Shown here one piece after another: positions 1-64,000 of a stretch of 64,000 nucleotides of DNA. This DNA is from Planctomycetaceae bacterium (lineage in GTDB: Bacteria > Planctomycetota > Phycisphaerae > SM23-33). Under the pieces are notes generated by a model that was not told the origin of the DNA, did no database searches, and saw only the letters and a program-made list of their open reading frames with translations. The translations under genes and the position numbers were made by a program. How positions within the stretch are numbered: position 1 is the first letter of the stretch; every line of letters starts with the position of its first letter. Location of the stretch: the NCBI GenBank assembly GCA_039680605.1, contig JBDKTA010000071.1, forward strand, positions 1-64,000, written 5' to 3'.

Positions 1-1770
1 AACCTATTCCGCGAAGAGGACCATCCCCGCGACGACGAGGGGAAGTTCGCCGAGAAGGAAGAAGGCAAGACCACTGAGGCGTCGAAGCCGGCGGGATCCG
101 GCAAGGACTGGCAAGCCAAGCTCGCCGAAGCCAAGGCCGATCGGGACGCCAAGACCGCCGAGGAGAATATCCCCGAGGACGAACAGCGGCGCCGAGCCGA
201 GGCCGTCCGCGGGGCCAAGGCGCGGAAGGCGATGCTGCCGAGCAAGGAGGATATCGCGAAGGCCGAGGAGGCGGTGAAGGAGGAAAGGAAGAAAGCGGCC
301 GATGACACCCTGATCGGCGACGACGAACGCGCCTACCGCGAATGGGCCGAAAACGCCGCCAACGTGGCCGGCGACCCAGAGAGCTTCAGCAGCAAGGATC
401 TCGACCGTGCTGGGGCCTACCAGATGCATGCAGCGAGGCATTACCGCGAGAATGGCAAGCCGAACTTCGCCGACAGCAGCGAGCGGGAAGCCGACTGGTA
501 TTACCGCATCGTGCGCGAACGCGGCCACAAGCCCGGCACGCCGCAGTGGAGCGAGGTGCCGAAGAAGAAAGGAAAAGGACATGCGGAACTGGGAAACAAA
601 GGCGGGGCCGAAACCAAGACCAAGCCCGCCGCCGCCGCTCCCACCAATACGCCACGTTCCACCAAAACCATCAAGGTCGGGCAACTCGTAACTTACGAAC
701 ATAAAGTCGGAACGTCACCCGCCGAGTTTCGTGGATACCACAACGACCCACAGACCGGCGAAAAGATGGCACGCGTAATTGTACGCGAGCCAGGAGAAGT
801 GCCTTTCGAGACTTCAGTGAAGTTGTCGGAAATCAAGGAGAGCAAGGAAGGCGGCCGCGCGAAAAACACCAAGCCGCCACGATTTACCGCCTCCGACATG
901 CTGAGCGAGCATTTCGACTACGGCGGCGAGATGTGGCCGCTGGGCGACATCATGGCTGACCTTCAGGGGAAGGGGCTCGACGATCGGGAAATCGACCGAT
1001 TCGTGCAGGGGCTGCAACTAGCGAAGGCCAAGCGGCAAGAGGAGGACGAGCAAGCCGCCCGGTCGCCGGCGACGATGACCAAGGACAACTTCTTCGACAA
1101 ACACTTCGACAAGTTCGTGGACGAGCTTGAGGGAAAGGATTCCGGAAGAAAACCCGATCCCATCGACGAAGCCACCAAGTTGCTGAAGAGCGGAAAGTTG
1201 TATGCCTTGGATAAGTCGCTTTTGAAGTCCGCCATCGAGGCAGCCCGAAACGGAGACATCGACCCGCTTTTCGAGCGCATCGAAAAGGTTAAGGCAAAAA
1301 TAGCCAAGCAAGACGCTGAAAACGCATCGGAGCAAAAGCGACTGGACGCTGAGCGTGACCGCATGGCAAAGGAGATGGTCGCTAAATACAAAACGCCGGA
1401 GCGGATTCGGAAGGAATTGGACAAGCTCGAATCCAAGCGAGGCAGTGGTAACGCATCCGAGGATCGAAGCGCCGTGTATAAAACCAGCCCCAGTACGTAC
1501 ATGGAGCAAAAGGCGATTTTGGAGCGGGCATACGACATTGTGAGCGCACCAGGAAAAGGCTCACCGAAGGTCGCCTACTCCCGCCACAGCGACCGCGACC
1601 TCCTCGCCTACCAGCTCTGCCAGCGATACTACCGCGAGTCTTCTCCTGTCGAGCAGGAGTGCTTCTGGGCCGGTGGGGCAGGCTCAATTACCGTGATCCA
1701 GGACAACCAGCCCCTGCGATACACCCGCAGCAGCCGGGGCAACGTGACCGTTGAAAAACTGGTCCTTTAG
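1..1770 (+). CDS. Phage head-associated protein, C-terminal part (5' end outside window)
   Basis: The frame is open from the first base and ends at TAG 1768-1770, giving about 589 readable residues. Near the left edge it carries HPRDDEGKFAEK, a His-Pro-Arg-Asp-x-x-Gly-x-Phe signature often seen in phage portal or minor head proteins. The rest is charged and helix-forming (Lys/Glu-rich), with no membrane segment. It lies directly upstream of the protease-scaffold and capsid genes, so a head morphogenesis or portal-associated role is likely. An internal ATG at 232 is possible, but the continuous frame upstream argues for a longer protein. The exact family is not recognised. A similar HPR...GxF signature occurs in the protein at 26143. 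Confidence 0.7.
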   Translation, partial: NLFREEDHPRDDEGKFAEKEEGKTTEASKPAGSGKDWQAKLAEAKADRDAKTAEENIPEDEQRRRAEAVRGAKARKAMLPSKEDIAKAEEAVKEERKKAADDTLIGDDERAYREWAENAANVAGDPESFSSKDLDRAGAYQMHAARHYRENGKPNFADSSEREADWYYRIVRERGHKPGTPQWSEVPKKKGKGHAELGNKGGAETKTKPAAAAPTNTPRSTKTIKVGQLVTYEHKVGTSPAEFRGYHNDPQTGEKMARVIVREPGEVPFETSVKLSEIKESKEGGRAKNTKPPRFTASDMLSEHFDYGGEMWPLGDIMADLQGKGLDDREIDRFVQGLQLAKAKRQEEDEQAARSPATMTKDNFFDKHFDKFVDELEGKDSGRKPDPIDEATKLLKSGKLYALDKSLLKSAIEAARNGDIDPLFERIEKVKAKIAKQDAENASEQKRLDAERDRMAKEMVAKYKTPERIRKELDKLESKRGSGNASEDRSAVYKTSPSTYMEQKAILERAYDIVSAPGKGSPKVAYSRHSDRDLLAYQLCQRYYRESSPVEQECFWAGGAGSITVIQDNQPLRYTRSSRGNVTVEKLVL

Positions 1771-1791
1771 GAAAAAAAACACGGAGTCCAC

Positions 1792-2010
1792 TTGACAAAC
1801 CCTCCAGGCACAGTTCACAATAGTGGACAGATTCGGGCAGCGGACAGAATCCGCTACCTCCGAGTCGGCTTGATCCGGGAGCTTGAACGGCTTCTGGACC
1901 GGGCCACCGACCCGCAGTTCACGGGAACCGTGGGCCTGGAGTTGTCCTCAAAGGAGGGCCGGCCAGGTGAGCCGAGAATCACCGTCACGCAGTACGGTAT
2001 GCGTGACTGA
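1792..2010 (+). CDS. Small hypothetical protein (72 aa)
   Basis: It starts with TTG 1792, preceded by a GGAG at 1783-1786, and ends at TGA 2008-2010. The product is basic, with an amphipathic helix rich in Arg and Leu and a C-terminal Thr/Val-rich strand. No family is recognised. The start is uncertain because the TTG lies within TTGACA, which could also be read as a -35 element; a second TTG in frame at 1870 would give a shorter protein. It sits between the head protein and a strong terminator, so it is probably the last gene of the upstream transcript. Confidence 0.55.
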   Translation: MTNPPGTVHNSGQIRAADRIRYLRVGLIRELERLLDRATDPQFTGTVGLELSSKEGRPGEPRITVTQYGMRD

Positions 2011-2044
2011 CCGAACAATACGAGGGTTATTGGACGCAACCAAG

Positions 2045-2102
2045 CCCCCGGCGAGTGCGGACCCGAATAGGAACGGGCCCCTGCTTGCCGGGGGTTTTTT
2101 CG
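2045..2102 (+). terminator. Rho-independent terminator before the capsid operon
   Basis: An 11-base arm at 2045-2055 (CCCCCGGCGAG) pairs with 2084-2094 (CTTGCCGGGGG) with a single wobble pair, and is followed at once by six T residues (2095-2100). It separates the head-protein transcript from the protease-scaffold gene and suggests that capsid genes are transcribed from a separate promoter or by antitermination. Confidence 0.85.
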
Positions 2103-2123
2103 TTTCTTGGGGGCAAAAGCCGC

Positions 2124-4064
2124 ATGGCCGTCGCACTGGCAGGCATCGAGAAAGGGGCGCTTCCGCGGGGGAATATCCGTGGGGCCGCCGCCGCCTTCGA
2201 CCCGGCGCAGTTCACCACCGTGCCCAACGTGCCGGTCTTCGCCGAGCACCAGACCAAGGCCCGCGACGGCCGGCAGCTCGTCTTCGGCGCCGATGAACTC
2301 CGTCAGGTGTGCGAACGCTGCAACCGCCGCATCCGTGAGACGGGCGACTATGCCGCCGTGGTCATCGGCCACACCAGCGACCCCACCGATCCCGTGCAGA
2401 AGGAGCCGGAGCTGATCGGCTTTGCCGGGCCCTTCCGCCTGGGGATCATCGGCGAGGATGGCCAGCGGCAGCGCTACGCGATCCTGGCCGACTTCCACGT
2501 CTTCAAGGCGGATCTACCCAAGTTCCTCAAGCATCCCCGCCGCAGCCCGGAATTGTGGCTGGAGGACTCTTACGAGGAGATGTTCCTCGACCCCATCGCC
2601 CTGCTGGGCGCCGAGGCCCCCCGGCTCGACATGGGCCTGACCACACTGGGCGTGAGCGCCAAGGGCACGGATGGGGCCATGGCCTACATGTACTCCGCCG
2701 AGGTGCAGGGCCGCAAACGGGAACGCTACGCCGCCGCCGGCCCGGCCTGCTCGAATGTCTTTGTCGCCACGGACGACAACGCGAAACGCTACGCCGCCGA
2801 GGCGGCATCACCCGACACTCAAACCCCGACCGAAGGGACCGCTACCATGCTTAGCCCGGAAGACATCCGCCAGATCGTGGACGCCATCGAGGAACTCGAC
2901 TGGGTCCAAGGCGTGAAGGGCCTGCTGGCCACCAACGCCGGCAACAACGCCGCCATGCCTCCCGCGCCCGAGGGGGGCGCGCCGGGGATGCCTCCGGCAG
3001 GACCGGCTGGACCGGCAGGGCTGGATGCCAACGCGCCGCCGCCCATGCCGCCCGCCATGCCGCCCGCGCCCCACGCGGAGCCGGACGGCGACGAGATACC
3101 TGCCGGCCCTCCTGCCGGCCCTTCGGCACCGGAAGCCGGGCCGCCTCCCGCGCCCGACGCAAGCCCGCCCAAGGCCCCGGACGCCGACGAAGGCAACGAG
3201 AAGTACGGCAACCGGCCAGCGCCTGTCGTTCCGTATCGGTCTCTTGACGAAATCGGCAAAGCCTACGCCGAGCACAACCAATTGAAGGACGCGGCTGCCA
3301 AAAACGCGCCCAAGCCACCGCCCCCCAAGCAGTACGCTGCCGGGACCGAGATCCCTGCCGGCGGCATGACCGTCGAAACCGGCAGTTCCGCTTCCAAGCA
3401 CCCCGACGACATGGACGACGACGAGTTCGAGAAGTACGTCAACTGCTCGCGCTCCAAGCGTTACGGCGCCGCCCAGGGCGAAGCCGACGGCGACCACCGC
3501 ACCAATCCCAAGCCTTCCGAGGGCGACGTGGACGGCGACGGGCCGGCCCCCGGCAAGAACGACGGTTCGGTCTCTGGCGTTACCCAGGGGGCGAGCCGCT
3601 ACGAGAAGCCGCGCGGCGAACTGGAGCGATATGCCCGCCTGGAGGGCGAGGTGCAGAAGCTCCGCGGCGAACTGGCCGAGGAACGCAACCGCCTCAATGC
3701 GGAGCGGGCCACGCGCACCGACGCGGAACGCTTCTCGAAGCTGGCCTACTGGCGGCAGTTCCGCACCTTCGACCTCGACAAGGAGGTCGAGCGCTGCAAG
3801 TACGGCAAGATGAGCGACGAGCAGTTCGCCGACCACGTCACCACCATCGAGGAAAATTACCTCTCCATCCCCTTTGGCGCCGCCTTCCCCGTGCCGGACG
3901 AGCCCGGCGCGCAGGCCCCCATCGAGCCGCGCAAGCCCGAGCGCTACACCCGCGACGTGGTGGACCGCGTGGTGGGCTTCATCACCGAGAAGGCCCAGCA
4001 GGGCCAGCACGTCAATTACGCGGAGGCGCTCGAGAAGGCCGCTGCCGGCCAGCCCCTGGAGTAA
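2124..4064 (+). CDS. Prohead protease fused to scaffold domain
   Basis: This protein of about 646 residues has three parts. Residues 1-215 form a globular domain, followed by a Pro/Ala/Gly-rich linker (about 270-400) and a charged coiled-coil C-terminal third with ELERYARLEGEVQKLRGEL. This layout matches phage capsid maturation proteases carrying their scaffold as a C-terminal extension, as in the Mu protein I type; the order protease-scaffold, decoration, major capsid supports it. Catalytic residues cannot be assigned by eye. The frame is open to GTG 2055, but that lies in the terminator hairpin; ATG 2124 with an upstream GGGGG (2109-2113) is the sensible start. An extra internal start producing scaffold alone is possible. 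Confidence 0.75.
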   Translation: MAVALAGIEKGALPRGNIRGAAAAFDPAQFTTVPNVPVFAEHQTKARDGRQLVFGADELRQVCERCNRRIRETGDYAAVVIGHTSDPTDPVQKEPELIGFAGPFRLGIIGEDGQRQRYAILADFHVFKADLPKFLKHPRRSPELWLEDSYEEMFLDPIALLGAEAPRLDMGLTTLGVSAKGTDGAMAYMYSAEVQGRKRERYAAAGPACSNVFVATDDNAKRYAAEAASPDTQTPTEGTATMLSPEDIRQIVDAIEELDWVQGVKGLLATNAGNNAAMPPAPEGGAPGMPPAGPAGPAGLDANAPPPMPPAMPPAPHAEPDGDEIPAGPPAGPSAPEAGPPPAPDASPPKAPDADEGNEKYGNRPAPVVPYRSLDEIGKAYAEHNQLKDAAAKNAPKPPPPKQYAAGTEIPAGGMTVETGSSASKHPDDMDDDEFEKYVNCSRSKRYGAAQGEADGDHRTNPKPSEGDVDGDGPAPGKNDGSVSGVTQGASRYEKPRGELERYARLEGEVQKLRGELAEERNRLNAERATRTDAERFSKLAYWRQFRTFDLDKEVERCKYGKMSDEQFADHVTTIEENYLSIPFGAAFPVPDEPGAQAPIEPRKPERYTRDVVDRVVGFITEKAQQGQHVNYAEALEKAAAGQPLE

Positions 4065-4133
4065 TCCGCTTCCCTTCCCGTCGACCCGAAAGATCCCATC
4101 GACCCCAACGTCCCCTTGTAAAGGAACCAGACA

Positions 4134-4559
4134 ATGCCGAACACCCCTCCCAACCTGATGGCCGCCGGGAACATCTATCCCAGCCGCTTTCTGAAAATGT
4201 CCTCGACCGCATTCAAGTGCGAGCAGGCCGCCGCCAACGGCGTGGTCATTGGCATCAGCCAGGAAGGCACCAACTACCCGCCCATCAACGACAGCTTGAT
4301 CACCATCGCCGGGTACGCGGCCATCGCCGGCCAGAACATCCGCATCTTCGGCGAGGGCGACGAATGCCTCCTGGAGCTGGGCGACACCGTGACCACGGGC
4401 CAGTTGCTCAAGAGCGATGCCAACGGCAAGGGCGTGCCCATCCTCACGAACGCCGGGGCCGGCACGCCGCAGTACTACGGGGCCCGCGCCCTCCAGGGCG
4501 GAGCCAGCGGCGAGAAGATTCGCGTGCAGGTCACCATCGGCACCCTCACGCAAACCTGA
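4134..4559 (+). CDS. Capsid decoration (cement) protein, DUF2190-like
   Basis: The 141-residue protein is rich in Gly, Ala, Ile and Thr with a beta-strand pattern. It opens with an RFLKM-type strand and contains a GDTVTTGQLLKSDANGKG segment, like the small beta-rich capsid cement proteins annotated as DUF2190. It is placed between protease-scaffold and major capsid protein, the standard position for a decoration protein. ATG 4134 has AAGGA upstream at about 4121. The role would be to bind and stabilise the expanded capsid shell. Confidence 0.75.
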   Translation: MPNTPPNLMAAGNIYPSRFLKMSSTAFKCEQAAANGVVIGISQEGTNYPPINDSLITIAGYAAIAGQNIRIFGEGDECLLELGDTVTTGQLLKSDANGKGVPILTNAGAGTPQYYGARALQGGASGEKIRVQVTIGTLTQT

Positions 4560-4631
4560 GTGTAGTCACGAATCCGGGCGGATTTGACCATGACCTTCCC
4601 CCTGTACACACATCGATAAGGAACCCCATCC

Positions 4632-5678
4632 ATGGCAGCCGCCTATCCAAGTGCAGCCAACGTCTTCGTCCGGGACCATGCGGCCTCGGGGAAGATGGTG
4701 GTCGACTTTGCCCGCAACATCAAGGAGTTTGCGGTCAACCAGTACATGCAGATCGTGCCCGTCAAGAAGACGGAGGGTCTGTACCTGAAAATGACCGTCG
4801 AGGAGGCCGGCCGCATCCAGGCCACCGACGGCGCCAACTTCCTCTGGGCGGACGGCCAGCCCGCCCCGGAAGGCAACGACGGGCTGGAATCCCACGAGTA
4901 CCTGCCCTACCGCACTGTGCGGCGGGCCTTCCCCTTCCTGCTGGGCGACCTGACCATCGACCAGGCCACCTGGAACATCCTCGCGCAGCACTCGTCGATC
5001 AAGTCTCGCCAGGCCATGACCATGCGCACGCAGTTGGGCATCTCGGCGATGACCGACAGCTCGAACTACGACGCCAGCCATTACGTGGACGTGACCGCGA
5101 TCACCGGCAACACGGGGGCCTGGAACGAATCGACCGCCGCCCGACAGGATATCAAGCGGAGCCTGAACTACGCCGCCGAGTTGATCCTCAAGGACACGCT
5201 CAACGGCGTGAAGCTCGACGACCTGATGGTGGTCATCGGCCCGAACTTGGCCGCCGGCATGGCGGAGTGCCAGGAAATCGTGGATTACCTGAAGCACTCC
5301 CCCGACGCTCTGGCCCAGGTCCGCGGCGAACTGCCGGGCAAGAACGTCCTCTTCGGCCTGCCGGACAAGCTCTATGGCTACCCGATCTGCGTGGAGGCCA
5401 CCTACAAGGTGACCACGAAGAAGGGCGCCACCACGGCCCGCAGCGCGGTCCTCGCCAGCACCACGCCATTCATGTGCAGCCGCCCGGGCGGACTGGTGGG
5501 CGTGGCCGACGCCCCTAACTTCTCCACGGGCGTGCTGTTCATCCAGGAGGAGATGACCGTCGAGACCCTCCGCGACGCGCCGAATCGCCGCACCCTGGGC
5601 CGCGTGGTCGAGAACCTCGCCCCCGCCGTGGTTGCGCCGGCCTCGGGCGTGCTGTTCACTGGGGCTTACGCCTCCTGA
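4632..5678 (+). CDS. Major capsid protein
   Basis: The 348-residue protein follows the decoration gene and precedes the connector gene, the usual site of an HK97-fold major capsid protein. The size fits, it has no signal peptide, and it shows the mixed alpha/beta composition expected, with a helical stretch around residues 110-130, a putative P-domain helix (AARQDIKRSLNYAAELILKD) and a C-terminal strand-rich part. ATG 4632 has AAGGA at 4619-4623. It is called mainly from position, size and neighbours; a fold prediction against HK97-type capsids would settle it. Confidence 0.8.
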   Translation: MAAAYPSAANVFVRDHAASGKMVVDFARNIKEFAVNQYMQIVPVKKTEGLYLKMTVEEAGRIQATDGANFLWADGQPAPEGNDGLESHEYLPYRTVRRAFPFLLGDLTIDQATWNILAQHSSIKSRQAMTMRTQLGISAMTDSSNYDASHYVDVTAITGNTGAWNESTAARQDIKRSLNYAAELILKDTLNGVKLDDLMVVIGPNLAAGMAECQEIVDYLKHSPDALAQVRGELPGKNVLFGLPDKLYGYPICVEATYKVTTKKGATTARSAVLASTTPFMCSRPGGLVGVADAPNFSTGVLFIQEEMTVETLRDAPNRRTLGRVVENLAPAVVAPASGVLFTGAYAS

Positions 5679-5700
5679 GTGTGCTTCGTCGTTTCGCCGT

Positions 5701-5746
5701 GCCAGGCAAACCGCCGCTGAACCCGCCCGGTAGCGGCGGCCCTGGC
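5701..5746 (+). promoter_or_regulatory. Strong RNA hairpin between capsid and connector genes
   Basis: GCCAGG (5701-5706) pairs with CCTGGC (5741-5746), and inside it CCGCCGCT (5711-5718) pairs perfectly with AGCGGCGG (5732-5739). No T-run follows, so it is not a classical terminator. It may stabilise the capsid mRNA 3' end, attenuate read-through into the less-needed connector gene, or be an RNA processing site. Confidence 0.6.
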
Positions 5747-5766
5747 ATGGCATAGAGGAGATCGAG

Positions 5767-6276
5767 ATGCCGGCAACCGCCCTAAGCGCCGTGACGCAGT
5801 TTTTCGACGAGCAGACGGCCAAGGATCTGCTTTCGGACAGCGGCGATCCGGTCCTCGACGTGACCGCCGACGCCAAGGCACTGACCCTGCTTGCCGCGGC
5901 CCGCGGCCGGCTGGCATCCGCCTGCACGGTCTCCAACATGTACGCGGCGGCCGACCTGGATGACCTCACGGGCGACAGCGCGGCCCTTCGCGACGAGATC
6001 GTATGCAAAGCATTCATGGTCAGCTTGGCCCGCCGGCGGCCGGAAAAGTTCGCCAGCGATTACTGGAAGGCCATTGCCGAGGAGGTCGAGGAGTACCTGG
6101 ACCGCCTCAGAAAAGGCGAGCGACTGTTTGACGTGATCGCCAATCGCGAGGCGGGACTGCCGACCATCGACGGCCCCACCCTGACAACCTATGAGCGGCT
6201 GCACATGCTGCCCGACCGAACCAACAACTACTATCCTGGCCGGGGCGGGCGCTTGCCCATCGGCCGGGCGACCTGA
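5767..6276 (+). CDS. Head-tail connector protein, gp36/DUF1320-like
   Basis: The 169-residue, mostly helical protein comes directly after the major capsid gene. Its size, helical N-terminal half (Ala/Leu/Asp-rich helices containing DAKALTLLAAARGRLAS) and position match the gp36/DUF1320-type head-completion proteins that form the ring between portal and tail. ATG 5767 follows GAGGAG (5755-5760). The similarity is to the layout of the family, not to a strict motif. Confidence 0.6.
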   Translation: MPATALSAVTQFFDEQTAKDLLSDSGDPVLDVTADAKALTLLAAARGRLASACTVSNMYAAADLDDLTGDSAALRDEIVCKAFMVSLARRRPEKFASDYWKAIAEEVEEYLDRLRKGERLFDVIANREAGLPTIDGPTLTTYERLHMLPDRTNNYYPGRGGRLPIGRAT

Positions 6277-6289
6277 GAGGACATGATCC

Positions 6290-6778
6290 ATGGCTACCCC
6301 TGCCGTACAAGTTGCCGGTCTGGCGGAAATCAAGATTGCACTCGCCGGCGGTGCCCTCCAAGTCTTGGGCTACACGCGCCAAGGAGCGCAAATCTCCGCG
6401 GACGGCTTCTTCGAGAATGTGCCGGGCGACGAGAACGGCGGAGACGCCGGGCCACCCGTGGACGTGCAGTACCTGGGCGAAATCGCCCGCGTGCGACTGG
6501 AGCTGACCAAGTGGGTGGCGGCCGTAGCGGACCAAGTGGTCACCCGCGTGTCCGGGGCCACGACCGGGAGACCTTCGCCCGCCGGCACGCTGATGTTCGC
6601 GGACAGCAAGCAGTTCCGCGTGGTGGTCAACAGCCCCACGACCCCGCTCAACTTCCCTCGCTGCATTGTGCGGGCCCCCTACGAGATCAACAAGGGCACG
6701 GTCTACAGCCGGCTGGTCCTGGAATTCGAGGCCCACAAGGACAGTTCGGGCGTGCTCTTCAACTCCACAGTCACCTGA
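6290..6778 (+). CDS. Probable tail tube protein
   Basis: The 162-residue, beta-strand-rich protein contains GGDAGPPVDVQYLGEIARV followed by an LELTKW strand, a pattern like the tail tube subunits of siphophages and myophages (loop, target-value strand, alternating hydrophobics). It lies immediately upstream of the frameshifted chaperone pair and tape measure, where a tube gene is expected. ATG 6290 is preceded by GAGAGGAC. A head-tail joining or stopper protein is the main alternative. Confidence 0.55.
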   Translation: MATPAVQVAGLAEIKIALAGGALQVLGYTRQGAQISADGFFENVPGDENGGDAGPPVDVQYLGEIARVRLELTKWVAAVADQVVTRVSGATTGRPSPAGTLMFADSKQFRVVVNSPTTPLNFPRCIVRAPYEINKGTVYSRLVLEFEAHKDSSGVLFNSTVT

Positions 6779-6800
6779 TCGAAACGACAACGGCGAAACG

Positions 6801-7229
6801 ATGTTCCAGCGACTCAAAAAATGGTTCCGCTTGCGGCGCATGGCTCGCAGCGGTGGCCTCTTGCGCTTCCACGATGGTACGGGCTGGCGCTATGCCGACC
6901 CATTCGACGTGTGGCGCAAGCTCAACAGCGGCGGGGTGGATCTTGTCTCCCTGGCCCCCTTTGTGGACAAGGGCCACGAGCCGGAGACCACGCAGTTTCT
7001 CGACGTGGCCAGCGCGGCCTTTGGCGTGAAGCGCTTCGACAGCGCGGATCAGACGGGCTTGACCGATTGGGAGATCGTCAACCTCGTCGGCCTGCTGGGC
7101 GCCTACGCCAACGATGTAAAAAAAAATACCAGCCCTGGGCCGACCTCGCCGTCGCCTACGGCATCGGAGTGCTCGACGGCGCAGACGGACCAGGCCGAAC
7201 CAGGGAATGCCTGTGGGGATTGTACTTGA
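6801..7229 (+). CDS. Tail assembly chaperone, short (gpG-like) form
   Basis: Translation from ATG 6801 in the normal frame ends at 7229 (142 residues). The first 108 residues look like a real folded helical domain (FDVWRKLN, then FGVKRFDSADQTGLTD). After the nine-A run at 7118-7126 the frame continues as a low-complexity Ser/Thr/Pro tail. The gene lies between the tube candidate and the tape measure, the classic position of lambda G/GT-type chaperones that bind the tape measure and recruit tube subunits. The low-complexity tail after the A-run and the well-formed sequence in the -1 frame point to ribosomal frameshifting. Confidence 0.75.
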   Translation: MFQRLKKWFRLRRMARSGGLLRFHDGTGWRYADPFDVWRKLNSGGVDLVSLAPFVDKGHEPETTQFLDVASAAFGVKRFDSADQTGLTDWEIVNLVGLLGAYANDVKKNTSPGPTSPSPTASECSTAQTDQAEPGNACGDCT

Positions 7230-7435
7230 ACATGGAACGGGCCGAATTGCGGCACGCCAACCGCGTGTTGCAGGGGGTCAGCGATGGAATCGCGGCCTCC
7301 TTCGGCCAACCGCAACCCGAGGAATACTTTCTGGCCACGCATGACGACGCGGAGCAAGCACGGGCGGCTTACCGCCTGCACGCGGATCGAGTGCGGTGGG
7401 CCAACGAGCCAAGTAAACCGCCCGACGTAGGATAA
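6801..7435 (+). CDS. Tail assembly chaperone, -1 frameshift (gpGT-like) form
   Basis: Codons are GTA AAA AAA AAT in frame 0; the heptamer A AAA AAA (7118-7124) is a canonical -1 slippery site. Slipping back one base at 7124 continues in the frame ending at TAA 7433-7435 and adds about 103 residues of coding-like sequence (KYQPWADLAVAYGIGV at its start, then EEYFLATHDDAEQARAAYRL). The extended form ends 2 bases before the tape-measure start. The extension has no well-placed independent start. Transcriptional slippage on the A-run or a sequencing error in the homopolymer could give the same picture, but conserved gene order favours programmed frameshifting. Confidence 0.75.
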
Positions 7436-7437
7436 AC

Positions 7438-8853
7438 GTGGCCAACGACCTTCTCACCACCCTGATCGGAGCACTCGCAGCCCGGCACGCCATCGGCGGC
7501 CTGGCCAGCGGCGTTGCCGAAGGCTTGAAGGCGCCACCCCTGCCTCCCAGTGGCCCTGGCGACGATCCCAAGGCAATCAGCGGCAAGCTCGACGAGCTGA
7601 TCGGCGTGGTCAAGGACTACTTCAAGCCCCAAGGCAGGAAGTCACCCCTGACCCGCGGCGGTTCCGGCGGTTCCGGCGGCTCTGGCGGCTCTGGCGGCAA
7701 GGTCATCGACCTGGATGCCGACAACCCCATGAACGCGCAGCAATATGCCGATCTGTTGCGCGGCGGCCCGCCCCAGCCGGTTCCGGCACCGGAACGACGC
7801 AGGCGACGTCGCCGCGCGGAGACGGCACCAGCAGGCGAGAGCGAGGGCTACGGCGATCCGGTCATGGACGCGGCCCGCGATCGGCGGATGGGAATTGAAC
7901 GCGAGGGCCGACAGCGCGAGGTGCGGAGGGCCGCAAATCGAGAGTGGGTCAAGGCGTTTATGCCCCAGAGCCACGCGGAGGCCAACCCGCAGCCGCCCGA
8001 GCCGACCGAACTGGAAAAGCTCGCCCCCGACTTCGCCCAGCACCGCACGAAGTGGGATCAATCGTCACGGCCCGGGCTGCTGGGGAAGATCGGCGGAGGA
8101 CTGGCTAAGTTGGGGCGCAGCACCATGGGAGGCGCAGCCTCTTCCGTGGGTCGCTCCCTGAGCATGCTGGGCATGACCGGGGCCGGGGCTAAGATGAGCG
8201 CCATCGGGGCAAGCGTGGCCGCGGGCGGGGCAGGAGCAGGAGGAGGCGCGGTGGCTGCCGGGGCAGCGGGCGGCGCGGCAGCGGCTGGAGGCGGTGCAGC
8301 TTTGGGTGGCGCTGCAGCGGCTGCCGTGGCTGGATTATCCAATCCAGTAACCGCCACAGTCGTTGGGCTCGGGGTGATGCTCGCGGCCCTCGGACTGGTG
8401 AGCAAGGCGATTGAAAAATTTGCTGATGCCACCATTGAAAGCTACCGGGGGCTGGAGAAATTCAACGGCCGCCTGGGTGTGATGTTCGCCAGCCTGGACC
8501 GGCAGAAGCTGGTTCTTGGCGGACGTTACGCTGCGGCTACTGGCGGCAGCGCGGCGTGGGCTGGAAAAGGACTCATGAACCTCAAGGAGCAGATGCAGCC
8601 CTTGAGCGAGACCTTCGGCACCATAAAGAACTTAGTGACCGGCCACATGGTGCGCATGGCCACCGAAATCATGCGCGTGTTAAACGTCATCCTCGCCCCC
8701 CTGACCTGGATCTCCAAGCAGCTGGAAAAGATCACCAGCGAAGGCGAAGCCCAAGAGCCGCCCATGGCCCAATGGTTCCAGTTCATGGGCCGCGGCAACC
8801 TGGAGGCCGATCGGGCCAAGGCCCGCAACCAGCGGCCGGGGAGGGTCAACTGA
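7438..8853 (+). CDS. Tape-measure-like tail protein
   Basis: The 471-residue protein starts at GTG 7438, two bases after the chaperone stop. The N-terminal half is charged with Gly/Pro-rich linkers. The middle holds a long Ala/Gly-rich hydrophobic region (about residues 255-325) with two probable membrane-inserting helices, followed by an amphipathic helical C-terminus. That combination, right after a frameshifted chaperone pair, is typical of a tape measure. It is short for the family; at the usual length relation it would predict a rather short tail. A helical chaperone of the tube is the alternative. Confidence 0.65.
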   Translation: MANDLLTTLIGALAARHAIGGLASGVAEGLKAPPLPPSGPGDDPKAISGKLDELIGVVKDYFKPQGRKSPLTRGGSGGSGGSGGSGGKVIDLDADNPMNAQQYADLLRGGPPQPVPAPERRRRRRRAETAPAGESEGYGDPVMDAARDRRMGIEREGRQREVRRAANREWVKAFMPQSHAEANPQPPEPTELEKLAPDFAQHRTKWDQSSRPGLLGKIGGGLAKLGRSTMGGAASSVGRSLSMLGMTGAGAKMSAIGASVAAGGAGAGGGAVAAGAAGGAAAAGGGAALGGAAAAAVAGLSNPVTATVVGLGVMLAALGLVSKAIEKFADATIESYRGLEKFNGRLGVMFASLDRQKLVLGGRYAAATGGSAAWAGKGLMNLKEQMQPLSETFGTIKNLVTGHMVRMATEIMRVLNVILAPLTWISKQLEKITSEGEAQEPPMAQWFQFMGRGNLEADRAKARNQRPGRVN

Positions 8854-9173
8854 TGGCCGAGGAAAACGTGTTCATCACCCTGGGAAAGAAGGCTGCCGTG
8901 GGCGGGGCCATGCAATTCAAGGATCAGAACGGCTGGCGCGTGCTATGTGACATGCTGCTGTGGTTGATGCGCGCCGTGGCCGGCAAGGCCCCGCCCGTGC
9001 CGACGCGACCCGTGCGCCTGGGCCTGATGCGATTCGCCCTTAGCACGGGACAACTGCCCCTCTACTTCGCGGCCCTGCAAATCGAAGGCATCGGCGAGGC
9101 ACACGATGCCGGGGCCGCCGCCCGAGACTGGTTAATCAAACCCCGCAACCAACGACCTCGCGATCTGCGATAG
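8853..9173 (+). CDS. Hypothetical tail-module protein (106 aa)
   Basis: ATG 8853 overlaps the TGA of the tape-measure gene, so the two are translationally coupled. The product has a hydrophobic helix near residues 28-42 (LCDMLLWLMRAVAG) and an LxLMRFALSTGQLPL segment, then an Arg-rich tail. No family is recognised. The coupling to the tape measure suggests a tail-tip or assembly role. Confidence 0.6.
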   Translation: MAEENVFITLGKKAAVGGAMQFKDQNGWRVLCDMLLWLMRAVAGKAPPVPTRPVRLGLMRFALSTGQLPLYFAALQIEGIGEAHDAGAAARDWLIKPRNQRPRDLR

Positions 9174-9181
9174 GAGGATTT

Positions 9182-9412
9182 ATGGCCGTCATTGCCAACC
9201 AACTGGGCTGCGACATTTCCGGGCCGACTTCCGGCAAGCCGGACAGCGCCCCCACGGGCTTTGTCTATTACGACACGACCCTCGATCAAGCGCAGATCAA
9301 GACACCCTCGGGCTGGACTGCCCTCGCGCCTCTGATCGTCCCGGCCGCCGACCCGGGCGTGGAAGGTCAGTTGTGGAACGACAACGGCACCCTGACCGTT
9401 TCCGCTGGATAA
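9182..9412 (+). CDS. Small virion-type protein (76 aa)
   Basis: ATG 9182 follows AGGAGG (9172-9177), one of the best ribosome sites in the window. The product is a short beta-rich protein containing PTGFVYYDTTLDQAQIKTP, which resembles the fibre-type segments that list conditions on a displayed value (YYDTTL...IKTPSGW). It is likely a tail-tip or fibre accessory protein. No family is firmly assigned. Confidence 0.6.
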   Translation: MAVIANQLGCDISGPTSGKPDSAPTGFVYYDTTLDQAQIKTPSGWTALAPLIVPAADPGVEGQLWNDNGTLTVSAG

Positions 9413-9442
9413 CCAAGTCAATCGGACGGCCTAATCAACCGC

Positions 9443-11320
9443 ATGGCAACCACCGTAACCTACAACGGCGTCACGCTTTACAACGTGGTCACCCGCGCGT
9501 GGAGCGAAGAGGTCCAGATGGATGAGTCTGGCGCCGACGCCCTCTTTGTGCGCGTGCGCATGCGGTTTGAGGGCATCCTGCACGCCCAGGGTACGGCGGG
9601 AATCGTGGCCGGGCTGTCCGATTACGGCGGCCCTGGCGGGGCCTACACCGGCGGCATGCAGGGCGGAGGCGGGGCCCCGGCATGGATTGGCGTGAATGCC
9701 ATGCCGGCCAACCTGGAGAGCGGCCTCGACGACATCCGCCGTCGCCTCTGGGAGCCGCGCAAGGCCCTCAAGGTGTCCTTTGGCAGCCAGACCGCGCTCG
9801 AGGTGGCCGCCGCCACGTCGAGCATTGGGGGCGCCGGATACGCGGACACCGACAACGGCCCCAAGCCCAAGGCCGTGGAAATCACCCATGTGCTGGGGCA
9901 GCAGGTTCTTCGTATTGCCTTCAGCATCGACGCGGCGATCCTGCCTTGCCCGGGCGGGGCGACGCGCAGCCTGCCTCCCGTGCTCAATAACCGCTGGTCG
10001 ATCCAGGAGACCATGGACGACCGCTTCTTCACCACCCGCACGATCCGGGGGCGAATGCGGATCTCGTCGGCCAACCTCTCTGCCGAGGCGTACCGCAAAG
10101 ACGTCATCCCCCGCCTGGAGAACGGATTCCGCCGCGAGCGGATCGAGTTCACCACGGCCGCCAACGGCCTGGAGGCGGAGTACTCGATTACCGACCGGCA
10201 GGTCTTCGAGGCCGCGCCGTGGCCGGCCAGCAAGATCGAGGGCAGCCAATCGGTCTCGACCGCGGACGGCCTGACCATGCTGGACGAGGTGAATGTCCGC
10301 CTGGAGGGGCACCCCGGCACGCCCCGCGAGCTGCTCTTGGTGCGCTGCGTGCAAGTTATCGAGAGCCGCATGGGCGACTTGTCGAAGCTCAATAACGTAA
10401 ACCAGGACCAGGACAAGCAGATCCGCATCGTCGAATCGGCCAGCTTCACGGTGCCCATTGGGGACGCGAATATCGTTTCCGCTAGCCTTCGCACACGGAC
10501 GGTCATTGGGCAGAAGGGGCAGTCTCTGGACTTCGCCAACCTGGCCTCGGCGAAGATCACCGACAAGCTCAAGCTGCCCGACCTGCAGGGACACAAGTAC
10601 GACCCCCGCCTCTCGCCCCTGCCGGGAGCGCATGGCTTCAACATCCACGCCGGCCAGGAGGGCTACCGCTTCCCCATCGAGACGTTCATCGTCCGCTGCG
10701 CCCTGCAAAGCCCTTGCGATGGCGGCACGCATGGCATCCCGGGCGGGAGCACGACGCCCAGCGTCACCAAACAACCCAAGACGGGCGAGCGGGGCGAGAC
10801 GGAGATTACCCGGTCGACCTCGCAACTCCAGGAGCGGAGCACCCAGGACGACCTCTCGGCCGAGCAGCGGAACGCGCCCTACACGATTTGCACGGTCGAA
10901 AACCGCATCATCATCAGCGAGTGCAAGGTGCATTGCCCGCTGGGGGCCGCCGGCGAGAACGGGGCGACTTCCGCCGTGGTAATCCTCACCGAGCCCATCG
11001 CCCGCATGGAGTTCCAGGTGGAACACGAGCGGATCGGCATCATGCCCAAGGTGCCCAAGGCCAGTAAGACCTTCGCGCAGAGTGGCATCACCTACACGCT
11101 GCTGAGCCACAGTGTCCGCGTCCACCCGCCCATCCCCCTGCCGGGATCCACCGGCAAGGTCTATCGAGCTGGGGCGAGCTACGTCTACGCGATGGCCCGC
11201 GCGACCACGGAAAAAGACACGGTGCAGATCGAGACCATGCCGGCGGCCGATTACGAAAACGAACACGTCGAGGTGCTGAAACTGTCCGACCTCTACACGA
11301 GCGCAACCAGTCAGGGGTAA
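9443..11320 (+). CDS. Tail/baseplate structural protein (625 aa)
   Basis: The large, strand-rich protein lacks a signal peptide or transmembrane segment. The N-terminus (MATTVTYNGVTLYNV) looks like the opening of distal tail or tail-tip proteins, a Gly-rich loop lies at about residues 53-75, and a charged Thr/Ser/Gln linker at about 432-475 divides two globular halves. It is the first large gene after the tape measure, which fits a distal tail or hub component. Antisense frames across it are long but are by-products of GC-rich codon use. Function is inferred from position. Confidence 0.6.
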   Translation: MATTVTYNGVTLYNVVTRAWSEEVQMDESGADALFVRVRMRFEGILHAQGTAGIVAGLSDYGGPGGAYTGGMQGGGGAPAWIGVNAMPANLESGLDDIRRRLWEPRKALKVSFGSQTALEVAAATSSIGGAGYADTDNGPKPKAVEITHVLGQQVLRIAFSIDAAILPCPGGATRSLPPVLNNRWSIQETMDDRFFTTRTIRGRMRISSANLSAEAYRKDVIPRLENGFRRERIEFTTAANGLEAEYSITDRQVFEAAPWPASKIEGSQSVSTADGLTMLDEVNVRLEGHPGTPRELLLVRCVQVIESRMGDLSKLNNVNQDQDKQIRIVESASFTVPIGDANIVSASLRTRTVIGQKGQSLDFANLASAKITDKLKLPDLQGHKYDPRLSPLPGAHGFNIHAGQEGYRFPIETFIVRCALQSPCDGGTHGIPGGSTTPSVTKQPKTGERGETEITRSTSQLQERSTQDDLSAEQRNAPYTICTVENRIIISECKVHCPLGAAGENGATSAVVILTEPIARMEFQVEHERIGIMPKVPKASKTFAQSGITYTLLSHSVRVHPPIPLPGSTGKVYRAGASYVYAMARATTEKDTVQIETMPAADYENEHVEVLKLSDLYTSATSQG

Positions 11321-11323
11321 ATC

Positions 11324-13162
11324 ATGACCATTGAATATCGGGATGCAGTCAACAACGACGGCCTTTTCGACGTGCTGGGCAAAGGCTTCAAGGCCATGGC
11401 GGACCTGGCCACCGCCAGCGGCACGACGGTTGATGCCAGCGTGGAGGCGTTTCTGACGCAGACCGCCCTTCACAGCGGATCCCAATTCCAGGAGGCGGTG
11501 GCTTCGGTGCCCGGGGCCTTGCGATCCTGGCAGGCATCCGGCAATTCGTTGTCCTCCTACATGGCCGACGCCTGCGCCCGCCTGGTCATCGAGTACTGCC
11601 AAGCCAATAAAGCCTCCATCCCCGACAACATCGCCACGGCCCTGGCTTACCTGGTTGAGGAAATGGAGGCCGATGGCTATTACGTCGACGCAAGCACCGT
11701 TGCCCTCAGCCTCGCTGCCGGGGCCGCCAACTCCGGCGACGTGCAGCTTCTCTACACGGAACGCCGCGGCGATGGGCAGACCGAGGCCAATGCCCTGGCC
11801 GAGGACCTGGAATTCGAGGTCACCTCCGAATCCGCCGGCACGCCCACGATCAGCGTGACGGGAGAACTGGCTTACGATCGGCTCAATCAGGAGTGGCCCG
11901 GGGGCAGCGGCGTCAACACCAGCTTCGCGGCCGTCAGCCCGGCGGCCTCGCTGCTGAGCAATGGCGATTTCGAGGACGCGGCAATCGCCCACACGCCCGA
12001 CAATTGGATCATCCGCACGGGTACGGCCGGCGACACGGTGCGCTTGACAGGGCCGGCCATCCAAACGATCGCCATTACCGGCACGCCGAGCGGCGGGAGC
12101 TACGTCCTCTTGTATACAAACGCTGCCGGCATCAAGCGGGCCGCGCCGACCCTGGCCTACAACGCCAGCGGGGCCGACGTGCAGGCGGCTTTGCGGCAGA
12201 TTCCGGGCCTGGAATCGGTCACCGTGGAGACTACGGGCACCAGCCCGAACTACACCCACACCGTGACCTTTACGGGGGTGGGTGGAGAGGTCGCTGTCTT
12301 GACCTCCGCGAATAGCACGCGATTTGGCACAATAACCCATGCCGTCTTGTATCATGGCCATGATGGCAGCTACAGCGGTTCCTCGCTCATGTTCCGAGGC
12401 GACGGCACCACGAGCCCCGCGATCTACCACGCCTTGACGCTGGCCGAGGAGACGGTCTACTTCTGCCATTTCTGGGCCAGTCGAAGAACCAGTGAGCCGG
12501 AGACCTCTTCCGCCTCTTCTTCGTCGTCGAGCTGGTCGAGCGGATCCTACTCGGTGTCGGAATCGTCGGCATCCTCGGCCAGCAGCCAGAGTGCCAGCAG
12601 CAACAGCTCCAGCAGCCTGAGTTCCACGTCCACCTACTCCTCGTCGAGCCTGTCCTCGCATTCCCGCTCCTCGAATTCCTCCAGTTCGCAGTCTTCCAGT
12701 TCGCTGCCGGCCTATGAACTGAAGGTCGAGATCCTGGATGGCATCGACGGCGGCCTTTTGCACGATTCGGCGGGAAATGCCCTGGTGCTCGACGTGGACA
12801 TCGACGCCCTGAGCATGACCGGCCACACCAGCCAGTGGTTCAGCTTCCGCCTGCCTAAGTTTGTGGCGGACCCCGTATACCTGCGCATCCGCACGAGCAG
12901 CCCCCTTGACACAGCCGAGTCCGTGTTCATCGATCAAATGACCATTGCCCGCGGCGTCCAGCTTTACGCCGGAGGCCCCTGGGTGGCGGCCGTCAGCGGA
13001 GTGACCGCGGCCATGCTGGAAGACGCCTGGACATTGACGGTGGCCAACAACCGGGGCGGTTCCATGCAGGAGTGGTTCCACCGCGCCTTTGACATGGCCG
13101 GCAATGGCTTGCTCCTGCCCGTCGCCGGCACGACCAACTTACCCGATAGCCTGATTGCCTAA
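11324..13162 (+). CDS. Tail fibre/adsorption-type protein with poly-serine linker
   Basis: The 612-residue protein has a helical N-terminal 140 residues, a middle beta-sandwich-like region with carbohydrate-binding-module character (SLLSNGDFEDAAIAHTPDNW), a serine-dominated linker at about residues 394-462, then a C-terminal beta domain. The NGDFE...DNW pattern is common in carbohydrate-binding modules. The linker mixes TCC, TCG, AGC and AGT codons, so it is maintained at protein level rather than as a simple DNA repeat. Three nearby genes carry the same kind of serine tract. It is probably an exposed tail protein. Confidence 0.65.
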   Translation: MTIEYRDAVNNDGLFDVLGKGFKAMADLATASGTTVDASVEAFLTQTALHSGSQFQEAVASVPGALRSWQASGNSLSSYMADACARLVIEYCQANKASIPDNIATALAYLVEEMEADGYYVDASTVALSLAAGAANSGDVQLLYTERRGDGQTEANALAEDLEFEVTSESAGTPTISVTGELAYDRLNQEWPGGSGVNTSFAAVSPAASLLSNGDFEDAAIAHTPDNWIIRTGTAGDTVRLTGPAIQTIAITGTPSGGSYVLLYTNAAGIKRAAPTLAYNASGADVQAALRQIPGLESVTVETTGTSPNYTHTVTFTGVGGEVAVLTSANSTRFGTITHAVLYHGHDGSYSGSSLMFRGDGTTSPAIYHALTLAEETVYFCHFWASRRTSEPETSSASSSSSSWSSGSYSVSESSASSASSQSASSNSSSSLSSTSTYSSSSLSSHSRSSNSSSSQSSSSLPAYELKVEILDGIDGGLLHDSAGNALVLDVDIDALSMTGHTSQWFSFRLPKFVADPVYLRIRTSSPLDTAESVFIDQMTIARGVQLYAGGPWVAAVSGVTAAMLEDAWTLTVANNRGGSMQEWFHRAFDMAGNGLLLPVAGTTNLPDSLIA

Positions 13163-13199
13163 CGCCGAGCCAAACAAGCCGGCCGAAAGGAGAGTACCC

Positions 13200-13745
13200 A
13201 TGATTTCTCGCGCTGGACTGCACGGTGTGCCCATGAGCGTGCGCACCTTCACGGAACTGCCGGGCCGCGGCAACGCCGGCAGCGGCTGCCTCACAGAAGA
13301 CCTGCTCGGGCAGTTCGTCTACGATGCCGACGTGGGCGCGTGGCTGCCTCGCGAATACTTTGTCTTCGAGTGGGATATCGAACAAGACGGCGGCGGCATT
13401 GGCACGGTCACGCTTCGCCAAACCCTGCCGGCCAACACCCTGGTTTTCGACGGCTTCTTCGACGTGACCGAGGCCCTGGTGGGTGAAGGGGCGTCGATCG
13501 CCATTGTCGATAGCCAGGCCCACACCATCCTTTCCAGCGAGGCCATCGCCACGGCCGGCACCGAGGGCCTGCACGCCTTGACCGTGGCCGGCACGGCGGC
13601 GACCGCCTTCAAGACCACGGAAGACACCGAGATCATCCTGAACATTACGGACGCGGCCCTTACCGAGGGTCGCCTTGTGGGCTACCTGCGCTGTATGCGC
13701 GGGTTCTCGACCGACAACCGTTCCAGCGAATCAAGCAGCTCTTGA
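13200..13745 (+). CDS. Virion surface protein, copy A of a tandem pair
   Basis: The 181-residue protein starts at ATG 13200 after AAAGGAGAG. It aligns by eye with the next gene along its whole length: CLTEDLLGQFVYDA versus CMTEDVLGRHVYDA, LRQTLPANTL versus LRQTIPPNTI, and ALTEGRLVGYLRCMRGF versus ALTEGRLYGFLRCVRGF. It ends in a short Ser/Glu tail, where copy B has a long serine tract. The pair is a tandem duplication. The role is unknown; fibre or decoration of the tail is likely. Confidence 0.7.
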   Translation: MISRAGLHGVPMSVRTFTELPGRGNAGSGCLTEDLLGQFVYDADVGAWLPREYFVFEWDIEQDGGGIGTVTLRQTLPANTLVFDGFFDVTEALVGEGASIAIVDSQAHTILSSEAIATAGTEGLHALTVAGTAATAFKTTEDTEIILNITDAALTEGRLVGYLRCMRGFSTDNRSSESSSS

Positions 13746-13792
13746 CCCCCAAGAGGCGCGCCAAACAAGCCGCCTAGAAAGTGAGCGTTATT

Positions 13793-14590
13793 ATGCCGAG
13801 ACTTCCCCGAGCCGAGTTGCACGGCGTGGATATTTCCACACCGACCCACTCCAAGCTGGCCAGCCGCGCCGTGATGGGCGCCGCCTGCATGACCGAGGAC
13901 GTGCTGGGCCGGCACGTCTATGATGCCAGCGAAGAACGCTGGCTGCCCATGGAGTACGTCCCCTTCGAGTACGACGTGGTTGTGGATGGCGGCGAAGTGG
14001 GCGACCATGCCCTCCGCCAGACCATCCCACCCAACACGATCCTCTGGGATGGCGTGTATGACGTGGTGGAGGCGTTGAATAGCGAAGGCACGGCCCGCAT
14101 CCGCATCAGTATCACCGCGAACGCCGACGTGCTGGCCCTGACCCTCATTTCCGCTGCCGGGACGGCCGGCCTTCACGACATCGTGCCGGATGGCACCGCC
14201 GCCAAAGCCATCAAGACCGTGGACAACGAGCCGTCCGACATCGTGCTTTCCGTGGTGGGGGCCGCCTTGACGGAGGGCCGTTTGTACGGGTTCCTGCGCT
14301 GCGTGCGCGGCTTCCCGGCGGACACCCGGTCGAGCAGCTCGAGCGCATCCTCGATGTCGGAAAGCTCCGCTTCGTCGATGTCGCGTAGCTCGCAGAGCGT
14401 CTCGAGCGCATCCTCGCAGAGCAGTTCCAGTTCTTCGTCGATGCTCTCCAGCGCCAGTGCGTCCAGCAAGAGCACGTCCAGCAACAGCAGTTCCAGCAAG
14501 AGCTTGTCCAGCAACAGCAGTTCGTCGGTGGGCAACTCCAGCTCGTCGTCCTTCCGTTACGAGCCCTCCAGCGGTTCTTCGGAGTCTTGA
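13793..14590 (+). CDS. Virion surface protein, copy B with long poly-serine tail
   Basis: Residues 1-178 repeat the fold of the preceding gene. Residues 179-265 are almost entirely serine with scattered Ala, Met, Asn, Lys and Thr, ending in an SSSSSFRYEPSSGSSES-type tip. ATG 13793 is chosen over GTG 13781 because AAAGTGAG lies at the right distance. The extended serine tail is absent from copy A, so the copies have diverged in their display region. Such tails are good candidates for O-glycosylation. Confidence 0.7.
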   Translation: MPRLPRAELHGVDISTPTHSKLASRAVMGAACMTEDVLGRHVYDASEERWLPMEYVPFEYDVVVDGGEVGDHALRQTIPPNTILWDGVYDVVEALNSEGTARIRISITANADVLALTLISAAGTAGLHDIVPDGTAAKAIKTVDNEPSDIVLSVVGAALTEGRLYGFLRCVRGFPADTRSSSSSASSMSESSASSMSRSSQSVSSASSQSSSSSSSMLSSASASSKSTSSNSSSSKSLSSNSSSSVGNSSSSSFRYEPSSGSSES

Positions 14591-14593
14591 TAA

Positions 14594-15097
14594 ATGGCCC
14601 GCGTGGACATTACCCAAGATGTGGTTGTCGAACGGATCGCGGCCCGCCTGCGCTCCGTTCTGGGGCTGGGGGAACGCTCGGTCATCGAGGTGGCCGAGGC
14701 CGAGGACGTTCCCCCGCTGCCCCCGGGAGGCGATTGGTTTGTAACCCTGGCCGGCGGAGACGGCCAGTTCGAGACCGAGGAGCAGGCCGCCGGCAACGTC
14801 ACGGAATGGCAGGACGTGACCGTGACGATCTACAGCCGTGTCAAGCTCGACTCAACCAACCATGACAAGGCCCTCACCCGCGACGAGCGGCGAGGTCTGT
14901 ACGTGCTCAAGACCAAGGTGCTGGCGTCCCTTGTCGGATGGGACGCCACGGACACGGACGGAACGACTTTCCTCCGGCAGCTTATTCACGCGCGATCGGC
15001 CACGCGGCCCCAGGTGCTCCAAAATCCAAGCTCTGGAGTGTTCCTGGGCCGCCTGGCCATTACCTTCGGCTGCCCCTTTGACTGGGATCTCCTGTAA
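14594..15097 (+). CDS. Tail terminator/completion-like protein
   Basis: The 167-residue alpha/beta protein has an N-terminal helix with VVERIAARLRSVLGLG, a PGGDWFVTLAGG turn, a WQDVTVTIYSRV strand and a final strand-rich end. This helix-strand layout and size resemble phage tail terminator or minor tail proteins such as DUF3168/gp37-like families. It starts 4 bases after the poly-serine gene. Function is inferred from size and predicted topology; the location after fibre genes is unusual for a tail terminator. Confidence 0.45.
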   Translation: MARVDITQDVVVERIAARLRSVLGLGERSVIEVAEAEDVPPLPPGGDWFVTLAGGDGQFETEEQAAGNVTEWQDVTVTIYSRVKLDSTNHDKALTRDERRGLYVLKTKVLASLVGWDATDTDGTTFLRQLIHARSATRPQVLQNPSSGVFLGRLAITFGCPFDWDLL

Positions 15098-15112
15098 CAC
15101 GAGGACCGGGCG

Positions 15113-16627
15113 GTGAGTCTGACATTTGCTGGCCAACCCCTGATATTGCCCGACCCGCAAGGGCAGCTTGGCCGCTATCTCGACAACTGGCTCCCGCCCG
15201 AGGACTTGCACCTCTTCGGGGAACCGCTGGGCCTGACCGGCACGCGCACCAACCCCCGCGGCGACCAGCTCCAGCGCGTGGGCATGCCGTGGGCCAACTG
15301 GCCGCCACCGCCGCGCGTGAAGATCAACAGCCTATGGTGGCCGACCGGGGCCAGCCGCTGGGCCCGGGGGCTGTTTTTGGTGGCCGAGACGCAACTTGAC
15401 TCGATCCGCAGCAGCCTGGGCACGGGAACCGCCGGCACGCTGAGCATCGGCGACGGCACGCGCACCGTGACCGCCAGCCTGCACATGCTTTCCCCGCGGC
15501 GACTGTCGGCCGTCAGTTCCGGCGGGGTGTGGCTGTTGCCCTTGGTGGATGAACGCTACTTCTGGCAATTCCGCGATGCCGGCTTGCTGGTGGTCGATAC
15601 GCAATACACCTGGGGACGGCTGTTCTCGCACTTGGCTGGCCGGCTTGGCGTGAGCCTGGATCCCGGCAGCGTGGCCAGCGGGTATGCCCAACCCGACCCA
15701 GAGGAGTTCACCAGGCGATACGAGAACGCGGCTGTTCTGCTGGACGCCGCCGCGTGGTGCATCGGGAAGCGCGTGGTTCGCCAGCTTGATGGCACCGTGA
15801 GTCTGAATGGCAGCGAGGCGGCAGCCAGCGAGACCACAAGCAACGTCAGTGCCGGGGGCTGGCACACGCACCGGCACGCCCAACAGCCTGCTGAGGTTCG
15901 CGTGGTGTTCCCCAAGTGGCGCGACGGGAAGATCCAGGCCGATGGCGACGTATACTATATCAGCAAGGCCCCGCCCGATTCCACGGCCGCCATGCCGAGC
16001 GGAACGATCAAGACCTTCTTCGATACCGCCTGGGCCAACTTCTCCAGCGGTGGCAGCACGCCGGACAACTTTAGCGAAATCAACGCCCTAGCCGAGCAGA
16101 TCGCCACGGATTATTACGCTTGGGCCAGCCAGTGCTACGACCTCTCTTTTGCTGGGGTCCAATCGTGGGAGATCACCGGCCACGACGATTTCGTTTGGTA
16201 TCACGCCGGGCACCAGCCTGTGTTCGGTGCCCAGCCGGCGGAGGCCGATATCGAGGCCGACGATCCGCGATGGCAGTTCTACACCCGCGTGGCCACGTTG
16301 CCCTACAACTGGGGTTATAGCGAGCTACTCCATTACGTGGACACGGAGGTTTCCAGCAGTTCCAGCAGCCTGTCGAGCAGCTCCAGTTCGTCGAGCGGCG
16401 TTTCCTCCAGTTCCAGTTCGGGCGGCAGCAGCACCAGCAGCAGTGCCAGTGCAAGCTCGTCAAGCTCGTCATCGAGCGGCACGTCGGCGTCTTCCGTTTC
16501 CGATCTCTCTTCGGGCGAATGCATCGACCCGCTCGACGTGGGCCTGCCAGCGCCACCGGACGGCGGGAAATACGTGCTGGGCGTGGAGGCGAACTGCCTG
16601 ATCTGGATCGCCGTGGAGGAGTGCTGA
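15113..16627 (+). CDS. Tail hub/baseplate-like protein with serine linker
   Basis: GTG 15113 is followed by 504 residues. The first 400 form a mixed-fold region with many Trp and aromatic residues and a DERYFWQFRDAGLLV segment, reminiscent of hub proteins that bind tube ends. Residues 413-467 are a serine tract, and the C-terminal 35 residues form a small domain with two cysteines (SGECIDP and EANCLIW). ATG of the next gene overlaps its stop. A role as tail-tip or receptor-binding protein is inferred. Confidence 0.55.
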   Translation: MSLTFAGQPLILPDPQGQLGRYLDNWLPPEDLHLFGEPLGLTGTRTNPRGDQLQRVGMPWANWPPPPRVKINSLWWPTGASRWARGLFLVAETQLDSIRSSLGTGTAGTLSIGDGTRTVTASLHMLSPRRLSAVSSGGVWLLPLVDERYFWQFRDAGLLVVDTQYTWGRLFSHLAGRLGVSLDPGSVASGYAQPDPEEFTRRYENAAVLLDAAAWCIGKRVVRQLDGTVSLNGSEAAASETTSNVSAGGWHTHRHAQQPAEVRVVFPKWRDGKIQADGDVYYISKAPPDSTAAMPSGTIKTFFDTAWANFSSGGSTPDNFSEINALAEQIATDYYAWASQCYDLSFAGVQSWEITGHDDFVWYHAGHQPVFGAQPAEADIEADDPRWQFYTRVATLPYNWGYSELLHYVDTEVSSSSSSLSSSSSSSSGVSSSSSSGGSSTSSSASASSSSSSSSGTSASSVSDLSSGECIDPLDVGLPAPPDGGKYVLGVEANCLIWIAVEEC

Positions 16628-17142
16628 TGGGCAAGGCGTGGCTCAATGACGGAAAGCTGGTCATCAGCGCCACGGAGCGCGTGGTCCTCTGCGATACCTG
16701 CCCTTGCGGTTGTGGGGCATGCGAAGGGCCGCGAACCAAGCAGTACCTGGCCACCTTCAGTGGCGTGACCGATAGCGGAATGTCGCCGTGTTCGCCGGGC
16801 CAGTGTGCGGCCTACTTCAACGGCGTATCGTTCTACCTGGAGCAAATCTCGGCATGCCTCTTTGCCTTGACCCTTGAAGGGTTCAATTGCATCTTTACCG
16901 GCAGTTACACGCAGATTCGCTTGCAGTTCAAGGGGCCGGCGGATGGAAACGTGATTCAGGTGGACATTCAGAACTCTTGCGGGTGGGACAGCACGGAAAC
17001 CATCGAATGGACCGAGGCCATGGACCCCATCGGCCCCTGCAATGAACTCGACTTCACGATTCCCCTTCCCACATTAAACACCGGCGGATTGTGCTGCAAT
17101 TGGAACAATGCCAGCGTAAGAATCCAGGCGGTGGCGGCATGA
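16627..17142 (+). CDS. Cysteine-rich virion-associated protein
   Basis: The 171-residue protein begins inside the upstream stop (ATGATGG-type junction, ATG 16627). It contains a dense cysteine motif, CDTCPCGCGACEG, around residues 19-31 and further cysteine pairs later (CGW, CNELD, CCNW). It may bind metal or be disulphide-stabilised. Beta-rich regions suggest an extracellular or virion role. No family is recognised. Confidence 0.6.
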   Translation: MGKAWLNDGKLVISATERVVLCDTCPCGCGACEGPRTKQYLATFSGVTDSGMSPCSPGQCAAYFNGVSFYLEQISACLFALTLEGFNCIFTGSYTQIRLQFKGPADGNVIQVDIQNSCGWDSTETIEWTEAMDPIGPCNELDFTIPLPTLNTGGLCCNWNNASVRIQAVAA

Positions 17143-17453
17143 CACAGCTTTGTCAATACACCCCCGACGACTCCAACTTGTGGCGCTGCACGGTGTGCGG
17201 ACACCAGCATCCGGAGCCTTGCCCGCGCGCCCCCGTGCGAACGTGCCGCGGCGAGCCGCCCACATGCAAGCCCCAGGCCAGCGGCCCCGAGGTCTTGCGT
17301 CGCCTGGCTCTCTGCGAAGCCTGCCCGCAGCACCAGCCCTACCGCATGGGGCGCTACTGCAAACTTCTCGACCACGGCTGCGAAGGCAAGGCGGCAGCCA
17401 AGTTTTCCCAGCGAATCCTCGACGAAAGGGCGACGTGCAGGAAATGGACATGA
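17139..17453 (+). CDS. Small zinc-ribbon-like protein (104 aa)
   Basis: ATG 17139 overlaps the stop of the previous gene. The product has a CTVCGHQ zinc-knuckle at residues 17-23 and further cysteines arranged as CEACPQHQ and GRYCKLLDHGC, so one or two metal sites are likely. The next gene starts with a similar Cys-rich segment, suggesting a shared module. Biochemical role unknown. Confidence 0.6.
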   Translation: MTQLCQYTPDDSNLWRCTVCGHQHPEPCPRAPVRTCRGEPPTCKPQASGPEVLRRLALCEACPQHQPYRMGRYCKLLDHGCEGKAAAKFSQRILDERATCRKWT

Positions 17454-18511
17454 CTTGCGAGCACCTGGGCCGGGCGGCGGGGCAGCAATCTTCACCCCTG
17501 GGGCCGATTGTCGAGTACGCCTGCCGGCATCCCAAGCACGGCAGCACCACGAAGGCCGACTGCGCCTTGTGCCCTGACTACCTCCCGCAGCCAGCCAGCC
17601 TATCCGACCCGGCCGCCGAACACGCGGTCTTGCCACCGGTCTGCCGGCATCCCCAAGGCGTTTTTGTGGACCGCTACGGGCGCGATGCGGCGATCGCCGA
17701 CCTCTACAAGGGCGCACACTGCTTCCTGCTGGCCGGCGGCCCTTCCGTGCTCGACCTCGACCTCGCCCAGCTTTCCCGCCGCGGCGTGCTCTTATTCAGT
17801 GGCAACCACTGGCTGGCCAGCCTGCCCCAGGGGATCCGCCCCACGTTCTGGACCAGCACCGATCCGGCCGAGAAGTTCTCGGATTCGATCTGGCGGGATC
17901 CGGGCGTCCTTAAATTCGTGGCTGTCCGGGAGTGGACGTGCCGGCGGAAGAGCCTGCGCCGCCGCACTGCCGATGGGCAGGGGTTCGAGTACATCCCCGA
18001 CGCGGTGCCCCGCGGCATGCCGGGGATCCTGGGCTACCACCGCAATACCTGCTTCGACCCGGGGCACTGGCTCTACGAGCCGACCATCAATCGCGGCAAC
18101 GACAAGCAGAGTGCCGACGCGAACGGGCACCCCCGCGTGATCAATACCATGTTTACCGTGCTCCGCATCGCCTTCTATCTGGGCATCGAGCACCTGTATC
18201 TGCTGGGATGCGATTTCAAGATGGAGGAGGGCCAGCCCTACGCCTTCGAGGTCGAGAAATCGGCGGGGGCCGTGGAGAGCAACAACTGCGCCTACCGCAA
18301 CATGGATTGGATGCTGGGCATGCTGGCTCCGAAATTCGAGCAGGCCGGCTTCCATGTCTGGAACTGCAACGCGAAGAGCGGATTGACGGCCTTTCCGCAC
18401 CTCCCCTACGCCGAGGCCATCCGCCGCGCGACGGAAACCTTTGAACAGTGGCCGATATCGACGCGCGACTGGTACACAAAGGGTGTAGGCCCCCTTGTAG
18501 ACGATACTTGA
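17450..18511 (+). CDS. MptE-like/DUF115-type glycosyltransferase-like protein
   Basis: ATG 17450 overlaps the upstream stop (ATGA) and has AGGA at 17439-17442. Residues 1-50 hold a CxxC-type cysteine module (CALCPDY). The main domain has a Rossmann-like opening strand and loop, FLLAGGPSVLD, at about residue 91, then FSGNHW and a later YLLGCDF motif at about residue 250, as seen in MptE-like/DUF115 and related sialyltransferase-like proteins. Such proteins are found in motility-glycan and capsule loci. It opens the glycosyltransferase/radical SAM island. Substrate unknown. Confidence 0.6.
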   Translation: MTCEHLGRAAGQQSSPLGPIVEYACRHPKHGSTTKADCALCPDYLPQPASLSDPAAEHAVLPPVCRHPQGVFVDRYGRDAAIADLYKGAHCFLLAGGPSVLDLDLAQLSRRGVLLFSGNHWLASLPQGIRPTFWTSTDPAEKFSDSIWRDPGVLKFVAVREWTCRRKSLRRRTADGQGFEYIPDAVPRGMPGILGYHRNTCFDPGHWLYEPTINRGNDKQSADANGHPRVINTMFTVLRIAFYLGIEHLYLLGCDFKMEEGQPYAFEVEKSAGAVESNNCAYRNMDWMLGMLAPKFEQAGFHVWNCNAKSGLTAFPHLPYAEAIRRATETFEQWPISTRDWYTKGVGPLVDDT

Positions 18512-18523
18512 GAACTGTATACT
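18495..18523 (+). promoter_or_regulatory. Possible sigma70-type promoter for the glycosylation island
   Basis: TTGTAG (18495-18500), a 17-base spacer and TATACT (18518-18523, 5 of 6 to consensus, with TG one base upstream). It lies at the end of one gene and 23 bases before the start at 18546. The -35 box is weak, so this is a candidate only. Confidence 0.35.
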
Positions 18524-18545
18524 TTGCAGAGAAAGGGCGGGTTTA

Positions 18546-18935
18546 ATGCCAATTGCCAAGCGGATCCCGATTCCGGGCACGCCGGCCGACCTCCAGCACT
18601 GCCAGAAGAGGTTCGACCGCGCCTTCCAGAGCGGCCATTTCATGATGGCCTTCTTTCGTGTCGAAAACGGCACGATTCACCTTGAGGTTGAGCGTCGGGG
18701 CTGGCCAAAGGGCGACGACCCCGAGGCGTTACGTTTGTTCCGCGAGCAACTCTATGCCTTTCAGGAGGAGGCACAAGATGGACAGTCCGAACAAGACCAA
18801 CCAGCACCACTGGGGCCAGAGCCAGCACCTGCACATGACGGAGACGCTGGACCTGGCGATAGCGCGAGGGAAGGCGGGGGGCCGCTCCTCGATGCACACC
18901 CACCAGAACAAGCGGAATTGGTTTCTGGTGGTTGA
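18546..18935 (+). CDS. Hypothetical protein overlapping the cupin gene
   Basis: ATG 18546 has a good ribosome site (GAAAGGGCGGG). Residues 1-77 look coding (FFRVENGTIHLEVERRG), then the frame runs 158 bases into the following cupin gene as a Pro/Ala/Asp/Gly-rich tail that looks non-coding. Either the gene is real with an overlapping tail, or a frameshift removed its proper stop. No family is recognised. Confidence 0.5.
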   Translation: MPIAKRIPIPGTPADLQHCQKRFDRAFQSGHFMMAFFRVENGTIHLEVERRGWPKGDDPEALRLFREQLYAFQEEAQDGQSEQDQPAPLGPEPAPAHDGDAGPGDSAREGGGPLLDAHPPEQAELVSGG

Positions 18936-19143
18936 GGGTTGCGTCCGCGTAGTGGAGTGCGCGGACGGCGGGGAATACTCATTCGATTTGCGACCGGGGC
19001 ACGCTGTTTCTGTGCCACCGGGTATTCCCCATCGCATGGAGTTTGTCACCGACGCCACGCTCTATGAGCTTTACACGGCCGCCGAGGGGCAGACCGTGGA
19101 CCTGGCCGACATCCAGCGGTTCGATGAAGGGAGGGGCGAGTGA
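18778..19143 (+). CDS. Cupin-fold protein, sugar-isomerase type
   Basis: The 121-residue protein carries a classic small cupin: HTHQNKRNWFLVVEG with the two metal-binding histidines (residues 41 and 43), then a glycine and a VPPGIPHRMEF second motif. The arrangement resembles the cupin domain of mannose-6-phosphate isomerase/GDP-mannose pyrophosphorylase proteins. ATG 18778 follows AGGAGGAGG-type Shine-Dalgarno sequence. It sits inside the glycosyltransferase island, consistent with nucleotide-sugar or sugar-phosphate work. Substrate unknown. Confidence 0.8.
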   Translation: MDSPNKTNQHHWGQSQHLHMTETLDLAIARGKAGGRSSMHTHQNKRNWFLVVEGCVRVVECADGGEYSFDLRPGHAVSVPPGIPHRMEFVTDATLYELYTAAEGQTVDLADIQRFDEGRGE

Positions 19144-19895
19144 TTCCTTCCTACTCAATCGTCGTCGCCGTGGATCCCCGGACTGTCGATCAGTTGAAAC
19201 TGACCTGGCCGACGTGGCGGCGGAAGCCGGGGATTCTCGACGTGCCCATGCACGTGATCGTGGACGCTGGGTTGCTTCCACGCGACGCGAGCTACCAGGG
19301 CATCCTCGCACTCGACCATCCCAACGTCACGTATCACAATTGGAACTTTCCGTGGCTGGTGTTCCCGGACATGACCCAGCGGGAGCGGATGCTGTCGGCC
19401 TTCGTCTACTTCGCCCCGCTTCTCGTTGATACCGACTACTGGCTGAAGTTAGACGTGGACAGCGTGGCGACCGACGATAAGCCATGGGTTGACGAGGCGT
19501 GGTTTGCGCGGAATCCCGTGCTGGTGGCCCGCCCGTGGTCCTACACGAAGCCGGGGGAGTGGATCGACACGCTTCAGGCGTGGTCTCGCTCCAATCTCTT
19601 AACCAAGCATTATCCGCCGCTCGACTGGCCGCCCCACGACGAGACGAGGCAGGTTTACCGACATAGCCGAATCATTTCCCAGCAGTGTTTCGTGCAAACC
19701 GAATGGAGCCGGAGGGTGGCAGCTTACCTACAGCCCCGCCTGCCGGTCCCCAGCCAGGACACCATCCATTGGTATCTGGCCGAACTCCAGCGGCTGCCCA
19801 TCGTCAAGGCCCGCTTCCCCGGCTGGACGAACCGCTGCACGCGCAGGGGACTTGAGGAAGCGGTTGCCGGAGCAATTGCGGAGATGTTGCGATGA
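19140..19895 (+). CDS. Glycosyltransferase-like protein with DxD motif
   Basis: GTG 19140 overlaps the cupin stop. The 251-residue protein has a GT-A type core: an N-terminal SYSIVVAVD strand and a WLKLDVDSVATDDK segment (DxD around residues 104-106) expected to bind a nucleotide sugar and metal. The C-terminal part is basic with Trp-rich loops. No exact GT family can be set by eye. Confidence 0.6.
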   Translation: MIPSYSIVVAVDPRTVDQLKLTWPTWRRKPGILDVPMHVIVDAGLLPRDASYQGILALDHPNVTYHNWNFPWLVFPDMTQRERMLSAFVYFAPLLVDTDYWLKLDVDSVATDDKPWVDEAWFARNPVLVARPWSYTKPGEWIDTLQAWSRSNLLTKHYPPLDWPPHDETRQVYRHSRIISQQCFVQTEWSRRVAAYLQPRLPVPSQDTIHWYLAELQRLPIVKARFPGWTNRCTRRGLEEAVAGAIAEMLR

Positions 19896-20578
19896 ACGTC
19901 GAGCTAAACATCACCATGCGGTGCAATTGTGCCTGCCCGGGCTGCAACCGCCTCATCCCGCAGTACCCCGAGCGTACCGAGGACATCGACCCGGCAGCCG
20001 TCGAGCAGTTCATTGCCGAGGCCAAAGAGCACGGCCACGTCAACCGCGTCAAGGTGGTAGGCGGCGAACCGCTCTTGCATCCGCAGTTCTCCCGCATCGC
20101 CGAGATCCTAGCGGATGGCATCCAGCAGGGGGCGATCCAGAGCGTGAAGATCGACACCAACGGCACGCTGCCTAAGCCGCCCCTGCCGGCAGTCCCGGGC
20201 ATGCGGTACGCCGGGAGGCAGCCGGGCGCCAAGCGGCACCTGCCCTTCCTGCACTCGCCGATCGACCTGGGGCATGCTGTTGTCGGCCCGTGTTCCATGC
20301 CCTTTCGTTGCGGGGTGTCCCTGGATGCCCGCGGCTGGCTGCCCTGCTCATCGGCAATCATGATTGCCCGCCTCTTCGGCTGCGAGCATCTCTACCGCCA
20401 GCACCTACCGGCCGCCGCTGACTGGGGATTCGAGGAACTGTGTCCCGATTGCGCCTTCGCCATGCCGGCCGCGTGGAGGGCGGAGCACGCCAAGGCATTG
20501 CGGGACTTTACCGAGGAAGATAGGACGCCCAGCGAACGATGGAAAGCGAGATTATGGTCCGATACCACAAAACCCTGA
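19892..20578 (+). CDS. Radical SAM protein with SPASM-like C-terminus
   Basis: ATG 19892 overlaps the previous stop by four bases. The [4Fe-4S] motif is CNCACPGC (Cys 11, 15 and 18, spacing CX3CX2C), followed by a VVGGEPLLH motif. The C-terminal half has extra cysteines (GPCSM, RCGV, LPCSS, LCPDC) like the SPASM/twitch extensions of peptide- or glycan-modifying enzymes. At 228 residues it is short for the family. Operon position suggests a substrate shared with the neighbouring transferases. Confidence 0.8.
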   Translation: MNVELNITMRCNCACPGCNRLIPQYPERTEDIDPAAVEQFIAEAKEHGHVNRVKVVGGEPLLHPQFSRIAEILADGIQQGAIQSVKIDTNGTLPKPPLPAVPGMRYAGRQPGAKRHLPFLHSPIDLGHAVVGPCSMPFRCGVSLDARGWLPCSSAIMIARLFGCEHLYRQHLPAAADWGFEELCPDCAFAMPAAWRAEHAKALRDFTEEDRTPSERWKARLWSDTTKP

Positions 20579-21123
20579 TCGGTCTCCTGGAAAGCCTCCA
20601 GCAAGGCGACCCCACCAAGCCCCTGCGTATGGCGGAAATCGGGGTCTGCACGGGCTTTGCATCGGCCGCAATGCTTAAGGCATTTCCACCCTTGCACCTG
20701 ATTATGGTGGACGCCTGGAAGGCCGCCGAGCCGGACAGCGAGTACCGTAAGAGCGGCGACGGAATGTCCAAAATGACCCAGGCAGAGATGGACGAGAAGA
20801 AGCAGATGGCAATCGACGCCACCGCCTTCGCTGCCGAGCGGCGCACGATCTTGCATGGCCCTTCCGTCAATATGGCCCACTGGGTGGACCACGCCAGCCA
20901 GGATCTGGTGTTTATCGACGCGGAGCACACCTACCCGGCTGTGCTTGCCGACATTGCGGCCTGGCTGCCCAAGGTCAAGCCGGGCGGAATTCTATGCGGG
21001 CACGACTACCGGCACCGCCGCTTCGTGGGCGTGAAGCAGGCCGTCGACGCGTGGGCGAACGCTGCCGGCCGAGAACTCCGCATCATGGCAGGATCTATCT
21101 GGGCGACAACCATCGGAGGATAA
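20539..21123 (+). CDS. Class I SAM-dependent methyltransferase (Methyltransf_24-like)
   Basis: The 194-residue product contains the glycine motif MAEIGVCTGFASAAML, an LIMVDAWK acidic strand end, a DLVFIDAEHTYPAVLADIA segment typical of the O-methyltransferase-like Methyltransf_24 group, and PGGILCGHDY. It overlaps the radical SAM gene by 40 bases; ATG 20554 is an alternative start. Expected to methylate a small molecule or sugar in the island. Confidence 0.8.
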   Translation: MESEIMVRYHKTLIGLLESLQQGDPTKPLRMAEIGVCTGFASAAMLKAFPPLHLIMVDAWKAAEPDSEYRKSGDGMSKMTQAEMDEKKQMAIDATAFAAERRTILHGPSVNMAHWVDHASQDLVFIDAEHTYPAVLADIAAWLPKVKPGGILCGHDYRHRRFVGVKQAVDAWANAAGRELRIMAGSIWATTIGG

Positions 21124-21124
21124 C

Positions 21125-21859
21125 ATGGGGCAACCGACCTTTGTACGCGGCTTGTGGGGCTTTCCCAAGGAACTGGCCTCGGGGATCTGGCAGAACGTGG
21201 ACCGGGCCCGCAGCGACATCGAATCGGCCCGGCTCTTTCCGCACCAGCCGACGCCGATCCGCTATTTTGTGCTTGGATGCGAAAACGCGGAGCACCTAAA
21301 TACCCTGGGTTACGAGACCATCCTGCTGGACGACGAGCCCCTCTTGAACTTCACAGGCGCCGCCGAGCGGAATCCATCGCCGGACGGCAAGGTCCAATAC
21401 GGACTTTCGGTCTGGCGGCACAAGATGGAGATCATGAAGACCGCCATGCTGGGGACCGGCGGTCCGATCGTGTGGCTCGACTGGGACGTGAACACCGACC
21501 GGCCAATCCCGCCCGACTTCTGGGACTGCCTCGACGCCGGCCAGCCCCTGCAGTTGAAGATCATGCGATTCGTCAGGCCCCAATGCCCATGGCGGGGCGC
21601 GGACACCCGCTTGCTGGGGCACGGTGGCCTGATCTACTGCCGGGACGTGGGATTCATCCAGGATGCCATCGACTGGCAGATGGAAAACCCGCTCTACACG
21701 GACGAGCACGCCTTTTCCTGGGTCATCGACCAGCACACCGGCGGCTGGAAGGGCATCGAGCATTACCACGAGGACGGCTGGGAGCCCTACTGCTACCACT
21801 GCCGCAAGCAGCCCTACCCGGCCGAAGTCCCCATGTTCCGGGAGTACCGCGGCCGATGA
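21125..21859 (+). CDS. Glycosyltransferase-like protein, tandem copy A
   Basis: The 244-residue protein has a DxD-type segment VWLDWDVNTD at residues 115-124 and the block DEHAFSWVIDQHTGGWKG further on. The whole protein aligns with the next gene (YGLSVWRHKMEI versus YGISSWRHKLEV; QPLQLKIMRFVRPQCPWR versus QPLQMGLRWYRRPQCGWR). GT-A fold expected. ATG 21125 is 2 bases after the methyltransferase stop. Donor and acceptor unknown. Confidence 0.65.
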   Translation: MGQPTFVRGLWGFPKELASGIWQNVDRARSDIESARLFPHQPTPIRYFVLGCENAEHLNTLGYETILLDDEPLLNFTGAAERNPSPDGKVQYGLSVWRHKMEIMKTAMLGTGGPIVWLDWDVNTDRPIPPDFWDCLDAGQPLQLKIMRFVRPQCPWRGADTRLLGHGGLIYCRDVGFIQDAIDWQMENPLYTDEHAFSWVIDQHTGGWKGIEHYHEDGWEPYCYHCRKQPYPAEVPMFREYRGR

Positions 21860-22602
21860 TGTTCATTCAAGGATTGTGGGGAGACGAACGATTCCGCCGC
21901 TACGTCAAGGTGCGGGGCGACGTGGAGCGGGCCGCATCGAGACCCCTGCGCCCGGCACCCGTGACCGTGCTTTGCTACGGCCTCGACAACCTGGCCTTTC
22001 TTCGCGGACTTGGCTTCCAGGCGATCTGCATCCACCCCGAGCCGGTCCAGAATTACAGCGGCCACGACGTCGACCGCGACCATCGCCAGGATTACACGGG
22101 CTCGATTGCCTACGGGATTTCCTCCTGGCGACACAAGCTGGAGGTCATCCTGTCGGCCGTCGAGGAATTCAAGGAGGTTGTATGGTTGGATTGGGACTGC
22201 ACCCTAGAACTGCCCTTGCCGGGCGATTTCTGGAAAGAACTCCGCCGGCAGCAGCCCCTGCAGATGGGCCTGCGCTGGTATCGGCGGCCTCAATGCGGCT
22301 GGCGCGAAAGCGACCAAAAGCTACTTCCCCACGGCGCCTGGATCTACTGTTGCGACCCGCAGATCATCCGCGATGTGATCGCCATCCACTCCACCCTCGC
22401 CGACGGCCTATGCATGGATGAACACGCCTTCGCCATGTGGTTCGACCAGCAGCTTGGCGGGTGGAAAGGGATCGAAGCCTACCGATCGGCCGGCTATGCC
22501 CCGCGCTACTACGCCCCCCCCACCTTGCCATATTTCCCCGAGGAGGCCGTTTTCTGCGAACGCCTGCCGGGGGTTGCCCGAGATAAGGTTTTCAAGCGAT
22601 GA
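21856..22602 (+). CDS. Glycosyltransferase-like protein, tandem copy B
   Basis: ATG 21856 overlaps the stop of copy A. It shares the order of conserved blocks with copy A, including VWLDWDCTLE (DxD around residue 111), then DEHAFAMWFDQQLGGWKG. Lengths are almost equal (248 and 244 residues). Divergence is spread evenly, which fits an old tandem duplication with altered acceptor choice. Both copies retain the acidic motif, so neither looks inactivated. Confidence 0.65.
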   Translation: MMFIQGLWGDERFRRYVKVRGDVERAASRPLRPAPVTVLCYGLDNLAFLRGLGFQAICIHPEPVQNYSGHDVDRDHRQDYTGSIAYGISSWRHKLEVILSAVEEFKEVVWLDWDCTLELPLPGDFWKELRRQQPLQMGLRWYRRPQCGWRESDQKLLPHGAWIYCCDPQIIRDVIAIHSTLADGLCMDEHAFAMWFDQQLGGWKGIEAYRSAGYAPRYYAPPTLPYFPEEAVFCERLPGVARDKVFKR

Positions 22603-23534
22603 ACACGGAAGCCATCGTCAGTAGCGGTCAGAAGCTGCTCTATAACGCCGACACCCTGATCCGTACCCGGGCCGGCCACGCCTGTCCGGTGATGATGCAT
22701 GTCTGCTTGACGAACGCCTGCCAGCTCAAGTGCCCGTTTTGCTGCTATGCCGATCGGCCTGAGGGGATCCTGCCTATCAACAAGCTCTTGAAGTTTGCCG
22801 ACGCCTGCCGGGAACTCGGCTGCACAACCTGGGAGCTGACCGGCGGAGGCGAGCCGCTCCTGCACCCCAAGGTGAACCTCCTATTGTGGACGCTCCGCCT
22901 CTACGGCTTCTCGGTGGGCATCATGACCAACGGCCTGGCTCTCGATCGCCTCGACGATCCGGCCTTCCCGCGCTGGATTCGCGTCAGCCTGCACGCCATC
23001 GAGCAGGGGCTGGGGCCGCGGCTGGCAAAGCGGATTGCCCGTGTCCGCGAGGCGACCCGCGTAAGCGGCTGTTTTGTGGCCACCGAGGAGAACTTCCACC
23101 TTTTGCCCGAGGTCATCGCCTTCGCCCGCGACAACAACCTGCCGGTGAAGGTCGAGCCGAACTGCTTCGCTTCTCCTGGCGTGGTCCTGGCACTGGTCGA
23201 GCGCCTTAAACCCGCCCTTGCCGGCCAGGACCACGTTTTCCTCGACTTCAGCACGACCCTGGAGCAGCACGCCGGCCCGTGCTACCTGCACGTCATCAAG
23301 CCTTTCCTTTATACGGATGGCTGGTTGTGCGATTGCCCGCTGCCCGTGGGGCCGGCCCGGACGATCGACCCCGAGTTCCGCTTGTGTCGCATGGAGAACG
23401 TGCTGGACTACTACCGTGGCCTGACGGCCAAGACGCTGGCCCGCAGCCATGCCTGCGCTTTCTGCCGCTACGCCGACCACAACGACGTCGCCAACGCGAT
23501 CCTGAATCCCCTGCCCGACAAGGAGTTTTGCTGA
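22599..23534 (+). CDS. Radical SAM protein with Cys-rich C-terminus
   Basis: ATG 22599 overlaps the previous stop by four bases. The 311-residue protein has the radical SAM signature CQLKCPFC (Cys 41, 45 and 48, spacing CX3CX2C), a TGGGEPLLH block, and C-terminal cysteine pairs (CDCPLP, CRMEN, CAFCRYADH) that resemble SPASM auxiliary cluster sites. It differs clearly from the first radical SAM gene, so it is a separate enzyme rather than a copy. Confidence 0.85.
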   Translation: MNTEAIVSSGQKLLYNADTLIRTRAGHACPVMMHVCLTNACQLKCPFCCYADRPEGILPINKLLKFADACRELGCTTWELTGGGEPLLHPKVNLLLWTLRLYGFSVGIMTNGLALDRLDDPAFPRWIRVSLHAIEQGLGPRLAKRIARVREATRVSGCFVATEENFHLLPEVIAFARDNNLPVKVEPNCFASPGVVLALVERLKPALAGQDHVFLDFSTTLEQHAGPCYLHVIKPFLYTDGWLCDCPLPVGPARTIDPEFRLCRMENVLDYYRGLTAKTLARSHACAFCRYADHNDVANAILNPLPDKEFC

Positions 23535-24190
23535 TGGATACGGAAAGGGATATGGCATGGGCACATCGCACCGCCGACCTCTACAACGAGCGGTATTACG
23601 AGTACGGCCGCAGCACGGGCTATTCGTGGTACGACAATTACAAATGGGAGCCGAAGCGATCACACAGAGAAGCTGACGCTTTCATTGATTTTTTTGGAAT
23701 TGAAAAATGGGAGCCTTGCGTAGATTTCGGCTGCGCCAAGGGATTCTTCGTCCGCGCCATGGTCGAGCAAAAGTATGATTGCTACGGCATCGACATCTCC
23801 GCCTATGCCCGCGCGGCAGCCGACCCGCTGGTGCGCGACCGCCTCTTCAGCCCGGCCGCCTTCCCACACCACTGTGAATTCGGCTTCTCCAAGGATGTTC
23901 TGGAGCACGTCCCCTACGAGGACATCGACGCCGTGCTGGAGTACCTAGCCAGCATCGCCGATTGGTGGATGCTCGTCGTCCCTCTGGCTCGCGATCGCAA
24001 GTATCTGTGCGCCGATTATGAACTGGAAACGACCCACATCATCCGCGAGGATGCCCCGTGGTGGATTGAGCGAGTGCAGCGCGTGATGGAGATCACTGGG
24101 GCCGCTTTGTGGGTTCTAGGCATCAAAGACAAGTGGTTTCCCGTGCATCCCATGGGGAATCTTGTCTTGACCGCATATTCGAAAGCGTAA
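23534..24190 (+). CDS. SAM-dependent methyltransferase (type 11/23-like)
   Basis: ATG 23534 overlaps the previous stop. The nucleotide-binding loop VDFGCAKGFFVRAM follows a Tyr-rich N-terminal segment (TADLYNERYYEYGRSTGYSW), then a SKDVLEHVPYEDID block as in class I sugar or small-molecule methyltransferases. The stretch 23650-23730 is notably richer in A and T than its surroundings, a hint of mosaic origin. It belongs to the island operon. Confidence 0.8.
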   Translation: MDTERDMAWAHRTADLYNERYYEYGRSTGYSWYDNYKWEPKRSHREADAFIDFFGIEKWEPCVDFGCAKGFFVRAMVEQKYDCYGIDISAYARAAADPLVRDRLFSPAAFPHHCEFGFSKDVLEHVPYEDIDAVLEYLASIADWWMLVVPLARDRKYLCADYELETTHIIREDAPWWIERVQRVMEITGAALWVLGIKDKWFPVHPMGNLVLTAYSKA

Positions 24191-24191
24191 C

Positions 24192-24881
24192 ATGCTCGCC
24201 GACAAAGACTTCGCCGCCTATTATCTGTGCTACCGCGACACCCCCAGGACCGTGAACGTCTTGCGGCACTTCCGGATGGTCTATCAGACGGCGCCGGTCT
24301 ATCTGGTTTGCGATGGGGGCGACGACTTTTCCGCGGTGGCCAGGGAGTTTGGCTGCGCGTACCGCCGGCACGACGAGAATATCGGCTTGCAGATCAAGAC
24401 CACACAGGGCCGCATGGCCGCGTGGTTCAACCGCTTGGCCATGGTTGCCAACGCAACCGATGCCGCGTGGATCCTCTTCCTCGAGGACGACGTCCTGATT
24501 CGCAAGCCCATGGCAGATCCACTCTATCCCATGACCGGCAACCACGCCCCCGGCAGGGCGTTTCAGGGACCGCTGGGCGAGATGATCTTCAATCGCCACC
24601 CTCACCTAAAGAACCTGGGTTACGGCGGCGGCGGCGGCACGCTGATTGCCCGCTCCTTGATTTCCGAGGTCTGGGACAACTTCCATACCCGCCATGTTTA
24701 CGACTTCGACACCTGGACCCGCTGGGTGCGCGGCTGGAATGCCTCTGACCTCTGGCTGACCGCTTGCGTCATGTACCTGGGCCACCAATACGGCCCCAAC
24801 CCCGACCTCGCCGAGACGGCCCGGCATCCCCACTGGCGCGAATCCGACTGCGCCATCATCCACGGAGACGGCTGGCAATGA
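24192..24881 (+). CDS. Glycosyltransferase-like protein (GT-A)
   Basis: The 229-residue protein has a GT-A like acidic motif in WILFLEDDVLIRKP (residues 94-107) and a glycine run GYGGGGGTLIAR that may form the acceptor loop. ATG 24192 lies two bases after the methyltransferase stop. Family assignment cannot be made by eye; the closest idea is GT2/GT25-like proteins. Confidence 0.6.
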   Translation: MLADKDFAAYYLCYRDTPRTVNVLRHFRMVYQTAPVYLVCDGGDDFSAVAREFGCAYRRHDENIGLQIKTTQGRMAAWFNRLAMVANATDAAWILFLEDDVLIRKPMADPLYPMTGNHAPGRAFQGPLGEMIFNRHPHLKNLGYGGGGGTLIARSLISEVWDNFHTRHVYDFDTWTRWVRGWNASDLWLTACVMYLGHQYGPNPDLAETARHPHWRESDCAIIHGDGWQ

Positions 24882-25699
24882 CACGCGGCATCCTTTACCT
24901 CACAATCCACGGCCCCGCCTTCGCGGAACGGCTGGCCGTGTCCCTTTACACGCTCCGGCAGCACTATCAGGGACCAGTCACGATCCTGACCGACGCCGCG
25001 GCATGCCCCCTGGCGGCCCGCATTGCCGCCGACGTGCAGGCCGACATCAAGACCATTGAACCCTTCGCCGGCAGCAAGCACGCGGCCTACGTCACGAAGA
25101 CCCGCATGCCGGCCTGGAGCCCCTACGACGACACCCTCTTCCTCGACGCCGACACCATCATCGCCGGCCCACTCGACGACCTCTTCGGCCATCCGGTCAC
25201 CCTGACTCAGTTCTCGACCTGGATCTCAACCGGCCGGAAGGTGAGCGGACGGATCCTCTGGCTCAAGGGCAAGTCGCCATTCGTCGACCGCCTGATCGGC
25301 ACCCAGCTTGCCAAGCCTCATCCGGCCGTCAACACGGGCGTGATGGCCTGGCAGCGAGATAAGGCCACCGAGTGGCTGTCCCTCTGGAACCGCATCAGCG
25401 AGGCCAACGCCGGCACGTTCATCCTCGACGAGGTGGTCGCCCAATGTCTCTCCCACCTGCCGGGAGTGCGGATTCTGAGCGATCGCTACAACGCCAGTCC
25501 CATCTACAGCGAGCAAGGGCCCGACGTGAAGGTCTGGCACTTCCACGGCGACAAGCACTGGCGCAAGGGCCAGGGGCGCGCCCTCTGGGAACCTGCCCTG
25601 CGTGCCACCCTCGCGGCCAACATCGGCGGGATCCGGGAGTGGTTCGGCCAGCACGAGAAAACCACGCGCGGCTTGACTGCCGGCCGATTCCTCGACTAA
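24878..25699 (+). CDS. GT8-like glycosyltransferase
   Basis: ATG 24878 overlaps the upstream stop. The N-terminal strand GILYLTIHG is followed by DDTLFLDADTIIAGPLDD, the LDxDT motif of GT8-type enzymes (about residue 87), then NTGVMAWQRDKATEWL and a C-terminal VWHFHGDKHW. This order is typical of glycogenin-type or LPS galactosyltransferase-type GT8 proteins. It is the last gene of the island and is followed by a promoter candidate. Confidence 0.8.
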   Translation: MTRGILYLTIHGPAFAERLAVSLYTLRQHYQGPVTILTDAAACPLAARIAADVQADIKTIEPFAGSKHAAYVTKTRMPAWSPYDDTLFLDADTIIAGPLDDLFGHPVTLTQFSTWISTGRKVSGRILWLKGKSPFVDRLIGTQLAKPHPAVNTGVMAWQRDKATEWLSLWNRISEANAGTFILDEVVAQCLSHLPGVRILSDRYNASPIYSEQGPDVKVWHFHGDKHWRKGQGRALWEPALRATLAANIGGIREWFGQHEKTTRGLTAGRFLD

Positions 25700-25710
25700 G
25701 GATTTTCCTC

Positions 25711-25740
25711 TTGCTTTTCATTCCCCCCTTGTGGTAAACT
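25711..25740 (+). promoter_or_regulatory. Promoter candidate with TGTGG-TAAACT extended -10
   Basis: TTGCTT (25711-25716), an 18-base spacer and TAAACT (25735-25740) preceded by TTGTGG. The TTGTGGTAAA string recurs at 30845-30853 and, more loosely, at 47441-47447, each time with a -35-like box 17-18 bases upstream, so it may be a phage-wide promoter style. It would drive the gene at 25798. Confidence 0.45.
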
Positions 25741-25797
25741 GAAGAAAATTCAATTCCTGCACTTTCTTTCTACACAATGCACACGAGGGGTGGAATC

Positions 25798-26082
25798 ATG
25801 GGCGAACTTGATTTTCTGAACGAAACGACGCGAAGCACGCGAACCGCGCAAGGCACCGGCAAGCGGGAGGCGATCCGCCGGCCACCGCAGCCACCACGCA
25901 AGCCCGCTGGTCCCGCCAAGTGGCTTCTGTGGGCCGTGGGCGTGCCCCTGCTGCTCCTGATCTATCTGGTCTGCTCGGCAGCTTACCACGCGGCCACGGA
26001 GCCAAAATTGACGCCCAACGAGCGAATGAGGCAGAACGCGATTGCGGACCTGAAGGGCGAGCCGCGGCCCTACGATTACTGA
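25798..26082 (+). CDS. Small single-pass membrane protein (94 aa)
   Basis: ATG 25798 has GAGGGGTGG just upstream; ATG 25777 would add 7 residues but lacks a ribosome site. The product has a basic Arg/Pro-rich N-terminus, one hydrophobic helix (LLWAVGVPLLLLIYLVCSA, residues 42-60) and a short charged tail. Topology is probably C-terminus out. Role unknown; its separate promoter suggests expression apart from the island. Confidence 0.65.
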   Translation: MGELDFLNETTRSTRTAQGTGKREAIRRPPQPPRKPAGPAKWLLWAVGVPLLLLIYLVCSAAYHAATEPKLTPNERMRQNAIADLKGEPRPYDY

Positions 26083-26142
26083 GGGATGATGCAGGGCGCG
26101 ACGCGCGTTATAATGCCAGCATCCGGGCGGTAGGAGTGAATT

Positions 26143-28263
26143 ATGCCAGCGACCGCCGAACAGATCGACCGCATCGCCGCCAGGTTGTGGAGAAGGGGCG
26201 TCAAGTTGACCGAGGCCCCGACGCTGGCGAGCGTCTTGCGGGCGGAGGTCTATGCGCGGAAGCGCTACGCATGGTCCTTCCACTTCCCAAAGATCGACCT
26301 GAGCGAGAACGACCCGCCTAAGCCAGCAGCGGAGAAGCCAACAGCAGCACCCGCAAAGCCCGTCGAGCAAGCTAAGCCCGTCGCTCCCACGAAGCCGGCC
26401 GAGCACGCCAAGCCGGCCTCGGCGCCCAAGCCTCCAGCACCTACCGATCCCGGCACCTACGACTTCAAGCCAGATCCCCCGGCACCTACCCCGAAGCCAA
26501 CGACCCCCAACGACCCCGACTTCGAGCGACTCCACCCGCGCGGCAAAGGCGAGCAGGGCGGGCAATTCGTGGCCAAGCCTGGCGCCGACAAGCCGCCGGC
26601 CCAATCTGCCCCAGCAAAGCCCCAGCAATCCACTCTCCCCCTAAGCCCAACCCCAACCGACACCGGAACCTTCACGCACAACGGCAAGCAATTTCAAGCC
26701 GAGAAGCACCCGGACGGCTGGCGCTACCGCTCCGGCACTGGGACGTGGTTTCAGGCCGGCCCGGAATCCACGAAGATCATCGAGCAGGGCATCCTAGCCA
26801 ACAAGACCAAGCCCCTGCCGGAACCGGCCTTCGAGGGCAGCCGCCGCGACCTCCGCACGGCCCACGGCGTGGCCAAGCGGGAATTGGCCAGCCAGGAAAA
26901 AGCCTTCGAGAAGGCATGGCAGACCCGCTGGGGCATCCAAGAGGTCGCCAAGGTCTTGCGATCCGCCGGCCGCGAAGAGGACGCGAACCTCTGGGAATCG
27001 GCCGCCGACGAGTGGAGCCGCTACATCAAGACCCGCCTCTATCCCGTGCTGGCCCAATCCCGTGCCCACCACGAGGCCCTGGCGAAGCGACTGAGGGCCG
27101 AGCCGCCCAAGGCGGCCAAAGCCCCAAAGAAGGCGGCCGAGCGTCAGGCGAAGCCGCAGGCGCTCTTGGATGCCGCGCAGCCGGGCGGCGAGAGCCGATA
27201 CCCGGAATGGGAAAGCCACCAGCAGTGGGAGCAGGCCCAGCGTGCCAAGCGCGCCGCTGGCCGGGGCGCCGAAGTAGCGAAGATCGAAGCGGCCAAGGAA
27301 GCCGCTGGCCAGCGTTACCGGCAAGGCGAGGCGATGCTTAGGGGCGTGCCTGCCAGTCGCAAGCAGCGGACGACCGAGGAACTCCAAACCCGCTGGAAAA
27401 CCGGCAAGCGACTCATGCGCGAGGCCCGCTACCAGATCGACCGGCACGACCAGCGACTCCATGAACTGACGGCCATCCCCAACGCCGCGGCCAAGCACGG
27501 CATCGACGAGAAGAAGCTAGAAGATGCGGCGACCTGGCTCCTCGGTGAAAAGGGCACCCAGGAGGCCGCCGATCGTCTGGCGACCTTTCAGGCGGTACGC
27601 AAGTCCACTGGGCTTACTCGCGATGCCATCGACGCTTGGGAGGATGAGGGCGGCGATTCTTCGACATGGCCCGGGCTGGCGAACACGGCGCGATCGGTTG
27701 CCGGGGAACACCCAGAGCTTGGCATCGGGACCGGCTACACCGGTGGCGCGGGATACGACGATACCAATTACGCCGAGCGGCTATGGGAGTTGATGAAGGG
27801 TGAGGATCCGCATGTGCCCAGCATCTATGACGACGAGGTGCTGAGTGAGGCGGCTGATTTCATCCTGGCCGGGGAGAAGCAGGGGCAGGAACAGGGGCCA
27901 GCCGCCGACGAACCGGTCGACGAACCGGCAGGCGAAACGGTCGACCAGCCAGCATCCGACTGGGACGAATGGAGCGGCGAGCCGCAGCCGGCGCGGCAGG
28001 AAGAGGAGGAACCGGTCCCCTTCGCGAAGCATGGGGCACGAGAACGATACGGGCGGTTTCTGAAGTGGAGGAGCCAACTCGTATCCGACCGCACCCCCGC
28101 CCCGCAAAAATACTCCCCTGCCGACGCCAATTACCGCAGCGGATTCGCCGGCGTGCGGTGTGCCGACTGTCGCTGGCAGCAAGGCCAAGCCTGCCAGCTT
28201 GTCGAAAGCGGCGGCCAGGACGACTCAATCTGTGACCTGTGGACAAATCGACCGGGCAACTAA
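26143..28263 (+). CDS. Large Pro/Ala/Lys-rich protein with C-terminal Cys motif (706 aa)
   Basis: After a short N-terminal domain the protein has a Pro/Ala/Lys repeat region (about residues 57-120), a HPRGKGEQGGQFVAK signature at about 130, then a long helical, charged middle. The last 40 residues hold CADC, a cysteine after QGQA, and a final C-DLW, a four-cysteine pattern like the HiPIP-type or zinc motifs found at the C-termini of some phage portal or head proteins. A perfect TATAAT at 26109-26114 precedes the ATG without a good -35. It is far from the head genes, so it may be a packaged or internal virion protein. Confidence 0.65.
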   Translation: MPATAEQIDRIAARLWRRGVKLTEAPTLASVLRAEVYARKRYAWSFHFPKIDLSENDPPKPAAEKPTAAPAKPVEQAKPVAPTKPAEHAKPASAPKPPAPTDPGTYDFKPDPPAPTPKPTTPNDPDFERLHPRGKGEQGGQFVAKPGADKPPAQSAPAKPQQSTLPLSPTPTDTGTFTHNGKQFQAEKHPDGWRYRSGTGTWFQAGPESTKIIEQGILANKTKPLPEPAFEGSRRDLRTAHGVAKRELASQEKAFEKAWQTRWGIQEVAKVLRSAGREEDANLWESAADEWSRYIKTRLYPVLAQSRAHHEALAKRLRAEPPKAAKAPKKAAERQAKPQALLDAAQPGGESRYPEWESHQQWEQAQRAKRAAGRGAEVAKIEAAKEAAGQRYRQGEAMLRGVPASRKQRTTEELQTRWKTGKRLMREARYQIDRHDQRLHELTAIPNAAAKHGIDEKKLEDAATWLLGEKGTQEAADRLATFQAVRKSTGLTRDAIDAWEDEGGDSSTWPGLANTARSVAGEHPELGIGTGYTGGAGYDDTNYAERLWELMKGEDPHVPSIYDDEVLSEAADFILAGEKQGQEQGPAADEPVDEPAGETVDQPASDWDEWSGEPQPARQEEEEPVPFAKHGARERYGRFLKWRSQLVSDRTPAPQKYSPADANYRSGFAGVRCADCRWQQGQACQLVESGGQDDSICDLWTNRPGN

Positions 28264-28961
28264 TGCGAACCCTCCAAATCGTCAGCCACTGCTGGCAGTA
28301 CAGTCGCGTCTTGCAATACCAACTGTCTTCCCTCGTCCTCTATCCGCCGGCCAACATCGCCGTGCAGATGACCGTGTTCGCGGCCCTGGATGATGACCGC
28401 ACCACGGCGGTCTTGAACGCCTTCGCGGCCCGCCTGCCGGCGCTCAACATTCAGATCCAGCCGCCCGAGGAACTGCTCAAGCGGGGCATTGGGCGAAACA
28501 TCGCGGCCATCGGCAGCACGGCAGACGTCCTCTGGTTTGCTGACTGCGACTACTTCTTCGGCCCCGGCTGCCTGGACTCGCTGGCCGACCTTCCGCTCGA
28601 CGGCCAGCCGCTATTCTTCCCCGAGGAGACGCTCTACAACGCGACCAGGGCCAGCGGGGACGAGTACGCCCGGCGGGCCCAGGATCCGGCTGCCGTGGTG
28701 GACATCGACCCGGCCGACTTCGTTCCCCATCGCACCCGCAAGGCGATCGGCGGCATGCAGATCGTGCCCGGCGCCGTGGCCCGCAAGCGAGGCTACTGCC
28801 CGGACTCGCGACGGCACCAGAAGCCCGCGACCGGCACGGCGTGGGCGCATAACACGAGCGAGGACCGCCTCTTTCGCGCGATCCTCGGGACCGAGGGCTG
28901 GTCTTGGCCGATCCCGGCATGCTATCGAATCCGGCAGAGCGTGCCGGGCGAGGTAGATTGA
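28263..28961 (+). CDS. Glycosyltransferase-like protein (GT-A)
   Basis: ATG 28263 overlaps the TAA of the 706-residue gene. The sequence has a GT2-like start (RTLQIVSHCWQYSRVLQYQL) and a LWFADCDYFFGPG segment with DxD around residues 93-95, then a Trp-rich end with SEDRLFRAILGTEGW. It lies outside the main island but resembles its transferases in size and motif, so it probably joins the same glycan pathway. Confidence 0.65.
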   Translation: MRTLQIVSHCWQYSRVLQYQLSSLVLYPPANIAVQMTVFAALDDDRTTAVLNAFAARLPALNIQIQPPEELLKRGIGRNIAAIGSTADVLWFADCDYFFGPGCLDSLADLPLDGQPLFFPEETLYNATRASGDEYARRAQDPAAVVDIDPADFVPHRTRKAIGGMQIVPGAVARKRGYCPDSRRHQKPATGTAWAHNTSEDRLFRAILGTEGWSWPIPACYRIRQSVPGEVD

Positions 28962-29058
28962 CGGCGGAATTGGCATTTTGGTAGCTCCCCCGCTGCCGGG
29001 GCAAGGGTAGGAAAAATACCTATTTTGGGAATCTTTTCGGAATTGTGGTGTCCAGAGC

Positions 29059-29087
29059 TTGACGTGCTAAGAGCGGAGTGCTATAAT
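29059..29087 (+). promoter_or_regulatory. Strong sigma70-type promoter
   Basis: TTGACG (29059-29064), a 17-base spacer and a perfect TATAAT (29082-29087) preceded by TGC (extended -10). It lies in the 147-base gap before the small gene at 29108 and should drive the run of small genes to the terminator at 30557. It is the closest match to consensus in the window. Confidence 0.8.
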
Positions 29088-29107
29088 GTTAGAAACGGGA
29101 GCAAGCC

Positions 29108-29311
29108 ATGGCCACCATGAAACGATTCACGCGAACGGCGATCGACACGCGAGGCTGTGAATTCCGCTACACCGCTTGTCTCGGGCCGCGTGACTGGCGT
29201 ATCGGGCCGAACGGGATGCTCGAAGAGGTCCGGGAGTGCCGGTACGAGGCGATGGGGGTCGTGGCTGAATCGCTCGCCGAACTCAAACGCAAAATCGGAG
29301 AGTTACCGTAA
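29108..29311 (+). CDS. Hypothetical small protein (67 aa)
   Basis: ATG 29108 has GGAG upstream (29099-29102) and lies 21 bases after the -10 box. The protein is basic with a middle RDWRIGPNGMLEEVRECRY segment and a helical C-terminus. No family is recognised. First gene of the small early-type operon. Confidence 0.6.
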   Translation: MATMKRFTRTAIDTRGCEFRYTACLGPRDWRIGPNGMLEEVRECRYEAMGVVAESLAELKRKIGELP

Positions 29312-29348
29312 CCAGTTAGGCGAAACCCAAACACGAAAGGGAAGAACG

Positions 29349-29549
29349 ATGGCGAAACCGAAGCTAGAAGCCCAGCCCGCTTACGAGAGCGCCCACATGG
29401 TGGCGACCGACCTCCTGGCCCACATCGGCGAACTGCTCCAGGACATGCCGGCCCCCGATGGCGAGGTCACAATCAACTGGGGCCACGTCGGCTCCCTGGC
29501 CGAGGTCAACGGCAAGCTGGCCGAGATCATTGCCTTCTTGACCCGCTGA
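29349..29549 (+). CDS. Hypothetical small helical protein (66 aa)
   Basis: ATG 29349 follows AAGGGAAG. The protein is helical and acidic (SAHMVATDLLAHIGELLQDM) and ends at TGA 29547-29549, which lies inside the CTGATGA core of the hammerhead ribozyme. Thus its mRNA would be cut 39 bases after the stop. No family is recognised. Confidence 0.65.
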   Translation: MAKPKLEAQPAYESAHMVATDLLAHIGELLQDMPAPDGEVTINWGHVGSLAEVNGKLAEIIAFLTR

Positions 29550-29598
29550 TGAGGCTGGAGGCGTCCAGCCGAAACCCCGCGAGGGGTCCGGGATGCAA
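29538..29598 (+). ncRNA. Hammerhead ribozyme (type I layout)
   Basis: The full conserved core is present: CTGATGA (29546-29552), stem II of 7 pairs (29553-29559 with 29564-29570, loop GGCG), GAAA (29571-29574), stem III closed by A29574-T29587 plus four C-G pairs (29575-29578 with 29583-29586, GCGA tetraloop), and the cleavage triplet GTC ending at C29588. Stem I is CCCG 29542-29545 with CGGG 29589-29592, then after a small internal loop TTG 29538-29540 with CAA 29596-29598. All invariant positions of the known fold are met, including G10.1-C11.1. Predicted self-cleavage follows C29588, splitting the early mRNA between the genes at 29349 and 29646. Loops of stem I and II could make the usual tertiary contact. 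Confidence 0.88.
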
Positions 29599-29645
29599 CG
29601 AACTTGAAACCTGAACCACGAACCACGAACCAGGAGAAAAAACCG

Positions 29646-29834
29646 ATGAAGACTTCCGTATCGATCACCTGCCGGGGATGCCACGTCACCACCACCGACA
29701 GCCCGACAGTTTTCCGCGTCAACCTGCTGCACCTCAAGAGCACGGGCTGCCGTTCTGTAATCCTCACCGGGACCGTCCTCGGATCGCCGGTCTCGGGTGA
29801 ATACGATATCGACGCTGCCTTGATGCTTGTCTGA
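29646..29834 (+). CDS. Hypothetical small protein (62 aa)
   Basis: ATG 29646 follows AGGAG (29632-29636). The product has an N-terminal CRGC pair and beta-rich remainder. It is the first gene after the hammerhead cleavage site, so its transcript would begin with a 5'-hydroxyl leader of about 57 bases if cleavage occurs. No family is recognised. Confidence 0.6.
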   Translation: MKTSVSITCRGCHVTTTDSPTVFRVNLLHLKSTGCRSVILTGTVLGSPVSGEYDIDAALMLV

Positions 29835-29884
29835 AGTATCCAGGCCAACCCCCAACCGCCGGGCTACCGGCAAGGAGAACGATT

Positions 29885-30319
29885 GTGCTTTACCGCAACA
29901 ATAACGACGCATACGGCGCAGCAGGCCCTTTTGAGGCCGAATCGCTGAATGCCGTAGTCGAGAACATGATGCCTGCATTCCGCGAGTGGGCTGGTGACGA
30001 GTGGCAGATGCACGCTGAGATGTGCCGGGATACCGATACCGACCCCGGCGATGAGGACAAATTCCGCGATGCCGCAATCGATCGCATGCGCGCCGAGTGC
30101 TTGGCCGGCTTGGAGGTCATCACCCCAACAAACGCCGAAAGCCGCCGTTACGAACCGGACGAGGCGGACGCGCGACTCCGCGATGCCGCACCGGACCTGC
30201 TGGCGGCGTGCCGAGAGGCGCTGTACTGGCTGGACCCGGATTCGCGCGGCGAAGAGGCTTGTGTGAAGATGATCATCGCCGCCATCGCCAAAGCAACAGG
30301 AGATCAGCCATGCAACTAG
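29885..30319 (+). CDS. Hypothetical early phage protein (144 aa)
   Basis: GTG 29885 has AAGGAGAACG upstream. The acidic protein ends with DLLAACREALYWLD and an IAAIAKATG helix, a pattern common in small phage early proteins of unknown role. It overlaps the next gene by 10 bases, so the pair is coupled. No function assigned. Confidence 0.6.
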   Translation: MLYRNNNDAYGAAGPFEAESLNAVVENMMPAFREWAGDEWQMHAEMCRDTDTDPGDEDKFRDAAIDRMRAECLAGLEVITPTNAESRRYEPDEADARLRDAAPDLLAACREALYWLDPDSRGEEACVKMIIAAIAKATGDQPCN

Positions 30320-30531
30320 GCCCTCGCCTTCGCGAACTTCGCCTCGCCGCCGGCCTCTCCCAGGAGCAGGCAGCCGCTGCCGCCGGCATCCCGCAGGCGA
30401 TGTGGAGCGGATACGAGCTCGACAAACGCTGGCCAGGGCGGGATATGATGGAGGCGCTGGCTCGCGGCGTGGGAGTGGAGCCGGCGGAACTGTTGCGGCC
30501 GGTGGGAAGCAAGGTGCCGGCGAAGCGGTAG
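30310..30531 (+). CDS. XRE/Cro-family DNA-binding protein
   Basis: The 73-residue protein is a nearly pure helix-turn-helix domain: LRELRLAAGLSQEQAAAAAG gives helices 1-3 of the Cro/CI fold, then an IPQAMWSGYELDKRWP recognition segment and EALARGVGVEP. It starts at ATG 30310 within the previous gene and ends before a terminator. Size and position suggest a Cro-like repressor of the early promoters; operators were not identified. Confidence 0.85.
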   Translation: MQLGPRLRELRLAAGLSQEQAAAAAGIPQAMWSGYELDKRWPGRDMMEALARGVGVEPAELLRPVGSKVPAKR

Positions 30532-30556
30532 GCACCGCGATCCGCGATTCACTCAG

Positions 30557-30582
30557 GCCCGGGAGACCGGGCTTTTTCTTTT
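30557..30582 (+). terminator. Rho-independent terminator
   Basis: GCCCGG (30557-30562) pairs with CCGGGC (30567-30572) across a GAGA loop, followed by TTTTTC and a second T-run. It ends the operon begun at the promoter at 29059. Confidence 0.9.
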
Positions 30583-31346
30583 TCTTGGCCATCTAAACCC
30601 CCACCCCGCCGCAACGATTCTCCCGATTCTATCGGACACCGTGGCTGTCTAGGATTTGCTTGGAGGCATAGAGGGCAGAACTGTGGGGCAACCGCGAGGC
30701 CCCCGCCGCCGAGCACCCTGCCTAGTGTGGTGCTTAGTGGTTCTGGCAGTTCGGCCCTCCGTGCATTTCTTGCTGTAGAAAATCGACGGCACTTTGTAGA
30801 CTCTGGGCAAATCCGAAAAAATGGTTGTTGACACGAAAAAACGCTTGTGGTAAATTCCCACTATTGCTGATGGAGAATCCAGAAAATTCCCTATCGGAAA
30901 AACCACTAGGCATCTTTGGCCGCTCTTCGGCCGACCTTGCCGCCGCCTGACTAGCGGTGCCCCACTACACCTTGCCAGGCGTACACCTTATTTATGCGCA
31001 GTCTAGTGGGCCGCCGTCCCGTTTCCCGCCTGTCAGTTGGCGGGAGCGGGCGGCGGTTATAAAGGCGGATGCCATGACTAACGAAACTTGCCCACGGCGT
31101 TATTTCCCCTGGCTCGTAGCCGACGGGACGCCGGACTGCGCGGCCGGTACTTTCCTCAAGGGCGGCCGCGCTTTTGAAAACGGAATCGTGACCCCGCGCC
31201 GCCTCGTCGGGGCTGGCCGTGTTGAAACGGGACGCGGCCAGGCATGTGAACTGGGCCGGCAGGCGAACGAGGCTGAGTTGACACGGGTTCGTCATTCTCC
31301 CTGTGCCAACAAAAGCCGGCCCCTCCTGTCAAGAAAGGACCAAACC
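30583..31346 (+). other. Long non-coding stretch with promoter and inverted repeats
   Basis: No convincing gene occupies this 764-base interval apart from a promoter (30828-30856). It holds inverted repeats: GGCCG/CGGCC at 30918-30932, CCCACTA/TAGTGGG at 30961-30967 and 31004-31010, and CCCGCC/GGCGGG at 31025-31044, none followed by a T-run. A frame from ATG 31075 is open into the gene at 31347, but the sequence looks poorly coding. It could be a structured leader RNA, an antitermination region, or decayed DNA. Confidence 0.6.
30828..30856 (+). promoter_or_regulatory. Promoter with consensus -35 and extended -10
   Basis: A perfect TTGACA (30828-30833), a 17-base spacer and TAAATT (30851-30856), preceded by TGTGG (extended TGn). 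The TGTGGTAAA string repeats that at 25731-25739. It would transcribe the long leader and the genes from 31347 onward. Confidence 0.75.
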
Positions 31347-31592
31347 ATGAAAGTCAGATTTTGCGAGACGGTGGACGTGAGCGGCGAGGTGGACGTGGAC
31401 CTCGATATGGTCCTCCAAGAACTTTTCACCCGAATTGACGAAGGCGAGGACATGCCGCGGCAGATGATTGCGGCGCTCGATTGGATGACGAGGATTCTCA
31501 AGCGAGTGAGTTCCATGCAGATCGAGCGCATGCCAAAAGAAGTGCGTGAGGAAATTCGCAACCGATTGACAGCGCAGGCCGCCAGGTACTGA
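31347..31592 (+). CDS. Hypothetical protein (81 aa)
   Basis: ATG 31347 has AGAAAGGACC upstream and lies about 490 bases after the promoter at 30828. The acidic helical protein has VDVDLDMVLQELFTRIDEGE and a C-terminal basic helix. The frame upstream is open but has no good start, so the ATG is trusted. No family is recognised. Confidence 0.65.
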   Translation: MKVRFCETVDVSGEVDVDLDMVLQELFTRIDEGEDMPRQMIAALDWMTRILKRVSSMQIERMPKEVREEIRNRLTAQAARY

Positions 31593-31620
31593 CCAACCAA
31601 CTCAACCCAAGGCCATCCCC

Positions 31621-31866
31621 ATGAAACTCTCAATTGTCAACAACCTGCCTGGGGTGAATCCCGTGAAAATGCGCGTAGGCGACATGGCCGTCGTGACCCA
31701 GGGAAAGTGGTGCGACTGCGGTCCAGGCGATGTGGTACTCCGCACCAAGAGCTATCTGGTGAACCTAACGAAGTGCGCATGCACAGGCACAGTTGACGAG
31801 GGTGCCTCTCCCTTGCGGGTTTCCATTCTCTCTCCAGGTGCATCGGTAATTCTGGTTCAGCAGTAA
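31621..31866 (+). CDS. Hypothetical Cys-containing protein (81 aa)
   Basis: ATG 31621 follows CCAAGGCC. The protein contains CDCGPGDVVLRTKSYLVNL and KCACTG, so two cysteine pairs could form a small metal site. Beta-rich. No family recognised; it is followed by a GNAT gene 32 bases downstream. Confidence 0.55.
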   Translation: MKLSIVNNLPGVNPVKMRVGDMAVVTQGKWCDCGPGDVVLRTKSYLVNLTKCACTGTVDEGASPLRVSILSPGASVILVQQ

Positions 31867-31897
31867 ATACAACCAAACCACGAAAGGAACCGCCCCG

Positions 31898-32380
31898 ATG
31901 ATGACCGCAGCCCCGCTTAACCCCGCCTCTCCCATCAACCTCCAGGTCCACGTCCGCCACGTCATCCGCCGCGATATGCCGGACATCCTTCGCATCGAAT
32001 CAGCCTGCTTCGAGAACCCCTGGAGCGACTTCGACTTCAAACGAGTGCTCTCTTGCATGGCGATCGGGATCGTGGCGGAGGTGAACGGCCGCGTTGCCGG
32101 GTTCGCGATCTACTACCTGGAGGTCGATCGAGTAGACCTCGCGAACCTCGCCGTGGACCCGGCCTTCGCACGGCGCGGAGTGGGGAAGGCGATGGTGGAG
32201 TTCGTCAAAGGGCGCGTGCGAATGTACTCCCGGAAGCGAATCATCGTCCATCCGGCAGAGAACAACCTGGACGGCCACGTGTTCTTTCGAGCGATGGGAT
32301 TCCGTTGCGTGCGAATCATGCCGCGGTATTACAAAGAGCACGGCCTGGATGGGTATCGATTCGTCTGGAGGAATGCGTGA
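31898..32380 (+). CDS. GNAT-family N-acetyltransferase (RimI-like)
   Basis: The 160-residue protein has the GNAT order: N-terminal IRRDMPDILRIESACFENPW, as in RimI-type enzymes, a VDLANLAVDPAFARRGVGKAM block (acetyl-CoA loop RRGVGK at about residue 91) and a HVFFRAMGF end. RimI acetylates a ribosomal N-terminus, but phage copies may modify other amines. The next gene starts inside its stop. Confidence 0.85.
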   Translation: MMTAAPLNPASPINLQVHVRHVIRRDMPDILRIESACFENPWSDFDFKRVLSCMAIGIVAEVNGRVAGFAIYYLEVDRVDLANLAVDPAFARRGVGKAMVEFVKGRVRMYSRKRIIVHPAENNLDGHVFFRAMGFRCVRIMPRYYKEHGLDGYRFVWRNA

Positions 32381-32655
32381 TGGATTTTCCCCTGCAAAAA
32401 CGCGCGTGGTCCATCTACGAGTGCCCGGCATGCAAGGCGCGGTTTCCCTGCTTTACCGAGACGTTCCGCGCGGAGTACCTCATGTACTGCAGCGTGTGTG
32501 GCGTGCCTGGAGTGCTGCGGAAGATTCGCGAGTTGGACCAATTCGAGGCAAAGGCTTACGAGGAGGAGTGCGACCGGAGGAACGCGGAGCGGCCAAGGAT
32601 GACCAGGTCGGAGATGGACGATCGGGTTGAGAGATCGAGGAGGTGCGGAGGGTAG
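32380..32655 (+). CDS. Zinc-ribbon protein (91 aa)
   Basis: ATG 32380 overlaps the TGA of the GNAT gene. A CPAC (residues 15-18) and a CSVC pair (37-40) form a four-cysteine zinc ribbon; the rest is a charged helix ending in Arg residues. Likely binds nucleic acid or protein; function unknown. Confidence 0.7.
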   Translation: MDFPLQKRAWSIYECPACKARFPCFTETFRAEYLMYCSVCGVPGVLRKIRELDQFEAKAYEEECDRRNAERPRMTRSEMDDRVERSRRCGG

Positions 32656-32657
32656 CC

Positions 32658-32735
32658 ATGGAATACGCGTGTGCAGTGCTGACGGCCGTCGCCGTCATGT
32701 TGTGGTGTGAGGTGCAGGCCCGCAAGGGCGAGTAA
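32658..32735 (+). CDS. Tiny membrane protein (25 aa)
   Basis: ATG 32658 has a strong GGAGGG (32647-32652) five bases upstream and ends at TAA 32733-32735. The product, MEYACAVLTAVAVMLWCEVQ plus a charged RKGE-type tail, is one transmembrane helix. Such very small phage membrane proteins often work in lysis timing or host takeover. It is short but has one of the best ribosome sites nearby. Confidence 0.55.
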   Translation: MEYACAVLTAVAVMLWCEVQARKGE

Positions 32736-32843
32736 GAAATCATGCGACTCGGACCACCAAGACTTTATCGCGCCGTGCCGGCCCAGCAATATCCGGGGCT
32801 CGCGCTCAACGGCCACACTCATTTTGAAAGGATTGAATCACCA

Positions 32844-33161
32844 ATGCCACCAGGACAAGAAGGACAAACCGACCTCCAGCAAACCAACGAACTGCCGGCG
32901 TGCCACGGCGAACCGCGTCCTAAGCCGCTGCCGGAATGGCGAGTCAATGCCAACTGCCGGGACTCGCGCCGCCTGGATCTCGGCGGGGTGTTCTCTGTCT
33001 ATGCCATGGCAATCGAGGGACGCTTTCACGTCTCGGCGGCCACCAGCTATTGGCATGAGCCGGCCTACGCGACGCTGGAGGAAGCGCAGGTGGAAGGATT
33101 GAAATTCGCCAAGGCCGCGCTGGTGAAGGCGCTGGCGGAATTGGAACGGATGGGAGTGTAG
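32844..33161 (+). CDS. Hypothetical protein (105 aa)
   Basis: The frame is open to ATG 32742, but ATG 32844 has AAAGG at a usable distance and the sequence before it looks poorly coding. The product contains RRLDLGGVFSVYAMAIEGRF and a C-terminal helix KFAKAALVKALAELERMG. Likely a small alpha/beta protein. No family is recognised. Confidence 0.5.
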   Translation: MPPGQEGQTDLQQTNELPACHGEPRPKPLPEWRVNANCRDSRRLDLGGVFSVYAMAIEGRFHVSAATSYWHEPAYATLEEAQVEGLKFAKAALVKALAELERMGV

Positions 33162-33191
33162 TTTTCATCATCAGGTAAGAAAGGGAATCAC

Positions 33192-34586
33192 ATGGGAATC
33201 TTCAAGCCGGCATCGCGGACGAAATCGAAACTCCGCGCTGCCATCGCCGGACCTTCTGGATCCGGCAAGACGTTTACCGCCCTGCGGGCCGCATTCGCCC
33301 TCGGGAAGAAGGTGTGCATGATTGCCACCGAGCCGGGCGCCGCTGAGAAGTATGTCGGCCTGGCCCCCGATGGCGTGCAATGGAACTTCGATATCTGCAC
33401 GCTGGACGATTACTCGCCTTCGACATACCGCTCGGCCGTCGTGGCTGCCGGGCAGGAGCGCTACGACGTGTGCGTGATCGATTCGCTCTCCCACGAGTGG
33501 GAAGGCACAGGCGGGGCCCTGGAGCTGGTTGACAAGAAGGCCAGTGCCGGCAGGGGCAACAAATTCACGGACGGCTGGGGCCAGGTCACGCCGATGCATC
33601 GGGCCTTGTTCGAGGCGATTGTTCGCAGCCCCTGCCACGTCATTGCCACCGTGCGGACGAAGACGGAGTATTCGCTGGAGAAGAATGAGCACGGGAAGGC
33701 GGTTCCGGTCAAGTTGGGAATGAAACCGGTGCAACGGGAGGGAGTGGAATACGAGTTCGACGTGTTCGGCCGGATGGATCTCACGCACACCTTGTCGATC
33801 GAGAAGACGCGCTGCCCGAACATCGACGGCCTGGTGGCAGTGAAGCCGGGCGCCGAGACGTTCGCGCCCCTGGTGTCCTGGCTCAATGAAGGGAGCGAAC
33901 CGCCGGAAGGGTACTACACGGCGAACGAGTACGACCTGCAATTGAGTGCGGCGGCGCGGGAGGAAGAGCAGGCGGCGGCCGAGAAGGCGAAGGCGAAGGC
34001 CGGGAAGAAGACGGCCGCGGAGGTGAAGGCGGAGCAGGAAGGGAAGGGGAAGGAAGCCAATGCGGCACCGGCACCGCAAGCCAAGCCTGTCGGGAAGCCG
34101 GCTACATCTTCCTCTTCTTCCAGCACGCCGACCCAGGAGGAAATTGACCGATTGAAGGCGGAGGCCGAGGCGAAGATGGCCGGCGCGAAAGCCAGCGAGG
34201 CTCGCCTGCTGGAAGGAAACCAGCAGGAGAAAGAGAAGCGGGAGGTTGCCGGTGGAAACGGCAAAGAATCAGCCGCTGCCGGAGACTTCGCGACCCGCCA
34301 GCAGGCCATGGAGGTGATCGACCTGTTCAAGCAATTGAACCTCGACAAGGCGAAGATGGTTTCCATCCTGTCGAAGGCAGGGGTCGAGAAAGCGAGTCAA
34401 TTGAAGCGAGCCGACTGCAACACGCTGATCGAGAGTTTGCGGAAAGCGATGAAGAAGCGGGAGGCGGCGGCGAGTGCGGCGGCGAAGCAATCGACCGCGA
34501 AGGACCGGCAGCCTGGCGACGAGAAGCCTGGCGACACGCGTGATACACCGCCGGCAACTGGAACGGATGAAATTCCCTTCGGCTGA
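33192..34586 (+). CDS. Sak4-like RecA-fold ATPase (single-strand annealing)
   Basis: The 464-residue protein starts with a RecA-like ATPase: Walker A AGPSGSGKTFT (residues 19-29), Walker B YDVCVIDSLSHEW (about 92-104) and a ATVRTKTEY strand. This matches the AAA_24/Sak4 group of phage annealing proteins. A long Ala/Lys/Glu linker (about 250-350) leads to a helical C-terminal domain, and the last residues are DEIPFG, like the DDDIPF tip by which SSB recruits partners. It is followed by a DUF669-like ssDNA-binding protein, the usual pairing. Confidence 0.8.
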   Translation: MGIFKPASRTKSKLRAAIAGPSGSGKTFTALRAAFALGKKVCMIATEPGAAEKYVGLAPDGVQWNFDICTLDDYSPSTYRSAVVAAGQERYDVCVIDSLSHEWEGTGGALELVDKKASAGRGNKFTDGWGQVTPMHRALFEAIVRSPCHVIATVRTKTEYSLEKNEHGKAVPVKLGMKPVQREGVEYEFDVFGRMDLTHTLSIEKTRCPNIDGLVAVKPGAETFAPLVSWLNEGSEPPEGYYTANEYDLQLSAAAREEEQAAAEKAKAKAGKKTAAEVKAEQEGKGKEANAAPAPQAKPVGKPATSSSSSSTPTQEEIDRLKAEAEAKMAGAKASEARLLEGNQQEKEKREVAGGNGKESAAAGDFATRQQAMEVIDLFKQLNLDKAKMVSILSKAGVEKASQLKRADCNTLIESLRKAMKKREAAASAAAKQSTAKDRQPGDEKPGDTRDTPPATGTDEIPFG

Positions 34587-34666
34587 GCGAAACTGAATTT
34601 AACCACCAACCACCAACCACTATTTACGAAAAACCCAATCAATACCAGAAAGGCAACGGCAACACA

Positions 34667-35257
34667 ATGAGCACGCAAAACGACGATTTCACCTTCGACA
34701 TGGACTTCGAGGGCGACGATATCGACAAGGACGGCACTGGCGGCATGCTGCCGGAAGGCGGCTATGAGTTCGTGCTCGTGGATATCGAGCCGCACACCGA
34801 GAACAGTGGCGACATGCTCGTCAAGCTGGAGGTCACGGCTGGCACTCAGCCGAATCAGAAGGGCCGAACGCACCACGAGTATTTCAAGTATCCCGAAACG
34901 GGACTAAGCGACAATGCGAACGGCGTCAGGCGGAGCATCTTTCGGCAGTTGTTCTACGCTTTGGGACTGGCGACGAAGGAGCAATTGAAGGCCAACCCCA
35001 AGCTGCGGGTGAACCTGGTCGAAGCGATCGGCCGGCGATGCTGCGGAATCATCAAGCACGAGAAGTATCCGAAGGCCGATGGGAGTGAGGGCACAAAGGC
35101 CACGCTGTTCACCAAGGGCCACTGGGATCTTTGGCACCCCAGTGATCCGAAGGCGGAAGGGATTCCGAGGGAAGCTGGTGGCACGGGAGGCGGCGAGAAG
35201 AAGGAAGAAAACGCCGCCGCTGCCGGCGTCTTCGATAACGTGGATGACCTGCTGTAG
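34667..35257 (+). CDS. DUF669-like single-stranded DNA-binding protein
   Basis: The 196-residue acidic protein has an OB-fold-like middle (GGYEFVLVDIEPHTENSGDM, then LVKLEVTAG), a helix and a long Gly/Glu tail ending VFDNVDDLL. The acidic end is typical of ssDNA-binding proteins that use their tail for protein contacts. It lies directly downstream of the Sak4-like ATPase, as DUF669 proteins often do. Confidence 0.75.
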   Translation: MSTQNDDFTFDMDFEGDDIDKDGTGGMLPEGGYEFVLVDIEPHTENSGDMLVKLEVTAGTQPNQKGRTHHEYFKYPETGLSDNANGVRRSIFRQLFYALGLATKEQLKANPKLRVNLVEAIGRRCCGIIKHEKYPKADGSEGTKATLFTKGHWDLWHPSDPKAEGIPREAGGTGGGEKKEENAAAAGVFDNVDDLL

Positions 35258-35320
35258 TGATTCCCAGCAGCAGGTCCACGAGCGGCGGCGCGGGAGGTAT
35301 TTCGACCGCGCTGCCGCGAG

Positions 35321-35391
35321 GGGGCGGTAGCCCAATTGGAAGAGGTGGCCCAGGAAGGGCCTTGTTGCAGGTTCGAATCCTGCCCGCCCCA
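35321..35391 (+). tRNA. tRNA-like element with irregular anticodon arm
   Basis: Acceptor GGGGCGG (35321-35327) pairs perfectly with CCGCCCC (35384-35390) and the T-arm GCAGG-TTCGAAT-CCTGC (35367-35383) is perfect. The D-arm is weak (GCCC...AGGT) and the anticodon stem GGCCC/GGGCC would leave a 5-base loop; the alternative 4-pair stem gives a 7-base loop without U33. Length is 71 rather than 73 or more. It is probably a tRNA decayed in the anticodon region; its amino acid cannot be assigned. Confidence 0.45.
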
Positions 35392-35427
35392 CTGCAATCA
35401 ATCCCAACCCAACGGACGACACCAACC

Positions 35428-36315
35428 ATGGAAACAGTTTCCGACAACCAACTGGCTCGATTCTCCGCAAGCGATTCTGCCATCGCGGAAATGTCCGCCG
35501 CATACCTCCCGCTCACGATCCGCGACGTGAACGACACCGCCGGCTACAAGGCAGTCCACGCTGCCCGCATGGTGGTGAAAAACAAGCGGGTGGAGGTCGA
35601 GAAACTCCGCAAGGAACTCAAGGCCGATGCCCTGGAGTACGGCCGGCGCGTGGACGCGGAGGCCAAGCGAATCACCAGCCTGCTGGAACCGATCGAATCG
35701 CACCTCTCGCAAGAAGAGGAGGCATACGAGGCCGAGAAAGAGCGGATCAAGAATGCGGCACGGCTGAAAGCAGAAGCAGAGGAACGTGCCAAAAGAGAGG
35801 CGGAAGAAGCGAAGATTCGCGCGGAGCGCGAGGCAGAAGAAGCACGGCTGCGGGTGGAACGTGAGAAGCTGGAAGCTGAGCGGCGAGCGATGGAAGAGGA
35901 GCGAGAGAAGATCGCGGCCGAGCGTGCAAGGCAGCAGGCGGAGCAGGACCGCATTGACGCCGAAAACTGGAAGCTGGAAATGGAGAAGGCCCGCGCGGAG
36001 GCGATGGAGAAAGCGATAATCGAAACGGAGAAGCGGCTTATCAGGGAGGCGGAAGAGAAGGCGGCGCGCGAGAAGGCCAGGCAAGAAGAGCAAGCAGCGG
36101 CGAAGGCACAAGCAGAAGCATTGCGGCCGGATCGGGAGAAGCTGCTGTGGGTGGTAAAAGCGATATCGTACATCACGGTGCCGGAAGTCTCTGGAGATGC
36201 ACAGGCCGTCTATCACGAAATCTGCGGCTTACTGGTCGACGTCCTGGTAGACATTCGCAATGCCATCGACAAAGCCCTTCCGGCAGTCGGAAGCGAATCC
36301 GCCGATCCCGTCTAA
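35428..36315 (+). CDS. Coiled-coil recombination-associated protein (DUF1351-like)
   Basis: The 295-residue protein has an N-terminal domain with YKAVHAARMVVKNKRVEVEK, then about 130 residues of uninterrupted charged coiled coil (Glu, Lys, Arg, Ala repeats) and a C-terminal helical domain. The N-terminal layout and gene order beside annealing proteins resemble DUF1351-type phage proteins. It probably self-assembles; no catalytic motif seen. ATG 35428 was chosen because upstream lies the tRNA-like element. Confidence 0.6.
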   Translation: METVSDNQLARFSASDSAIAEMSAAYLPLTIRDVNDTAGYKAVHAARMVVKNKRVEVEKLRKELKADALEYGRRVDAEAKRITSLLEPIESHLSQEEEAYEAEKERIKNAARLKAEAEERAKREAEEAKIRAEREAEEARLRVEREKLEAERRAMEEEREKIAAERARQQAEQDRIDAENWKLEMEKARAEAMEKAIIETEKRLIREAEEKAAREKARQEEQAAAKAQAEALRPDREKLLWVVKAISYITVPEVSGDAQAVYHEICGLLVDVLVDIRNAIDKALPAVGSESADPV

Positions 36316-36328
36316 AGAAAGGATTTCC

Positions 36329-37327
36329 ATGCCTCGCCGCTGCGAAGAATTGATCGCCGAGTTCGGATACGAGCGCAATGTCTTCGGTCGCGAAGACGAC
36401 CGTTCCATCATCGGCGTGCTGGACGACGGCGGCGGCGAGGACTCGAATACCTCGGGAACGGTAGTGAAAGGGAAGGCCCGCGAGGGTGAATTGGAATCGG
36501 GACTCACCTACCGCTTCTACGGCTACTGGACCACGCATCCCAAGTATGGCCGGCAATTCGCCTTCCAGAGCTTTATCCTCGCTCAACCTTCCGGCAAGCA
36601 GGGGACAATCGCCTACCTGACGCGCGGTCCCGGCATCGGTCCGAAGCGTGCTGCGAAGCTCTGGGATCTCTACGGATCGAGCGCATTGGAAGTAATCAGG
36701 ACCGATCCGGCTCGGGCGGCGGCGGAGTGCCACGGACTCACGGAAACCAAGGCACGGGAAGCCGCCGCCTATTTTCAGTCGCACATCGCGGCCGAGAAGA
36801 CCACGCAAGACCTGCTGGAGCTGCTGAGCGGCATGGGGACGCCGCGGAAGCTGGTTGACCGGCTGATCGAGAGATTCGGGGTGAAGGCGGCCGAGAAGGT
36901 GAAAGAGAATCCCTACTCTTTGATTCGTTTCCATGGCGTGGGATTCGGACGGTCGGATCGACTCTACCTACAACTCGGCAAAGATCCCGCTGCCCCAGAA
37001 CGCCTCGGCTGGTGTGCCTGGCATTCGCTCTATAGCGATCGGCAGGGGCACACCTGGCTGCCGGTGACAGTGCCGGAGCGAGCGATACGCGACGGCGTGG
37101 CCGGCGTGCAGGTCGATGGCGTGATGATGGCAGGTGGCCTGGCGTGGGCCATTAAGGCCGGCCACGTGGCCGTGAGGGACGAGGTGGTCGAGGGAGGCGG
37201 GTGCAGGGTGGTCAGGCGATGGATGGCGGATGGTGCGAAGGCGGCGGCCGAGACGAGGCTGGCGAATTGTGTTTGGCGAGCGATGGTGGAGGATTTCAGC
37301 AGCAAAAACGAAAGGATAGCAAAATGA
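36329..37327 (+). CDS. recD2 (N-part): RecD2 N-terminal domain protein (split gene, part 1)
   Basis: The 332-residue protein matches the N-terminal half of RecD2 helicases: a beta-rich start with an HPKYGRQFAFQSF block, LTRGPGIGPKRAAKLWDLYG as helix-hairpin-helix, and a second HhH in NPYSLIRFHGVGFGRSD. No ATPase motifs are present here; they are in the gene at 37521. ATG 36329 follows AAAGGA. The normal RecD2 is one chain, so this virus has it in two pieces separated by a 66-residue gene. Confidence 0.8.
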   Translation: MPRRCEELIAEFGYERNVFGREDDRSIIGVLDDGGGEDSNTSGTVVKGKAREGELESGLTYRFYGYWTTHPKYGRQFAFQSFILAQPSGKQGTIAYLTRGPGIGPKRAAKLWDLYGSSALEVIRTDPARAAAECHGLTETKAREAAAYFQSHIAAEKTTQDLLELLSGMGTPRKLVDRLIERFGVKAAEKVKENPYSLIRFHGVGFGRSDRLYLQLGKDPAAPERLGWCAWHSLYSDRQGHTWLPVTVPERAIRDGVAGVQVDGVMMAGGLAWAIKAGHVAVRDEVVEGGGCRVVRRWMADGAKAAAETRLANCVWRAMVEDFSSKNERIAK

Positions 37328-37524
37328 AGGATTGGTGTTCAGTGGCACTGCCTCCAGATAGTTGCCGCGACGTTTGTGTAAAGTTCGGCGACAAGAGCGA
37401 GGGCACGGGTTTTTACTGGAGCCACGACAAGAGGTGGTATCAAAACAAGCATCACGGGGCGAAGCGAGTCACTCGCATTCATCCATTCGAATGGAAGGAC
37501 AAGCCGGAAAGGGAATCGAATTGA
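37324..37524 (+). CDS. Small protein between the two RecD2 parts (66 aa)
   Basis: ATG 37324 overlaps the stop of the RecD2 N-part (ATGA) and its own TGA (37522-37524) overlaps the TTG start of the helicase part. The protein has three cysteines near the start and a Trp/His-rich end (GFYWSHDKRWYQNKHHG). No family is recognised. Its four-base overlaps on both sides show a single translation-coupled unit. Confidence 0.65.
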   Translation: MKDWCSVALPPDSCRDVCVKFGDKSEGTGFYWSHDKRWYQNKHHGAKRVTRIHPFEWKDKPERESN

Positions 37525-38957
37525 CCCTCCCCTCCCCCCAATCCATCCCCGATCTCTCCAGCCACCAGCGCGAGCAATATGCCCTCGCCGCATCGCATCC
37601 CAGCAACCGCGGCTCCCTCTCAATCCTCGGCGGCCGGCCGGGCACCGGCAAGACATTCACGCTCGCTCGCATCCTGAAATCCATTCCCTCCGCGCGCTCG
37701 GCAGTCGCTGCCCCAACCGGCAAGGCCGCCGTGCGCGTGACGGAATCGCTGGCCCGTGCTGGGGTGCCGCGCGTGCGAGCGACAACGATCCATTCCCTCC
37801 TCAAGGTCTGCGACCAGGACGACGGCGACGGCTGGGGATTCGAGCACGATGAATCGAACCCGCTCCCGCTCGATTACATTTTCATTGATGAAGGATCAAT
37901 GATCGACACCCCGCTTGCCGGCAGCTTACTTGCAGCCCTGGGGACCGGCTGCCGGGTAATGCTCATCGGGGACGTGAATCAATTGGCGCCGGTCGGCCAC
38001 GGGGCGCCGCTGCGGGATCTGATCGCTGCTGGGGTGCCGCATGGCGAACTGACGGAGATCCAGCGGAATAGCGGGAGGATCGTCAAAGCATGCCATGAGA
38101 TCATCGACCGGCAGCGATATGCACCTTCCGCGAAGCTGGACTTCTCAGGGGAGGCCCCCGAGAACCTCCTGCACGTGGAACGGCGGGAGCCGGAGGCGCA
38201 GATTGAAGCGCTGAAGGCCATGTTGGAGAAATTCCGCAACGGCTCGCGCATCGCTGGGAACATCGTGGATCCCGTGTGGGACTGCCAGATCATCACGGCC
38301 GTCAACGAGAAGTCGCCGCTCGGGCGCAAGGCACTCAACGCCATCTTGCAGGGGTTTTTGAATCCCGCCGGCCAGCAGGTGCCGGGAAATGGTTTCAGGG
38401 TAAACGACAAGCTCGTCTGCACGAAGAACGGCTGGGTGCCGGTGGAAGCCAGCAGACCGCGCGAACTGGCCGGCGTGCGAGTGAACGCCGACCAGAAGGA
38501 AGGGAAGGTCTACTGCGCGAACGGCGAGCAGGCCCGCGTGCTGGCCGTCTTCCCTCGCTACACGGTGGCCAGGCTCTGGGCGCCAGACCGCCTGGTCCGC
38601 ATTCCGAAGGGAGACAGTTATACCAACGAGGCTGGCGAGATTGAAAACGCCGGCTGCAATTGGGAGCTGGCCTACGCTGTCTCCTGCCACAAGTCTCAGG
38701 GAAGCGAGTGGCCGGTGGTAATCACGCTCCTGGATGCGTATCCGGGGGCCAGGATGCTTTGCACCAGGGAATGGTTGTATACCGCCTTGTCTCGCGCGAA
38801 GACGATGGGCGTTACGCTGGGGCAGCGTGGGGTGGCCGACGACATGTGCCGGAAGAGCGGGCTGTGGAATAGGAAGACGTTTTTGGTGGAGAAGATTTCG
38901 GAACTCAAGCAGGCGGGACTCGCTCAAGCGTGGGACCGCGAACTAATGGAGGTATGA
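37521..38957 (+). CDS. recD2 (C-part): RecD2-type SF1B helicase, ATPase part (split gene, part 2)
   Basis: All SF1 helicase motifs are intact: Walker A GGRPGTGKTFT (about residue 36), motif II DYIFIDEGSMID (about 119), motif III VMLIGDVNQLAPV (about 147), and the C-terminal AVSCHKSQGSEW (about 386) and YTALSRAK. TTG 37521 has AAAGGGA seven bases upstream and overlaps the previous stop; ATG 37491 is an alternative without a ribosome site. Together with the gene at 36329 it forms a complete RecD2, a 5'-3' DNA helicase acting in recombination. Confidence 0.9.
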   Translation: MTLPSPQSIPDLSSHQREQYALAASHPSNRGSLSILGGRPGTGKTFTLARILKSIPSARSAVAAPTGKAAVRVTESLARAGVPRVRATTIHSLLKVCDQDDGDGWGFEHDESNPLPLDYIFIDEGSMIDTPLAGSLLAALGTGCRVMLIGDVNQLAPVGHGAPLRDLIAAGVPHGELTEIQRNSGRIVKACHEIIDRQRYAPSAKLDFSGEAPENLLHVERREPEAQIEALKAMLEKFRNGSRIAGNIVDPVWDCQIITAVNEKSPLGRKALNAILQGFLNPAGQQVPGNGFRVNDKLVCTKNGWVPVEASRPRELAGVRVNADQKEGKVYCANGEQARVLAVFPRYTVARLWAPDRLVRIPKGDSYTNEAGEIENAGCNWELAYAVSCHKSQGSEWPVVITLLDAYPGARMLCTREWLYTALSRAKTMGVTLGQRGVADDMCRKSGLWNRKTFLVEKISELKQAGLAQAWDRELMEV

Positions 38958-38958
38958 C

Positions 38959-39213
38959 ATGGCCGACCAATTACTGAGCATCGACCTCGGCGACCCGCAA
39001 GACGAGGACGTGCAGGCGGCACTGGAGCTCGCGGAGGAGATCGAAGAACTCGCTTCCGAAGTGCCGGAGGAAGGCGAGGACTTCGCCGCATCGGTCACCG
39101 AGAAGGCCCGCGACATCGCGGCCAATATCGAACGCCACAACCGCGTCACCGACAAGCAATATGCCGCCCTGGAGAACATGCTGGAAGGTCTCCAACGGTG
39201 GTTTAACGATTGA
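38959..39213 (+). CDS. Small acidic helical protein (84 aa)
   Basis: The 84-residue protein starts one base after the helicase stop and is strongly acidic (DEDVQAALELAEEIEELASE), with a C-terminal KQYAALENMLEGL helix. Acidic, DNA-mimic-like character is possible but unproven. No family is recognised. Confidence 0.65.
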   Translation: MADQLLSIDLGDPQDEDVQAALELAEEIEELASEVPEEGEDFAASVTEKARDIAANIERHNRVTDKQYAALENMLEGLQRWFND

Positions 39214-39235
39214 TCCAGCAGGAAAGGGAAACGAC

Positions 39236-40132
39236 ATGGGACGCAAAGGGAGCAAGGTCAAGAAGCGGAAGAAAGTAACCGTCCGCATCATCAAGGAAAA
39301 GCACGCCGGGGAGATCACGGAGCCCCATCGCCTGCTCGCGGATATCCGCCGGCAGTACCACGCGCACCTCGCGGAAGCGAAGATCGGCCTGGCGTGGCGC
39401 CTCGGCTGGAGGTCCGACACTGACGGCCACATGCGACTCGGCCAGTGCCGGAAGTCCAGTGACCTCGATCGGGAGATGTACACGGGTTTTGATTTTGTCA
39501 TCCTCCTGAACGAAGAGGCGTGGCCGACGCTCAACGAGAAGCAGAAGCTGGCGCTACTCGACCACGAGTTGTGCCACGCGGCTTTGTCGATGGACGCCGA
39601 CGGGAATCCCAAGATCAACGACCGAGAGCGGCTCGTCTGCCGGACCAAGAAGCATGACGTGGAGGAGTTTAGGTGCATCGTGGAGCGGCACGGGTTGTGG
39701 ACGCAGGATCTGGAGAGTATCGCCAGAGCGGCGGTGAACGATAAGAAGCGGCCGCTGCTGAATGGCGGTGGAAATTCCAGCAGTGGCGGGAATGGAAGCA
39801 CCAGCACCAGCACCCCCGCAACCTACACCAACGGTGTTCCCGTCCCTGCCGGCACGCCGATCGAAGGCACCGCGGCCAGCAACGTGGATTGGCGATCCTG
39901 GAAGACCGAGGTGCTGGGGCACTACGGCCTGCCTGCCGGGAAGGTCAAGCTGCTCTGTGAGGCGGGGCTCGGCACGCTCGGCAAGCTGATGAGGTCGATT
40001 CAGGAGGCCGCGGAGCCGGGATTCTGGTACAAGGCAATCAAAGGTCTCGGGGAGAACGGATATGACGCGCTGACCGAGGCGATTGCGGCAATGCGGCAAG
40101 CGAGGCCGGAATTCCAAGCGGATGAGAAGTAG
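39236..40132 (+). CDS. Putative phage metallopeptidase with HhH tail
   Basis: The 298-residue protein has a lysine-rich start (KVKKRKKVTV), then an HExxH zinc motif in LLDHELCHAAL (His 110, Glu 111, His 114), characteristic of the PhageMetallopep group. After a Ser/Gly/Thr linker (about 180-205) a C-terminal helix-hairpin-helix-like region follows (LPAGKVKLLCEAGLGTLGKL, then GLGENGYDALTEA). DNA-guided proteolysis, for example of a DNA-bound host factor, is plausible; no target known. Confidence 0.7.
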   Translation: MGRKGSKVKKRKKVTVRIIKEKHAGEITEPHRLLADIRRQYHAHLAEAKIGLAWRLGWRSDTDGHMRLGQCRKSSDLDREMYTGFDFVILLNEEAWPTLNEKQKLALLDHELCHAALSMDADGNPKINDRERLVCRTKKHDVEEFRCIVERHGLWTQDLESIARAAVNDKKRPLLNGGGNSSSGGNGSTSTSTPATYTNGVPVPAGTPIEGTAASNVDWRSWKTEVLGHYGLPAGKVKLLCEAGLGTLGKLMRSIQEAAEPGFWYKAIKGLGENGYDALTEAIAAMRQARPEFQADEK

Positions 40133-40158
40133 GGGAGAGGGGAGAAGAGGAAAGAGGC

Positions 40159-41334
40159 ATGATGCAGGCCGCCGCATATTACAACGAGATTGAGCCCTTC
40201 GCCGCCGCATGGCTGAAGGAACTCATCGCGGACGGCCTCATCATGCCGGGCGACATCGACACTAGGAGTATCGCGGATGTTACGGCAGACGATGTTATGG
40301 GATACACAAGATGCCATTTCTTCGCCGGGATTGCCGGCTGGGATCTCGCCCTCCAGCTTGCCCGATGGCCAGAGAATCGACCAGTCTGGACCGGCTCCTG
40401 CCCCTGCCAACCCTTCTCGGCGGCGGGGAAGCGGCAAGGGCAAGCGGACTCCCGCCACCTCTGGCCCGAGTTCGCCCGCCTCATCGGTGAGTGTCGCCCT
40501 CCAACGGTCATTGGAGAACAGGTTGCAAGCGCGATTGGCCACGGATGGCTCGATGGAGTATTCGCAGACCTGGAAAGAGAAGGTTACGCCTGCGGGGCGG
40601 TCGTACTTGGCGCACACAGCATCGGCGCGCCGCACATCCGACAGCGGTTGTACTGGGTGGCCGACACCGGAGAAATCGGACGCGGACGGCGGCCGTGTGA
40701 GCAAGGAAGTCGGCGGGACGCGACCGAGCGGGGCCAAGAGGTCTGTGACGCTTGGGGCGGTGACGGCGAACCTGACAGGCTGGCCGACGCCCAATGTCCC
40801 GAATCGCGGTTGCGAGATGGACAAGAGCCACCGGCCGAACAGCGGCGGGATCGACCTGCAATCGACGGCGATGCTTGTTCCGTCTGTGATGGGAGGGGAT
40901 GGTATCTCCAGAGATTCTCAGATGACTTTGCGACCCACTGCCGGGTATGCGGCGGAACTGGCAGACTGGCCGACGCCCAATGCGATGGAAGGCGGTTCGA
41001 CGAGCCGATCCTGGAACCGCAAGGACGAGTTGCTGATGGGAGGACTGGGCCTGGGACTCCAAGGCTGGGCGACACCACAGGCAATGGACAGCGAGAACGC
41101 GGGCGGTCCTCAGCAAGCGTGCCTGACCAATCAGGCGGAAGGTCGATATGGTCCGACTCCCGCCCCATCCTCTGTCGAGACGGGAAGTGGAGGAGGATAC
41201 CGCTTGAACCCGCGCTTTTCCCTCTGGCTCATGGGCTTCCCAATCGCGTGGGCATTCTGCGGGGAGCGGGCAACGCCATCTGCCCCCAAACGGCGGCGGA
41301 ATTCATAAGGGCGTTTATTGAAAGCACATCGTGA
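40159..41334 (+). CDS. C5 cytosine DNA methyltransferase
   Basis: The 391-residue protein shows Dcm-family motifs in order: I CHFFAGIAGWDLAL (about 51-64), IV PCQPFS with the catalytic cysteine (about 82), VI GEQV (about 119), VIII APHIRQRLYWVA (about 157-168), and a final AGNAICPQTAAEF. Between them lies a target-recognition region with repeated LADAQ-type segments and a CSVC...CRVC zinc-like part. It protects phage DNA or signals packaging. A second open frame covers 40277-41308. The next gene starts inside its stop. Confidence 0.85.
   Translation: MMQAAAYYNEIEPFAAAWLKELIADGLIMPGDIDTRSIADVTADDVMGYTRCHFFAGIAGWDLALQLARWPENRPVWTGSCPCQPFSAAGKRQGQADSRHLWPEFARLIGECRPPTVIGEQVASAIGHGWLDGVFADLEREGYACGAVVLGAHSIGAPHIRQRLYWVADTGEIGRGRRPCEQGSRRDATERGQEVCDAWGGDGEPDRLADAQCPESRLRDGQEPPAEQRRDRPAIDGDACSVCDGRGWYLQRFSDDFATHCRVCGGTGRLADAQCDGRRFDEPILEPQGRVADGRTGPGTPRLGDTTGNGQRERGRSSASVPDQSGGRSIWSDSRPILCRDGKWRRIPLEPALFPLAHGLPNRVGILRGAGNAICPQTAAEFIRAFIESTS
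40277..41308 (+). CDS. Alternative-frame ORF inside the C5 methyltransferase gene
   Basis: The 343-codon frame from ATG 40277 runs within the methyltransferase gene, shifted relative to it. It reads TWKEKVTPAGRSYLAHTAS, then four GWPTP/GWATP-type repeats produced by the same DNA that encodes LADAQ in the main frame, and ends with LNPRFSLWLMGFPIAW. Similar overlapping frames are, to my knowledge, often annotated beside phage C5 methyltransferases, which may reflect true dual coding or merely the bias of the main gene. Listed as uncertain. Confidence 0.35.
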   Translation: MLRQTMLWDTQDAISSPGLPAGISPSSLPDGQRIDQSGPAPAPANPSRRRGSGKGKRTPATSGPSSPASSVSVALQRSLENRLQARLATDGSMEYSQTWKEKVTPAGRSYLAHTASARRTSDSGCTGWPTPEKSDADGGRVSKEVGGTRPSGAKRSVTLGAVTANLTGWPTPNVPNRGCEMDKSHRPNSGGIDLQSTAMLVPSVMGGDGISRDSQMTLRPTAGYAAELADWPTPNAMEGGSTSRSWNRKDELLMGGLGLGLQGWATPQAMDSENAGGPQQACLTNQAEGRYGPTPAPSSVETGSGGGYRLNPRFSLWLMGFPIAWAFCGERATPSAPKRRRNS

Positions 41335-41993
41335 AAACCAAGCCAGCGGAAATCGAGATTGACCTCAGCGACGGCGCGCGGCCTCCCGCGAAACCTCCCG
41401 CTAGTCTGCCGGCACGTTCCGGCAGGCGAGGGAAGTCCGGGAAGCCGGGTGAATCGGCGAAGCCTAACGCATCACCCCGCGCGCCGTCGCTATTCCGCTC
41501 CCTCTCGATCTGTCCGTTCACGATCATCGTGGACACGCGCGAGCAGCTCCCCTACACCTTCGACGACATGCAGGAGGCCGGCCGGGAAATCATCGTGCCG
41601 GTGATCCGCCTGGGCCTGGAGTCAGGCGATTACTCGCTTGAAGGATTTCAGGACAAGATCGCCATCGAGCGGAAATCCCTGCAAGACCTCTACGGCACCC
41701 TGGGCGCCGGCCGGGAGCGGTTCGAGCGTGAATTCGAGCGGCTGGCGAAGATGGACTTCGCGGCCGTGGTGATCGAGGCATCCGCCACGGATATCCTGCA
41801 CCCCGACGAGGCCGACCCCTGCTGGCACTCGCGGCTCGATCCGCGAAGCGTGGAAGGGACGATCGCGGCCTGGTCGGTTCGATATCCCGTGGTCCACTGG
41901 TGGCCGATGGGAACGCGGAGGCAGGCGGAGGAGCGGGTATTCGGGGTGCTGAAGGCGTGGTGGAAAGAGCAAACCCAGAAAAGAAAGGCGTGA
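41331..41993 (+). CDS. ERCC4-domain nuclease
   Basis: GTG 41331 overlaps the methyltransferase stop. After a Pro/Lys-rich 50-residue start, the ERCC4 nuclease core appears: IIVDTREQLPYTF (about 64-76), GDYSLEGF (about 98), IAIERKSLQDLYGTLG (about 110-125), the GDY-ERK catalytic set of XPF/Mus81-type phage nucleases. It would cut branched or ssDNA-flap DNA in recombination or replication. Confidence 0.88.
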   Translation: MKTKPAEIEIDLSDGARPPAKPPASLPARSGRRGKSGKPGESAKPNASPRAPSLFRSLSICPFTIIVDTREQLPYTFDDMQEAGREIIVPVIRLGLESGDYSLEGFQDKIAIERKSLQDLYGTLGAGRERFEREFERLAKMDFAAVVIEASATDILHPDEADPCWHSRLDPRSVEGTIAAWSVRYPVVHWWPMGTRRQAEERVFGVLKAWWKEQTQKRKA

Positions 41994-41995
41994 AC

Positions 41996-42196
41996 ATGAA
42001 AATCAAAGATTTATGGACTGTCGTTTTATGCAAATCAAATGAGCCAGTGGTTCCAATTGATGACAACCCTGAATCAGACGACCAGGGGATGATCGTTTAC
42101 CGCTCTCAGCGAGCGGCTGAACTCGCGGCAGAATATCAGGCGGAAATGTACGGCATCGATTGCCGTGCGTGCAGGATGGATAAAGCGGAGATGTAG
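41996..42196 (+). CDS. Hypothetical small protein (66 aa)
   Basis: ATG 41996 follows AAAGGCGTG. The protein has GMIVYRSQRAAELAAEYQAE and a C-terminal CRACRMDKAEM. A small alpha/beta fold is likely. It bridges the nuclease and the primase-helicase. No family is recognised. Confidence 0.55.
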   Translation: MKIKDLWTVVLCKSNEPVVPIDDNPESDDQGMIVYRSQRAAELAAEYQAEMYGIDCRACRMDKAEM

Positions 42197-42235
42197 GAGT
42201 GTGGAACTGACCAGTAGCCAGACAGGATGCACGCC

Positions 42236-44773
42236 ATGAGCAAGACGCCAGCCAAGAAATCCCCCAGCCACAAGCCCCCCGACATCCTCGCCATCAAGAC
42301 AGCCGCCTCCGGCCGCTGGCGCGAGATCCTCCCGGCACTGGCGGGCATCGCCCCCGATTTCCTGGACGGCAAACACCACCCCTGCCCCAAGTGCGGCGGG
42401 ACCGATCGCTTCCGCTTCCTCGGGGATCGGGACGGCGGCTGCTACTGTAATCAATGCTTCGCGGAGAAGAACCACGACGGGATCGCGTCCATCCGCTGGC
42501 TGACCGGCAGCGAGCTTCCCACGGTGCTGGCGCAGTTGACGAGCTACCTGCACCTGGATCCTGCTCCATCCCATGGCACCACCGCATCATCCCCCAGCAC
42601 TCCCAAAAAAGCCCCCAGCAAGCCGCACAAGGCCCGCGTCTGGGCCACCGCGGAAGGCATCGTCCACACGATCCACAATGCCCTGGTTGCCAAGGAAGGC
42701 CCAGGCGTGCGGTTCGTGCGGTCCTGGAAGTACCCCACCTTCTCGGTCTTGCGATTCGACCTCCCCACCCCTGCCGGCGAAAAGCAACGCAAGGAATTCC
42801 GACCCGTCCACCAGGCCCCGCTCGGCACTTCCGGCACGCTGGGGTGGGCGCTCGGCTATCCGCCTGGACCGCGGCCGCTGTATCGCCTGCCAGAGATCCA
42901 GGCGGCCGCCGATACTGATTCATCCCTCCTCACGATCCACGGCGGGGAGAAGGCCGCCGACGCCGCCGCGGCCTCCATCCTCCTCCCCAGCACCACGAAC
43001 GCCGGCGGCGAGGAGGCCATCCGCCTGACCGATTGGGGCCCGGCGGCTCGCTTCCAGACCGTGGCCATCGTCACAGACAACGATTCGGCCGGCGAGCGAT
43101 TCGGCCAGGCCGTGGGCGCCATCCTTCGCACCCAGCGGCCCGAGGACCAGGTCATCAAGATCATCCGCTTGCCGGGGCTCCCGCCGAAGGGCGACGTGGT
43201 GGAGTGGATCGCGGCCGGGGGCACCCTCGAGGAGTTTCTGAAAATCGTCGAGAAGACGCCGGCCGCCGACATCAAGCCGATCGACGCCACCGGCATCAAG
43301 CCCAACGAGGCCCCAGACGACCCGCACCGACTGGCCCGGGTGAACCTCGAGCGCTACGCGACCCGGCACGACGGTCGGACGATCGTCTTTTGGCGGGACG
43401 AGTGGTATGCGTGGAAAAGGAATCGTTACCGCAAGATCCCCGAGAAAGAACTGCGCGCGAAGATCGCCACGTCGATCAAGGCGGAATTCGACCGACTCAA
43501 CATCGTGGATGTCAAGAGCTACGAAGAGCGAAAGGCCCTGGGCCTGCTGGACCCAACGAAAGACAAGGGGCCGCCGGAGGTCCAAAAGGTATCCACGCAT
43601 ATTGTCGGGAGCGTGCTCCAGGCCACGTCGGGGATGACGGTCCTGTCCGGCGAAATCGAGCACAATACCTGGCTGCCGACGAAGCAGCGGCTGCCGCTGA
43701 TCTCGCTCGCGAACGGCCTGCTCAACGTGGAGGCCCTGTTGGCCGGCGCCGAGCCGGAGGATTTCCTGCGGCCGAACTCTCCGTCTTGGTTCTCAACCGT
43801 CAGTCTCCCGTACCCATTCGACATTGCAGCGGAGTGCCCGAAGTGGCTGGCATTCCTGGAGTACAACTTGGAGCTGGACCCCGAGCGAATCAAGCTGCTC
43901 CAGGAGTGGGCCGGCTACCTGCTTCTCCCGTACACCGGGGAGCAAAAATTCATGATCCTGGAGGGCGAGGGGGCCAATGGGAAGAGCGTTTTCTGCGCCG
44001 GAATCGAGTCCATGCTCGGCAAGGATAACGTCTCCCACGTCCCCCTGGAGATATTCGGCGAGCGGTTCCAGCTCACCCAAACCATCGGCAAGCTCTGCAA
44101 CATCGCATCGGATGCCGGGGAGATCGAGCGGGCCGCCGAGGGCCACCTGAAATCGTTCACTGCCGGCAACCCCATGACCTTCGATCGCAAGGGGATGGCC
44201 CCATTAGACCTCGCTCCAACCGCCCGCCTGATGGTCGCATGCAACAACCGGCCTCGCTTCAACGACCACAGCGATGGGGTATTCCGTCGCATGCTTATCG
44301 TGCCTTGGCGCGTGCAGATCGAGCCAAAGCGACGCATCAAAGGGATGGATCAAACCGACTGGTGGGAGCGGTCAGGCGAGCTAAGCGGTATCTTCAACTG
44401 GGCGGTTGCCGGCCTGCATCGCCTCAGAGCACAGAACGGATTTACTTACTCGCAAGTGATGAACGATACGCTGGAGGAGTATCGCGAGGAGATGAATCCG
44501 GCCCGGGTGTTCCTGTGCGAGAACCTGGAGCGATCCGATGGTTCTGTTGTCCGCACCGACCATATCTACCGCCTGTATCGCCGCTGGTGCGAAGCCAACG
44601 GCCACAAGCCGATGGCCTCCGGCAACCTCGGGAAAGAGGTCATGAGGGTGTTTCGCGGAACGAAGAAAGTCAGAAGGGGGGGTAAGTCGGATCGGTTCAA
44701 CGCTTACGAAGGAATCGCTTACAGCCAGGACGAAATCGCGGGAGAGACAACGGCCGACAAAGAACTATTTTGA
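42236..44773 (+). CDS. Primase-helicase, P4 alpha-like (Zn-finger, Toprim, SF3 helicase)
   Basis: The protein of about 845 residues has a zinc finger (HPCPKCGGTDRFRF about 47-60, CYCNQC about 68-73), a Toprim-like primase part (LTIHGGEK about 232, VTDNDSAGERF about 278), and a C-terminal SF3 helicase with Walker A LEGEGANGKSVF (about 575), an acidic ASDAGEIE (about 623) and sensor VACNNRPRF (about 665). This is the P4 alpha plan: primer synthesis, helicase and origin binding in one chain. ATG 42236 has AGGA at 42224-42227; ATG 42227 is also possible. The iteron array follows directly. Confidence 0.9.
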   Translation: MSKTPAKKSPSHKPPDILAIKTAASGRWREILPALAGIAPDFLDGKHHPCPKCGGTDRFRFLGDRDGGCYCNQCFAEKNHDGIASIRWLTGSELPTVLAQLTSYLHLDPAPSHGTTASSPSTPKKAPSKPHKARVWATAEGIVHTIHNALVAKEGPGVRFVRSWKYPTFSVLRFDLPTPAGEKQRKEFRPVHQAPLGTSGTLGWALGYPPGPRPLYRLPEIQAAADTDSSLLTIHGGEKAADAAAASILLPSTTNAGGEEAIRLTDWGPAARFQTVAIVTDNDSAGERFGQAVGAILRTQRPEDQVIKIIRLPGLPPKGDVVEWIAAGGTLEEFLKIVEKTPAADIKPIDATGIKPNEAPDDPHRLARVNLERYATRHDGRTIVFWRDEWYAWKRNRYRKIPEKELRAKIATSIKAEFDRLNIVDVKSYEERKALGLLDPTKDKGPPEVQKVSTHIVGSVLQATSGMTVLSGEIEHNTWLPTKQRLPLISLANGLLNVEALLAGAEPEDFLRPNSPSWFSTVSLPYPFDIAAECPKWLAFLEYNLELDPERIKLLQEWAGYLLLPYTGEQKFMILEGEGANGKSVFCAGIESMLGKDNVSHVPLEIFGERFQLTQTIGKLCNIASDAGEIERAAEGHLKSFTAGNPMTFDRKGMAPLDLAPTARLMVACNNRPRFNDHSDGVFRRMLIVPWRVQIEPKRRIKGMDQTDWWERSGELSGIFNWAVAGLHRLRAQNGFTYSQVMNDTLEEYREEMNPARVFLCENLERSDGSVVRTDHIYRLYRRWCEANGHKPMASGNLGKEVMRVFRGTKKVRRGGKSDRFNAYEGIAYSQDEIAGETTADKELF

Positions 44774-45060
44774 AAAAGTGAAGCATCTACCGTGACACCT
44801 ATGACACCAATTTTTGCATTTTCAAAAACCGTGCGTGTCACCGTGACACCTATGACACGAAATGTTAAGATAGGTAAAGGTGTCATAGGTGTCATAGGTG
44901 TCATAGTAAACCATACCCCCACGTAAGCAAAAAAGAATTAGACATATATATATGATAGTAATAAATAGCGCTATGTGAGGGAGTAGCAGGAGGGTGACAC
45001 CTATGACACCTATGACACTTACCCATTTTAACATTGCCAGGGGGGTATGAACCTAGAGGG
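44774..45060 (+). other. Probable replication origin (iterons plus AT-rich patch)
   Basis: A 287-base non-coding gap follows the primase-helicase. It holds a 9-base repeat, TATGACACC, in both orientations (see repeat entry), a perfect GTGTCAC-c-GTGACAC palindrome at 44835-44849, and between the repeats an AT-rich segment (44931-44968, including ATATATATATG) unusual in this GC-rich window. This is the plan of an iteron origin with a DNA-unwinding element, next to a P4-alpha-like initiator that in known systems binds short direct repeats. Confidence 0.7.
44792..45019 (+). repeat. Iteron array, unit TATGACACC
   Basis: Forward copies at 44800-44808, 44851-44859 (last base G), 45002-45010 and 45011-45019 (last base T). 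Three tandem inverted copies (GGTGTCATA) lie at 44879-44905. Several forward copies are preceded by GTGACACC, giving a 16-base GTGACACCTATGACAC at 44792-44807, 44843-44858 and 44994-45009. Spacing and orientation are those of initiator-binding iterons. Confidence 0.85.
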
Positions 45061-45069
45061 GGTATCATC

Positions 45070-45444
45070 ATGGCCGGGATCCGCGAATTGCTCGAACGTC
45101 AGAAACGCCAGGCGGCTAGCCTGCCGGCGGCTGCTTCGGCTGGACCTGCGGCGCCTGCAACGGCCGGCCTTGCTCCGCCTGCCGGTGGTGGCGGAGGAGG
45201 AACGGCGGCCGCGGCTGCTCCGGCTGCTGCTGGTGCGGCTCCTGCTGCTGGTGACGGTTCTGATGCATCACGCATGCCACTCGATATTCCATCCCACATC
45301 CGCATCGTCTTCGATGCAAACGGCTCGATCATCTACCGCCGGCCAGGCGTCACGCGACGCGAGGCGATAGATGCACGCGATAATCTGGAGTGGTTTGCGA
45401 GGCGTGAGAAGGCGATAAGGCGAGATGAGGAGCGGAGGCGATAA
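45070..45444 (+). CDS. Ala/Pro-rich hypothetical protein (124 aa)
   Basis: ATG 45070 follows AGAGGGGG. The first third is helical and charged, then a Gly/Ala/Pro-rich stretch (about 28-60), then a small domain with IPSHIRIVFDANGSIIYRRPG and a basic helical tail. Its stop lies in a short repeat that continues downstream. No family is recognised; a DNA-associated role next to the origin is only a guess. Confidence 0.55.
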   Translation: MAGIRELLERQKRQAASLPAAASAGPAAPATAGLAPPAGGGGGGTAAAAAPAAAGAAPAAGDGSDASRMPLDIPSHIRIVFDANGSIIYRRPGVTRREAIDARDNLEWFARREKAIRRDEERRR

Positions 45445-45508
45445 GGCGAGTATGGAAGGAAGGTGATAAGGCGAGCAGGGAAGGAAGGCGATAAGCGGAG
45501 GCGATAAG
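45411..45508 (+). repeat. Short direct repeats, unit GGCGATAAG
   Basis: Copies at 45411-45419, 45437-45445, 45462-45470 (GGTGATAAG), 45487-45495 and 45500-45508, spaced 26, 25, 25 and 13 bases, with related GATAAG/GATAA remnants nearby. The repeats begin inside the end of the 45070 gene and fill the gap before 45541. A second iteron-like set or a regulatory binding cluster is possible. Confidence 0.7.
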
Positions 45509-45540
45509 GTAAGACGATAAATCCACAGATTGGAGTAAAT

Positions 45541-46500
45541 ATGGGAGCCAACAGCAAGATCGAGTGGACGGACGCAACATGGAATCCCGTCACCGGCTGC
45601 ACGCCAATCAGCGCGGCGTGCGACAACTGCTATGCCGCGCGGATGGCAAAGCGGCTGGCCGGGTGCTGCGGCTACCCGGCCGACGATCCATTTCGCGTGA
45701 CGCTTCATCCCGAGCTACTCGACGAGCCGCGGCGCTGGCGGAGGCCGCGCCGCGTGTTCGTCGTGAGCATGGGTGACCTCTTCCACAAAGACGTCCCGTT
45801 TGGTTGGGCCACGCACGTTTTCGACGTGATCCGAGATTGTCCGAAGCACACGTTCCAAATTCTAACGAAGCGGCCAGGGCGTATGGAGGAGTTTTTTAAC
45901 GGGCGAGGCGGGTGGCGATATGGTCCACCTCCAGATAACGTCTGGCTGGGTGTCACGGTCGAGAACCAGGCGACCGCCGACGAGCGAATACCGATGCTGT
46001 TGCGGTGCCCGGCGAAGGTGCGGTTCTTGTCGTGCGAGCCATTGCTGGGGCCGGTGAATCTTCGTCTCGCAACCCCATGCGACCGTCGATGCAATGAGTA
46101 CGATTACGCGGAGTGCCCTGGAACGAACGGGCCATGCATCATGCAATGCCGTGTTGAATGGGTCATCGCCGGCGGCGAGAGCGGCCCCAACGCCAGGCCA
46201 TCGCACCCCGACTGGTTCCGTTCGCTGCGCGATCAGTGCGCGGCGGCTGGCGTGCCTTACTTTTTCAAACAATGGGGATCGTGGGCACCGGGTAATTACG
46301 GGTCCAAGTTGAATCCAGCGCAAGGCATCTACCGGGATGGGCGAAGGCTTATTTCCGACGAAGATTTTCAGCGGAAAGGCGAAGCATGGCCTCGATCACT
46401 CATATCCCATGATGGCAATTTCAGTTTCGTTACACGTGTTGGCAAGCACGCCGCCGGCTGCCTGCTCGACGGCCGCGAGCACAAGGAGTTCCCCACGTGA
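45541..46500 (+). CDS. DUF5131 (phage Gp37/Gp68-type) radical-SAM-like protein
   Basis: The 319-residue protein has the family opening SKIEWTDATWNPVTGC, then a cysteine set CTPISAACDNCYAARM (about 20-35), a VFVVSMGDLFH strand, HTFQILTKRPGRM, and a NVWLGVTVENQ block. These features define the phage Gp37/Gp68 family, which resembles radical SAM enzymes in fold and cysteine motif. Function unknown; it often sits in early regions. Confidence 0.88.
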   Translation: MGANSKIEWTDATWNPVTGCTPISAACDNCYAARMAKRLAGCCGYPADDPFRVTLHPELLDEPRRWRRPRRVFVVSMGDLFHKDVPFGWATHVFDVIRDCPKHTFQILTKRPGRMEEFFNGRGGWRYGPPPDNVWLGVTVENQATADERIPMLLRCPAKVRFLSCEPLLGPVNLRLATPCDRRCNEYDYAECPGTNGPCIMQCRVEWVIAGGESGPNARPSHPDWFRSLRDQCAAAGVPYFFKQWGSWAPGNYGSKLNPAQGIYRDGRRLISDEDFQRKGEAWPRSLISHDGNFSFVTRVGKHAAGCLLDGREHKEFPT

Positions 46501-46709
46501 CCCCATCCATCACGCTGTACAAACTAGGCAACGCGCGCAAGCTCGTCTTCGTCAAAGGCACCGAGAGGTATATCTTCCTCTTCACGCCGTCCGAAGAGGA
46601 CAAACTCATGCGGACCATGGGACGGTTCGCCGCCAACCCGGAACTGAGCTTCACCTGGTACGATGCCGCGGTGTGCTCCCATCACGTGAAGGCGAGGGTG
46701 AAAAGATGA
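46497..46709 (+). CDS. Hypothetical small protein (70 aa)
   Basis: GTG 46497 overlaps the previous stop by four bases and the next ATG overlaps its own stop, so the three genes are coupled. The product is beta-rich with RKLVFVKGTERYIFLFTP and a basic end. No family is recognised. Confidence 0.6.
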   Translation: MTPSITLYKLGNARKLVFVKGTERYIFLFTPSEEDKLMRTMGRFAANPELSFTWYDAAVCSHHVKARVKR

Positions 46710-46900
46710 ATTTCTGCGAAACCTGCCATTGGTGGTCGGGCGTCCTGGCGCATCCAAGTAAACCTCACTTTTATGGTTGCGTGAAACTCACAGGAGACCG
46801 TGGAGAGGAGCGGGAGCGGCTGAGCATTGTATTGGTCGGAGTGATCTACACTCGCAACGATTTCGGTTGCGTGTGCTGGGAAAAAAGGGAGCGACCATGA
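46706..46900 (+). CDS. Small Cys/Trp-rich protein (64 aa)
   Basis: ATG 46706 sits in the previous stop. The product has a CETCHWWSGVL opening, a central GCVKLTGDR strand and a CVCWEKRERP end, so four or five cysteines could hold a metal. Typical of tiny phage zinc proteins. The next gene overlaps its stop. Confidence 0.6.
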   Translation: MNFCETCHWWSGVLAHPSKPHFYGCVKLTGDRGEERERLSIVLVGVIYTRNDFGCVCWEKRERP

Positions 46901-47157
46901 ACCGCACCACCATGACCGAGCGGATCCGCATCCTCGACCTGGCCGCCCGTGGCCTCTGCGCCACCGAGATCGCGCGAATCGTCAACCGAAACCGCAACCT
47001 GGTCTCTGCCATCCTCGCCCGGCCGGCCGTGGAAGTGCCTGCGTACCGCTGTCCTGGCTGCGGGAATCGCGTCACGCTGCGGCCGTGCCTGATCTGTTTG
47101 TGTGCGGAGCGGAATAGGCGGGAGAGGCTGGTGATGCGCGAGGGGGACTTTAGGTGA
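46897..47157 (+). CDS. HTH plus zinc-ribbon protein (86 aa)
   Basis: The protein combines an N-terminal helix-turn-helix (ILDLAARGLCATEIARIVN, then RNRNLVSAILAR) with a zinc ribbon (CPGCGNRV, CLICLC). This pairing is typical of small DNA-binding regulators. ATG 46897 overlaps the previous stop; ATG 46912 is possible. It may control the nearby promoter at 47423. Confidence 0.7.
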   Translation: MNRTTMTERIRILDLAARGLCATEIARIVNRNRNLVSAILARPAVEVPAYRCPGCGNRVTLRPCLICLCAERNRRERLVMREGDFR

Positions 47158-47384
47158 GAAAAAAATTGATTAACACTAACGAAACTCCAAAACCACGGAA
47201 CATCAAGGCGCATTTGCTCGTTAACAAGCCATGCTCGCTCTGTGGATCGTCAGACCGTGTGCGCATGGTATTTCCACGGCGCGGGTGGGGCGCAGCCAGG
47301 CAATCTTATTGGTCTCGGCAGCCATGGTGCTACCAGTGCTGTCGTCGGGCAAACGGCCAGTACAAACTTGCCTACTGGCGATAA
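47154..47384 (+). CDS. Small zinc-binding protein (76 aa)
   Basis: GTG 47154 overlaps the previous stop. A CSLCGSSDRVRMVFP knuckle and a CYQCCRRANG pair give a likely four-cysteine zinc site, with basic residues around it. A nucleic-acid-binding role is possible. Last gene before a promoter candidate. Confidence 0.6.
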   Translation: MRKKLINTNETPKPRNIKAHLLVNKPCSLCGSSDRVRMVFPRRGWGAARQSYWSRQPWCYQCCRRANGQYKLAYWR

Positions 47385-47422
47385 CCCCGAGCTGTAGGCT
47401 AAAAATCTGAAAATGAGTGCGC

Positions 47423-47451
47423 TTAACATTTTCCAGAACCTGTGGTATGCA
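47423..47451 (+). promoter_or_regulatory. Promoter candidate with TGTGG extended -10
   Basis: TTAACA (47423-47428), a 17-base spacer and TATGCA (47446-47451) preceded by TGTGG. The -10 is weak but its TGTGGTA context repeats two other candidate promoters (25711 and 30828). It would drive the genes from 47532. Confidence 0.4.
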
Positions 47452-47531
47452 TGATGGCGACGAGGCACAAAATGCCATTTCAAGACCAAAGGCGCAGGCC
47501 AAACCGACCGCGCCGACCAAGGAGAGCCAAG

Positions 47532-47933
47532 ATGTTTTTGAAACTGCTCGCGCTACTGAAGGCAGCCATTCCGCTGCCGGTGTTCACCGATGCGGCGAGT
47601 TTCCTCGCCTGGTGGAACGGCCTCGGCCCTTCCATTTCCGAGTTTGTGGCGTCGCTCGCCAAGCAGATCGTCACGACTGGCGAGGCGTTCATTTCGCTGC
47701 CCAACGGCGTCACGCTGAGCATGACCAGGGGCGACGATGGCGTGTACCGCTTCGACCGGTCCTCGGTGCCGATGGTTTGCGGGGCGCTGGCTGAGCACGA
47801 TCCTGAGGTGTTTGGGAAGCTTGGCGACGGCAAGTTGATGGAGGCGCTGCTGAAGTTTCTGGAGCTGGCGGAGAAGATCCTGCCGCTCGTCTTGCCGCTG
47901 TTTTTGACGCCGGACGTGGAACCGGCAAAGTAG
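47532..47933 (+). CDS. Hypothetical helical protein (133 aa)
   Basis: ATG 47532 has AAGGAGAG upstream; the frame is open to 47442 but earlier starts lack ribosome sites. The protein starts with a hydrophobic helix LKLLALLKAAIPLPVF, and ends with LLKFLELAEKILPLVLPLFL, which looks membrane-active. Such hydrophobic-ended small proteins may be holin-like or structural; no clear family. Confidence 0.5.
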   Translation: MFLKLLALLKAAIPLPVFTDAASFLAWWNGLGPSISEFVASLAKQIVTTGEAFISLPNGVTLSMTRGDDGVYRFDRSSVPMVCGALAEHDPEVFGKLGDGKLMEALLKFLELAEKILPLVLPLFLTPDVEPAK

Positions 47934-48000
47934 CGAACCCTGCAGGGATGCCCCAGCGCGTGGAGTTGCATCCGCGCGCTGGGGCCAGCGTGTGCCGAGA

Positions 48001-48073
48001 CGCCGAGTGGAGGAGTTGGCACCTCGCCTGGCTCATAACCAGGAGTTCGCGGGTTCGAGTCCCGCCTCGGCCA
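48001..48073 (+). tRNA. tRNA-Met (CAT)
   Basis: D-stem GAGG/CCTC (48010-48013, 48022-48025) with loop AGTTGGCA, anticodon stem CCTGG/CCAGG (48027-48031, 48039-48043) with loop CTCATAA and anticodon CAT (48034-48036), T-arm GCGGG-TTCGAGT-CCCGC (48049-48065), acceptor GCCGAG/CTCGGC with one end mismatch, discriminator A48073. No CCA is encoded. U33 and the classic D-loop are present. It may also be an elongator or Ile-type CAU tRNA. Confidence 0.85.
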
Positions 48074-48102
48074 CTGGAAGCAAGCAAAGCAGGGAGCATG
48101 AA

Positions 48103-48276
48103 ATGAAGACCACGATCCACGTTTTGTTTGATCTGAAGGAAGTGTATGACGCATTGATCGAGGCTGCCAAGGGACAGGCGGGCCAAGGGGCAGGATCAGC
48201 AAGCGTAGCGATTTCCTTTGGTTCGGATGGAAAACCGAATGGGGCCGTGGTGGAGTTCAGCCGCGGAAAGGTGTAA
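48103..48276 (+). CDS. Hypothetical protein (57 aa)
   Basis: ATG 48103 follows AGGGAGCATGAA, 30 bases after the tRNA. The product has KTTIHVLFDLKEVYDALIEA and a Gly/Ser loop before a C-terminal strand. Small alpha/beta protein; no family recognised. Confidence 0.55.
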   Translation: MKTTIHVLFDLKEVYDALIEAAKGQAGQGAGSASVAISFGSDGKPNGAVVEFSRGKV

Positions 48277-48279
48277 GTG

Positions 48280-48378
48280 ATGGAAACTCTCACGCTTTTC
48301 ATCACCGTGATGATGGCTGTGCTGCTGGGCGATCTGGTGTTTCTGCTGGCGGTGATATTTTGGGCCGATCATTTGTAG
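48280..48378 (+). CDS. Tiny membrane protein (32 aa)
   Basis: ATG 48280 has AAAGG upstream and ends at TAG 48376-48378. The product is one or two hydrophobic helices (LFITVMMAVLLGDLVFLLAV) with almost no charged residues. It lies 3 bases after the previous gene and 14 before the next. Its size and place suit a tiny phage membrane protein of unknown role. Confidence 0.5.
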   Translation: METLTLFITVMMAVLLGDLVFLLAVIFWADHL

Positions 48379-48392
48379 CGAAAGGCACGGCA

Positions 48393-49082
48393 ATGGAAAC
48401 GCGACCCTACGAACCACGCCACCGCGAAAGCACGCGCAGCGCCGCGAAACTTCGCTTCTGGCTTCTGCTGCTGATCCTCGCCATTTGGACCGCCATAATG
48501 GCCCTGGTGCCGCTGGTGAGCGGCGCGGAGCCAGGCTTGCAAGTCGGCTCGAAAGTCTGGCTGGTCCTCGCGGATGGCAAGCACGTCAAGGCCCGCGTAG
48601 TCGCCACGCCAAGCGGCTGGATGCTGGTGTTTGCCAACGGCGAGGACACCGGCGCCTTTCTTGTCTCGCCCGAGGGCGGGACTCCGGGCCCAACCCCGCC
48701 GCAACCTACCCCCACCCCGCCAACACCTACCCCGCCAACACCTACCCCAGAGACTCTGACCGGCCTCGCGAAACTTTCGCTCGACTGGTCGGCCGCCGTG
48801 AAGACGGAACGCCAGGCCGCCGCGAAGATCGCCGCCGCGTTTCAGGGCGCGGCTACTCGCATCGCTGCCGGGGATCTCGCCACGCCGGCGGATTGCGTGG
48901 CGGCAGTCTACGCGAGCACGCACCTCACCCTCACGCCGGCCGAGGGCCAGGCCTGGGGACCGTGGTGGGAGGCTTGTCGCGTGTGGTTTGCCGCGGAGGC
49001 CAAAGCGGGAAAGCTCAAGACGGCGAAGGATCATCAGCAGCCGTTTACGGACTTGTCGCGCGGACTCAAGGAGGTGAAGTAG
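48393..49082 (+). CDS. Membrane-anchored Pro/Thr-linker protein (229 aa)
   Basis: After a basic N-terminus a transmembrane helix (LRFWLLLLILAIWTAIMAL, about residues 20-38) is followed by a beta-rich segment, a PTPTPPTPTPPTPTPE linker (about 104-123) and a helical C-terminal domain. N-terminal anchor with external domain fits a lysis or cell-envelope protein. No catalytic motif. ATG 48393 has AAAGG upstream. GTG of the next gene overlaps its stop. Confidence 0.6.
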   Translation: METRPYEPRHRESTRSAAKLRFWLLLLILAIWTAIMALVPLVSGAEPGLQVGSKVWLVLADGKHVKARVVATPSGWMLVFANGEDTGAFLVSPEGGTPGPTPPQPTPTPPTPTPPTPTPETLTGLAKLSLDWSAAVKTERQAAAKIAAAFQGAATRIAAGDLATPADCVAAVYASTHLTLTPAEGQAWGPWWEACRVWFAAEAKAGKLKTAKDHQQPFTDLSRGLKEVK

Positions 49083-49471
49083 TGACCACGGAACGGCAGG
49101 AAAAGATTCGCGATGCGTGCAAGAGGGTGCTCGATAAAGCGGCAGAGCGAGCCGATGTGCAACTCGTTCAGCAGCGCAGAAGTGACGCCATTGCCGATGT
49201 AGAAATGATGCTTGAGGCGCTTGACGCACTGAAAGCCGCGGGGGTAGAGATAGCGAGGCTGAAGGCGGTACTTGGCAAACTTCGCGCCGATGCGGAGGAA
49301 AATTCAACAGTCACGTTGATCTCGTTTCGCGAGTTTGACTCACCGCGCATTTGCGGACCTGTGCGGTGGCGGTATCACGTCTACCACCACGATAATCGCT
49401 CGGCATCGTCGTCCGCGATATGCGATACACCGGAAGCGGCGATTATGGACGTGCAGGTGAAAGGAAGCTAA
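49082..49471 (+). CDS. Hypothetical helical protein (129 aa)
   Basis: GTG 49082 overlaps the upstream stop. The first 80 residues form amphipathic helices (ACKRVLDKAAERADVQLVQQ), then a beta part with ending YHVYHHDNRSASSS. Likely partner of the membrane protein before it. No family is recognised. Confidence 0.55.
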   Translation: MTTERQEKIRDACKRVLDKAAERADVQLVQQRRSDAIADVEMMLEALDALKAAGVEIARLKAVLGKLRADAEENSTVTLISFREFDSPRICGPVRWRYHVYHHDNRSASSSAICDTPEAAIMDVQVKGS

Positions 49472-49474
49472 ACC

Positions 49475-50404
49475 ATGCATTTCAAACTCATGGACCGTCT
49501 TCTCGACTACGGCGGCTGGACCTACGACCCTGTGTCGATCGGCGCGGTGATCGAGGCCACGGCGGACAAGCTCACTACCTGGGGTGCGCCAACGCCAGGG
49601 ATCGGCGAGGGCAAGACCGTGTGCTTGTATCGGGCGTTCTCGAATACGCTCGGCCGCCAGCCAACCTATCCAAATCAGACCTCGGGAACGTGTGTTGGCC
49701 GTGGTGGCGCTCGTACCGTGGACCTGCTCCAGGCCATGCAGGGCGCGTGGACAGCCTTCGCCAGTTCGGAGGCGGCCTTTGCCTTCGCACGGATCGAAGT
49801 CGGCCTACTGGAACACAAGCAGCGACCGCCATCGGACGGCGCCGTGGTGGCCTGGGTCGTCGAAGCGATGCGGAAATTTGGCAGCGTGCTCCGCTGTGAT
49901 CCTGGTGTGCCTGCGACGGATGATGATGATCTCGCCCAGAAATGGGGCAACGACCGCAAGGAGGGCGTTCCCGCCGCGCTCGAGGCTTTGGCCAAGCGGC
50001 GAATCGTCAAGGCGTGGACTCCCATCTCGGGCTACACCCAGGCACGCGACGCGATTGCAAGCGGTTACGTGGTGATCTTCGGGACTTCTCGCGCGCAGTG
50101 GGGACGCTCGCTGCCGGCACAACGCGACAAGCAGGGATTCCTCACCACGCGAGGAAGCACGGGCCACTGCTGGATCGCCACAGGCGTAGTCGACGACCGG
50201 CAACGGCCGGGGATTCTTCTCGATAACAAATCCTGGGGCGACGACTGGGTGGCCGGGCCAAAGGGCGTGCTGGAAGACATGCCTGACGGCGATTACCTCT
50301 GCGAGGCGGACGAGTTCGACAAGATCGTCTCGAAGGGCGAGGCGTATGCCGTGAGCGACATGGAGGGGTTTGAGCCGAAACCATTGGATTACCTGTTTTA
50401 TTGA
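49475..50404 (+). CDS. Papain-like cysteine peptidase (C1-type) candidate
   Basis: The 309-residue protein shows a C1-like catalytic layout: QTSGTCVGRG with the candidate cysteine at about 73, GSTGHCWIATGVV with the histidine at about 229, and LLDNKSWGDDWVAG with the asparagine at about 249, echoing the NSWG motif of papain. There is no signal peptide or propeptide. Phage C1 peptidases are unusual; roles could be virion maturation, ejection or host-protein cleavage. No inhibitor or partner was seen. Confidence 0.65.
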   Translation: MHFKLMDRLLDYGGWTYDPVSIGAVIEATADKLTTWGAPTPGIGEGKTVCLYRAFSNTLGRQPTYPNQTSGTCVGRGGARTVDLLQAMQGAWTAFASSEAAFAFARIEVGLLEHKQRPPSDGAVVAWVVEAMRKFGSVLRCDPGVPATDDDDLAQKWGNDRKEGVPAALEALAKRRIVKAWTPISGYTQARDAIASGYVVIFGTSRAQWGRSLPAQRDKQGFLTTRGSTGHCWIATGVVDDRQRPGILLDNKSWGDDWVAGPKGVLEDMPDGDYLCEADEFDKIVSKGEAYAVSDMEGFEPKPLDYLFY

Positions 50405-50432
50405 TTTACCAGACACAATCGAGGGAGATATC

Positions 50433-50639
50433 ATGGAGCGTTTCATTGAGGACGCGGAGGCCCTTGTGGCCATGTTGAGTGCCGTAATCGAGCAGGCGCG
50501 ACGTTCCGACGACGGCGACGGGAGCGGCATGCAATACGCCGTGTCTTCGTATCCCGCCATGGTCGAACAGATCGGAAAGGTTACGACGAGCCTTGGTCGC
50601 GTCAAGCTCGTTGGGCGCGATGGGAAGGTCTGTCGCTAG
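50433..50639 (+). CDS. Hypothetical protein (68 aa)
   Basis: ATG 50433 follows GAGGGAG. The acidic N-terminal helix EDAEALVAMLSAVIEQARR is followed by a short strand and a basic end. No family is recognised. The stop precedes a tRNA-like element by 3 bases. Confidence 0.5.
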   Translation: MERFIEDAEALVAMLSAVIEQARRSDDGDGSGMQYAVSSYPAMVEQIGKVTTSLGRVKLVGRDGKVCR

Positions 50640-50642
50640 ACA

Positions 50643-50720
50643 CACTGGCAGCCGGTTTGCTCGCCCTCTCGCAAGTGGCCATAGCGAGAGAAGCGCGGGG
50701 TTCAACTCCCCGGCCAGCGT
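50643..50720 (+). tRNA. tRNA-like element with enlarged anticodon loop
   Basis: Acceptor CACTGGC (50643-50649) pairs with GCCAGCG (50713-50719) with one mismatch, and the T-arm CGGGG-TTCAACT-CCCCG (50696-50712) is perfect. The D-arm is poor, and the anticodon stem TCTCG/CGAGA (50667-50671, 50685-50689) leaves a 13-base loop. It is probably a degraded tRNA or a tRNA-shaped structure; the amino acid cannot be assigned. Confidence 0.4.
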
Positions 50721-50739
50721 CTTACGGAGTGAATGCAAG

Positions 50740-51027
50740 ATGACAGCAGAACTTCACCCAGCTTTCGTGTGGGATTGCGATTCGTGCGGAACCGAGAACT
50801 TCACTCGCGTAATCGAAGGCAACCTTGACGAAGCAGCGTTTCAGGCGATTGCCGACCGCGACCAGGTAGTGGAAGACTTCCTTGCACCGAACGCTGAGCA
50901 GCAGGACGACGGCAGCTATTCGTCAGCTGTGCTGATAAACCGCATTACGCTTGTGCCAAAGCACGTTACTTGCAGGGAGTGTGGGGCGACCCATGAAACC
51001 GAAATACTGAGGGAGGATGGGGGATGA
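50740..51027 (+). CDS. Zinc-ribbon protein (95 aa)
   Basis: ATG 50740 follows ACGGAG. Two cysteine pairs, CDSCGTENF (about 13-16) and CRECGATH (about 78-81), make a four-cysteine zinc ribbon with a long helical insert. A nucleic-acid or adaptor role is likely. The next gene starts within its stop. Confidence 0.7.
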   Translation: MTAELHPAFVWDCDSCGTENFTRVIEGNLDEAAFQAIADRDQVVEDFLAPNAEQQDDGSYSSAVLINRITLVPKHVTCRECGATHETEILREDGG

Positions 51028-51944
51028 AACACGACAACGACTTCGCTGGTCCATGGGACTTCATTTTGCATGTTGTATTTGCGCTGTTCGCGCTGCTTCT
51101 GTGGGCGCTGATCGGCAGCACAGCACTATCCACCGATTACGTCTGGTGGTCGGCCGACTATCGCTTCTACGATCCATCCCCGATCCTTGTCCGGCCTGCC
51201 ATCACGCCAGTCCGCAGCGCCATCCGCTGGGTGACCGTGCCGCGCCTCCGCGTCCCTCGCGATCTATGCGACGATCCGTCTGCTCATGGCGGCGGGAACT
51301 ACGATGCGCACGAGGACAGCCACGGCGTGCAGGGACGGTTGCGCCAGCAGTACCCGGGCCACGAGGCGGTGTATCTCATGCATGGACGCGCGGCGCTGAT
51401 TCCGGTGCCACGCTTCACGCTCACTGCCGTGGCCAGGGCCATCCCCGAGCGACTCCGCGGCAAGCGATACGGTCTCTACTTGGTGCAGCAGGCGCGCGCA
51501 GGATGGGACAACGAGCCAACCTACGTGCTCAATGAGTGGTCGTGCTACATCAACGGTTTGGAGTGCGACATCCTCAGGCGCGACCGGGCCAACATACGCC
51601 ATGGTATCGAGGTGTGCAGGGAGTTTGAGGCTTACGCTCGCACCCTGCTGGATATCGCGCGCAGCACACCCGATTACGACGCCGAGCCGCTGGCCGCACT
51701 GATCGAATACCAGAGCGCTCGGCTGCAACGAATGATCGTAGGCGTGCCACCGGCCGCGGCGGTCAACACACCAACGGGCCAGCCCGCCGCTCCTCGCGCG
51801 TCAATGCCACGCGAGTACAGCGTGCCGGCAGCCGTACCGCGACTCGCCGCGCCCGGTGGCTGTCCTGGGGGCCAGTGTCCTACGCCTGGGGCGCAGGGCA
51901 CGCAGGGCATCCAATGGCAGCCGTTGCTGAGGAGGGCGAGATGA
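51024..51944 (+). CDS. Membrane-anchored HExxH protein (306 aa)
   Basis: The protein has an N-terminal membrane helix (ILHVVFALFALLLWALIG, about 14-31) and an HExxH motif in DAHEDSHGVQ (His 95, Glu 96, His 99), then a VLNEWSCYINGLE helix whose glutamate could be the third zinc ligand. This fits a membrane-anchored metallopeptidase, perhaps acting on the cell envelope. The C-terminal third is Pro/Ala/Gly-rich. The HExxH is a weak motif on its own, so this is a candidate. ATG 51024 overlaps the previous stop. Confidence 0.5.
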   Translation: MKHDNDFAGPWDFILHVVFALFALLLWALIGSTALSTDYVWWSADYRFYDPSPILVRPAITPVRSAIRWVTVPRLRVPRDLCDDPSAHGGGNYDAHEDSHGVQGRLRQQYPGHEAVYLMHGRAALIPVPRFTLTAVARAIPERLRGKRYGLYLVQQARAGWDNEPTYVLNEWSCYINGLECDILRRDRANIRHGIEVCREFEAYARTLLDIARSTPDYDAEPLAALIEYQSARLQRMIVGVPPAAAVNTPTGQPAAPRASMPREYSVPAAVPRLAAPGGCPGGQCPTPGAQGTQGIQWQPLLRRAR

Positions 51945-52681
51945 ATACCGATACTCGCTATCTACAGTCACTGTGGGACCGCCTGCCGGACAGCGGCGTG
52001 CTGGCCATTCCGCCAGGAACGTACCTCACAGACGGCACGCTGGAGTGGGCAGGCAAGGGCTCGCCGGTTGTGCTCGCACACGGGGTCACAATCAAGATTA
52101 CGCTTGAACCTCGCCCGGCAATCCGCCTGTCCAAGTGTAGCTTCGCGCGAATCACCGGCTTGCGGTTGGAAGCACCCTACAACTCGGACAAGCCGCGACC
52201 TCAAGGCTTGACTGGCCTGGAACTCGTCAACGTCAATTACGCGAAGCTGGATATCGACTTCATCCATTACTTCCATACCGGCATCAAGCTGGTTGGCGAC
52301 AGCAAAAGCTGCTCGTACAACGAAATCAGTTTCGGGCAAATCTACGCTGAACGCGGCTTAGTCATGGAAGCAAAGGCTGGCGGCTGGGCGAACGACATTG
52401 TGTTGCGGCGGGGGAAGATGACCGGCCCATACCCCGGCACGACCTTCATTGAATCGCTGAACGGCCTGCCGAATCCACTGCGAGGCTTGTACTCGTTTGG
52501 CGTGACCTTCGAGTCGCGCGAGGCGTGCTTGTATCGCGGCAGCGTTGCCACTGAGGTTGAGTTCCACGGCTGTTATTACGAGCATCCTGGCGCTGGCAAG
52601 ATGACCGTGGAGCACGCGAAGAAGTTTCGGCCGGTGTTCTTTGGTGGCGATCCAAGCACGTTGACATTCATCGAGAAGTAA
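51941..52681 (+). CDS. Pectate-lyase-fold (beta-helix) protein
   Basis: The 246-residue protein starts with a short N-terminal helix, then VLAIPPGTYLTDGTLEWAG, a typical opening of right-handed parallel beta-helix proteins of the pectate lyase/glycoside hydrolase type. Regular strands and an Asn-rich interior (LELVNVNYAKLDIDFIHYF) follow. It is shorter than most spikes, so it may be an adhesin or depolymerase cap. ATG 51941 follows GAGGAGGG and overlaps the previous stop. Confidence 0.7.
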   Translation: MNTDTRYLQSLWDRLPDSGVLAIPPGTYLTDGTLEWAGKGSPVVLAHGVTIKITLEPRPAIRLSKCSFARITGLRLEAPYNSDKPRPQGLTGLELVNVNYAKLDIDFIHYFHTGIKLVGDSKSCSYNEISFGQIYAERGLVMEAKAGGWANDIVLRRGKMTGPYPGTTFIESLNGLPNPLRGLYSFGVTFESREACLYRGSVATEVEFHGCYYEHPGAGKMTVEHAKKFRPVFFGGDPSTLTFIEK

Positions 52682-52690
52682 AGGATCATC

Positions 52691-53053
52691 ATGCCCGACG
52701 CAACCGAGATTATCCGTAAGGCCGGCGACAGCGGCGGCTGGGAGCCAATGATGGTGGCGTTCGTTTTGATCGCTTGCATCGCCGCTATTTCCTGGCTCGT
52801 TAAGGTGTATATGGCGCAGGCCAACAAGCGCGAGGACTCCATGGCTGCACGGATCAACACGCTGGAGGATTACCAGCGTGCCACACTGGCGACCATGATC
52901 GAGAAGACGCAAACCGCGCTTGTGGACAACTCAACGGCAATCCGTGACTTGCGCGACACTCTTGAAGGCAAGCCATGCTTGCTCACAGACGAGCGAAGCG
53001 ACCGGCTTGTGGATCGCATAGCGACTCGAATCAAAGACAAAGCACAGGCATAG
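52691..53053 (+). CDS. Holin-like/membrane helix plus coiled coil (120 aa)
   Basis: The protein has a short N-terminal stretch, one transmembrane helix (MMVAFVLIACIAAISWLVKV, about 20-39), then a long charged coiled coil ending basic. This topology resembles single-helix phage holins (BhlA/UviB-like) or membrane-bound accessory proteins. No endolysin was recognised next to it, so holin is a guess. Confidence 0.5.
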   Translation: MPDATEIIRKAGDSGGWEPMMVAFVLIACIAAISWLVKVYMAQANKREDSMAARINTLEDYQRATLATMIEKTQTALVDNSTAIRDLRDTLEGKPCLLTDERSDRLVDRIATRIKDKAQA

Positions 53054-53061
53054 GAGCAATC

Positions 53062-53832
53062 ATGCCAATCAACCCCGTCATCAATCCTCTTGGCGAAGTC
53101 ACGGTACCCGAGCGGCCGGCCGTCCCGCATCCCCACGTCGCCACGACGTTTCTCAGGATGCGACGGGAGCCAAAGCCGGCCAACGAGCGGGGCAACCCCG
53201 CCGACGAACACGAGTGGTTTCGCGAGTTGACTTTGACGGTTCGCGGCGGCTACAACTCGGCAGCCCAGACCTTCATCTCGCCCGAGGATCTTGCCCTCCT
53301 GAACGATGCAGACCGCGCGAAGTGCCGGCCACTCAACCACGCCTACCCCGACGTGGATGCACTCGGCGAGCAGTGGCCCGTGGTCGGGCTGGTGATGCTT
53401 CTCGTCAACAATGCGGCCCCACGGCTCCTGTTGCTGGATGAGGTTCTCATGCCGCAACTGGCAGCCCTTGACGCGCAGATAGTGGCGACTGCTGGGGCGA
53501 AGGTCGATGCTGAGCAAGCCCTCGCGACGGCTCAAGCGGCCGTTGCGGCCTTGCCCGGCCAGATCGCGGCGGCAGAGGCAGCGGTTGCGGCCCTGCCGGA
53601 GGACGCCACGCAAGATCAGCGGGACGTGGCGGCCGGCGAAGTGCTGGTACTCACTGCCCAGCTTGCGGAGGCGACTTCGCAGGCGGCTTCCCTGCCAGCA
53701 ACCATCGCCGAACTCGACGGCACGCTGACCACACTCGGCGTGCAACGGGACGCGCTGACGGCCACAATTGCCCCGGTGCAGGCGGCCTTGACCGACGTGC
53801 CGGCGGCATTGGCGGAAGCAATGGGAGGGTAG
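53062..53832 (+). CDS. Coiled-coil tail protein (256 aa)
   Basis: The N-terminal 80 residues are compact, with a conserved-looking LTLTVRGGYNSAAQTFIS segment, then about 150 residues of Ala/Leu/Thr/Gln heptad-like repeats (AALDAQIVATAGAKVDAEQA). It is followed at once by the beta-helix spike, so it may form a fibre shaft or spike adaptor. No family is recognised. Confidence 0.55.
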   Translation: MPINPVINPLGEVTVPERPAVPHPHVATTFLRMRREPKPANERGNPADEHEWFRELTLTVRGGYNSAAQTFISPEDLALLNDADRAKCRPLNHAYPDVDALGEQWPVVGLVMLLVNNAAPRLLLLDEVLMPQLAALDAQIVATAGAKVDAEQALATAQAAVAALPGQIAAAEAAVAALPEDATQDQRDVAAGEVLVLTAQLAEATSQAASLPATIAELDGTLTTLGVQRDALTATIAPVQAALTDVPAALAEAMGG

Positions 53833-53835
53833 GCG

Positions 53836-55326
53836 ATGGCGTACCAAGAATTCTTCTGCAATTCCGCCGGCTCAAACATGAATGGGGGCAGCGAAGGCAC
53901 TTCCACGACCGCTATTGGTGCGGCCGTACTGACCAGCACGAACGGAGCCTGGGACGCCATTGCGACGGATACCACCGTCAGCACGTTTACTTGTTCCGAC
54001 TCGCCTACGCTTACCGCTGGCATGGTCGGCATGTACGCCAGCGTTTTTCAGGACGGAGACACAACCCCTACTGCGAATCGTTACGTCAACGCTCTGATTA
54101 CTGCCATCGACAACACAGCAAAGACGATCACGCTGAGCATCGCCAAGCGAAACACACTCGGAACGCCAATAGCAGACCAAGCTAACGGCTACACGATCAA
54201 GGTAGGCGGGGCTTGGGCTGGACCGGCAGCAACCGTGCAGTTTCCGTTTGCGTTCATCACCGGTGCTGCTGTAGATACCACCGGAAATTGCAGTCCAAGA
54301 GTGAACTTCAACGGCACGTTCAATATCACAGCAGGCATTGACCACAACCTCGCAGGTCCGGTGGTTTTCGAGGGCTATACGACTGCCGCTGGTGATGGCG
54401 GCTATGCGATCCTTGACGGCGGCAGCCCGGCCACGTCGCTGAATATGTTCCAGCTTCGCGGAACGGCAAACGGACTGCGATACTTCAAAGCACAAAACAA
54501 CGGGGCCGGAAATTTGTATCCGCAGGGATACGGACTGAATATAGCCGGGAACGGTAACTGGATAATGCGATGTGTCGCCACGGCGATTCGAGGGAACGGG
54601 ATCATTGTCGCCAGTGCTTCGGCTGAGGCTTTCGAGTGCGAGGTGTATGGTTGTGGAATGGGGAATACCGCTGCTTTCTTCGTCCAGCAGGGCGTTGCTC
54701 GTAGGTGCATTTCCCACGATAACTCTGGAGGGACACTGACAGCCGGTTTCACGATTGGCAACTACGGCAGCGCGGCATGGCTGATCGACTGCGTTTCGGA
54801 GTCAAACTCAGGTAATGGTGTACATGTCGCCATCGGTGCCACTGGAGGAGGTGCCCAGATTGTCGGCTGCGACATCTACAATAACGCGGTGGATGGAGTG
54901 AGGATCGTAACTGCCGCCGGTGTGCATGCTCGTGTCATTATCGAAAACTGCAACCTCGTCAAAAACACAGGGTACGGGATAAACAACTCCAGTACCGGCC
55001 AGTGTACCGGCATGATTCGCAATTGCGGTTTCGGGGCTGGCACACAGGTCAATGGCAGTGGTGCTACGAACAACCTCAAGTCAACTGAGGTGCTTGATTC
55101 CGTGACATACTCGGACGACGTTACGCCGTGGACAGACCCAGCGAACGGTGATTTTCGTATTTCCCTGGCTGCTGCAAAAGGCACTGGGCGAGGTGCGTTC
55201 TTGCAGACGGCACCCTCATACGCCGGGACCGTTAGATACCCGGATATTGGCGCAGGGCAGCATCAGGACAGCGGCGGCGGCGGCCTTCCCCGCAATCGCG
55301 GAATCCTTTCTGGAGGATCACTCTAA
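53836..55326 (+). CDS. Right-handed beta-helix tail spike
   Basis: The 496-residue protein has a Thr/Ser/Gly-rich N-terminal beta domain (about 1-150), then a regular parallel beta-helix with repeating Asn/Gly-Val/Ile turns (VIIENCNLVKNTGYGINNSS), typical of phage spikes and capsular depolymerases. A short linker and a C-terminal GAGQHQDSGGGG tip end it. ATG of the next gene shares the last stop region. Receptor binding or polysaccharide cleavage is expected. Confidence 0.75.
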   Translation: MAYQEFFCNSAGSNMNGGSEGTSTTAIGAAVLTSTNGAWDAIATDTTVSTFTCSDSPTLTAGMVGMYASVFQDGDTTPTANRYVNALITAIDNTAKTITLSIAKRNTLGTPIADQANGYTIKVGGAWAGPAATVQFPFAFITGAAVDTTGNCSPRVNFNGTFNITAGIDHNLAGPVVFEGYTTAAGDGGYAILDGGSPATSLNMFQLRGTANGLRYFKAQNNGAGNLYPQGYGLNIAGNGNWIMRCVATAIRGNGIIVASASAEAFECEVYGCGMGNTAAFFVQQGVARRCISHDNSGGTLTAGFTIGNYGSAAWLIDCVSESNSGNGVHVAIGATGGGAQIVGCDIYNNAVDGVRIVTAAGVHARVIIENCNLVKNTGYGINNSSTGQCTGMIRNCGFGAGTQVNGSGATNNLKSTEVLDSVTYSDDVTPWTDPANGDFRISLAAAKGTGRGAFLQTAPSYAGTVRYPDIGAGQHQDSGGGGLPRNRGILSGGSL

Positions 55327-56552
55327 TGGGCGCAACCGGCGTAAAAGGCATCGACGTGCGGCAGACCGCCAACGGCCTGATCTTCCGCGCGAGCCTCAAG
55401 AACTCCTCTGGTGCGATCCTCGCGACGGGCACAACGGAGCTTCGCCTGTTCGAGGTGCAGGACGACGGCAGCTTGCATGTATTTGACTTCTACGCATCGA
55501 CGCTTGACTTCACGTCCGGCACGCCAAGCGACGACGAAGCGGAGATGACCAAGCGGACGCATCTTGACGACGGCGGTAACCCACGCGAGACGGGGATTTG
55601 GACGTACAAGCTGGCAGACGTGAGCAAGTTCGTTAAGGGCGCGATCTACATTGCCCAGGTGACGAACAGCGGGGCCAGCCCGGTTGACCAAGAGCGGGAG
55701 TTTCAGTTTGGCGACGTGGAGGGAGATCTCGCGGTTACAGATACTGACCTGCTTAAAGCGGACGCGGAAGAGTGGGCGGGTGCGCAGGTATTACTCTCGT
55801 CCGGCATGGCGGGGTCGAACGTCCCGCTGGTCGCGCACACGAATGACGGGGCGGCGAAAGTCACGCTGGCAAGCTCCACAGATAAACAGCCCGCGAGTCT
55901 CGCCACTGCCGACGTGACCGGCAACCTGCCTGCCAACGTAGTTGACTGGAAAGGCGCGACCGCCCCCGCCATGACCGGCGATGCCTTCGCGCGGCTGGGT
56001 GCGCCTGCTGGGGATAGTGTGTCGGCTGATATTGCGGGCATTCACGCGAAAACGACGAACCTCCCGGCCAGCCCGGCAGCCGTGGGAAGCGCGATGACGC
56101 TGGCCACGGGCGCGATTACCTACAGCACGTTTGGGAGTTCGGCGATCACTTCCGGTGCCTTCGCAACCGATGCCATCTCCGCCGCCGCGCTGAGTTCGGC
56201 AGCCGTGGCAAAGATCGTTGCCGGGCAGGCGGATGTGTACACCGCGAAGGTGACACGCGGACGCAACGGCAACACGGAAATTTACCTCGTCAACTGGTTT
56301 AAGAACGGTGCCGCAATCCTCGCCAGCATCACGGACGCAACTATCACCGTCATGCCGGTGACGACGCCAGCCTCTCCGCTGATTAGCGCTGCAACACTCA
56401 ACGCGGACGGGCTGGCTTACGGGTACTTGTACTATTCTGCCGACCCATCGACCGAGAAGAGCGCGGCGGGCGTGATGTACGGGGCTACGCTGTCGGCGGT
56501 AATCGACGGCGACACGCGAACGTTCCCGTGGGGAGTTGTAAAGGACGCATAA
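55326..56552 (+). CDS. Fibre-like protein (408 aa)
   Basis: Residues 1-110 form a beta-sandwich-type domain with ANGLIFRASLKNSSGAILAT, then RGEREF-like and Ala/Thr-rich middle repeats (SAITSGAFATDAISAAALSS) and a C-terminal strand-rich part. Its N-terminal domain resembles that of the gene at 58495 (HILSCQLKNRSGEPIIDGT). The two flank the glycoside hydrolase and may be the shafts or linkers of a tail-tip complex. Confidence 0.6.
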   Translation: MGATGVKGIDVRQTANGLIFRASLKNSSGAILATGTTELRLFEVQDDGSLHVFDFYASTLDFTSGTPSDDEAEMTKRTHLDDGGNPRETGIWTYKLADVSKFVKGAIYIAQVTNSGASPVDQEREFQFGDVEGDLAVTDTDLLKADAEEWAGAQVLLSSGMAGSNVPLVAHTNDGAAKVTLASSTDKQPASLATADVTGNLPANVVDWKGATAPAMTGDAFARLGAPAGDSVSADIAGIHAKTTNLPASPAAVGSAMTLATGAITYSTFGSSAITSGAFATDAISAAALSSAAVAKIVAGQADVYTAKVTRGRNGNTEIYLVNWFKNGAAILASITDATITVMPVTTPASPLISAATLNADGLAYGYLYYSADPSTEKSAAGVMYGATLSAVIDGDTRTFPWGVVKDA

Positions 56553-58492
56553 TGAGTTTCACTACCTTAGTACAGCGCCGTTACGACAACGACAAGACGG
56601 CTATTCAAGCCGCCATCACTGCCGCCGACATTGCGGCTGGTACAAAGACTACGCTTGGAAACGCGCTCACTTCCGCACATGGGGCAACTAGCGCAGCCGG
56701 TGTCTCCTCGACGGGCTTTACGACCACGTTGCCATACGAAACGGCTCACGGGGATATGTTCGGCGTACAAGCCGCTCTGTGGCGCGAGCTTGGGCACACG
56801 GTCATGCGAGCATGGGCCGCAAACCCTTGGAGTTATCCAAACGCCTACGCGACTCCTACGGCAATACCCGGAACCAGCACGGTCTATGCATTGCGCCGGG
56901 ACGTACAGCCGACATTGATCCGCGTGGCGAATCCAACGGCCGCTACAATCACCGTAACACTTTCTGTTGCTGGAATGACCGGCAGCCCGACTCCCTTGTG
57001 GGCGACCGTTTACAAGGTGCTGTGGACGGACACCCCGGAAATGCAGGAAGCGTGGAGCCGTAGCGAGCCCGTGCAAACTCGCATGGAGGAAATCACGGCC
57101 AGCGAGTACGGCTGGTCGATGGACGTTGCGCCCGGCTTCATTGGAGAGTTTTGGATTGACTGGGATGCCACGACGGAGTACCACGCCACCAAGCAGGCTT
57201 CCGTCACGGACGGCACAACGACCGTGCAGATTCCCATATCGTTTCACGTTTACAATGTGGAGATGCCGACCGCCAAGCAGTTTTCATTCGGGACGTGGGA
57301 TCGGCTCGACACTCAGACGCGCACCACCGCAGATGTGGAGGCGTTGTGCGAGGGCTTCGGCTACAACAGCCCGGAAACGGGAGGCTGGGGCATTGTAATC
57401 GGCACTGGCGTCAGCTCACAAGGGGGTACGCCGTGGACGCTGACAATGGACTGGACGAATTTGCGAGCGTGGGTTGCCGCGAATCCAAACGCCAGTCGAT
57501 ATTTAATTTGGCAGCATTGTGTCGGTGAGTACAACTTGTCTGGACGGCTTGGGATTTCCTACACGGAACCTGACCTGTATGGGTTGGCCGACGAGAACAT
57601 GCCGCCGCGTGTTGGCGAGTGGGCGAGGCAGTTGCACGAAGAGTTGGACTCCCTGGGAATTGCTGATAAGACATACCTGCACATCTATGATGAGCCTGGC
57701 ACCGAGACAGCGTACACGGTTGCCGTAGCCTACATGCAAGCGATCAAGGCAGGGGCACCAAACTTGAAGCTGATGGGGAACCCATCACCTCCGCTTGCCG
57801 GACTCGAAACGCTAGATGCTGATTATCTCGCCGCCGTGGACCTGTTCATGCTGGTCTACAACGACTTCATCTACAAGGCGGGCCAGTACAGCATGACTCC
57901 GCTCGCGCTCGCGCAATGGTTCCAGCAGTACGGCGAAGTTGGCTTCTATGATGCAGTTGGGCCACGGCACGGAATCGACCCCTATTATGTCGAGCGCATG
58001 ATGGGAATCCGCAATTACACCCTTGGGGCTGTTGGCGGAATGAACTTCTGGCTCATGAAGGCCGGTGACTTCAGCGGACAGACTTGGGTGGGCAGCAACG
58101 AGTACACGGTACAGACACCGAACTATTTGAACACCCCACTATTCATGGAAGCGACCACTGCATTTCCCAGCAAGCAGTTGGCGGGGATTCGTGCGGCGCA
58201 GCAAGACTACGAGCTATGCAAGCAGTTGGAGACATTGATTGCCGCGAAGCCAGCAGTTACGGGATTGGCCACCGCGCAGACCGTTCTGGATGCCTTTGCT
58301 GGTGTCGATGATTACAGCGATGCCTATGCCTCCTACATGGCGTGGCAGGACAGCACGGCAGTCAAGGGCGAGCGGACGGAACTGGATGCGGCCCGCGCGG
58401 CGGTTGTCGAACAGATTGCTGTAATGACTAACGCCAACCCGCCGCAAAGCAAGCGGCGCGCGGTTGTGTTCTTTGCGTCAATGGAGTTTTGA
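56552..58492 (+). CDS. DUF4091/GH123-like glycoside hydrolase, tail-associated
   Basis: The 646-residue protein has an N-terminal helical part and beta domain (about 1-220), a GQFSFGTWDR-like start of a TIM barrel and, at about residue 378, TYLHIYDEPGTE, the Asp-Glu-Pro catalytic motif expected in DUF4091/GH123 enzymes. The C-terminal IRAAQQDYELCKQLETLI helix matches the DYEYL-type end common in that family. GH123 enzymes act on N-acetylgalactosaminyl sugars; a host surface glycan is the likely target. Stop and start overlaps tie it to spike genes, so it is probably virion-borne. Confidence 0.75.
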   Translation: MSFTTLVQRRYDNDKTAIQAAITAADIAAGTKTTLGNALTSAHGATSAAGVSSTGFTTTLPYETAHGDMFGVQAALWRELGHTVMRAWAANPWSYPNAYATPTAIPGTSTVYALRRDVQPTLIRVANPTAATITVTLSVAGMTGSPTPLWATVYKVLWTDTPEMQEAWSRSEPVQTRMEEITASEYGWSMDVAPGFIGEFWIDWDATTEYHATKQASVTDGTTTVQIPISFHVYNVEMPTAKQFSFGTWDRLDTQTRTTADVEALCEGFGYNSPETGGWGIVIGTGVSSQGGTPWTLTMDWTNLRAWVAANPNASRYLIWQHCVGEYNLSGRLGISYTEPDLYGLADENMPPRVGEWARQLHEELDSLGIADKTYLHIYDEPGTETAYTVAVAYMQAIKAGAPNLKLMGNPSPPLAGLETLDADYLAAVDLFMLVYNDFIYKAGQYSMTPLALAQWFQQYGEVGFYDAVGPRHGIDPYYVERMMGIRNYTLGAVGGMNFWLMKAGDFSGQTWVGSNEYTVQTPNYLNTPLFMEATTAFPSKQLAGIRAAQQDYELCKQLETLIAAKPAVTGLATAQTVLDAFAGVDDYSDAYASYMAWQDSTAVKGERTELDAARAAVVEQIAVMTNANPPQSKRRAVVFFASMEF

Positions 58493-58494
58493 TT

Positions 58495-59451
58495 ATGAGG
58501 TATGAACCCGGCGCTGCACACATCCTGTCATGCCAGCTAAAGAACCGCTCTGGCGAGCCAATCATCGACGGCACGGTGAGCCTGTACTTGCTGATTACAA
58601 AGGCATCGACGCCAGTATTCGAGAACGTCTGGTACAAGTCTGACGACTCGTACAACTCGCCTGAAGAAGCCTACGCCACGGCTACGCTGGCCACGGGCAG
58701 CACGCAAGGCGTTTGGGCAGTCGAGGTGCGTGCAGAGGCTTTCGTGGCTGGGCGGAAATACAGAGCGTACTGGGTTGACTCTGCCGGGCGCGGCGAGCCG
58801 TACACCGAGGAAATCGAGGTTGAGACGGGCGGGACTGCGATCAAGACGGAGACGGCTACCCTAGCAGCAGTGAAGCCCGACTACAAGCCGACCGTTGATA
58901 GCAGCGGCTATACCGCTGTGCAAGCCGACGTCGATGTTGACGAGGCGGCGATTGCGGCGGAAGTGCTTAATCTCATCGGTGCAAGCGGAGTTCCGGTTGA
59001 CGCGGCTGCAACTGTTGGGGCGTTTCCAGCGGCGGCATTGGCGAATTCTCCTGCCACGTCACCATCCGTGACAATTACCCCAGCTCAAATCTCAGTATCT
59101 CCTGGCGAGGCGAAGTCCCATGCCACGCTGTACGCCTATCAATATGCCAAACTCTCGTATACACTTACAATAACGGACGCCGCAGGAACAGCCATTACCC
59201 TAACAAGCAAAACCCTCTCGATGGTATTCTTCGACGCGGCCGTGCCGGGCGTGGCGGTATTCACCCTGGCCACCACAGGCGAGTCCGGCGACAACCTGGT
59301 TGTCAGTGGAGACGACAGCAACATCGTAACTGTGGCCGGCGCGGACACTCATACCCAGACAGCCCGGCGCCTAAGCTGGGTTCTGCGAAACCTAACGGAC
59401 GATTCTGTAATTGGCAGTGGCAAGCTGGAAATTATCGCTTGCCCGGCGTAA
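58495..59451 (+). CDS. Fibre-like beta-sandwich protein (318 aa)
   Basis: ATG 58495 has GGAG at 58483-58486; the frame is also open from TTG 58489. The N-terminal domain resembles that of the 55326 gene. A linker of PDYKPTVDSSGYTAVQADVD type and a C-terminal immunoglobulin-like strand domain follow. Role inferred as fibre or spike accessory. It ends the tail-tip cluster. Confidence 0.6.
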   Translation: MRYEPGAAHILSCQLKNRSGEPIIDGTVSLYLLITKASTPVFENVWYKSDDSYNSPEEAYATATLATGSTQGVWAVEVRAEAFVAGRKYRAYWVDSAGRGEPYTEEIEVETGGTAIKTETATLAAVKPDYKPTVDSSGYTAVQADVDVDEAAIAAEVLNLIGASGVPVDAAATVGAFPAAALANSPATSPSVTITPAQISVSPGEAKSHATLYAYQYAKLSYTLTITDAAGTAITLTSKTLSMVFFDAAVPGVAVFTLATTGESGDNLVVSGDDSNIVTVAGADTHTQTARRLSWVLRNLTDDSVIGSGKLEIIACPA

Positions 59452-59480
59452 CGACACCCAAAGAGAAAGGGCGGACCTGA

Positions 59481-60476
59481 ATGGACGACGAACGGAAAAC
59501 CCACCTCCTGCTGGTTGTGGACCGCGTGCTCCGCGTGCGCGACGAATGGGCGGCCAGCGATGTTCCCTACATCACCGAGGCGTGGGAAGAGGCGATGGAC
59601 GACATGGCCGCCGTGTTCAGCGACGGCGATCTTCCCGGCGAGTGCCGGCAGATGGCGACTCACGTCAACCTGCTTCTTGGCTGCTGGCGGGAGTGGTGGG
59701 AACGCAATCAGCGCGCGGATCTCCCCCGCGACAAAACCCCAGCCCCTGGCCCAAAGTTCTGGGGCGCCCTCTCGTCGGTTGAGGACGCCCGCGACCGGAC
59801 TCGTCCGCAACCCGTCAAGCGGCTGGAAAGCGTGGCCAGTTTGAAGGCCCTTCAGCCCCCGGTCGGAGACCAGCAGATCTGCCGCATCTACGGCTGGCGG
59901 GACGAATTCGGGCACTGGGAGACGTGGAAGATCGAGGAAGAGCTCGCCCAGCCCGGCAAGCACTCCACCAAAGACCCCAACTGGTGCCCACCCCACGAGA
60001 AACGCCGGCAGGAGGCGGAGACCGCCCAGCGCGCCGCCGTGGCCCGAGCCAAGCGGAGCCTGACGCAGAAGCTCGAGCGCATGACCACCCCGGCGCCCGA
60101 GAGTATCGCCATGCTGGTACGCCAGGGGGTCTCGGCAAAGCAAATCGCCCGCATGCACAAGATCAGCGTGGACGAGGTGCTGGCCCATTGCGACGAGCAG
60201 GGTATCGCTCGCCCCGTGGAGGATTACGCGGATCCCAATCACACCAGCGGGCAGTACGACCGAGTGCAGCCCGAGGACAAGGCGGAGATCGAGGCGATCA
60301 TTGCCGAAGCCGACGAGCAGCCGGCTCCAATGACCCTGGAGCAGGAAATCGTCCATTATCACAAGCAGGCCATGGATCCCAAGGCCATCGCCGAGGCCGT
60401 GGGCAGTACGCCGGCCAAGGTCAAGGCGATCTTGAAGCGATGGGAAGAGGATCCGGCGGCATTCGGGGAGGTGTGA
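59481..60476 (+). CDS. Terminase-associated HTH protein (331 aa)
   Basis: The N-terminal half is helical with many tryptophans (GCWREWWERNQR), the C-terminal half holds two helix-turn-helix segments (SIAMLVRQGVSAKQIARM and MDPKAIAEAVGSTPAKVKAI). It lies directly upstream of the small terminase. It may be an alternative small terminase, a packaging-initiation DNA binder or a late regulator. No family assigned. Confidence 0.6.
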   Translation: MDDERKTHLLLVVDRVLRVRDEWAASDVPYITEAWEEAMDDMAAVFSDGDLPGECRQMATHVNLLLGCWREWWERNQRADLPRDKTPAPGPKFWGALSSVEDARDRTRPQPVKRLESVASLKALQPPVGDQQICRIYGWRDEFGHWETWKIEEELAQPGKHSTKDPNWCPPHEKRRQEAETAQRAAVARAKRSLTQKLERMTTPAPESIAMLVRQGVSAKQIARMHKISVDEVLAHCDEQGIARPVEDYADPNHTSGQYDRVQPEDKAEIEAIIAEADEQPAPMTLEQEIVHYHKQAMDPKAIAEAVGSTPAKVKAILKRWEEDPAAFGEV

Positions 60477-60477
60477 T

Positions 60478-61062
60478 GTGGGGCGAAAACCCAAGAGCGG
60501 AAAAAACGTCTATATGCCGATGCGCGAGAAAATAACTCGCATTATCGCGCTTCGCCTGGACGGCTGGACCCTGGACGCCATCGCCAAAGAAATGGGATAC
60601 GCCGGCCCTTGCGGTGTGCGATCGGTATTGATGCGAGCCATGGCCAAGGTTCCACCCCCACCCAATGCCGAGGAATTGCGGCAACGTGAGCTTGCGGTTT
60701 GCGATGAGGTTGAACGCGAGGCATGGGAGCAATGGTATCGCAGCACCAAGGATGCCAGAAGTCGCATCGAGGCGGAAACCAAAGACGGCACTTTCGTGAC
60801 GAAGCGAGTTGAGGGCCAGTCCGGCAATCCAGCATTGCTCGACAAGGTGCTCAAGGCCGCCGAGCGGCGTGCCAAGCTACTTGGCTTAGACGCCCCGCAG
60901 CGAATCGACCTCAAAAAGGACGATGATGCATGGGATAGCTTGCAGGGCAAAACTCCAGAGGAGTGGACAGCGGAGATCAGGGAGCGATTGAATGCAGGTG
61001 TTGACGCCGCAAGAAATCGAGGTCGCCCAAAGTGCGTGGACGACGTGGACGCCGAGACCTGA
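60478..61062 (+). CDS. terS: Terminase small subunit
   Basis: GTG 60478 has GGGGAGG five bases upstream. The N-terminal helix-turn-helix (IIALRLDGWTLDAIAKEMGY) and the later RRAKLLGLDAPQRIDL helix match small terminase proteins. The large subunit starts 71 bases before its stop. It would recognise the packaging site and regulate the large subunit. Confidence 0.8.
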   Translation: MGRKPKSGKNVYMPMREKITRIIALRLDGWTLDAIAKEMGYAGPCGVRSVLMRAMAKVPPPPNAEELRQRELAVCDEVEREAWEQWYRSTKDARSRIEAETKDGTFVTKRVEGQSGNPALLDKVLKAAERRAKLLGLDAPQRIDLKKDDDAWDSLQGKTPEEWTAEIRERLNAGVDAARNRGRPKCVDDVDAET

Positions 61063-62590
61063 CCGCCCCGAGGAGTTCGACCAGCAGGCAGGGTTTGTCG
61101 AGGCGACGGATAAGGTGTCCTTCGCCCTGGGCGGCAATGGGTCCGGCAAGACGGCCGCCGCCGCGAAAAAATGCGCACGGTTCCTGCTTTCGACGCCACC
61201 ACCGCGAAAGGATACGCCGTTTTGGATCATCGCCAAGACCTACTATCAGGTGTGTGCGGTGTGCTGGGGGGAGAAGCTGGGCGGCCAGCAGTTCTTGCCC
61301 AAGGCCGCCGTGGATTGGCCGAACGTAACCTACTACGACGTCAAGCGACGCTGGCCTTTGTATGTTCCCTTGAAGCCGCACAAGAACGGGAATAACTGGG
61401 TGATCGAGTTCAAGAGCTACGAGCAGGGGCGAGAAAACATGCAGGCCCGCAGCATCGGCGGCTTCTGGTTTTCTGAGCAGTTCCCTGGAGACTTGTTTCT
61501 TGAAGTACTCCGCGGCTGTCGCGACTACATGTTTCCCGGCGGTCAGTTCTGTGAGTTCACTCCCATTGACCCAGAGTTGTGTATCTTTATGGAAAACATC
61601 CAGGAGAATATGCCCGACGGGTTCAATGTCTACCGCCTCAACACGGAATTGAACCGCGAGAACTTGGCCGACGACTGGTATGACGCCTTCTTCGGATCGG
61701 TGCCCGACGAGATGCTGGCTACGCGCAAGACCGGGGCCCTGGCCACCTTCGAAGGCGTAATTTACCAGAGCTTCAATCCGGCCATCCACGTCATCGAGAA
61801 CGACGAGCGGGCCTGGCGCCTTGGCACTTACCACCACCGCGGCATCGACTGGGGGGCGAGCGTCGAGCATCCATTCACCTGCGTCTGGGGCTGCTATGAT
61901 GCCGTGGGCGACTGGTTTATTTACGATGAATACTGGAACACGAGCCAGGACCGCATCACCCAGGACCACGCGGCGGAAATCGTGGCCCGCAGCATCGCCT
62001 GGGGGTGGGATCTGCCGGAGTGGTGGAAGAAGCCGGGATCCCGCGAATTCCTCAAGACGATGATTGAAAAGCGGGTTGCCCAACTCGCCGGGACATGGCC
62101 CGAGGTGATCCACGGGCGGACCTACGGGGAGAGCTTTGCCGACCCCAGCCGGCCTGGCGAGATCAACGCCTTCAATCACTACGGCGTGCCCACCGGCAGT
62201 GCCATGAACGACGTTTACAAAGGCATCGACGTGGTGCGGACGAAGATGAAGGTCAGTCCCATCAGCGGCAAGCCGAAGCTCTATGTCCACAAGCGGTGCA
62301 AGCACCTGATCGAGGAGCTGAGGAAGTATCGCTGGGTGAAGAAGCGGCCGGGCAGCCTATGGGTCACGGCGGCCCCTCGTCCCGTGCCACTGAAGAAGGA
62401 CGACGACACGGCGGACGCGGCCCGCTACATGGTCGCCACCGTGGAATCACGGCGCGGGGCGGCCCCCACGTCAGGCAGCCAGAAGCCGGTTGACGAGCAT
62501 CGCCGCGAGGTGCCCCTAGACCGGCCGGGCAACGGGCGGCAGCGATTTTCTCCCCAGGTTGCCGGGGAAGCCGGATGGTTCAAGAGATAG
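60992..62590 (+). CDS. terL: Terminase large subunit
   Basis: The 532-residue protein has the ATPase Walker A LGGNGSGKTAAAA (about 46-58) and a Walker B-like GGFWFSEQ (about 156-163), then the nuclease part with RGIDWGASV (about 283) and KKDDDTADAARYM (about 468), giving conserved acidic residues. It overlaps the small subunit by 71 bases. It drives ATP-dependent DNA packaging and cutting. It is the best-defined packaging gene in the window. Confidence 0.92.
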   Translation: MQVLTPQEIEVAQSAWTTWTPRPDRPEEFDQQAGFVEATDKVSFALGGNGSGKTAAAAKKCARFLLSTPPPRKDTPFWIIAKTYYQVCAVCWGEKLGGQQFLPKAAVDWPNVTYYDVKRRWPLYVPLKPHKNGNNWVIEFKSYEQGRENMQARSIGGFWFSEQFPGDLFLEVLRGCRDYMFPGGQFCEFTPIDPELCIFMENIQENMPDGFNVYRLNTELNRENLADDWYDAFFGSVPDEMLATRKTGALATFEGVIYQSFNPAIHVIENDERAWRLGTYHHRGIDWGASVEHPFTCVWGCYDAVGDWFIYDEYWNTSQDRITQDHAAEIVARSIAWGWDLPEWWKKPGSREFLKTMIEKRVAQLAGTWPEVIHGRTYGESFADPSRPGEINAFNHYGVPTGSAMNDVYKGIDVVRTKMKVSPISGKPKLYVHKRCKHLIEELRKYRWVKKRPGSLWVTAAPRPVPLKKDDDTADAARYMVATVESRRGAAPTSGSQKPVDEHRREVPLDRPGNGRQRFSPQVAGEAGWFKR

Positions 62591-62603
62591 AAAGGGCGGA
62601 AAG

Positions 62604-63050
62604 ATGGAAGGTGAACGGCGAGAGCGGATTTTGTATGTCGATGAGCGAGACGTGCTGCCTGCCCTTCAGGCCCGCCTTCCGTTGACGACGATTCAGTTTG
62701 GTGACGTTCCTTTGGATTGCAAGGTAAAGAGCGTTCATTATGACTGGGCGCGGCGTTCGTTCGCGTTTGCGCTGAGTCATCCGACGTTCGAACCGGTCCC
62801 GTGCGGGGAGGCTGCGCCCGAATTGATTTCGAGGATTATCGTGAACAAGGCAGCACGTGATGATCTCGGTGGTCTTGTGTCCGAACAGGCTGAACGAATC
62901 GCCCAACTGGAAACAGAGAGCGTCAAGCTGGCAGACATGCTGCGTAAAGCCAGCGACTACATCCAGCGTGCCAAGATCGCCGCGCGATGTCACGCCGGCC
63001 AAGACCTCGCGGACGCCATCCGCAACAACCCCGACCCCAAGTTCGAATAA
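62604..63050 (+). CDS. Hypothetical protein (148 aa)
   Basis: ATG 62604 has AAAGGGCGGAAAG upstream. The product has a beta-rich N-terminus (LPLTTIQFGDVPLDCKVKSV) and a helical coiled-coil end (RIAQLETESVKLADMLRKAS). It lies between the terminase and the KTSC protein; the next start shares its stop. No family is recognised. Confidence 0.55.
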   Translation: MEGERRERILYVDERDVLPALQARLPLTTIQFGDVPLDCKVKSVHYDWARRSFAFALSHPTFEPVPCGEAAPELISRIIVNKAARDDLGGLVSEQAERIAQLETESVKLADMLRKASDYIQRAKIAARCHAGQDLADAIRNNPDPKFE

Positions 63051-64000
63051 TGCCCTCACCCCTCTTCAATCAAGCGTCGAAGAAGCTCCGCACGCTGGCC
63101 CGGCAGCAGTTCAGCCGGACCACCTTCGGCCGCCTGCTTCAGGATGTGGAGTGGGCAGCCGCCGCGCCCGGCCGCGCCCCCGAGCGGATTCGTGGCATCG
63201 TGCAGCGCTACGGCAACCCTAGCCCGCAACGGATGATGCGCGAGTTGATGGGGACGGATTTCGGCAGTCTTGTGGGTGAGTTGCACCGTTACGCCAAGGG
63301 CGATCCCCTGTCCGGCGTGATTCACGAATTCTTATCCTCCCTGGGCCCCTCCGGAAAACTCATCAAGGCCCTGATTTCGGGAGGCAGCGCCAAGGCGGGC
63401 ATCGAGCGGGAGCTCCAGTCCGCCATGGCGCTCATTCGTTCCTTCGGCGGCGAGGTCATTCCGCCCAAGGCCGGCGAGTGGGGCACCACAGAAGACGCGA
63501 TGCGCGGCATCGAGGCGGCTCGCCAGCGGCTCGAAGGACTGGGCTACACGGTCATCGGGCCAGGCGAAAAGCGGCCTGTCCGCATGCCCGAGACGCAACG
63601 GCGGGGCAAGCAATACGAAGTGCCGATGAGCGAGGGCCGCGGCCGGCGATTCCCCGCCGATCATCCCATCGTGACCGGCGAGATGGTCGAGGCGCAATCC
63701 TCCAACGTGCATAGCTTTGGATACGACCAGCGGGACGCCTCGCTCTTTGTGCGGTTTCTGGGCGGGACGCGCATGGAGCGGGGCGGGCCCGGGTCGCTGT
63801 ACCGCTATGCCAACGTCACCCCCGAGGAATTCCTCTCCCTCTACGCCACGCGCGGCGGAGGGGCCGGGGATTGGGTGTGGGACCATCTTCGCGTCCGGGG
63901 CACAGTGAGCGGGCACCGCAAGGACTACGAACTCGTCGGCATCACGGGCAATTACGTGCCGCGCAAGGCCACGGTCATGCCCGTGCCGGGCGGTGGCGTC
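63050..64000 (+). CDS. KTSC-domain protein, N-terminal part (3' end outside window)
   Basis: ATG 63050 overlaps the previous stop and the frame stays open to the window edge (317 codons). A helical N-terminus (KKLRTLARQQFSRTTFGRLL) is followed by a KTSC-type domain: SSNVHSFGYDQRDASLFVRF, then YRYANVTPEEFLSLYATRG. KTSC domains are fused to phage head and other DNA-processing proteins. A head-morphogenesis role beside the terminase is likely; the C-terminal part is not visible. Confidence 0.7.
   Translation, partial: MPSPLFNQASKKLRTLARQQFSRTTFGRLLQDVEWAAAAPGRAPERIRGIVQRYGNPSPQRMMRELMGTDFGSLVGELHRYAKGDPLSGVIHEFLSSLGPSGKLIKALISGGSAKAGIERELQSAMALIRSFGGEVIPPKAGEWGTTEDAMRGIEAARQRLEGLGYTVIGPGEKRPVRMPETQRRGKQYEVPMSEGRGRRFPADHPIVTGEMVEAQSSNVHSFGYDQRDASLFVRFLGGTRMERGGPGSLYRYANVTPEEFLSLYATRGGGAGDWVWDHLRVRGTVSGHRKDYELVGITGNYVPRKATVMPVPGGGV

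Follow-up and report, generated by a model that had tools for sequence, protein, structure and literature searches.

Type I, II and III hammerhead ribozymes have been described in clusters between the genes of prophages, and some of them cleave in vitro and in Escherichia coli; a hammerhead triple from Agrobacterium cuts when expressed in E. coli (PMC3088659). It was proposed that these prophage ribozymes shorten long phage transcripts to mRNAs of operon or gene length (PMC3088659), and for bacterial and phage hammerheads the question of function is acknowledged to be open (PMC6155905). A limited literature search yielded no survey of phage hammerheads later than the 2011 work. The preliminary description of the locus treated here had noted that hammerheads are known in some phages, in agreement with the clustered prophage cases published in 2011 (PMC3088659).

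The window analysed here comprises 64,000 nucleotides, positions 1 to 64,000 of contig JBDKTA010000071.1. The contig has 67,121 bases with a terminal overlap of 127 bases and therefore most likely represents a phage genome of 66,994 bp that is complete and either circular or circularly permuted; it sits binned within a bacterial assembly, and the window is a part of it. Its genes include those for a terminase large subunit, a primase and an AAA_24/Sak4-like protein, and among isolate phages solely distant relatives were found. No relatives of an 848-aa protein or of the 66-aa protein described below were detected in viral contigs. The phage also carries two tRNA genes (35321-35391, with a poorly modelled anticodon arm, and 48001-48073) and two proteins with radical-SAM-like cysteine motifs recognised by eye (19892-20578 and 22599-23534). 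The ribozyme lies in the middle of an operon, between the genes starting at 29349 and 29646 on the same strand, and a promoter-like site and a terminator-like hairpin bracket the unit:

29059-29087, + strand: strong promoter-like site of sigma-70 type, TTGACG-17-TATAAT with an extended -10 TG, 11 of 12 consensus matches, from a consensus scan only; the likely start of the transcription unit, as read from the sequence
29108-29311, + strand: first gene of the unit, an ORF of 67 aa of no known family (no Pfam match)
29349-29549, + strand: second gene, an ORF of 66 aa with known homologues
29593-29645, + strand: U-poor leader of the predicted 3' product, with the ribosome-binding site AGGAG at 29632-29636 (from the sequence)
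29646-29834, + strand: first gene 3' of the predicted cut, an ORF of 62 aa of no known family (no Pfam match)
29885-30319, + strand: ORF of 144 aa of no known family (no Pfam match)
30310-30531, + strand: 73-aa helix-turn-helix protein (HTH_31, Pfam E 1.1e-14)
30555-30574, + strand: intrinsic-terminator-like hairpin at the end of the unit, from a consensus scan only

Since the operon precedes the replication genes, it would be expressed early. A second promoter-like site (TTGACA-17-TAAATT, extended -10, 30828-30856) follows just after the terminator-like hairpin.

The preliminary description had placed a hammerhead with all core elements in order at this gene boundary, and the descriptor search returned its core and three stems at 29542-29592 (+); the coordinates given there are right, as is the predicted cleavage position after C29588. 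The 7-pair stem II and the stem III with a GNRA loop were likewise recovered, as was the stop codon of the upstream gene within CTGATGA. The elements are as follows:

29542-29592, + strand: type I hammerhead ribozyme (descriptor, covariance model with 79.4 bits, covariation)
29542-29545/29589-29592, + strand: stem I, 4 bp, CCCG/CGGG (descriptor)
29546-29552, + strand: conserved core CUGAUGA, C3 to A9 (sequence)
29553-29559/29564-29570, + strand: stem II, 7 bp, GGCUGGA/UCCAGCC, with loop GGCG at 29560-29563 (descriptor, covariation)
29571-29573, + strand: core GAA (descriptor)
29574-29578/29583-29587, + strand: stem III, 5 bp, ACCCC/GGGGU, with tetraloop GCGA (descriptor, covariation)
29574 and 29587, + strand: the A15.1-U16.1 pair, A29574-U29587, within stem III
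29588, + strand: C17, with cleavage predicted 3' of this base (core position, known hammerhead chemistry)
29593-29597, + strand: AUGCA, predicted 3' partner of loop II (subfamily AYGCA, loop/flank complementarity)

All core letters of a hammerhead are thus present, namely CUGANGA (29546-29552), GAA (29571-29573) and UH at the cleavage site (29587-29588), and three helices of 4, 7 and 5 bp, the A15.1-U16.1 pair included, are arranged around them. The descriptor matched the window exactly once. In 150 Markov-shuffled windows its loose version found one match and its strict version none. The bare letters CTGANGA...GAAA...GTC without pairing are expected 0.49 times per window and are not rare, so that the pairing is what counts. 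Neither further nor decayed copies were found in the window, the remaining contig or the host assembly, and no permuted type II/III forms were found in the phage contig. With a single copy across the whole 67-kb contig, this phage does not carry a ribozyme array.

The structure was further assessed with an alignment of ten subfamily members, including the window, in which 99.5% of the cells were paired. Compensatory changes occurred in five of the seven pairs of stem II and three of the five pairs of stem III, and the covariation score reached 0.442, compared with 0.118 for shuffles and no more than 0.069 for a slid structure. Stem I was invariant in this alignment, so its support consists of fixed complementarity only. 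Across the relatives the invariant letters are those of the catalytic core, and the hairpin sequences vary freely with compensation. A covariance model of the relatives and the window scored the site with 79.4 bits (E 3.7e-17, which is not an independent value because the model contains the site), and the second-best match in the window reached 15.2 bits and did not have the full core. By sequence and covariation, the hammerhead at 29542-29592 is real.

An outer helix of stem I, UUGC/GCAA flanking an internal loop, which had been suggested previously, lacks conservation. What is conserved instead is AYGCA immediately 3' of the 4-bp stem I, and in the subfamily it occurs together with loop II GGCG. 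The predicted pseudoknot pairs are G29561-C29596, C29562-G29595 and G29563-U29594. Where stem I of a hammerhead has 4 bp, loop II is complementary to its own 3' flank to a degree that none of 300 reshuffled flanks attained, and the 5' flank gave no such signal; hammerheads with a stem I of at least 6 bp showed no signal between loop II and flank. Complementarity thus predicts that the tertiary contact between stem I and loop II is made by loop II and the sequence flanking stem I on its 3' side, and this predicted pairing is the known hammerhead pseudoknot, of the type that Perreault et al. 2011 describe (PMC3088659).

With Rfam at gathering threshold, no ribozyme was reported in the window. 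A permissive scan of 29400-29750 returned one weak match, the RAGATH-1 hammerhead (RF03152; 15.9 bits, E 4.1), which is the best Rfam match and aligns with the core and stems, with a cut-off of 56.3 bits. Hammerhead_1 (RF00163) has the same topology, open at stem I, and the same core, yet the site was unreported by it even at E 10. Both curated models leave the site below their gathering cut-off, and intact relatives are missed too: in nine related phage loci, Rfam gathering scores recovered two of 36 hammerheads intact by descriptor, and 34 were overlooked. As its models miss nearly all members, Rfam annotation greatly underestimates this group. A missing Rfam match, named beforehand as a refutation, is therefore not valid as such.

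The GC-rich subfamily is defined by CCCG, CUGANGA, a stem II with GGCG loop, GAA, stem III, UC and CGGG-AYGCA. A broad scan of viral contigs with the pattern CTGATGAG..CGAAAC..GNRA..GTC, which is restricted to certain core letters, matched at least 120 stretches; all three stems form in 112 of 130 sites among the matches listed, and several of the remaining sites fail solely the strict rule of uninterrupted stems. A narrow pattern built on the window, CCCGCTGANGAG..GGCG..CGAAAC, demanded neither stem III pairing nor the 3' strand of stem I and found 34 sites on 28 viral contigs and 14 matches in cellular contigs. Stems I, II and III are complete in 33 of the 34 viral sites versus none of the 14 cellular ones, so the cellular collection serves as a built-in negative control; the single incomplete viral site (L141) shows small defects in its match to the covariance model. 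Isolate phages yielded no full subfamily match. The carriers have hardly any proteins in common with this phage, consistent with horizontal spread or with convergence.

Model matches of 37-38 bits in three genomes of the same bacterial class were rejected, as an intact core is absent. These matches (L168, L169, L170 and L171; one genome carries two of them) show CCCG...CGGGAYGC-like arms, a GC hairpin and broken cores. A pseudoknotted related hammerhead, unannotated there, was observed between two small genes of a Paenibacillus peoriae plasmid (L173, 2999-3066), and the phage contig L150 has hammerheads of both type I and type III within one region (about 6573, 6953, 7291, 8363 and 9820, strand-specific scan positions).

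For the position relative to genes, 181 distinct hammerheads on 107 contigs, the window included, were surveyed among the matches listed; 158 of them had enough flank. Simple ORF rules with an upstream ORF of at least 40 aa were applied, and some redundancy between contigs exists. An upstream stop codon lies at -20 to +14 of CUGANGA in 84% of these 158, compared with 13% at random positions of these contigs. The stop lies most often at +1, on the core TGA of C-TGA-TGA (31 of 158 among the matches listed; 30 of 118 when only ORFs of at least 60 aa are counted), and next most often at -3 (18), -8 (17), -9 (15) and -7 (14). The earlier claim that the overlap with a stop codon is unusual is accordingly wrong, a stop at this position being the most frequent single arrangement among the matches listed. 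Downstream, a ribosome-binding site and start codon occur in 96 of the 158 (61%) among the matches listed, at a median of 30 nt after U16.1, and the leaders are rich in A and poor in G (39% and 14%, versus 27% and 24% overall). Arrays of two to nine hammerheads were found on many contigs, mostly with one gene between successive ribozymes; they comprise nine copies in L108, seven in L032, six in L119 and four in L095, and L017, L044 and L115 likewise carry four to nine in successive gene gaps. Single copies occur in 70 of the 107 contigs among the matches listed, the loci being partial. The genes downstream of the hammerheads are mostly of no known function, and the matches obtained were ArdC-type anti-restriction, superinfection immunity, phage RNA polymerase and helix-turn-helix proteins.

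Homologues of the 66-aa protein encoded by the upstream gene occur in G099, a further genome of the class (61% identity), and in phage S-CBS1 (32% identity). The window protein ends ...FLTR-stop, and its last two codons ACC CGC together with the stop TGA (29547-29549) overlap stem I and the core. The G099 homologue ends ...FLEGTEE-stop, followed by TAACAACCAACCACGAAAGGAACC...ATG without a ribozyme, and the gene after it differs from the downstream gene of the window. The ribozyme is therefore a replaceable module and not essential to the upstream gene, and from this comparison it appears to supply the end of the upstream reading frame.

The ribozyme sits precisely on the boundary between two genes, and the mRNA is therefore probably cut there into pieces. 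We favour, with a probability of about 0.8, a type I pseudoknotted hammerhead at a gene boundary of an early-type phage operon, which cuts the mRNA after C29588 and uncouples its two halves. During transcription stems II and III would form first, stem I would then close, and loop II would dock with the AUGC just past stem I. By analogy to known hammerheads the RNA would cleave itself after C29588 and split the transcript of about 1.5 kb into pieces of about 0.5 and 1.0 kb, a separation of the genes at 29349 and 29646 that was also predicted in the preliminary description. The upstream product would contain two small genes, with the ribozyme hairpins and a 2',3'-cyclic phosphate at its end. The downstream product would contain three genes, including the one for the helix-turn-helix protein, preceded by a 5'-hydroxyl end and a short leader that has a ribosome-binding site of its own. 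The two halves would thereby be translated and degraded independently of each other, probably protected against exonucleases and the 5'-phosphate-dependent RNase E by the hairpin end and the 5'-hydroxyl. Points against this reading are the predicted masking of stem I in the naked mRNA, although composition accounts for its extent, the presence of only one copy in this phage, and the homologue of the upstream gene that lacks a ribozyme.

An unlikely variant is that folding is blocked by a ribosome on the upstream gene, either during translation or at termination, so that cleavage reports upstream translation. A terminating ribosome would, according to ribosome footprints, cover stem I and the core, and upstream stops fall on the core TGA more often than on any other single position (31 of 158 among the matches listed); the stops at -3 and -7 to -9 together outnumber it, however, which argues that the overlap is not required, and CUGAUGA by itself offers a stop in one of three frames. 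When naked RNA was folded, the upstream coding sequence masked stem I and lowered its probability from 0.89 to below 0.01. An anti-stem switch was nevertheless rejected: codon-shuffled upstream sequence masks stem I equally and most relatives behave alike, so the masking reflects composition, and that it is no stronger than in these controls speaks against gating by translation. It is equally doubtful that core-stop phage hammerheads in general are sensors of translation termination which cleave only where the upstream gene is untranslated; if so, they would set gene dosage along an operon without a protein regulator.

We give still less credence to a relic or passenger whose inherited fold cuts inefficiently in this phage. 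The single copy, the weak 3-bp pseudoknot with one G-U pair and the masking of stem I in naked RNA would fit it, but all catalytic positions are intact and stems II and III fully paired, where a relic would show broken pairs. That the hairpins only stabilise the 3' end or act as a signal in translation or transcription, with catalysis irrelevant, is very improbable: stems II and III are strong GC hairpins, but it is the catalytic core that is invariant and the hairpins that vary with compensation, and no U-run follows them. Chance resemblance, which the frequency of the bare letters (0.49 per window) might suggest, can practically be dismissed, as a match with pairing is not expected, the model gives E 3.7e-17 with the site included in it, and the same subfamily recurs on 28 viral contigs.

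The question of what bacterial and phage hammerheads do gains a concrete picture from the survey, in which a ribozyme a few bases from a stop codon is followed by a short A-rich leader in at least about 100 viral contigs. Such ribozymes often stand one per gene, some of the downstream genes being related to counter-defence, and this arrangement in a group missed by Rfam merits a systematic survey. Compared with the prophage hammerheads of Perreault et al. 2011 (PMC3088659), the ribozyme of the window has in common the core, the pseudoknot between loop II and the stem I side and the site between phage genes. Those ribozymes are on many occasions, though not always, present in several copies per operon, whereas the window contains a single one; further differences are its stop codon inside the core and its membership of a GC-rich group, marked by a 4-bp stem I, a GGCG loop and AYGCA, which matched no named group. 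HHphage of the haloviruses HF1 and HF2 likewise lies upstream of an early gene, and an RNA end was mapped at its cleavage site; it differs by a variant core and its occurrence in archaeal viruses, and is likened to the window by description (PMC3088659). The ribozyme of the window is thus well supported and not unprecedented, as many other phages carry hammerheads at gene boundaries.
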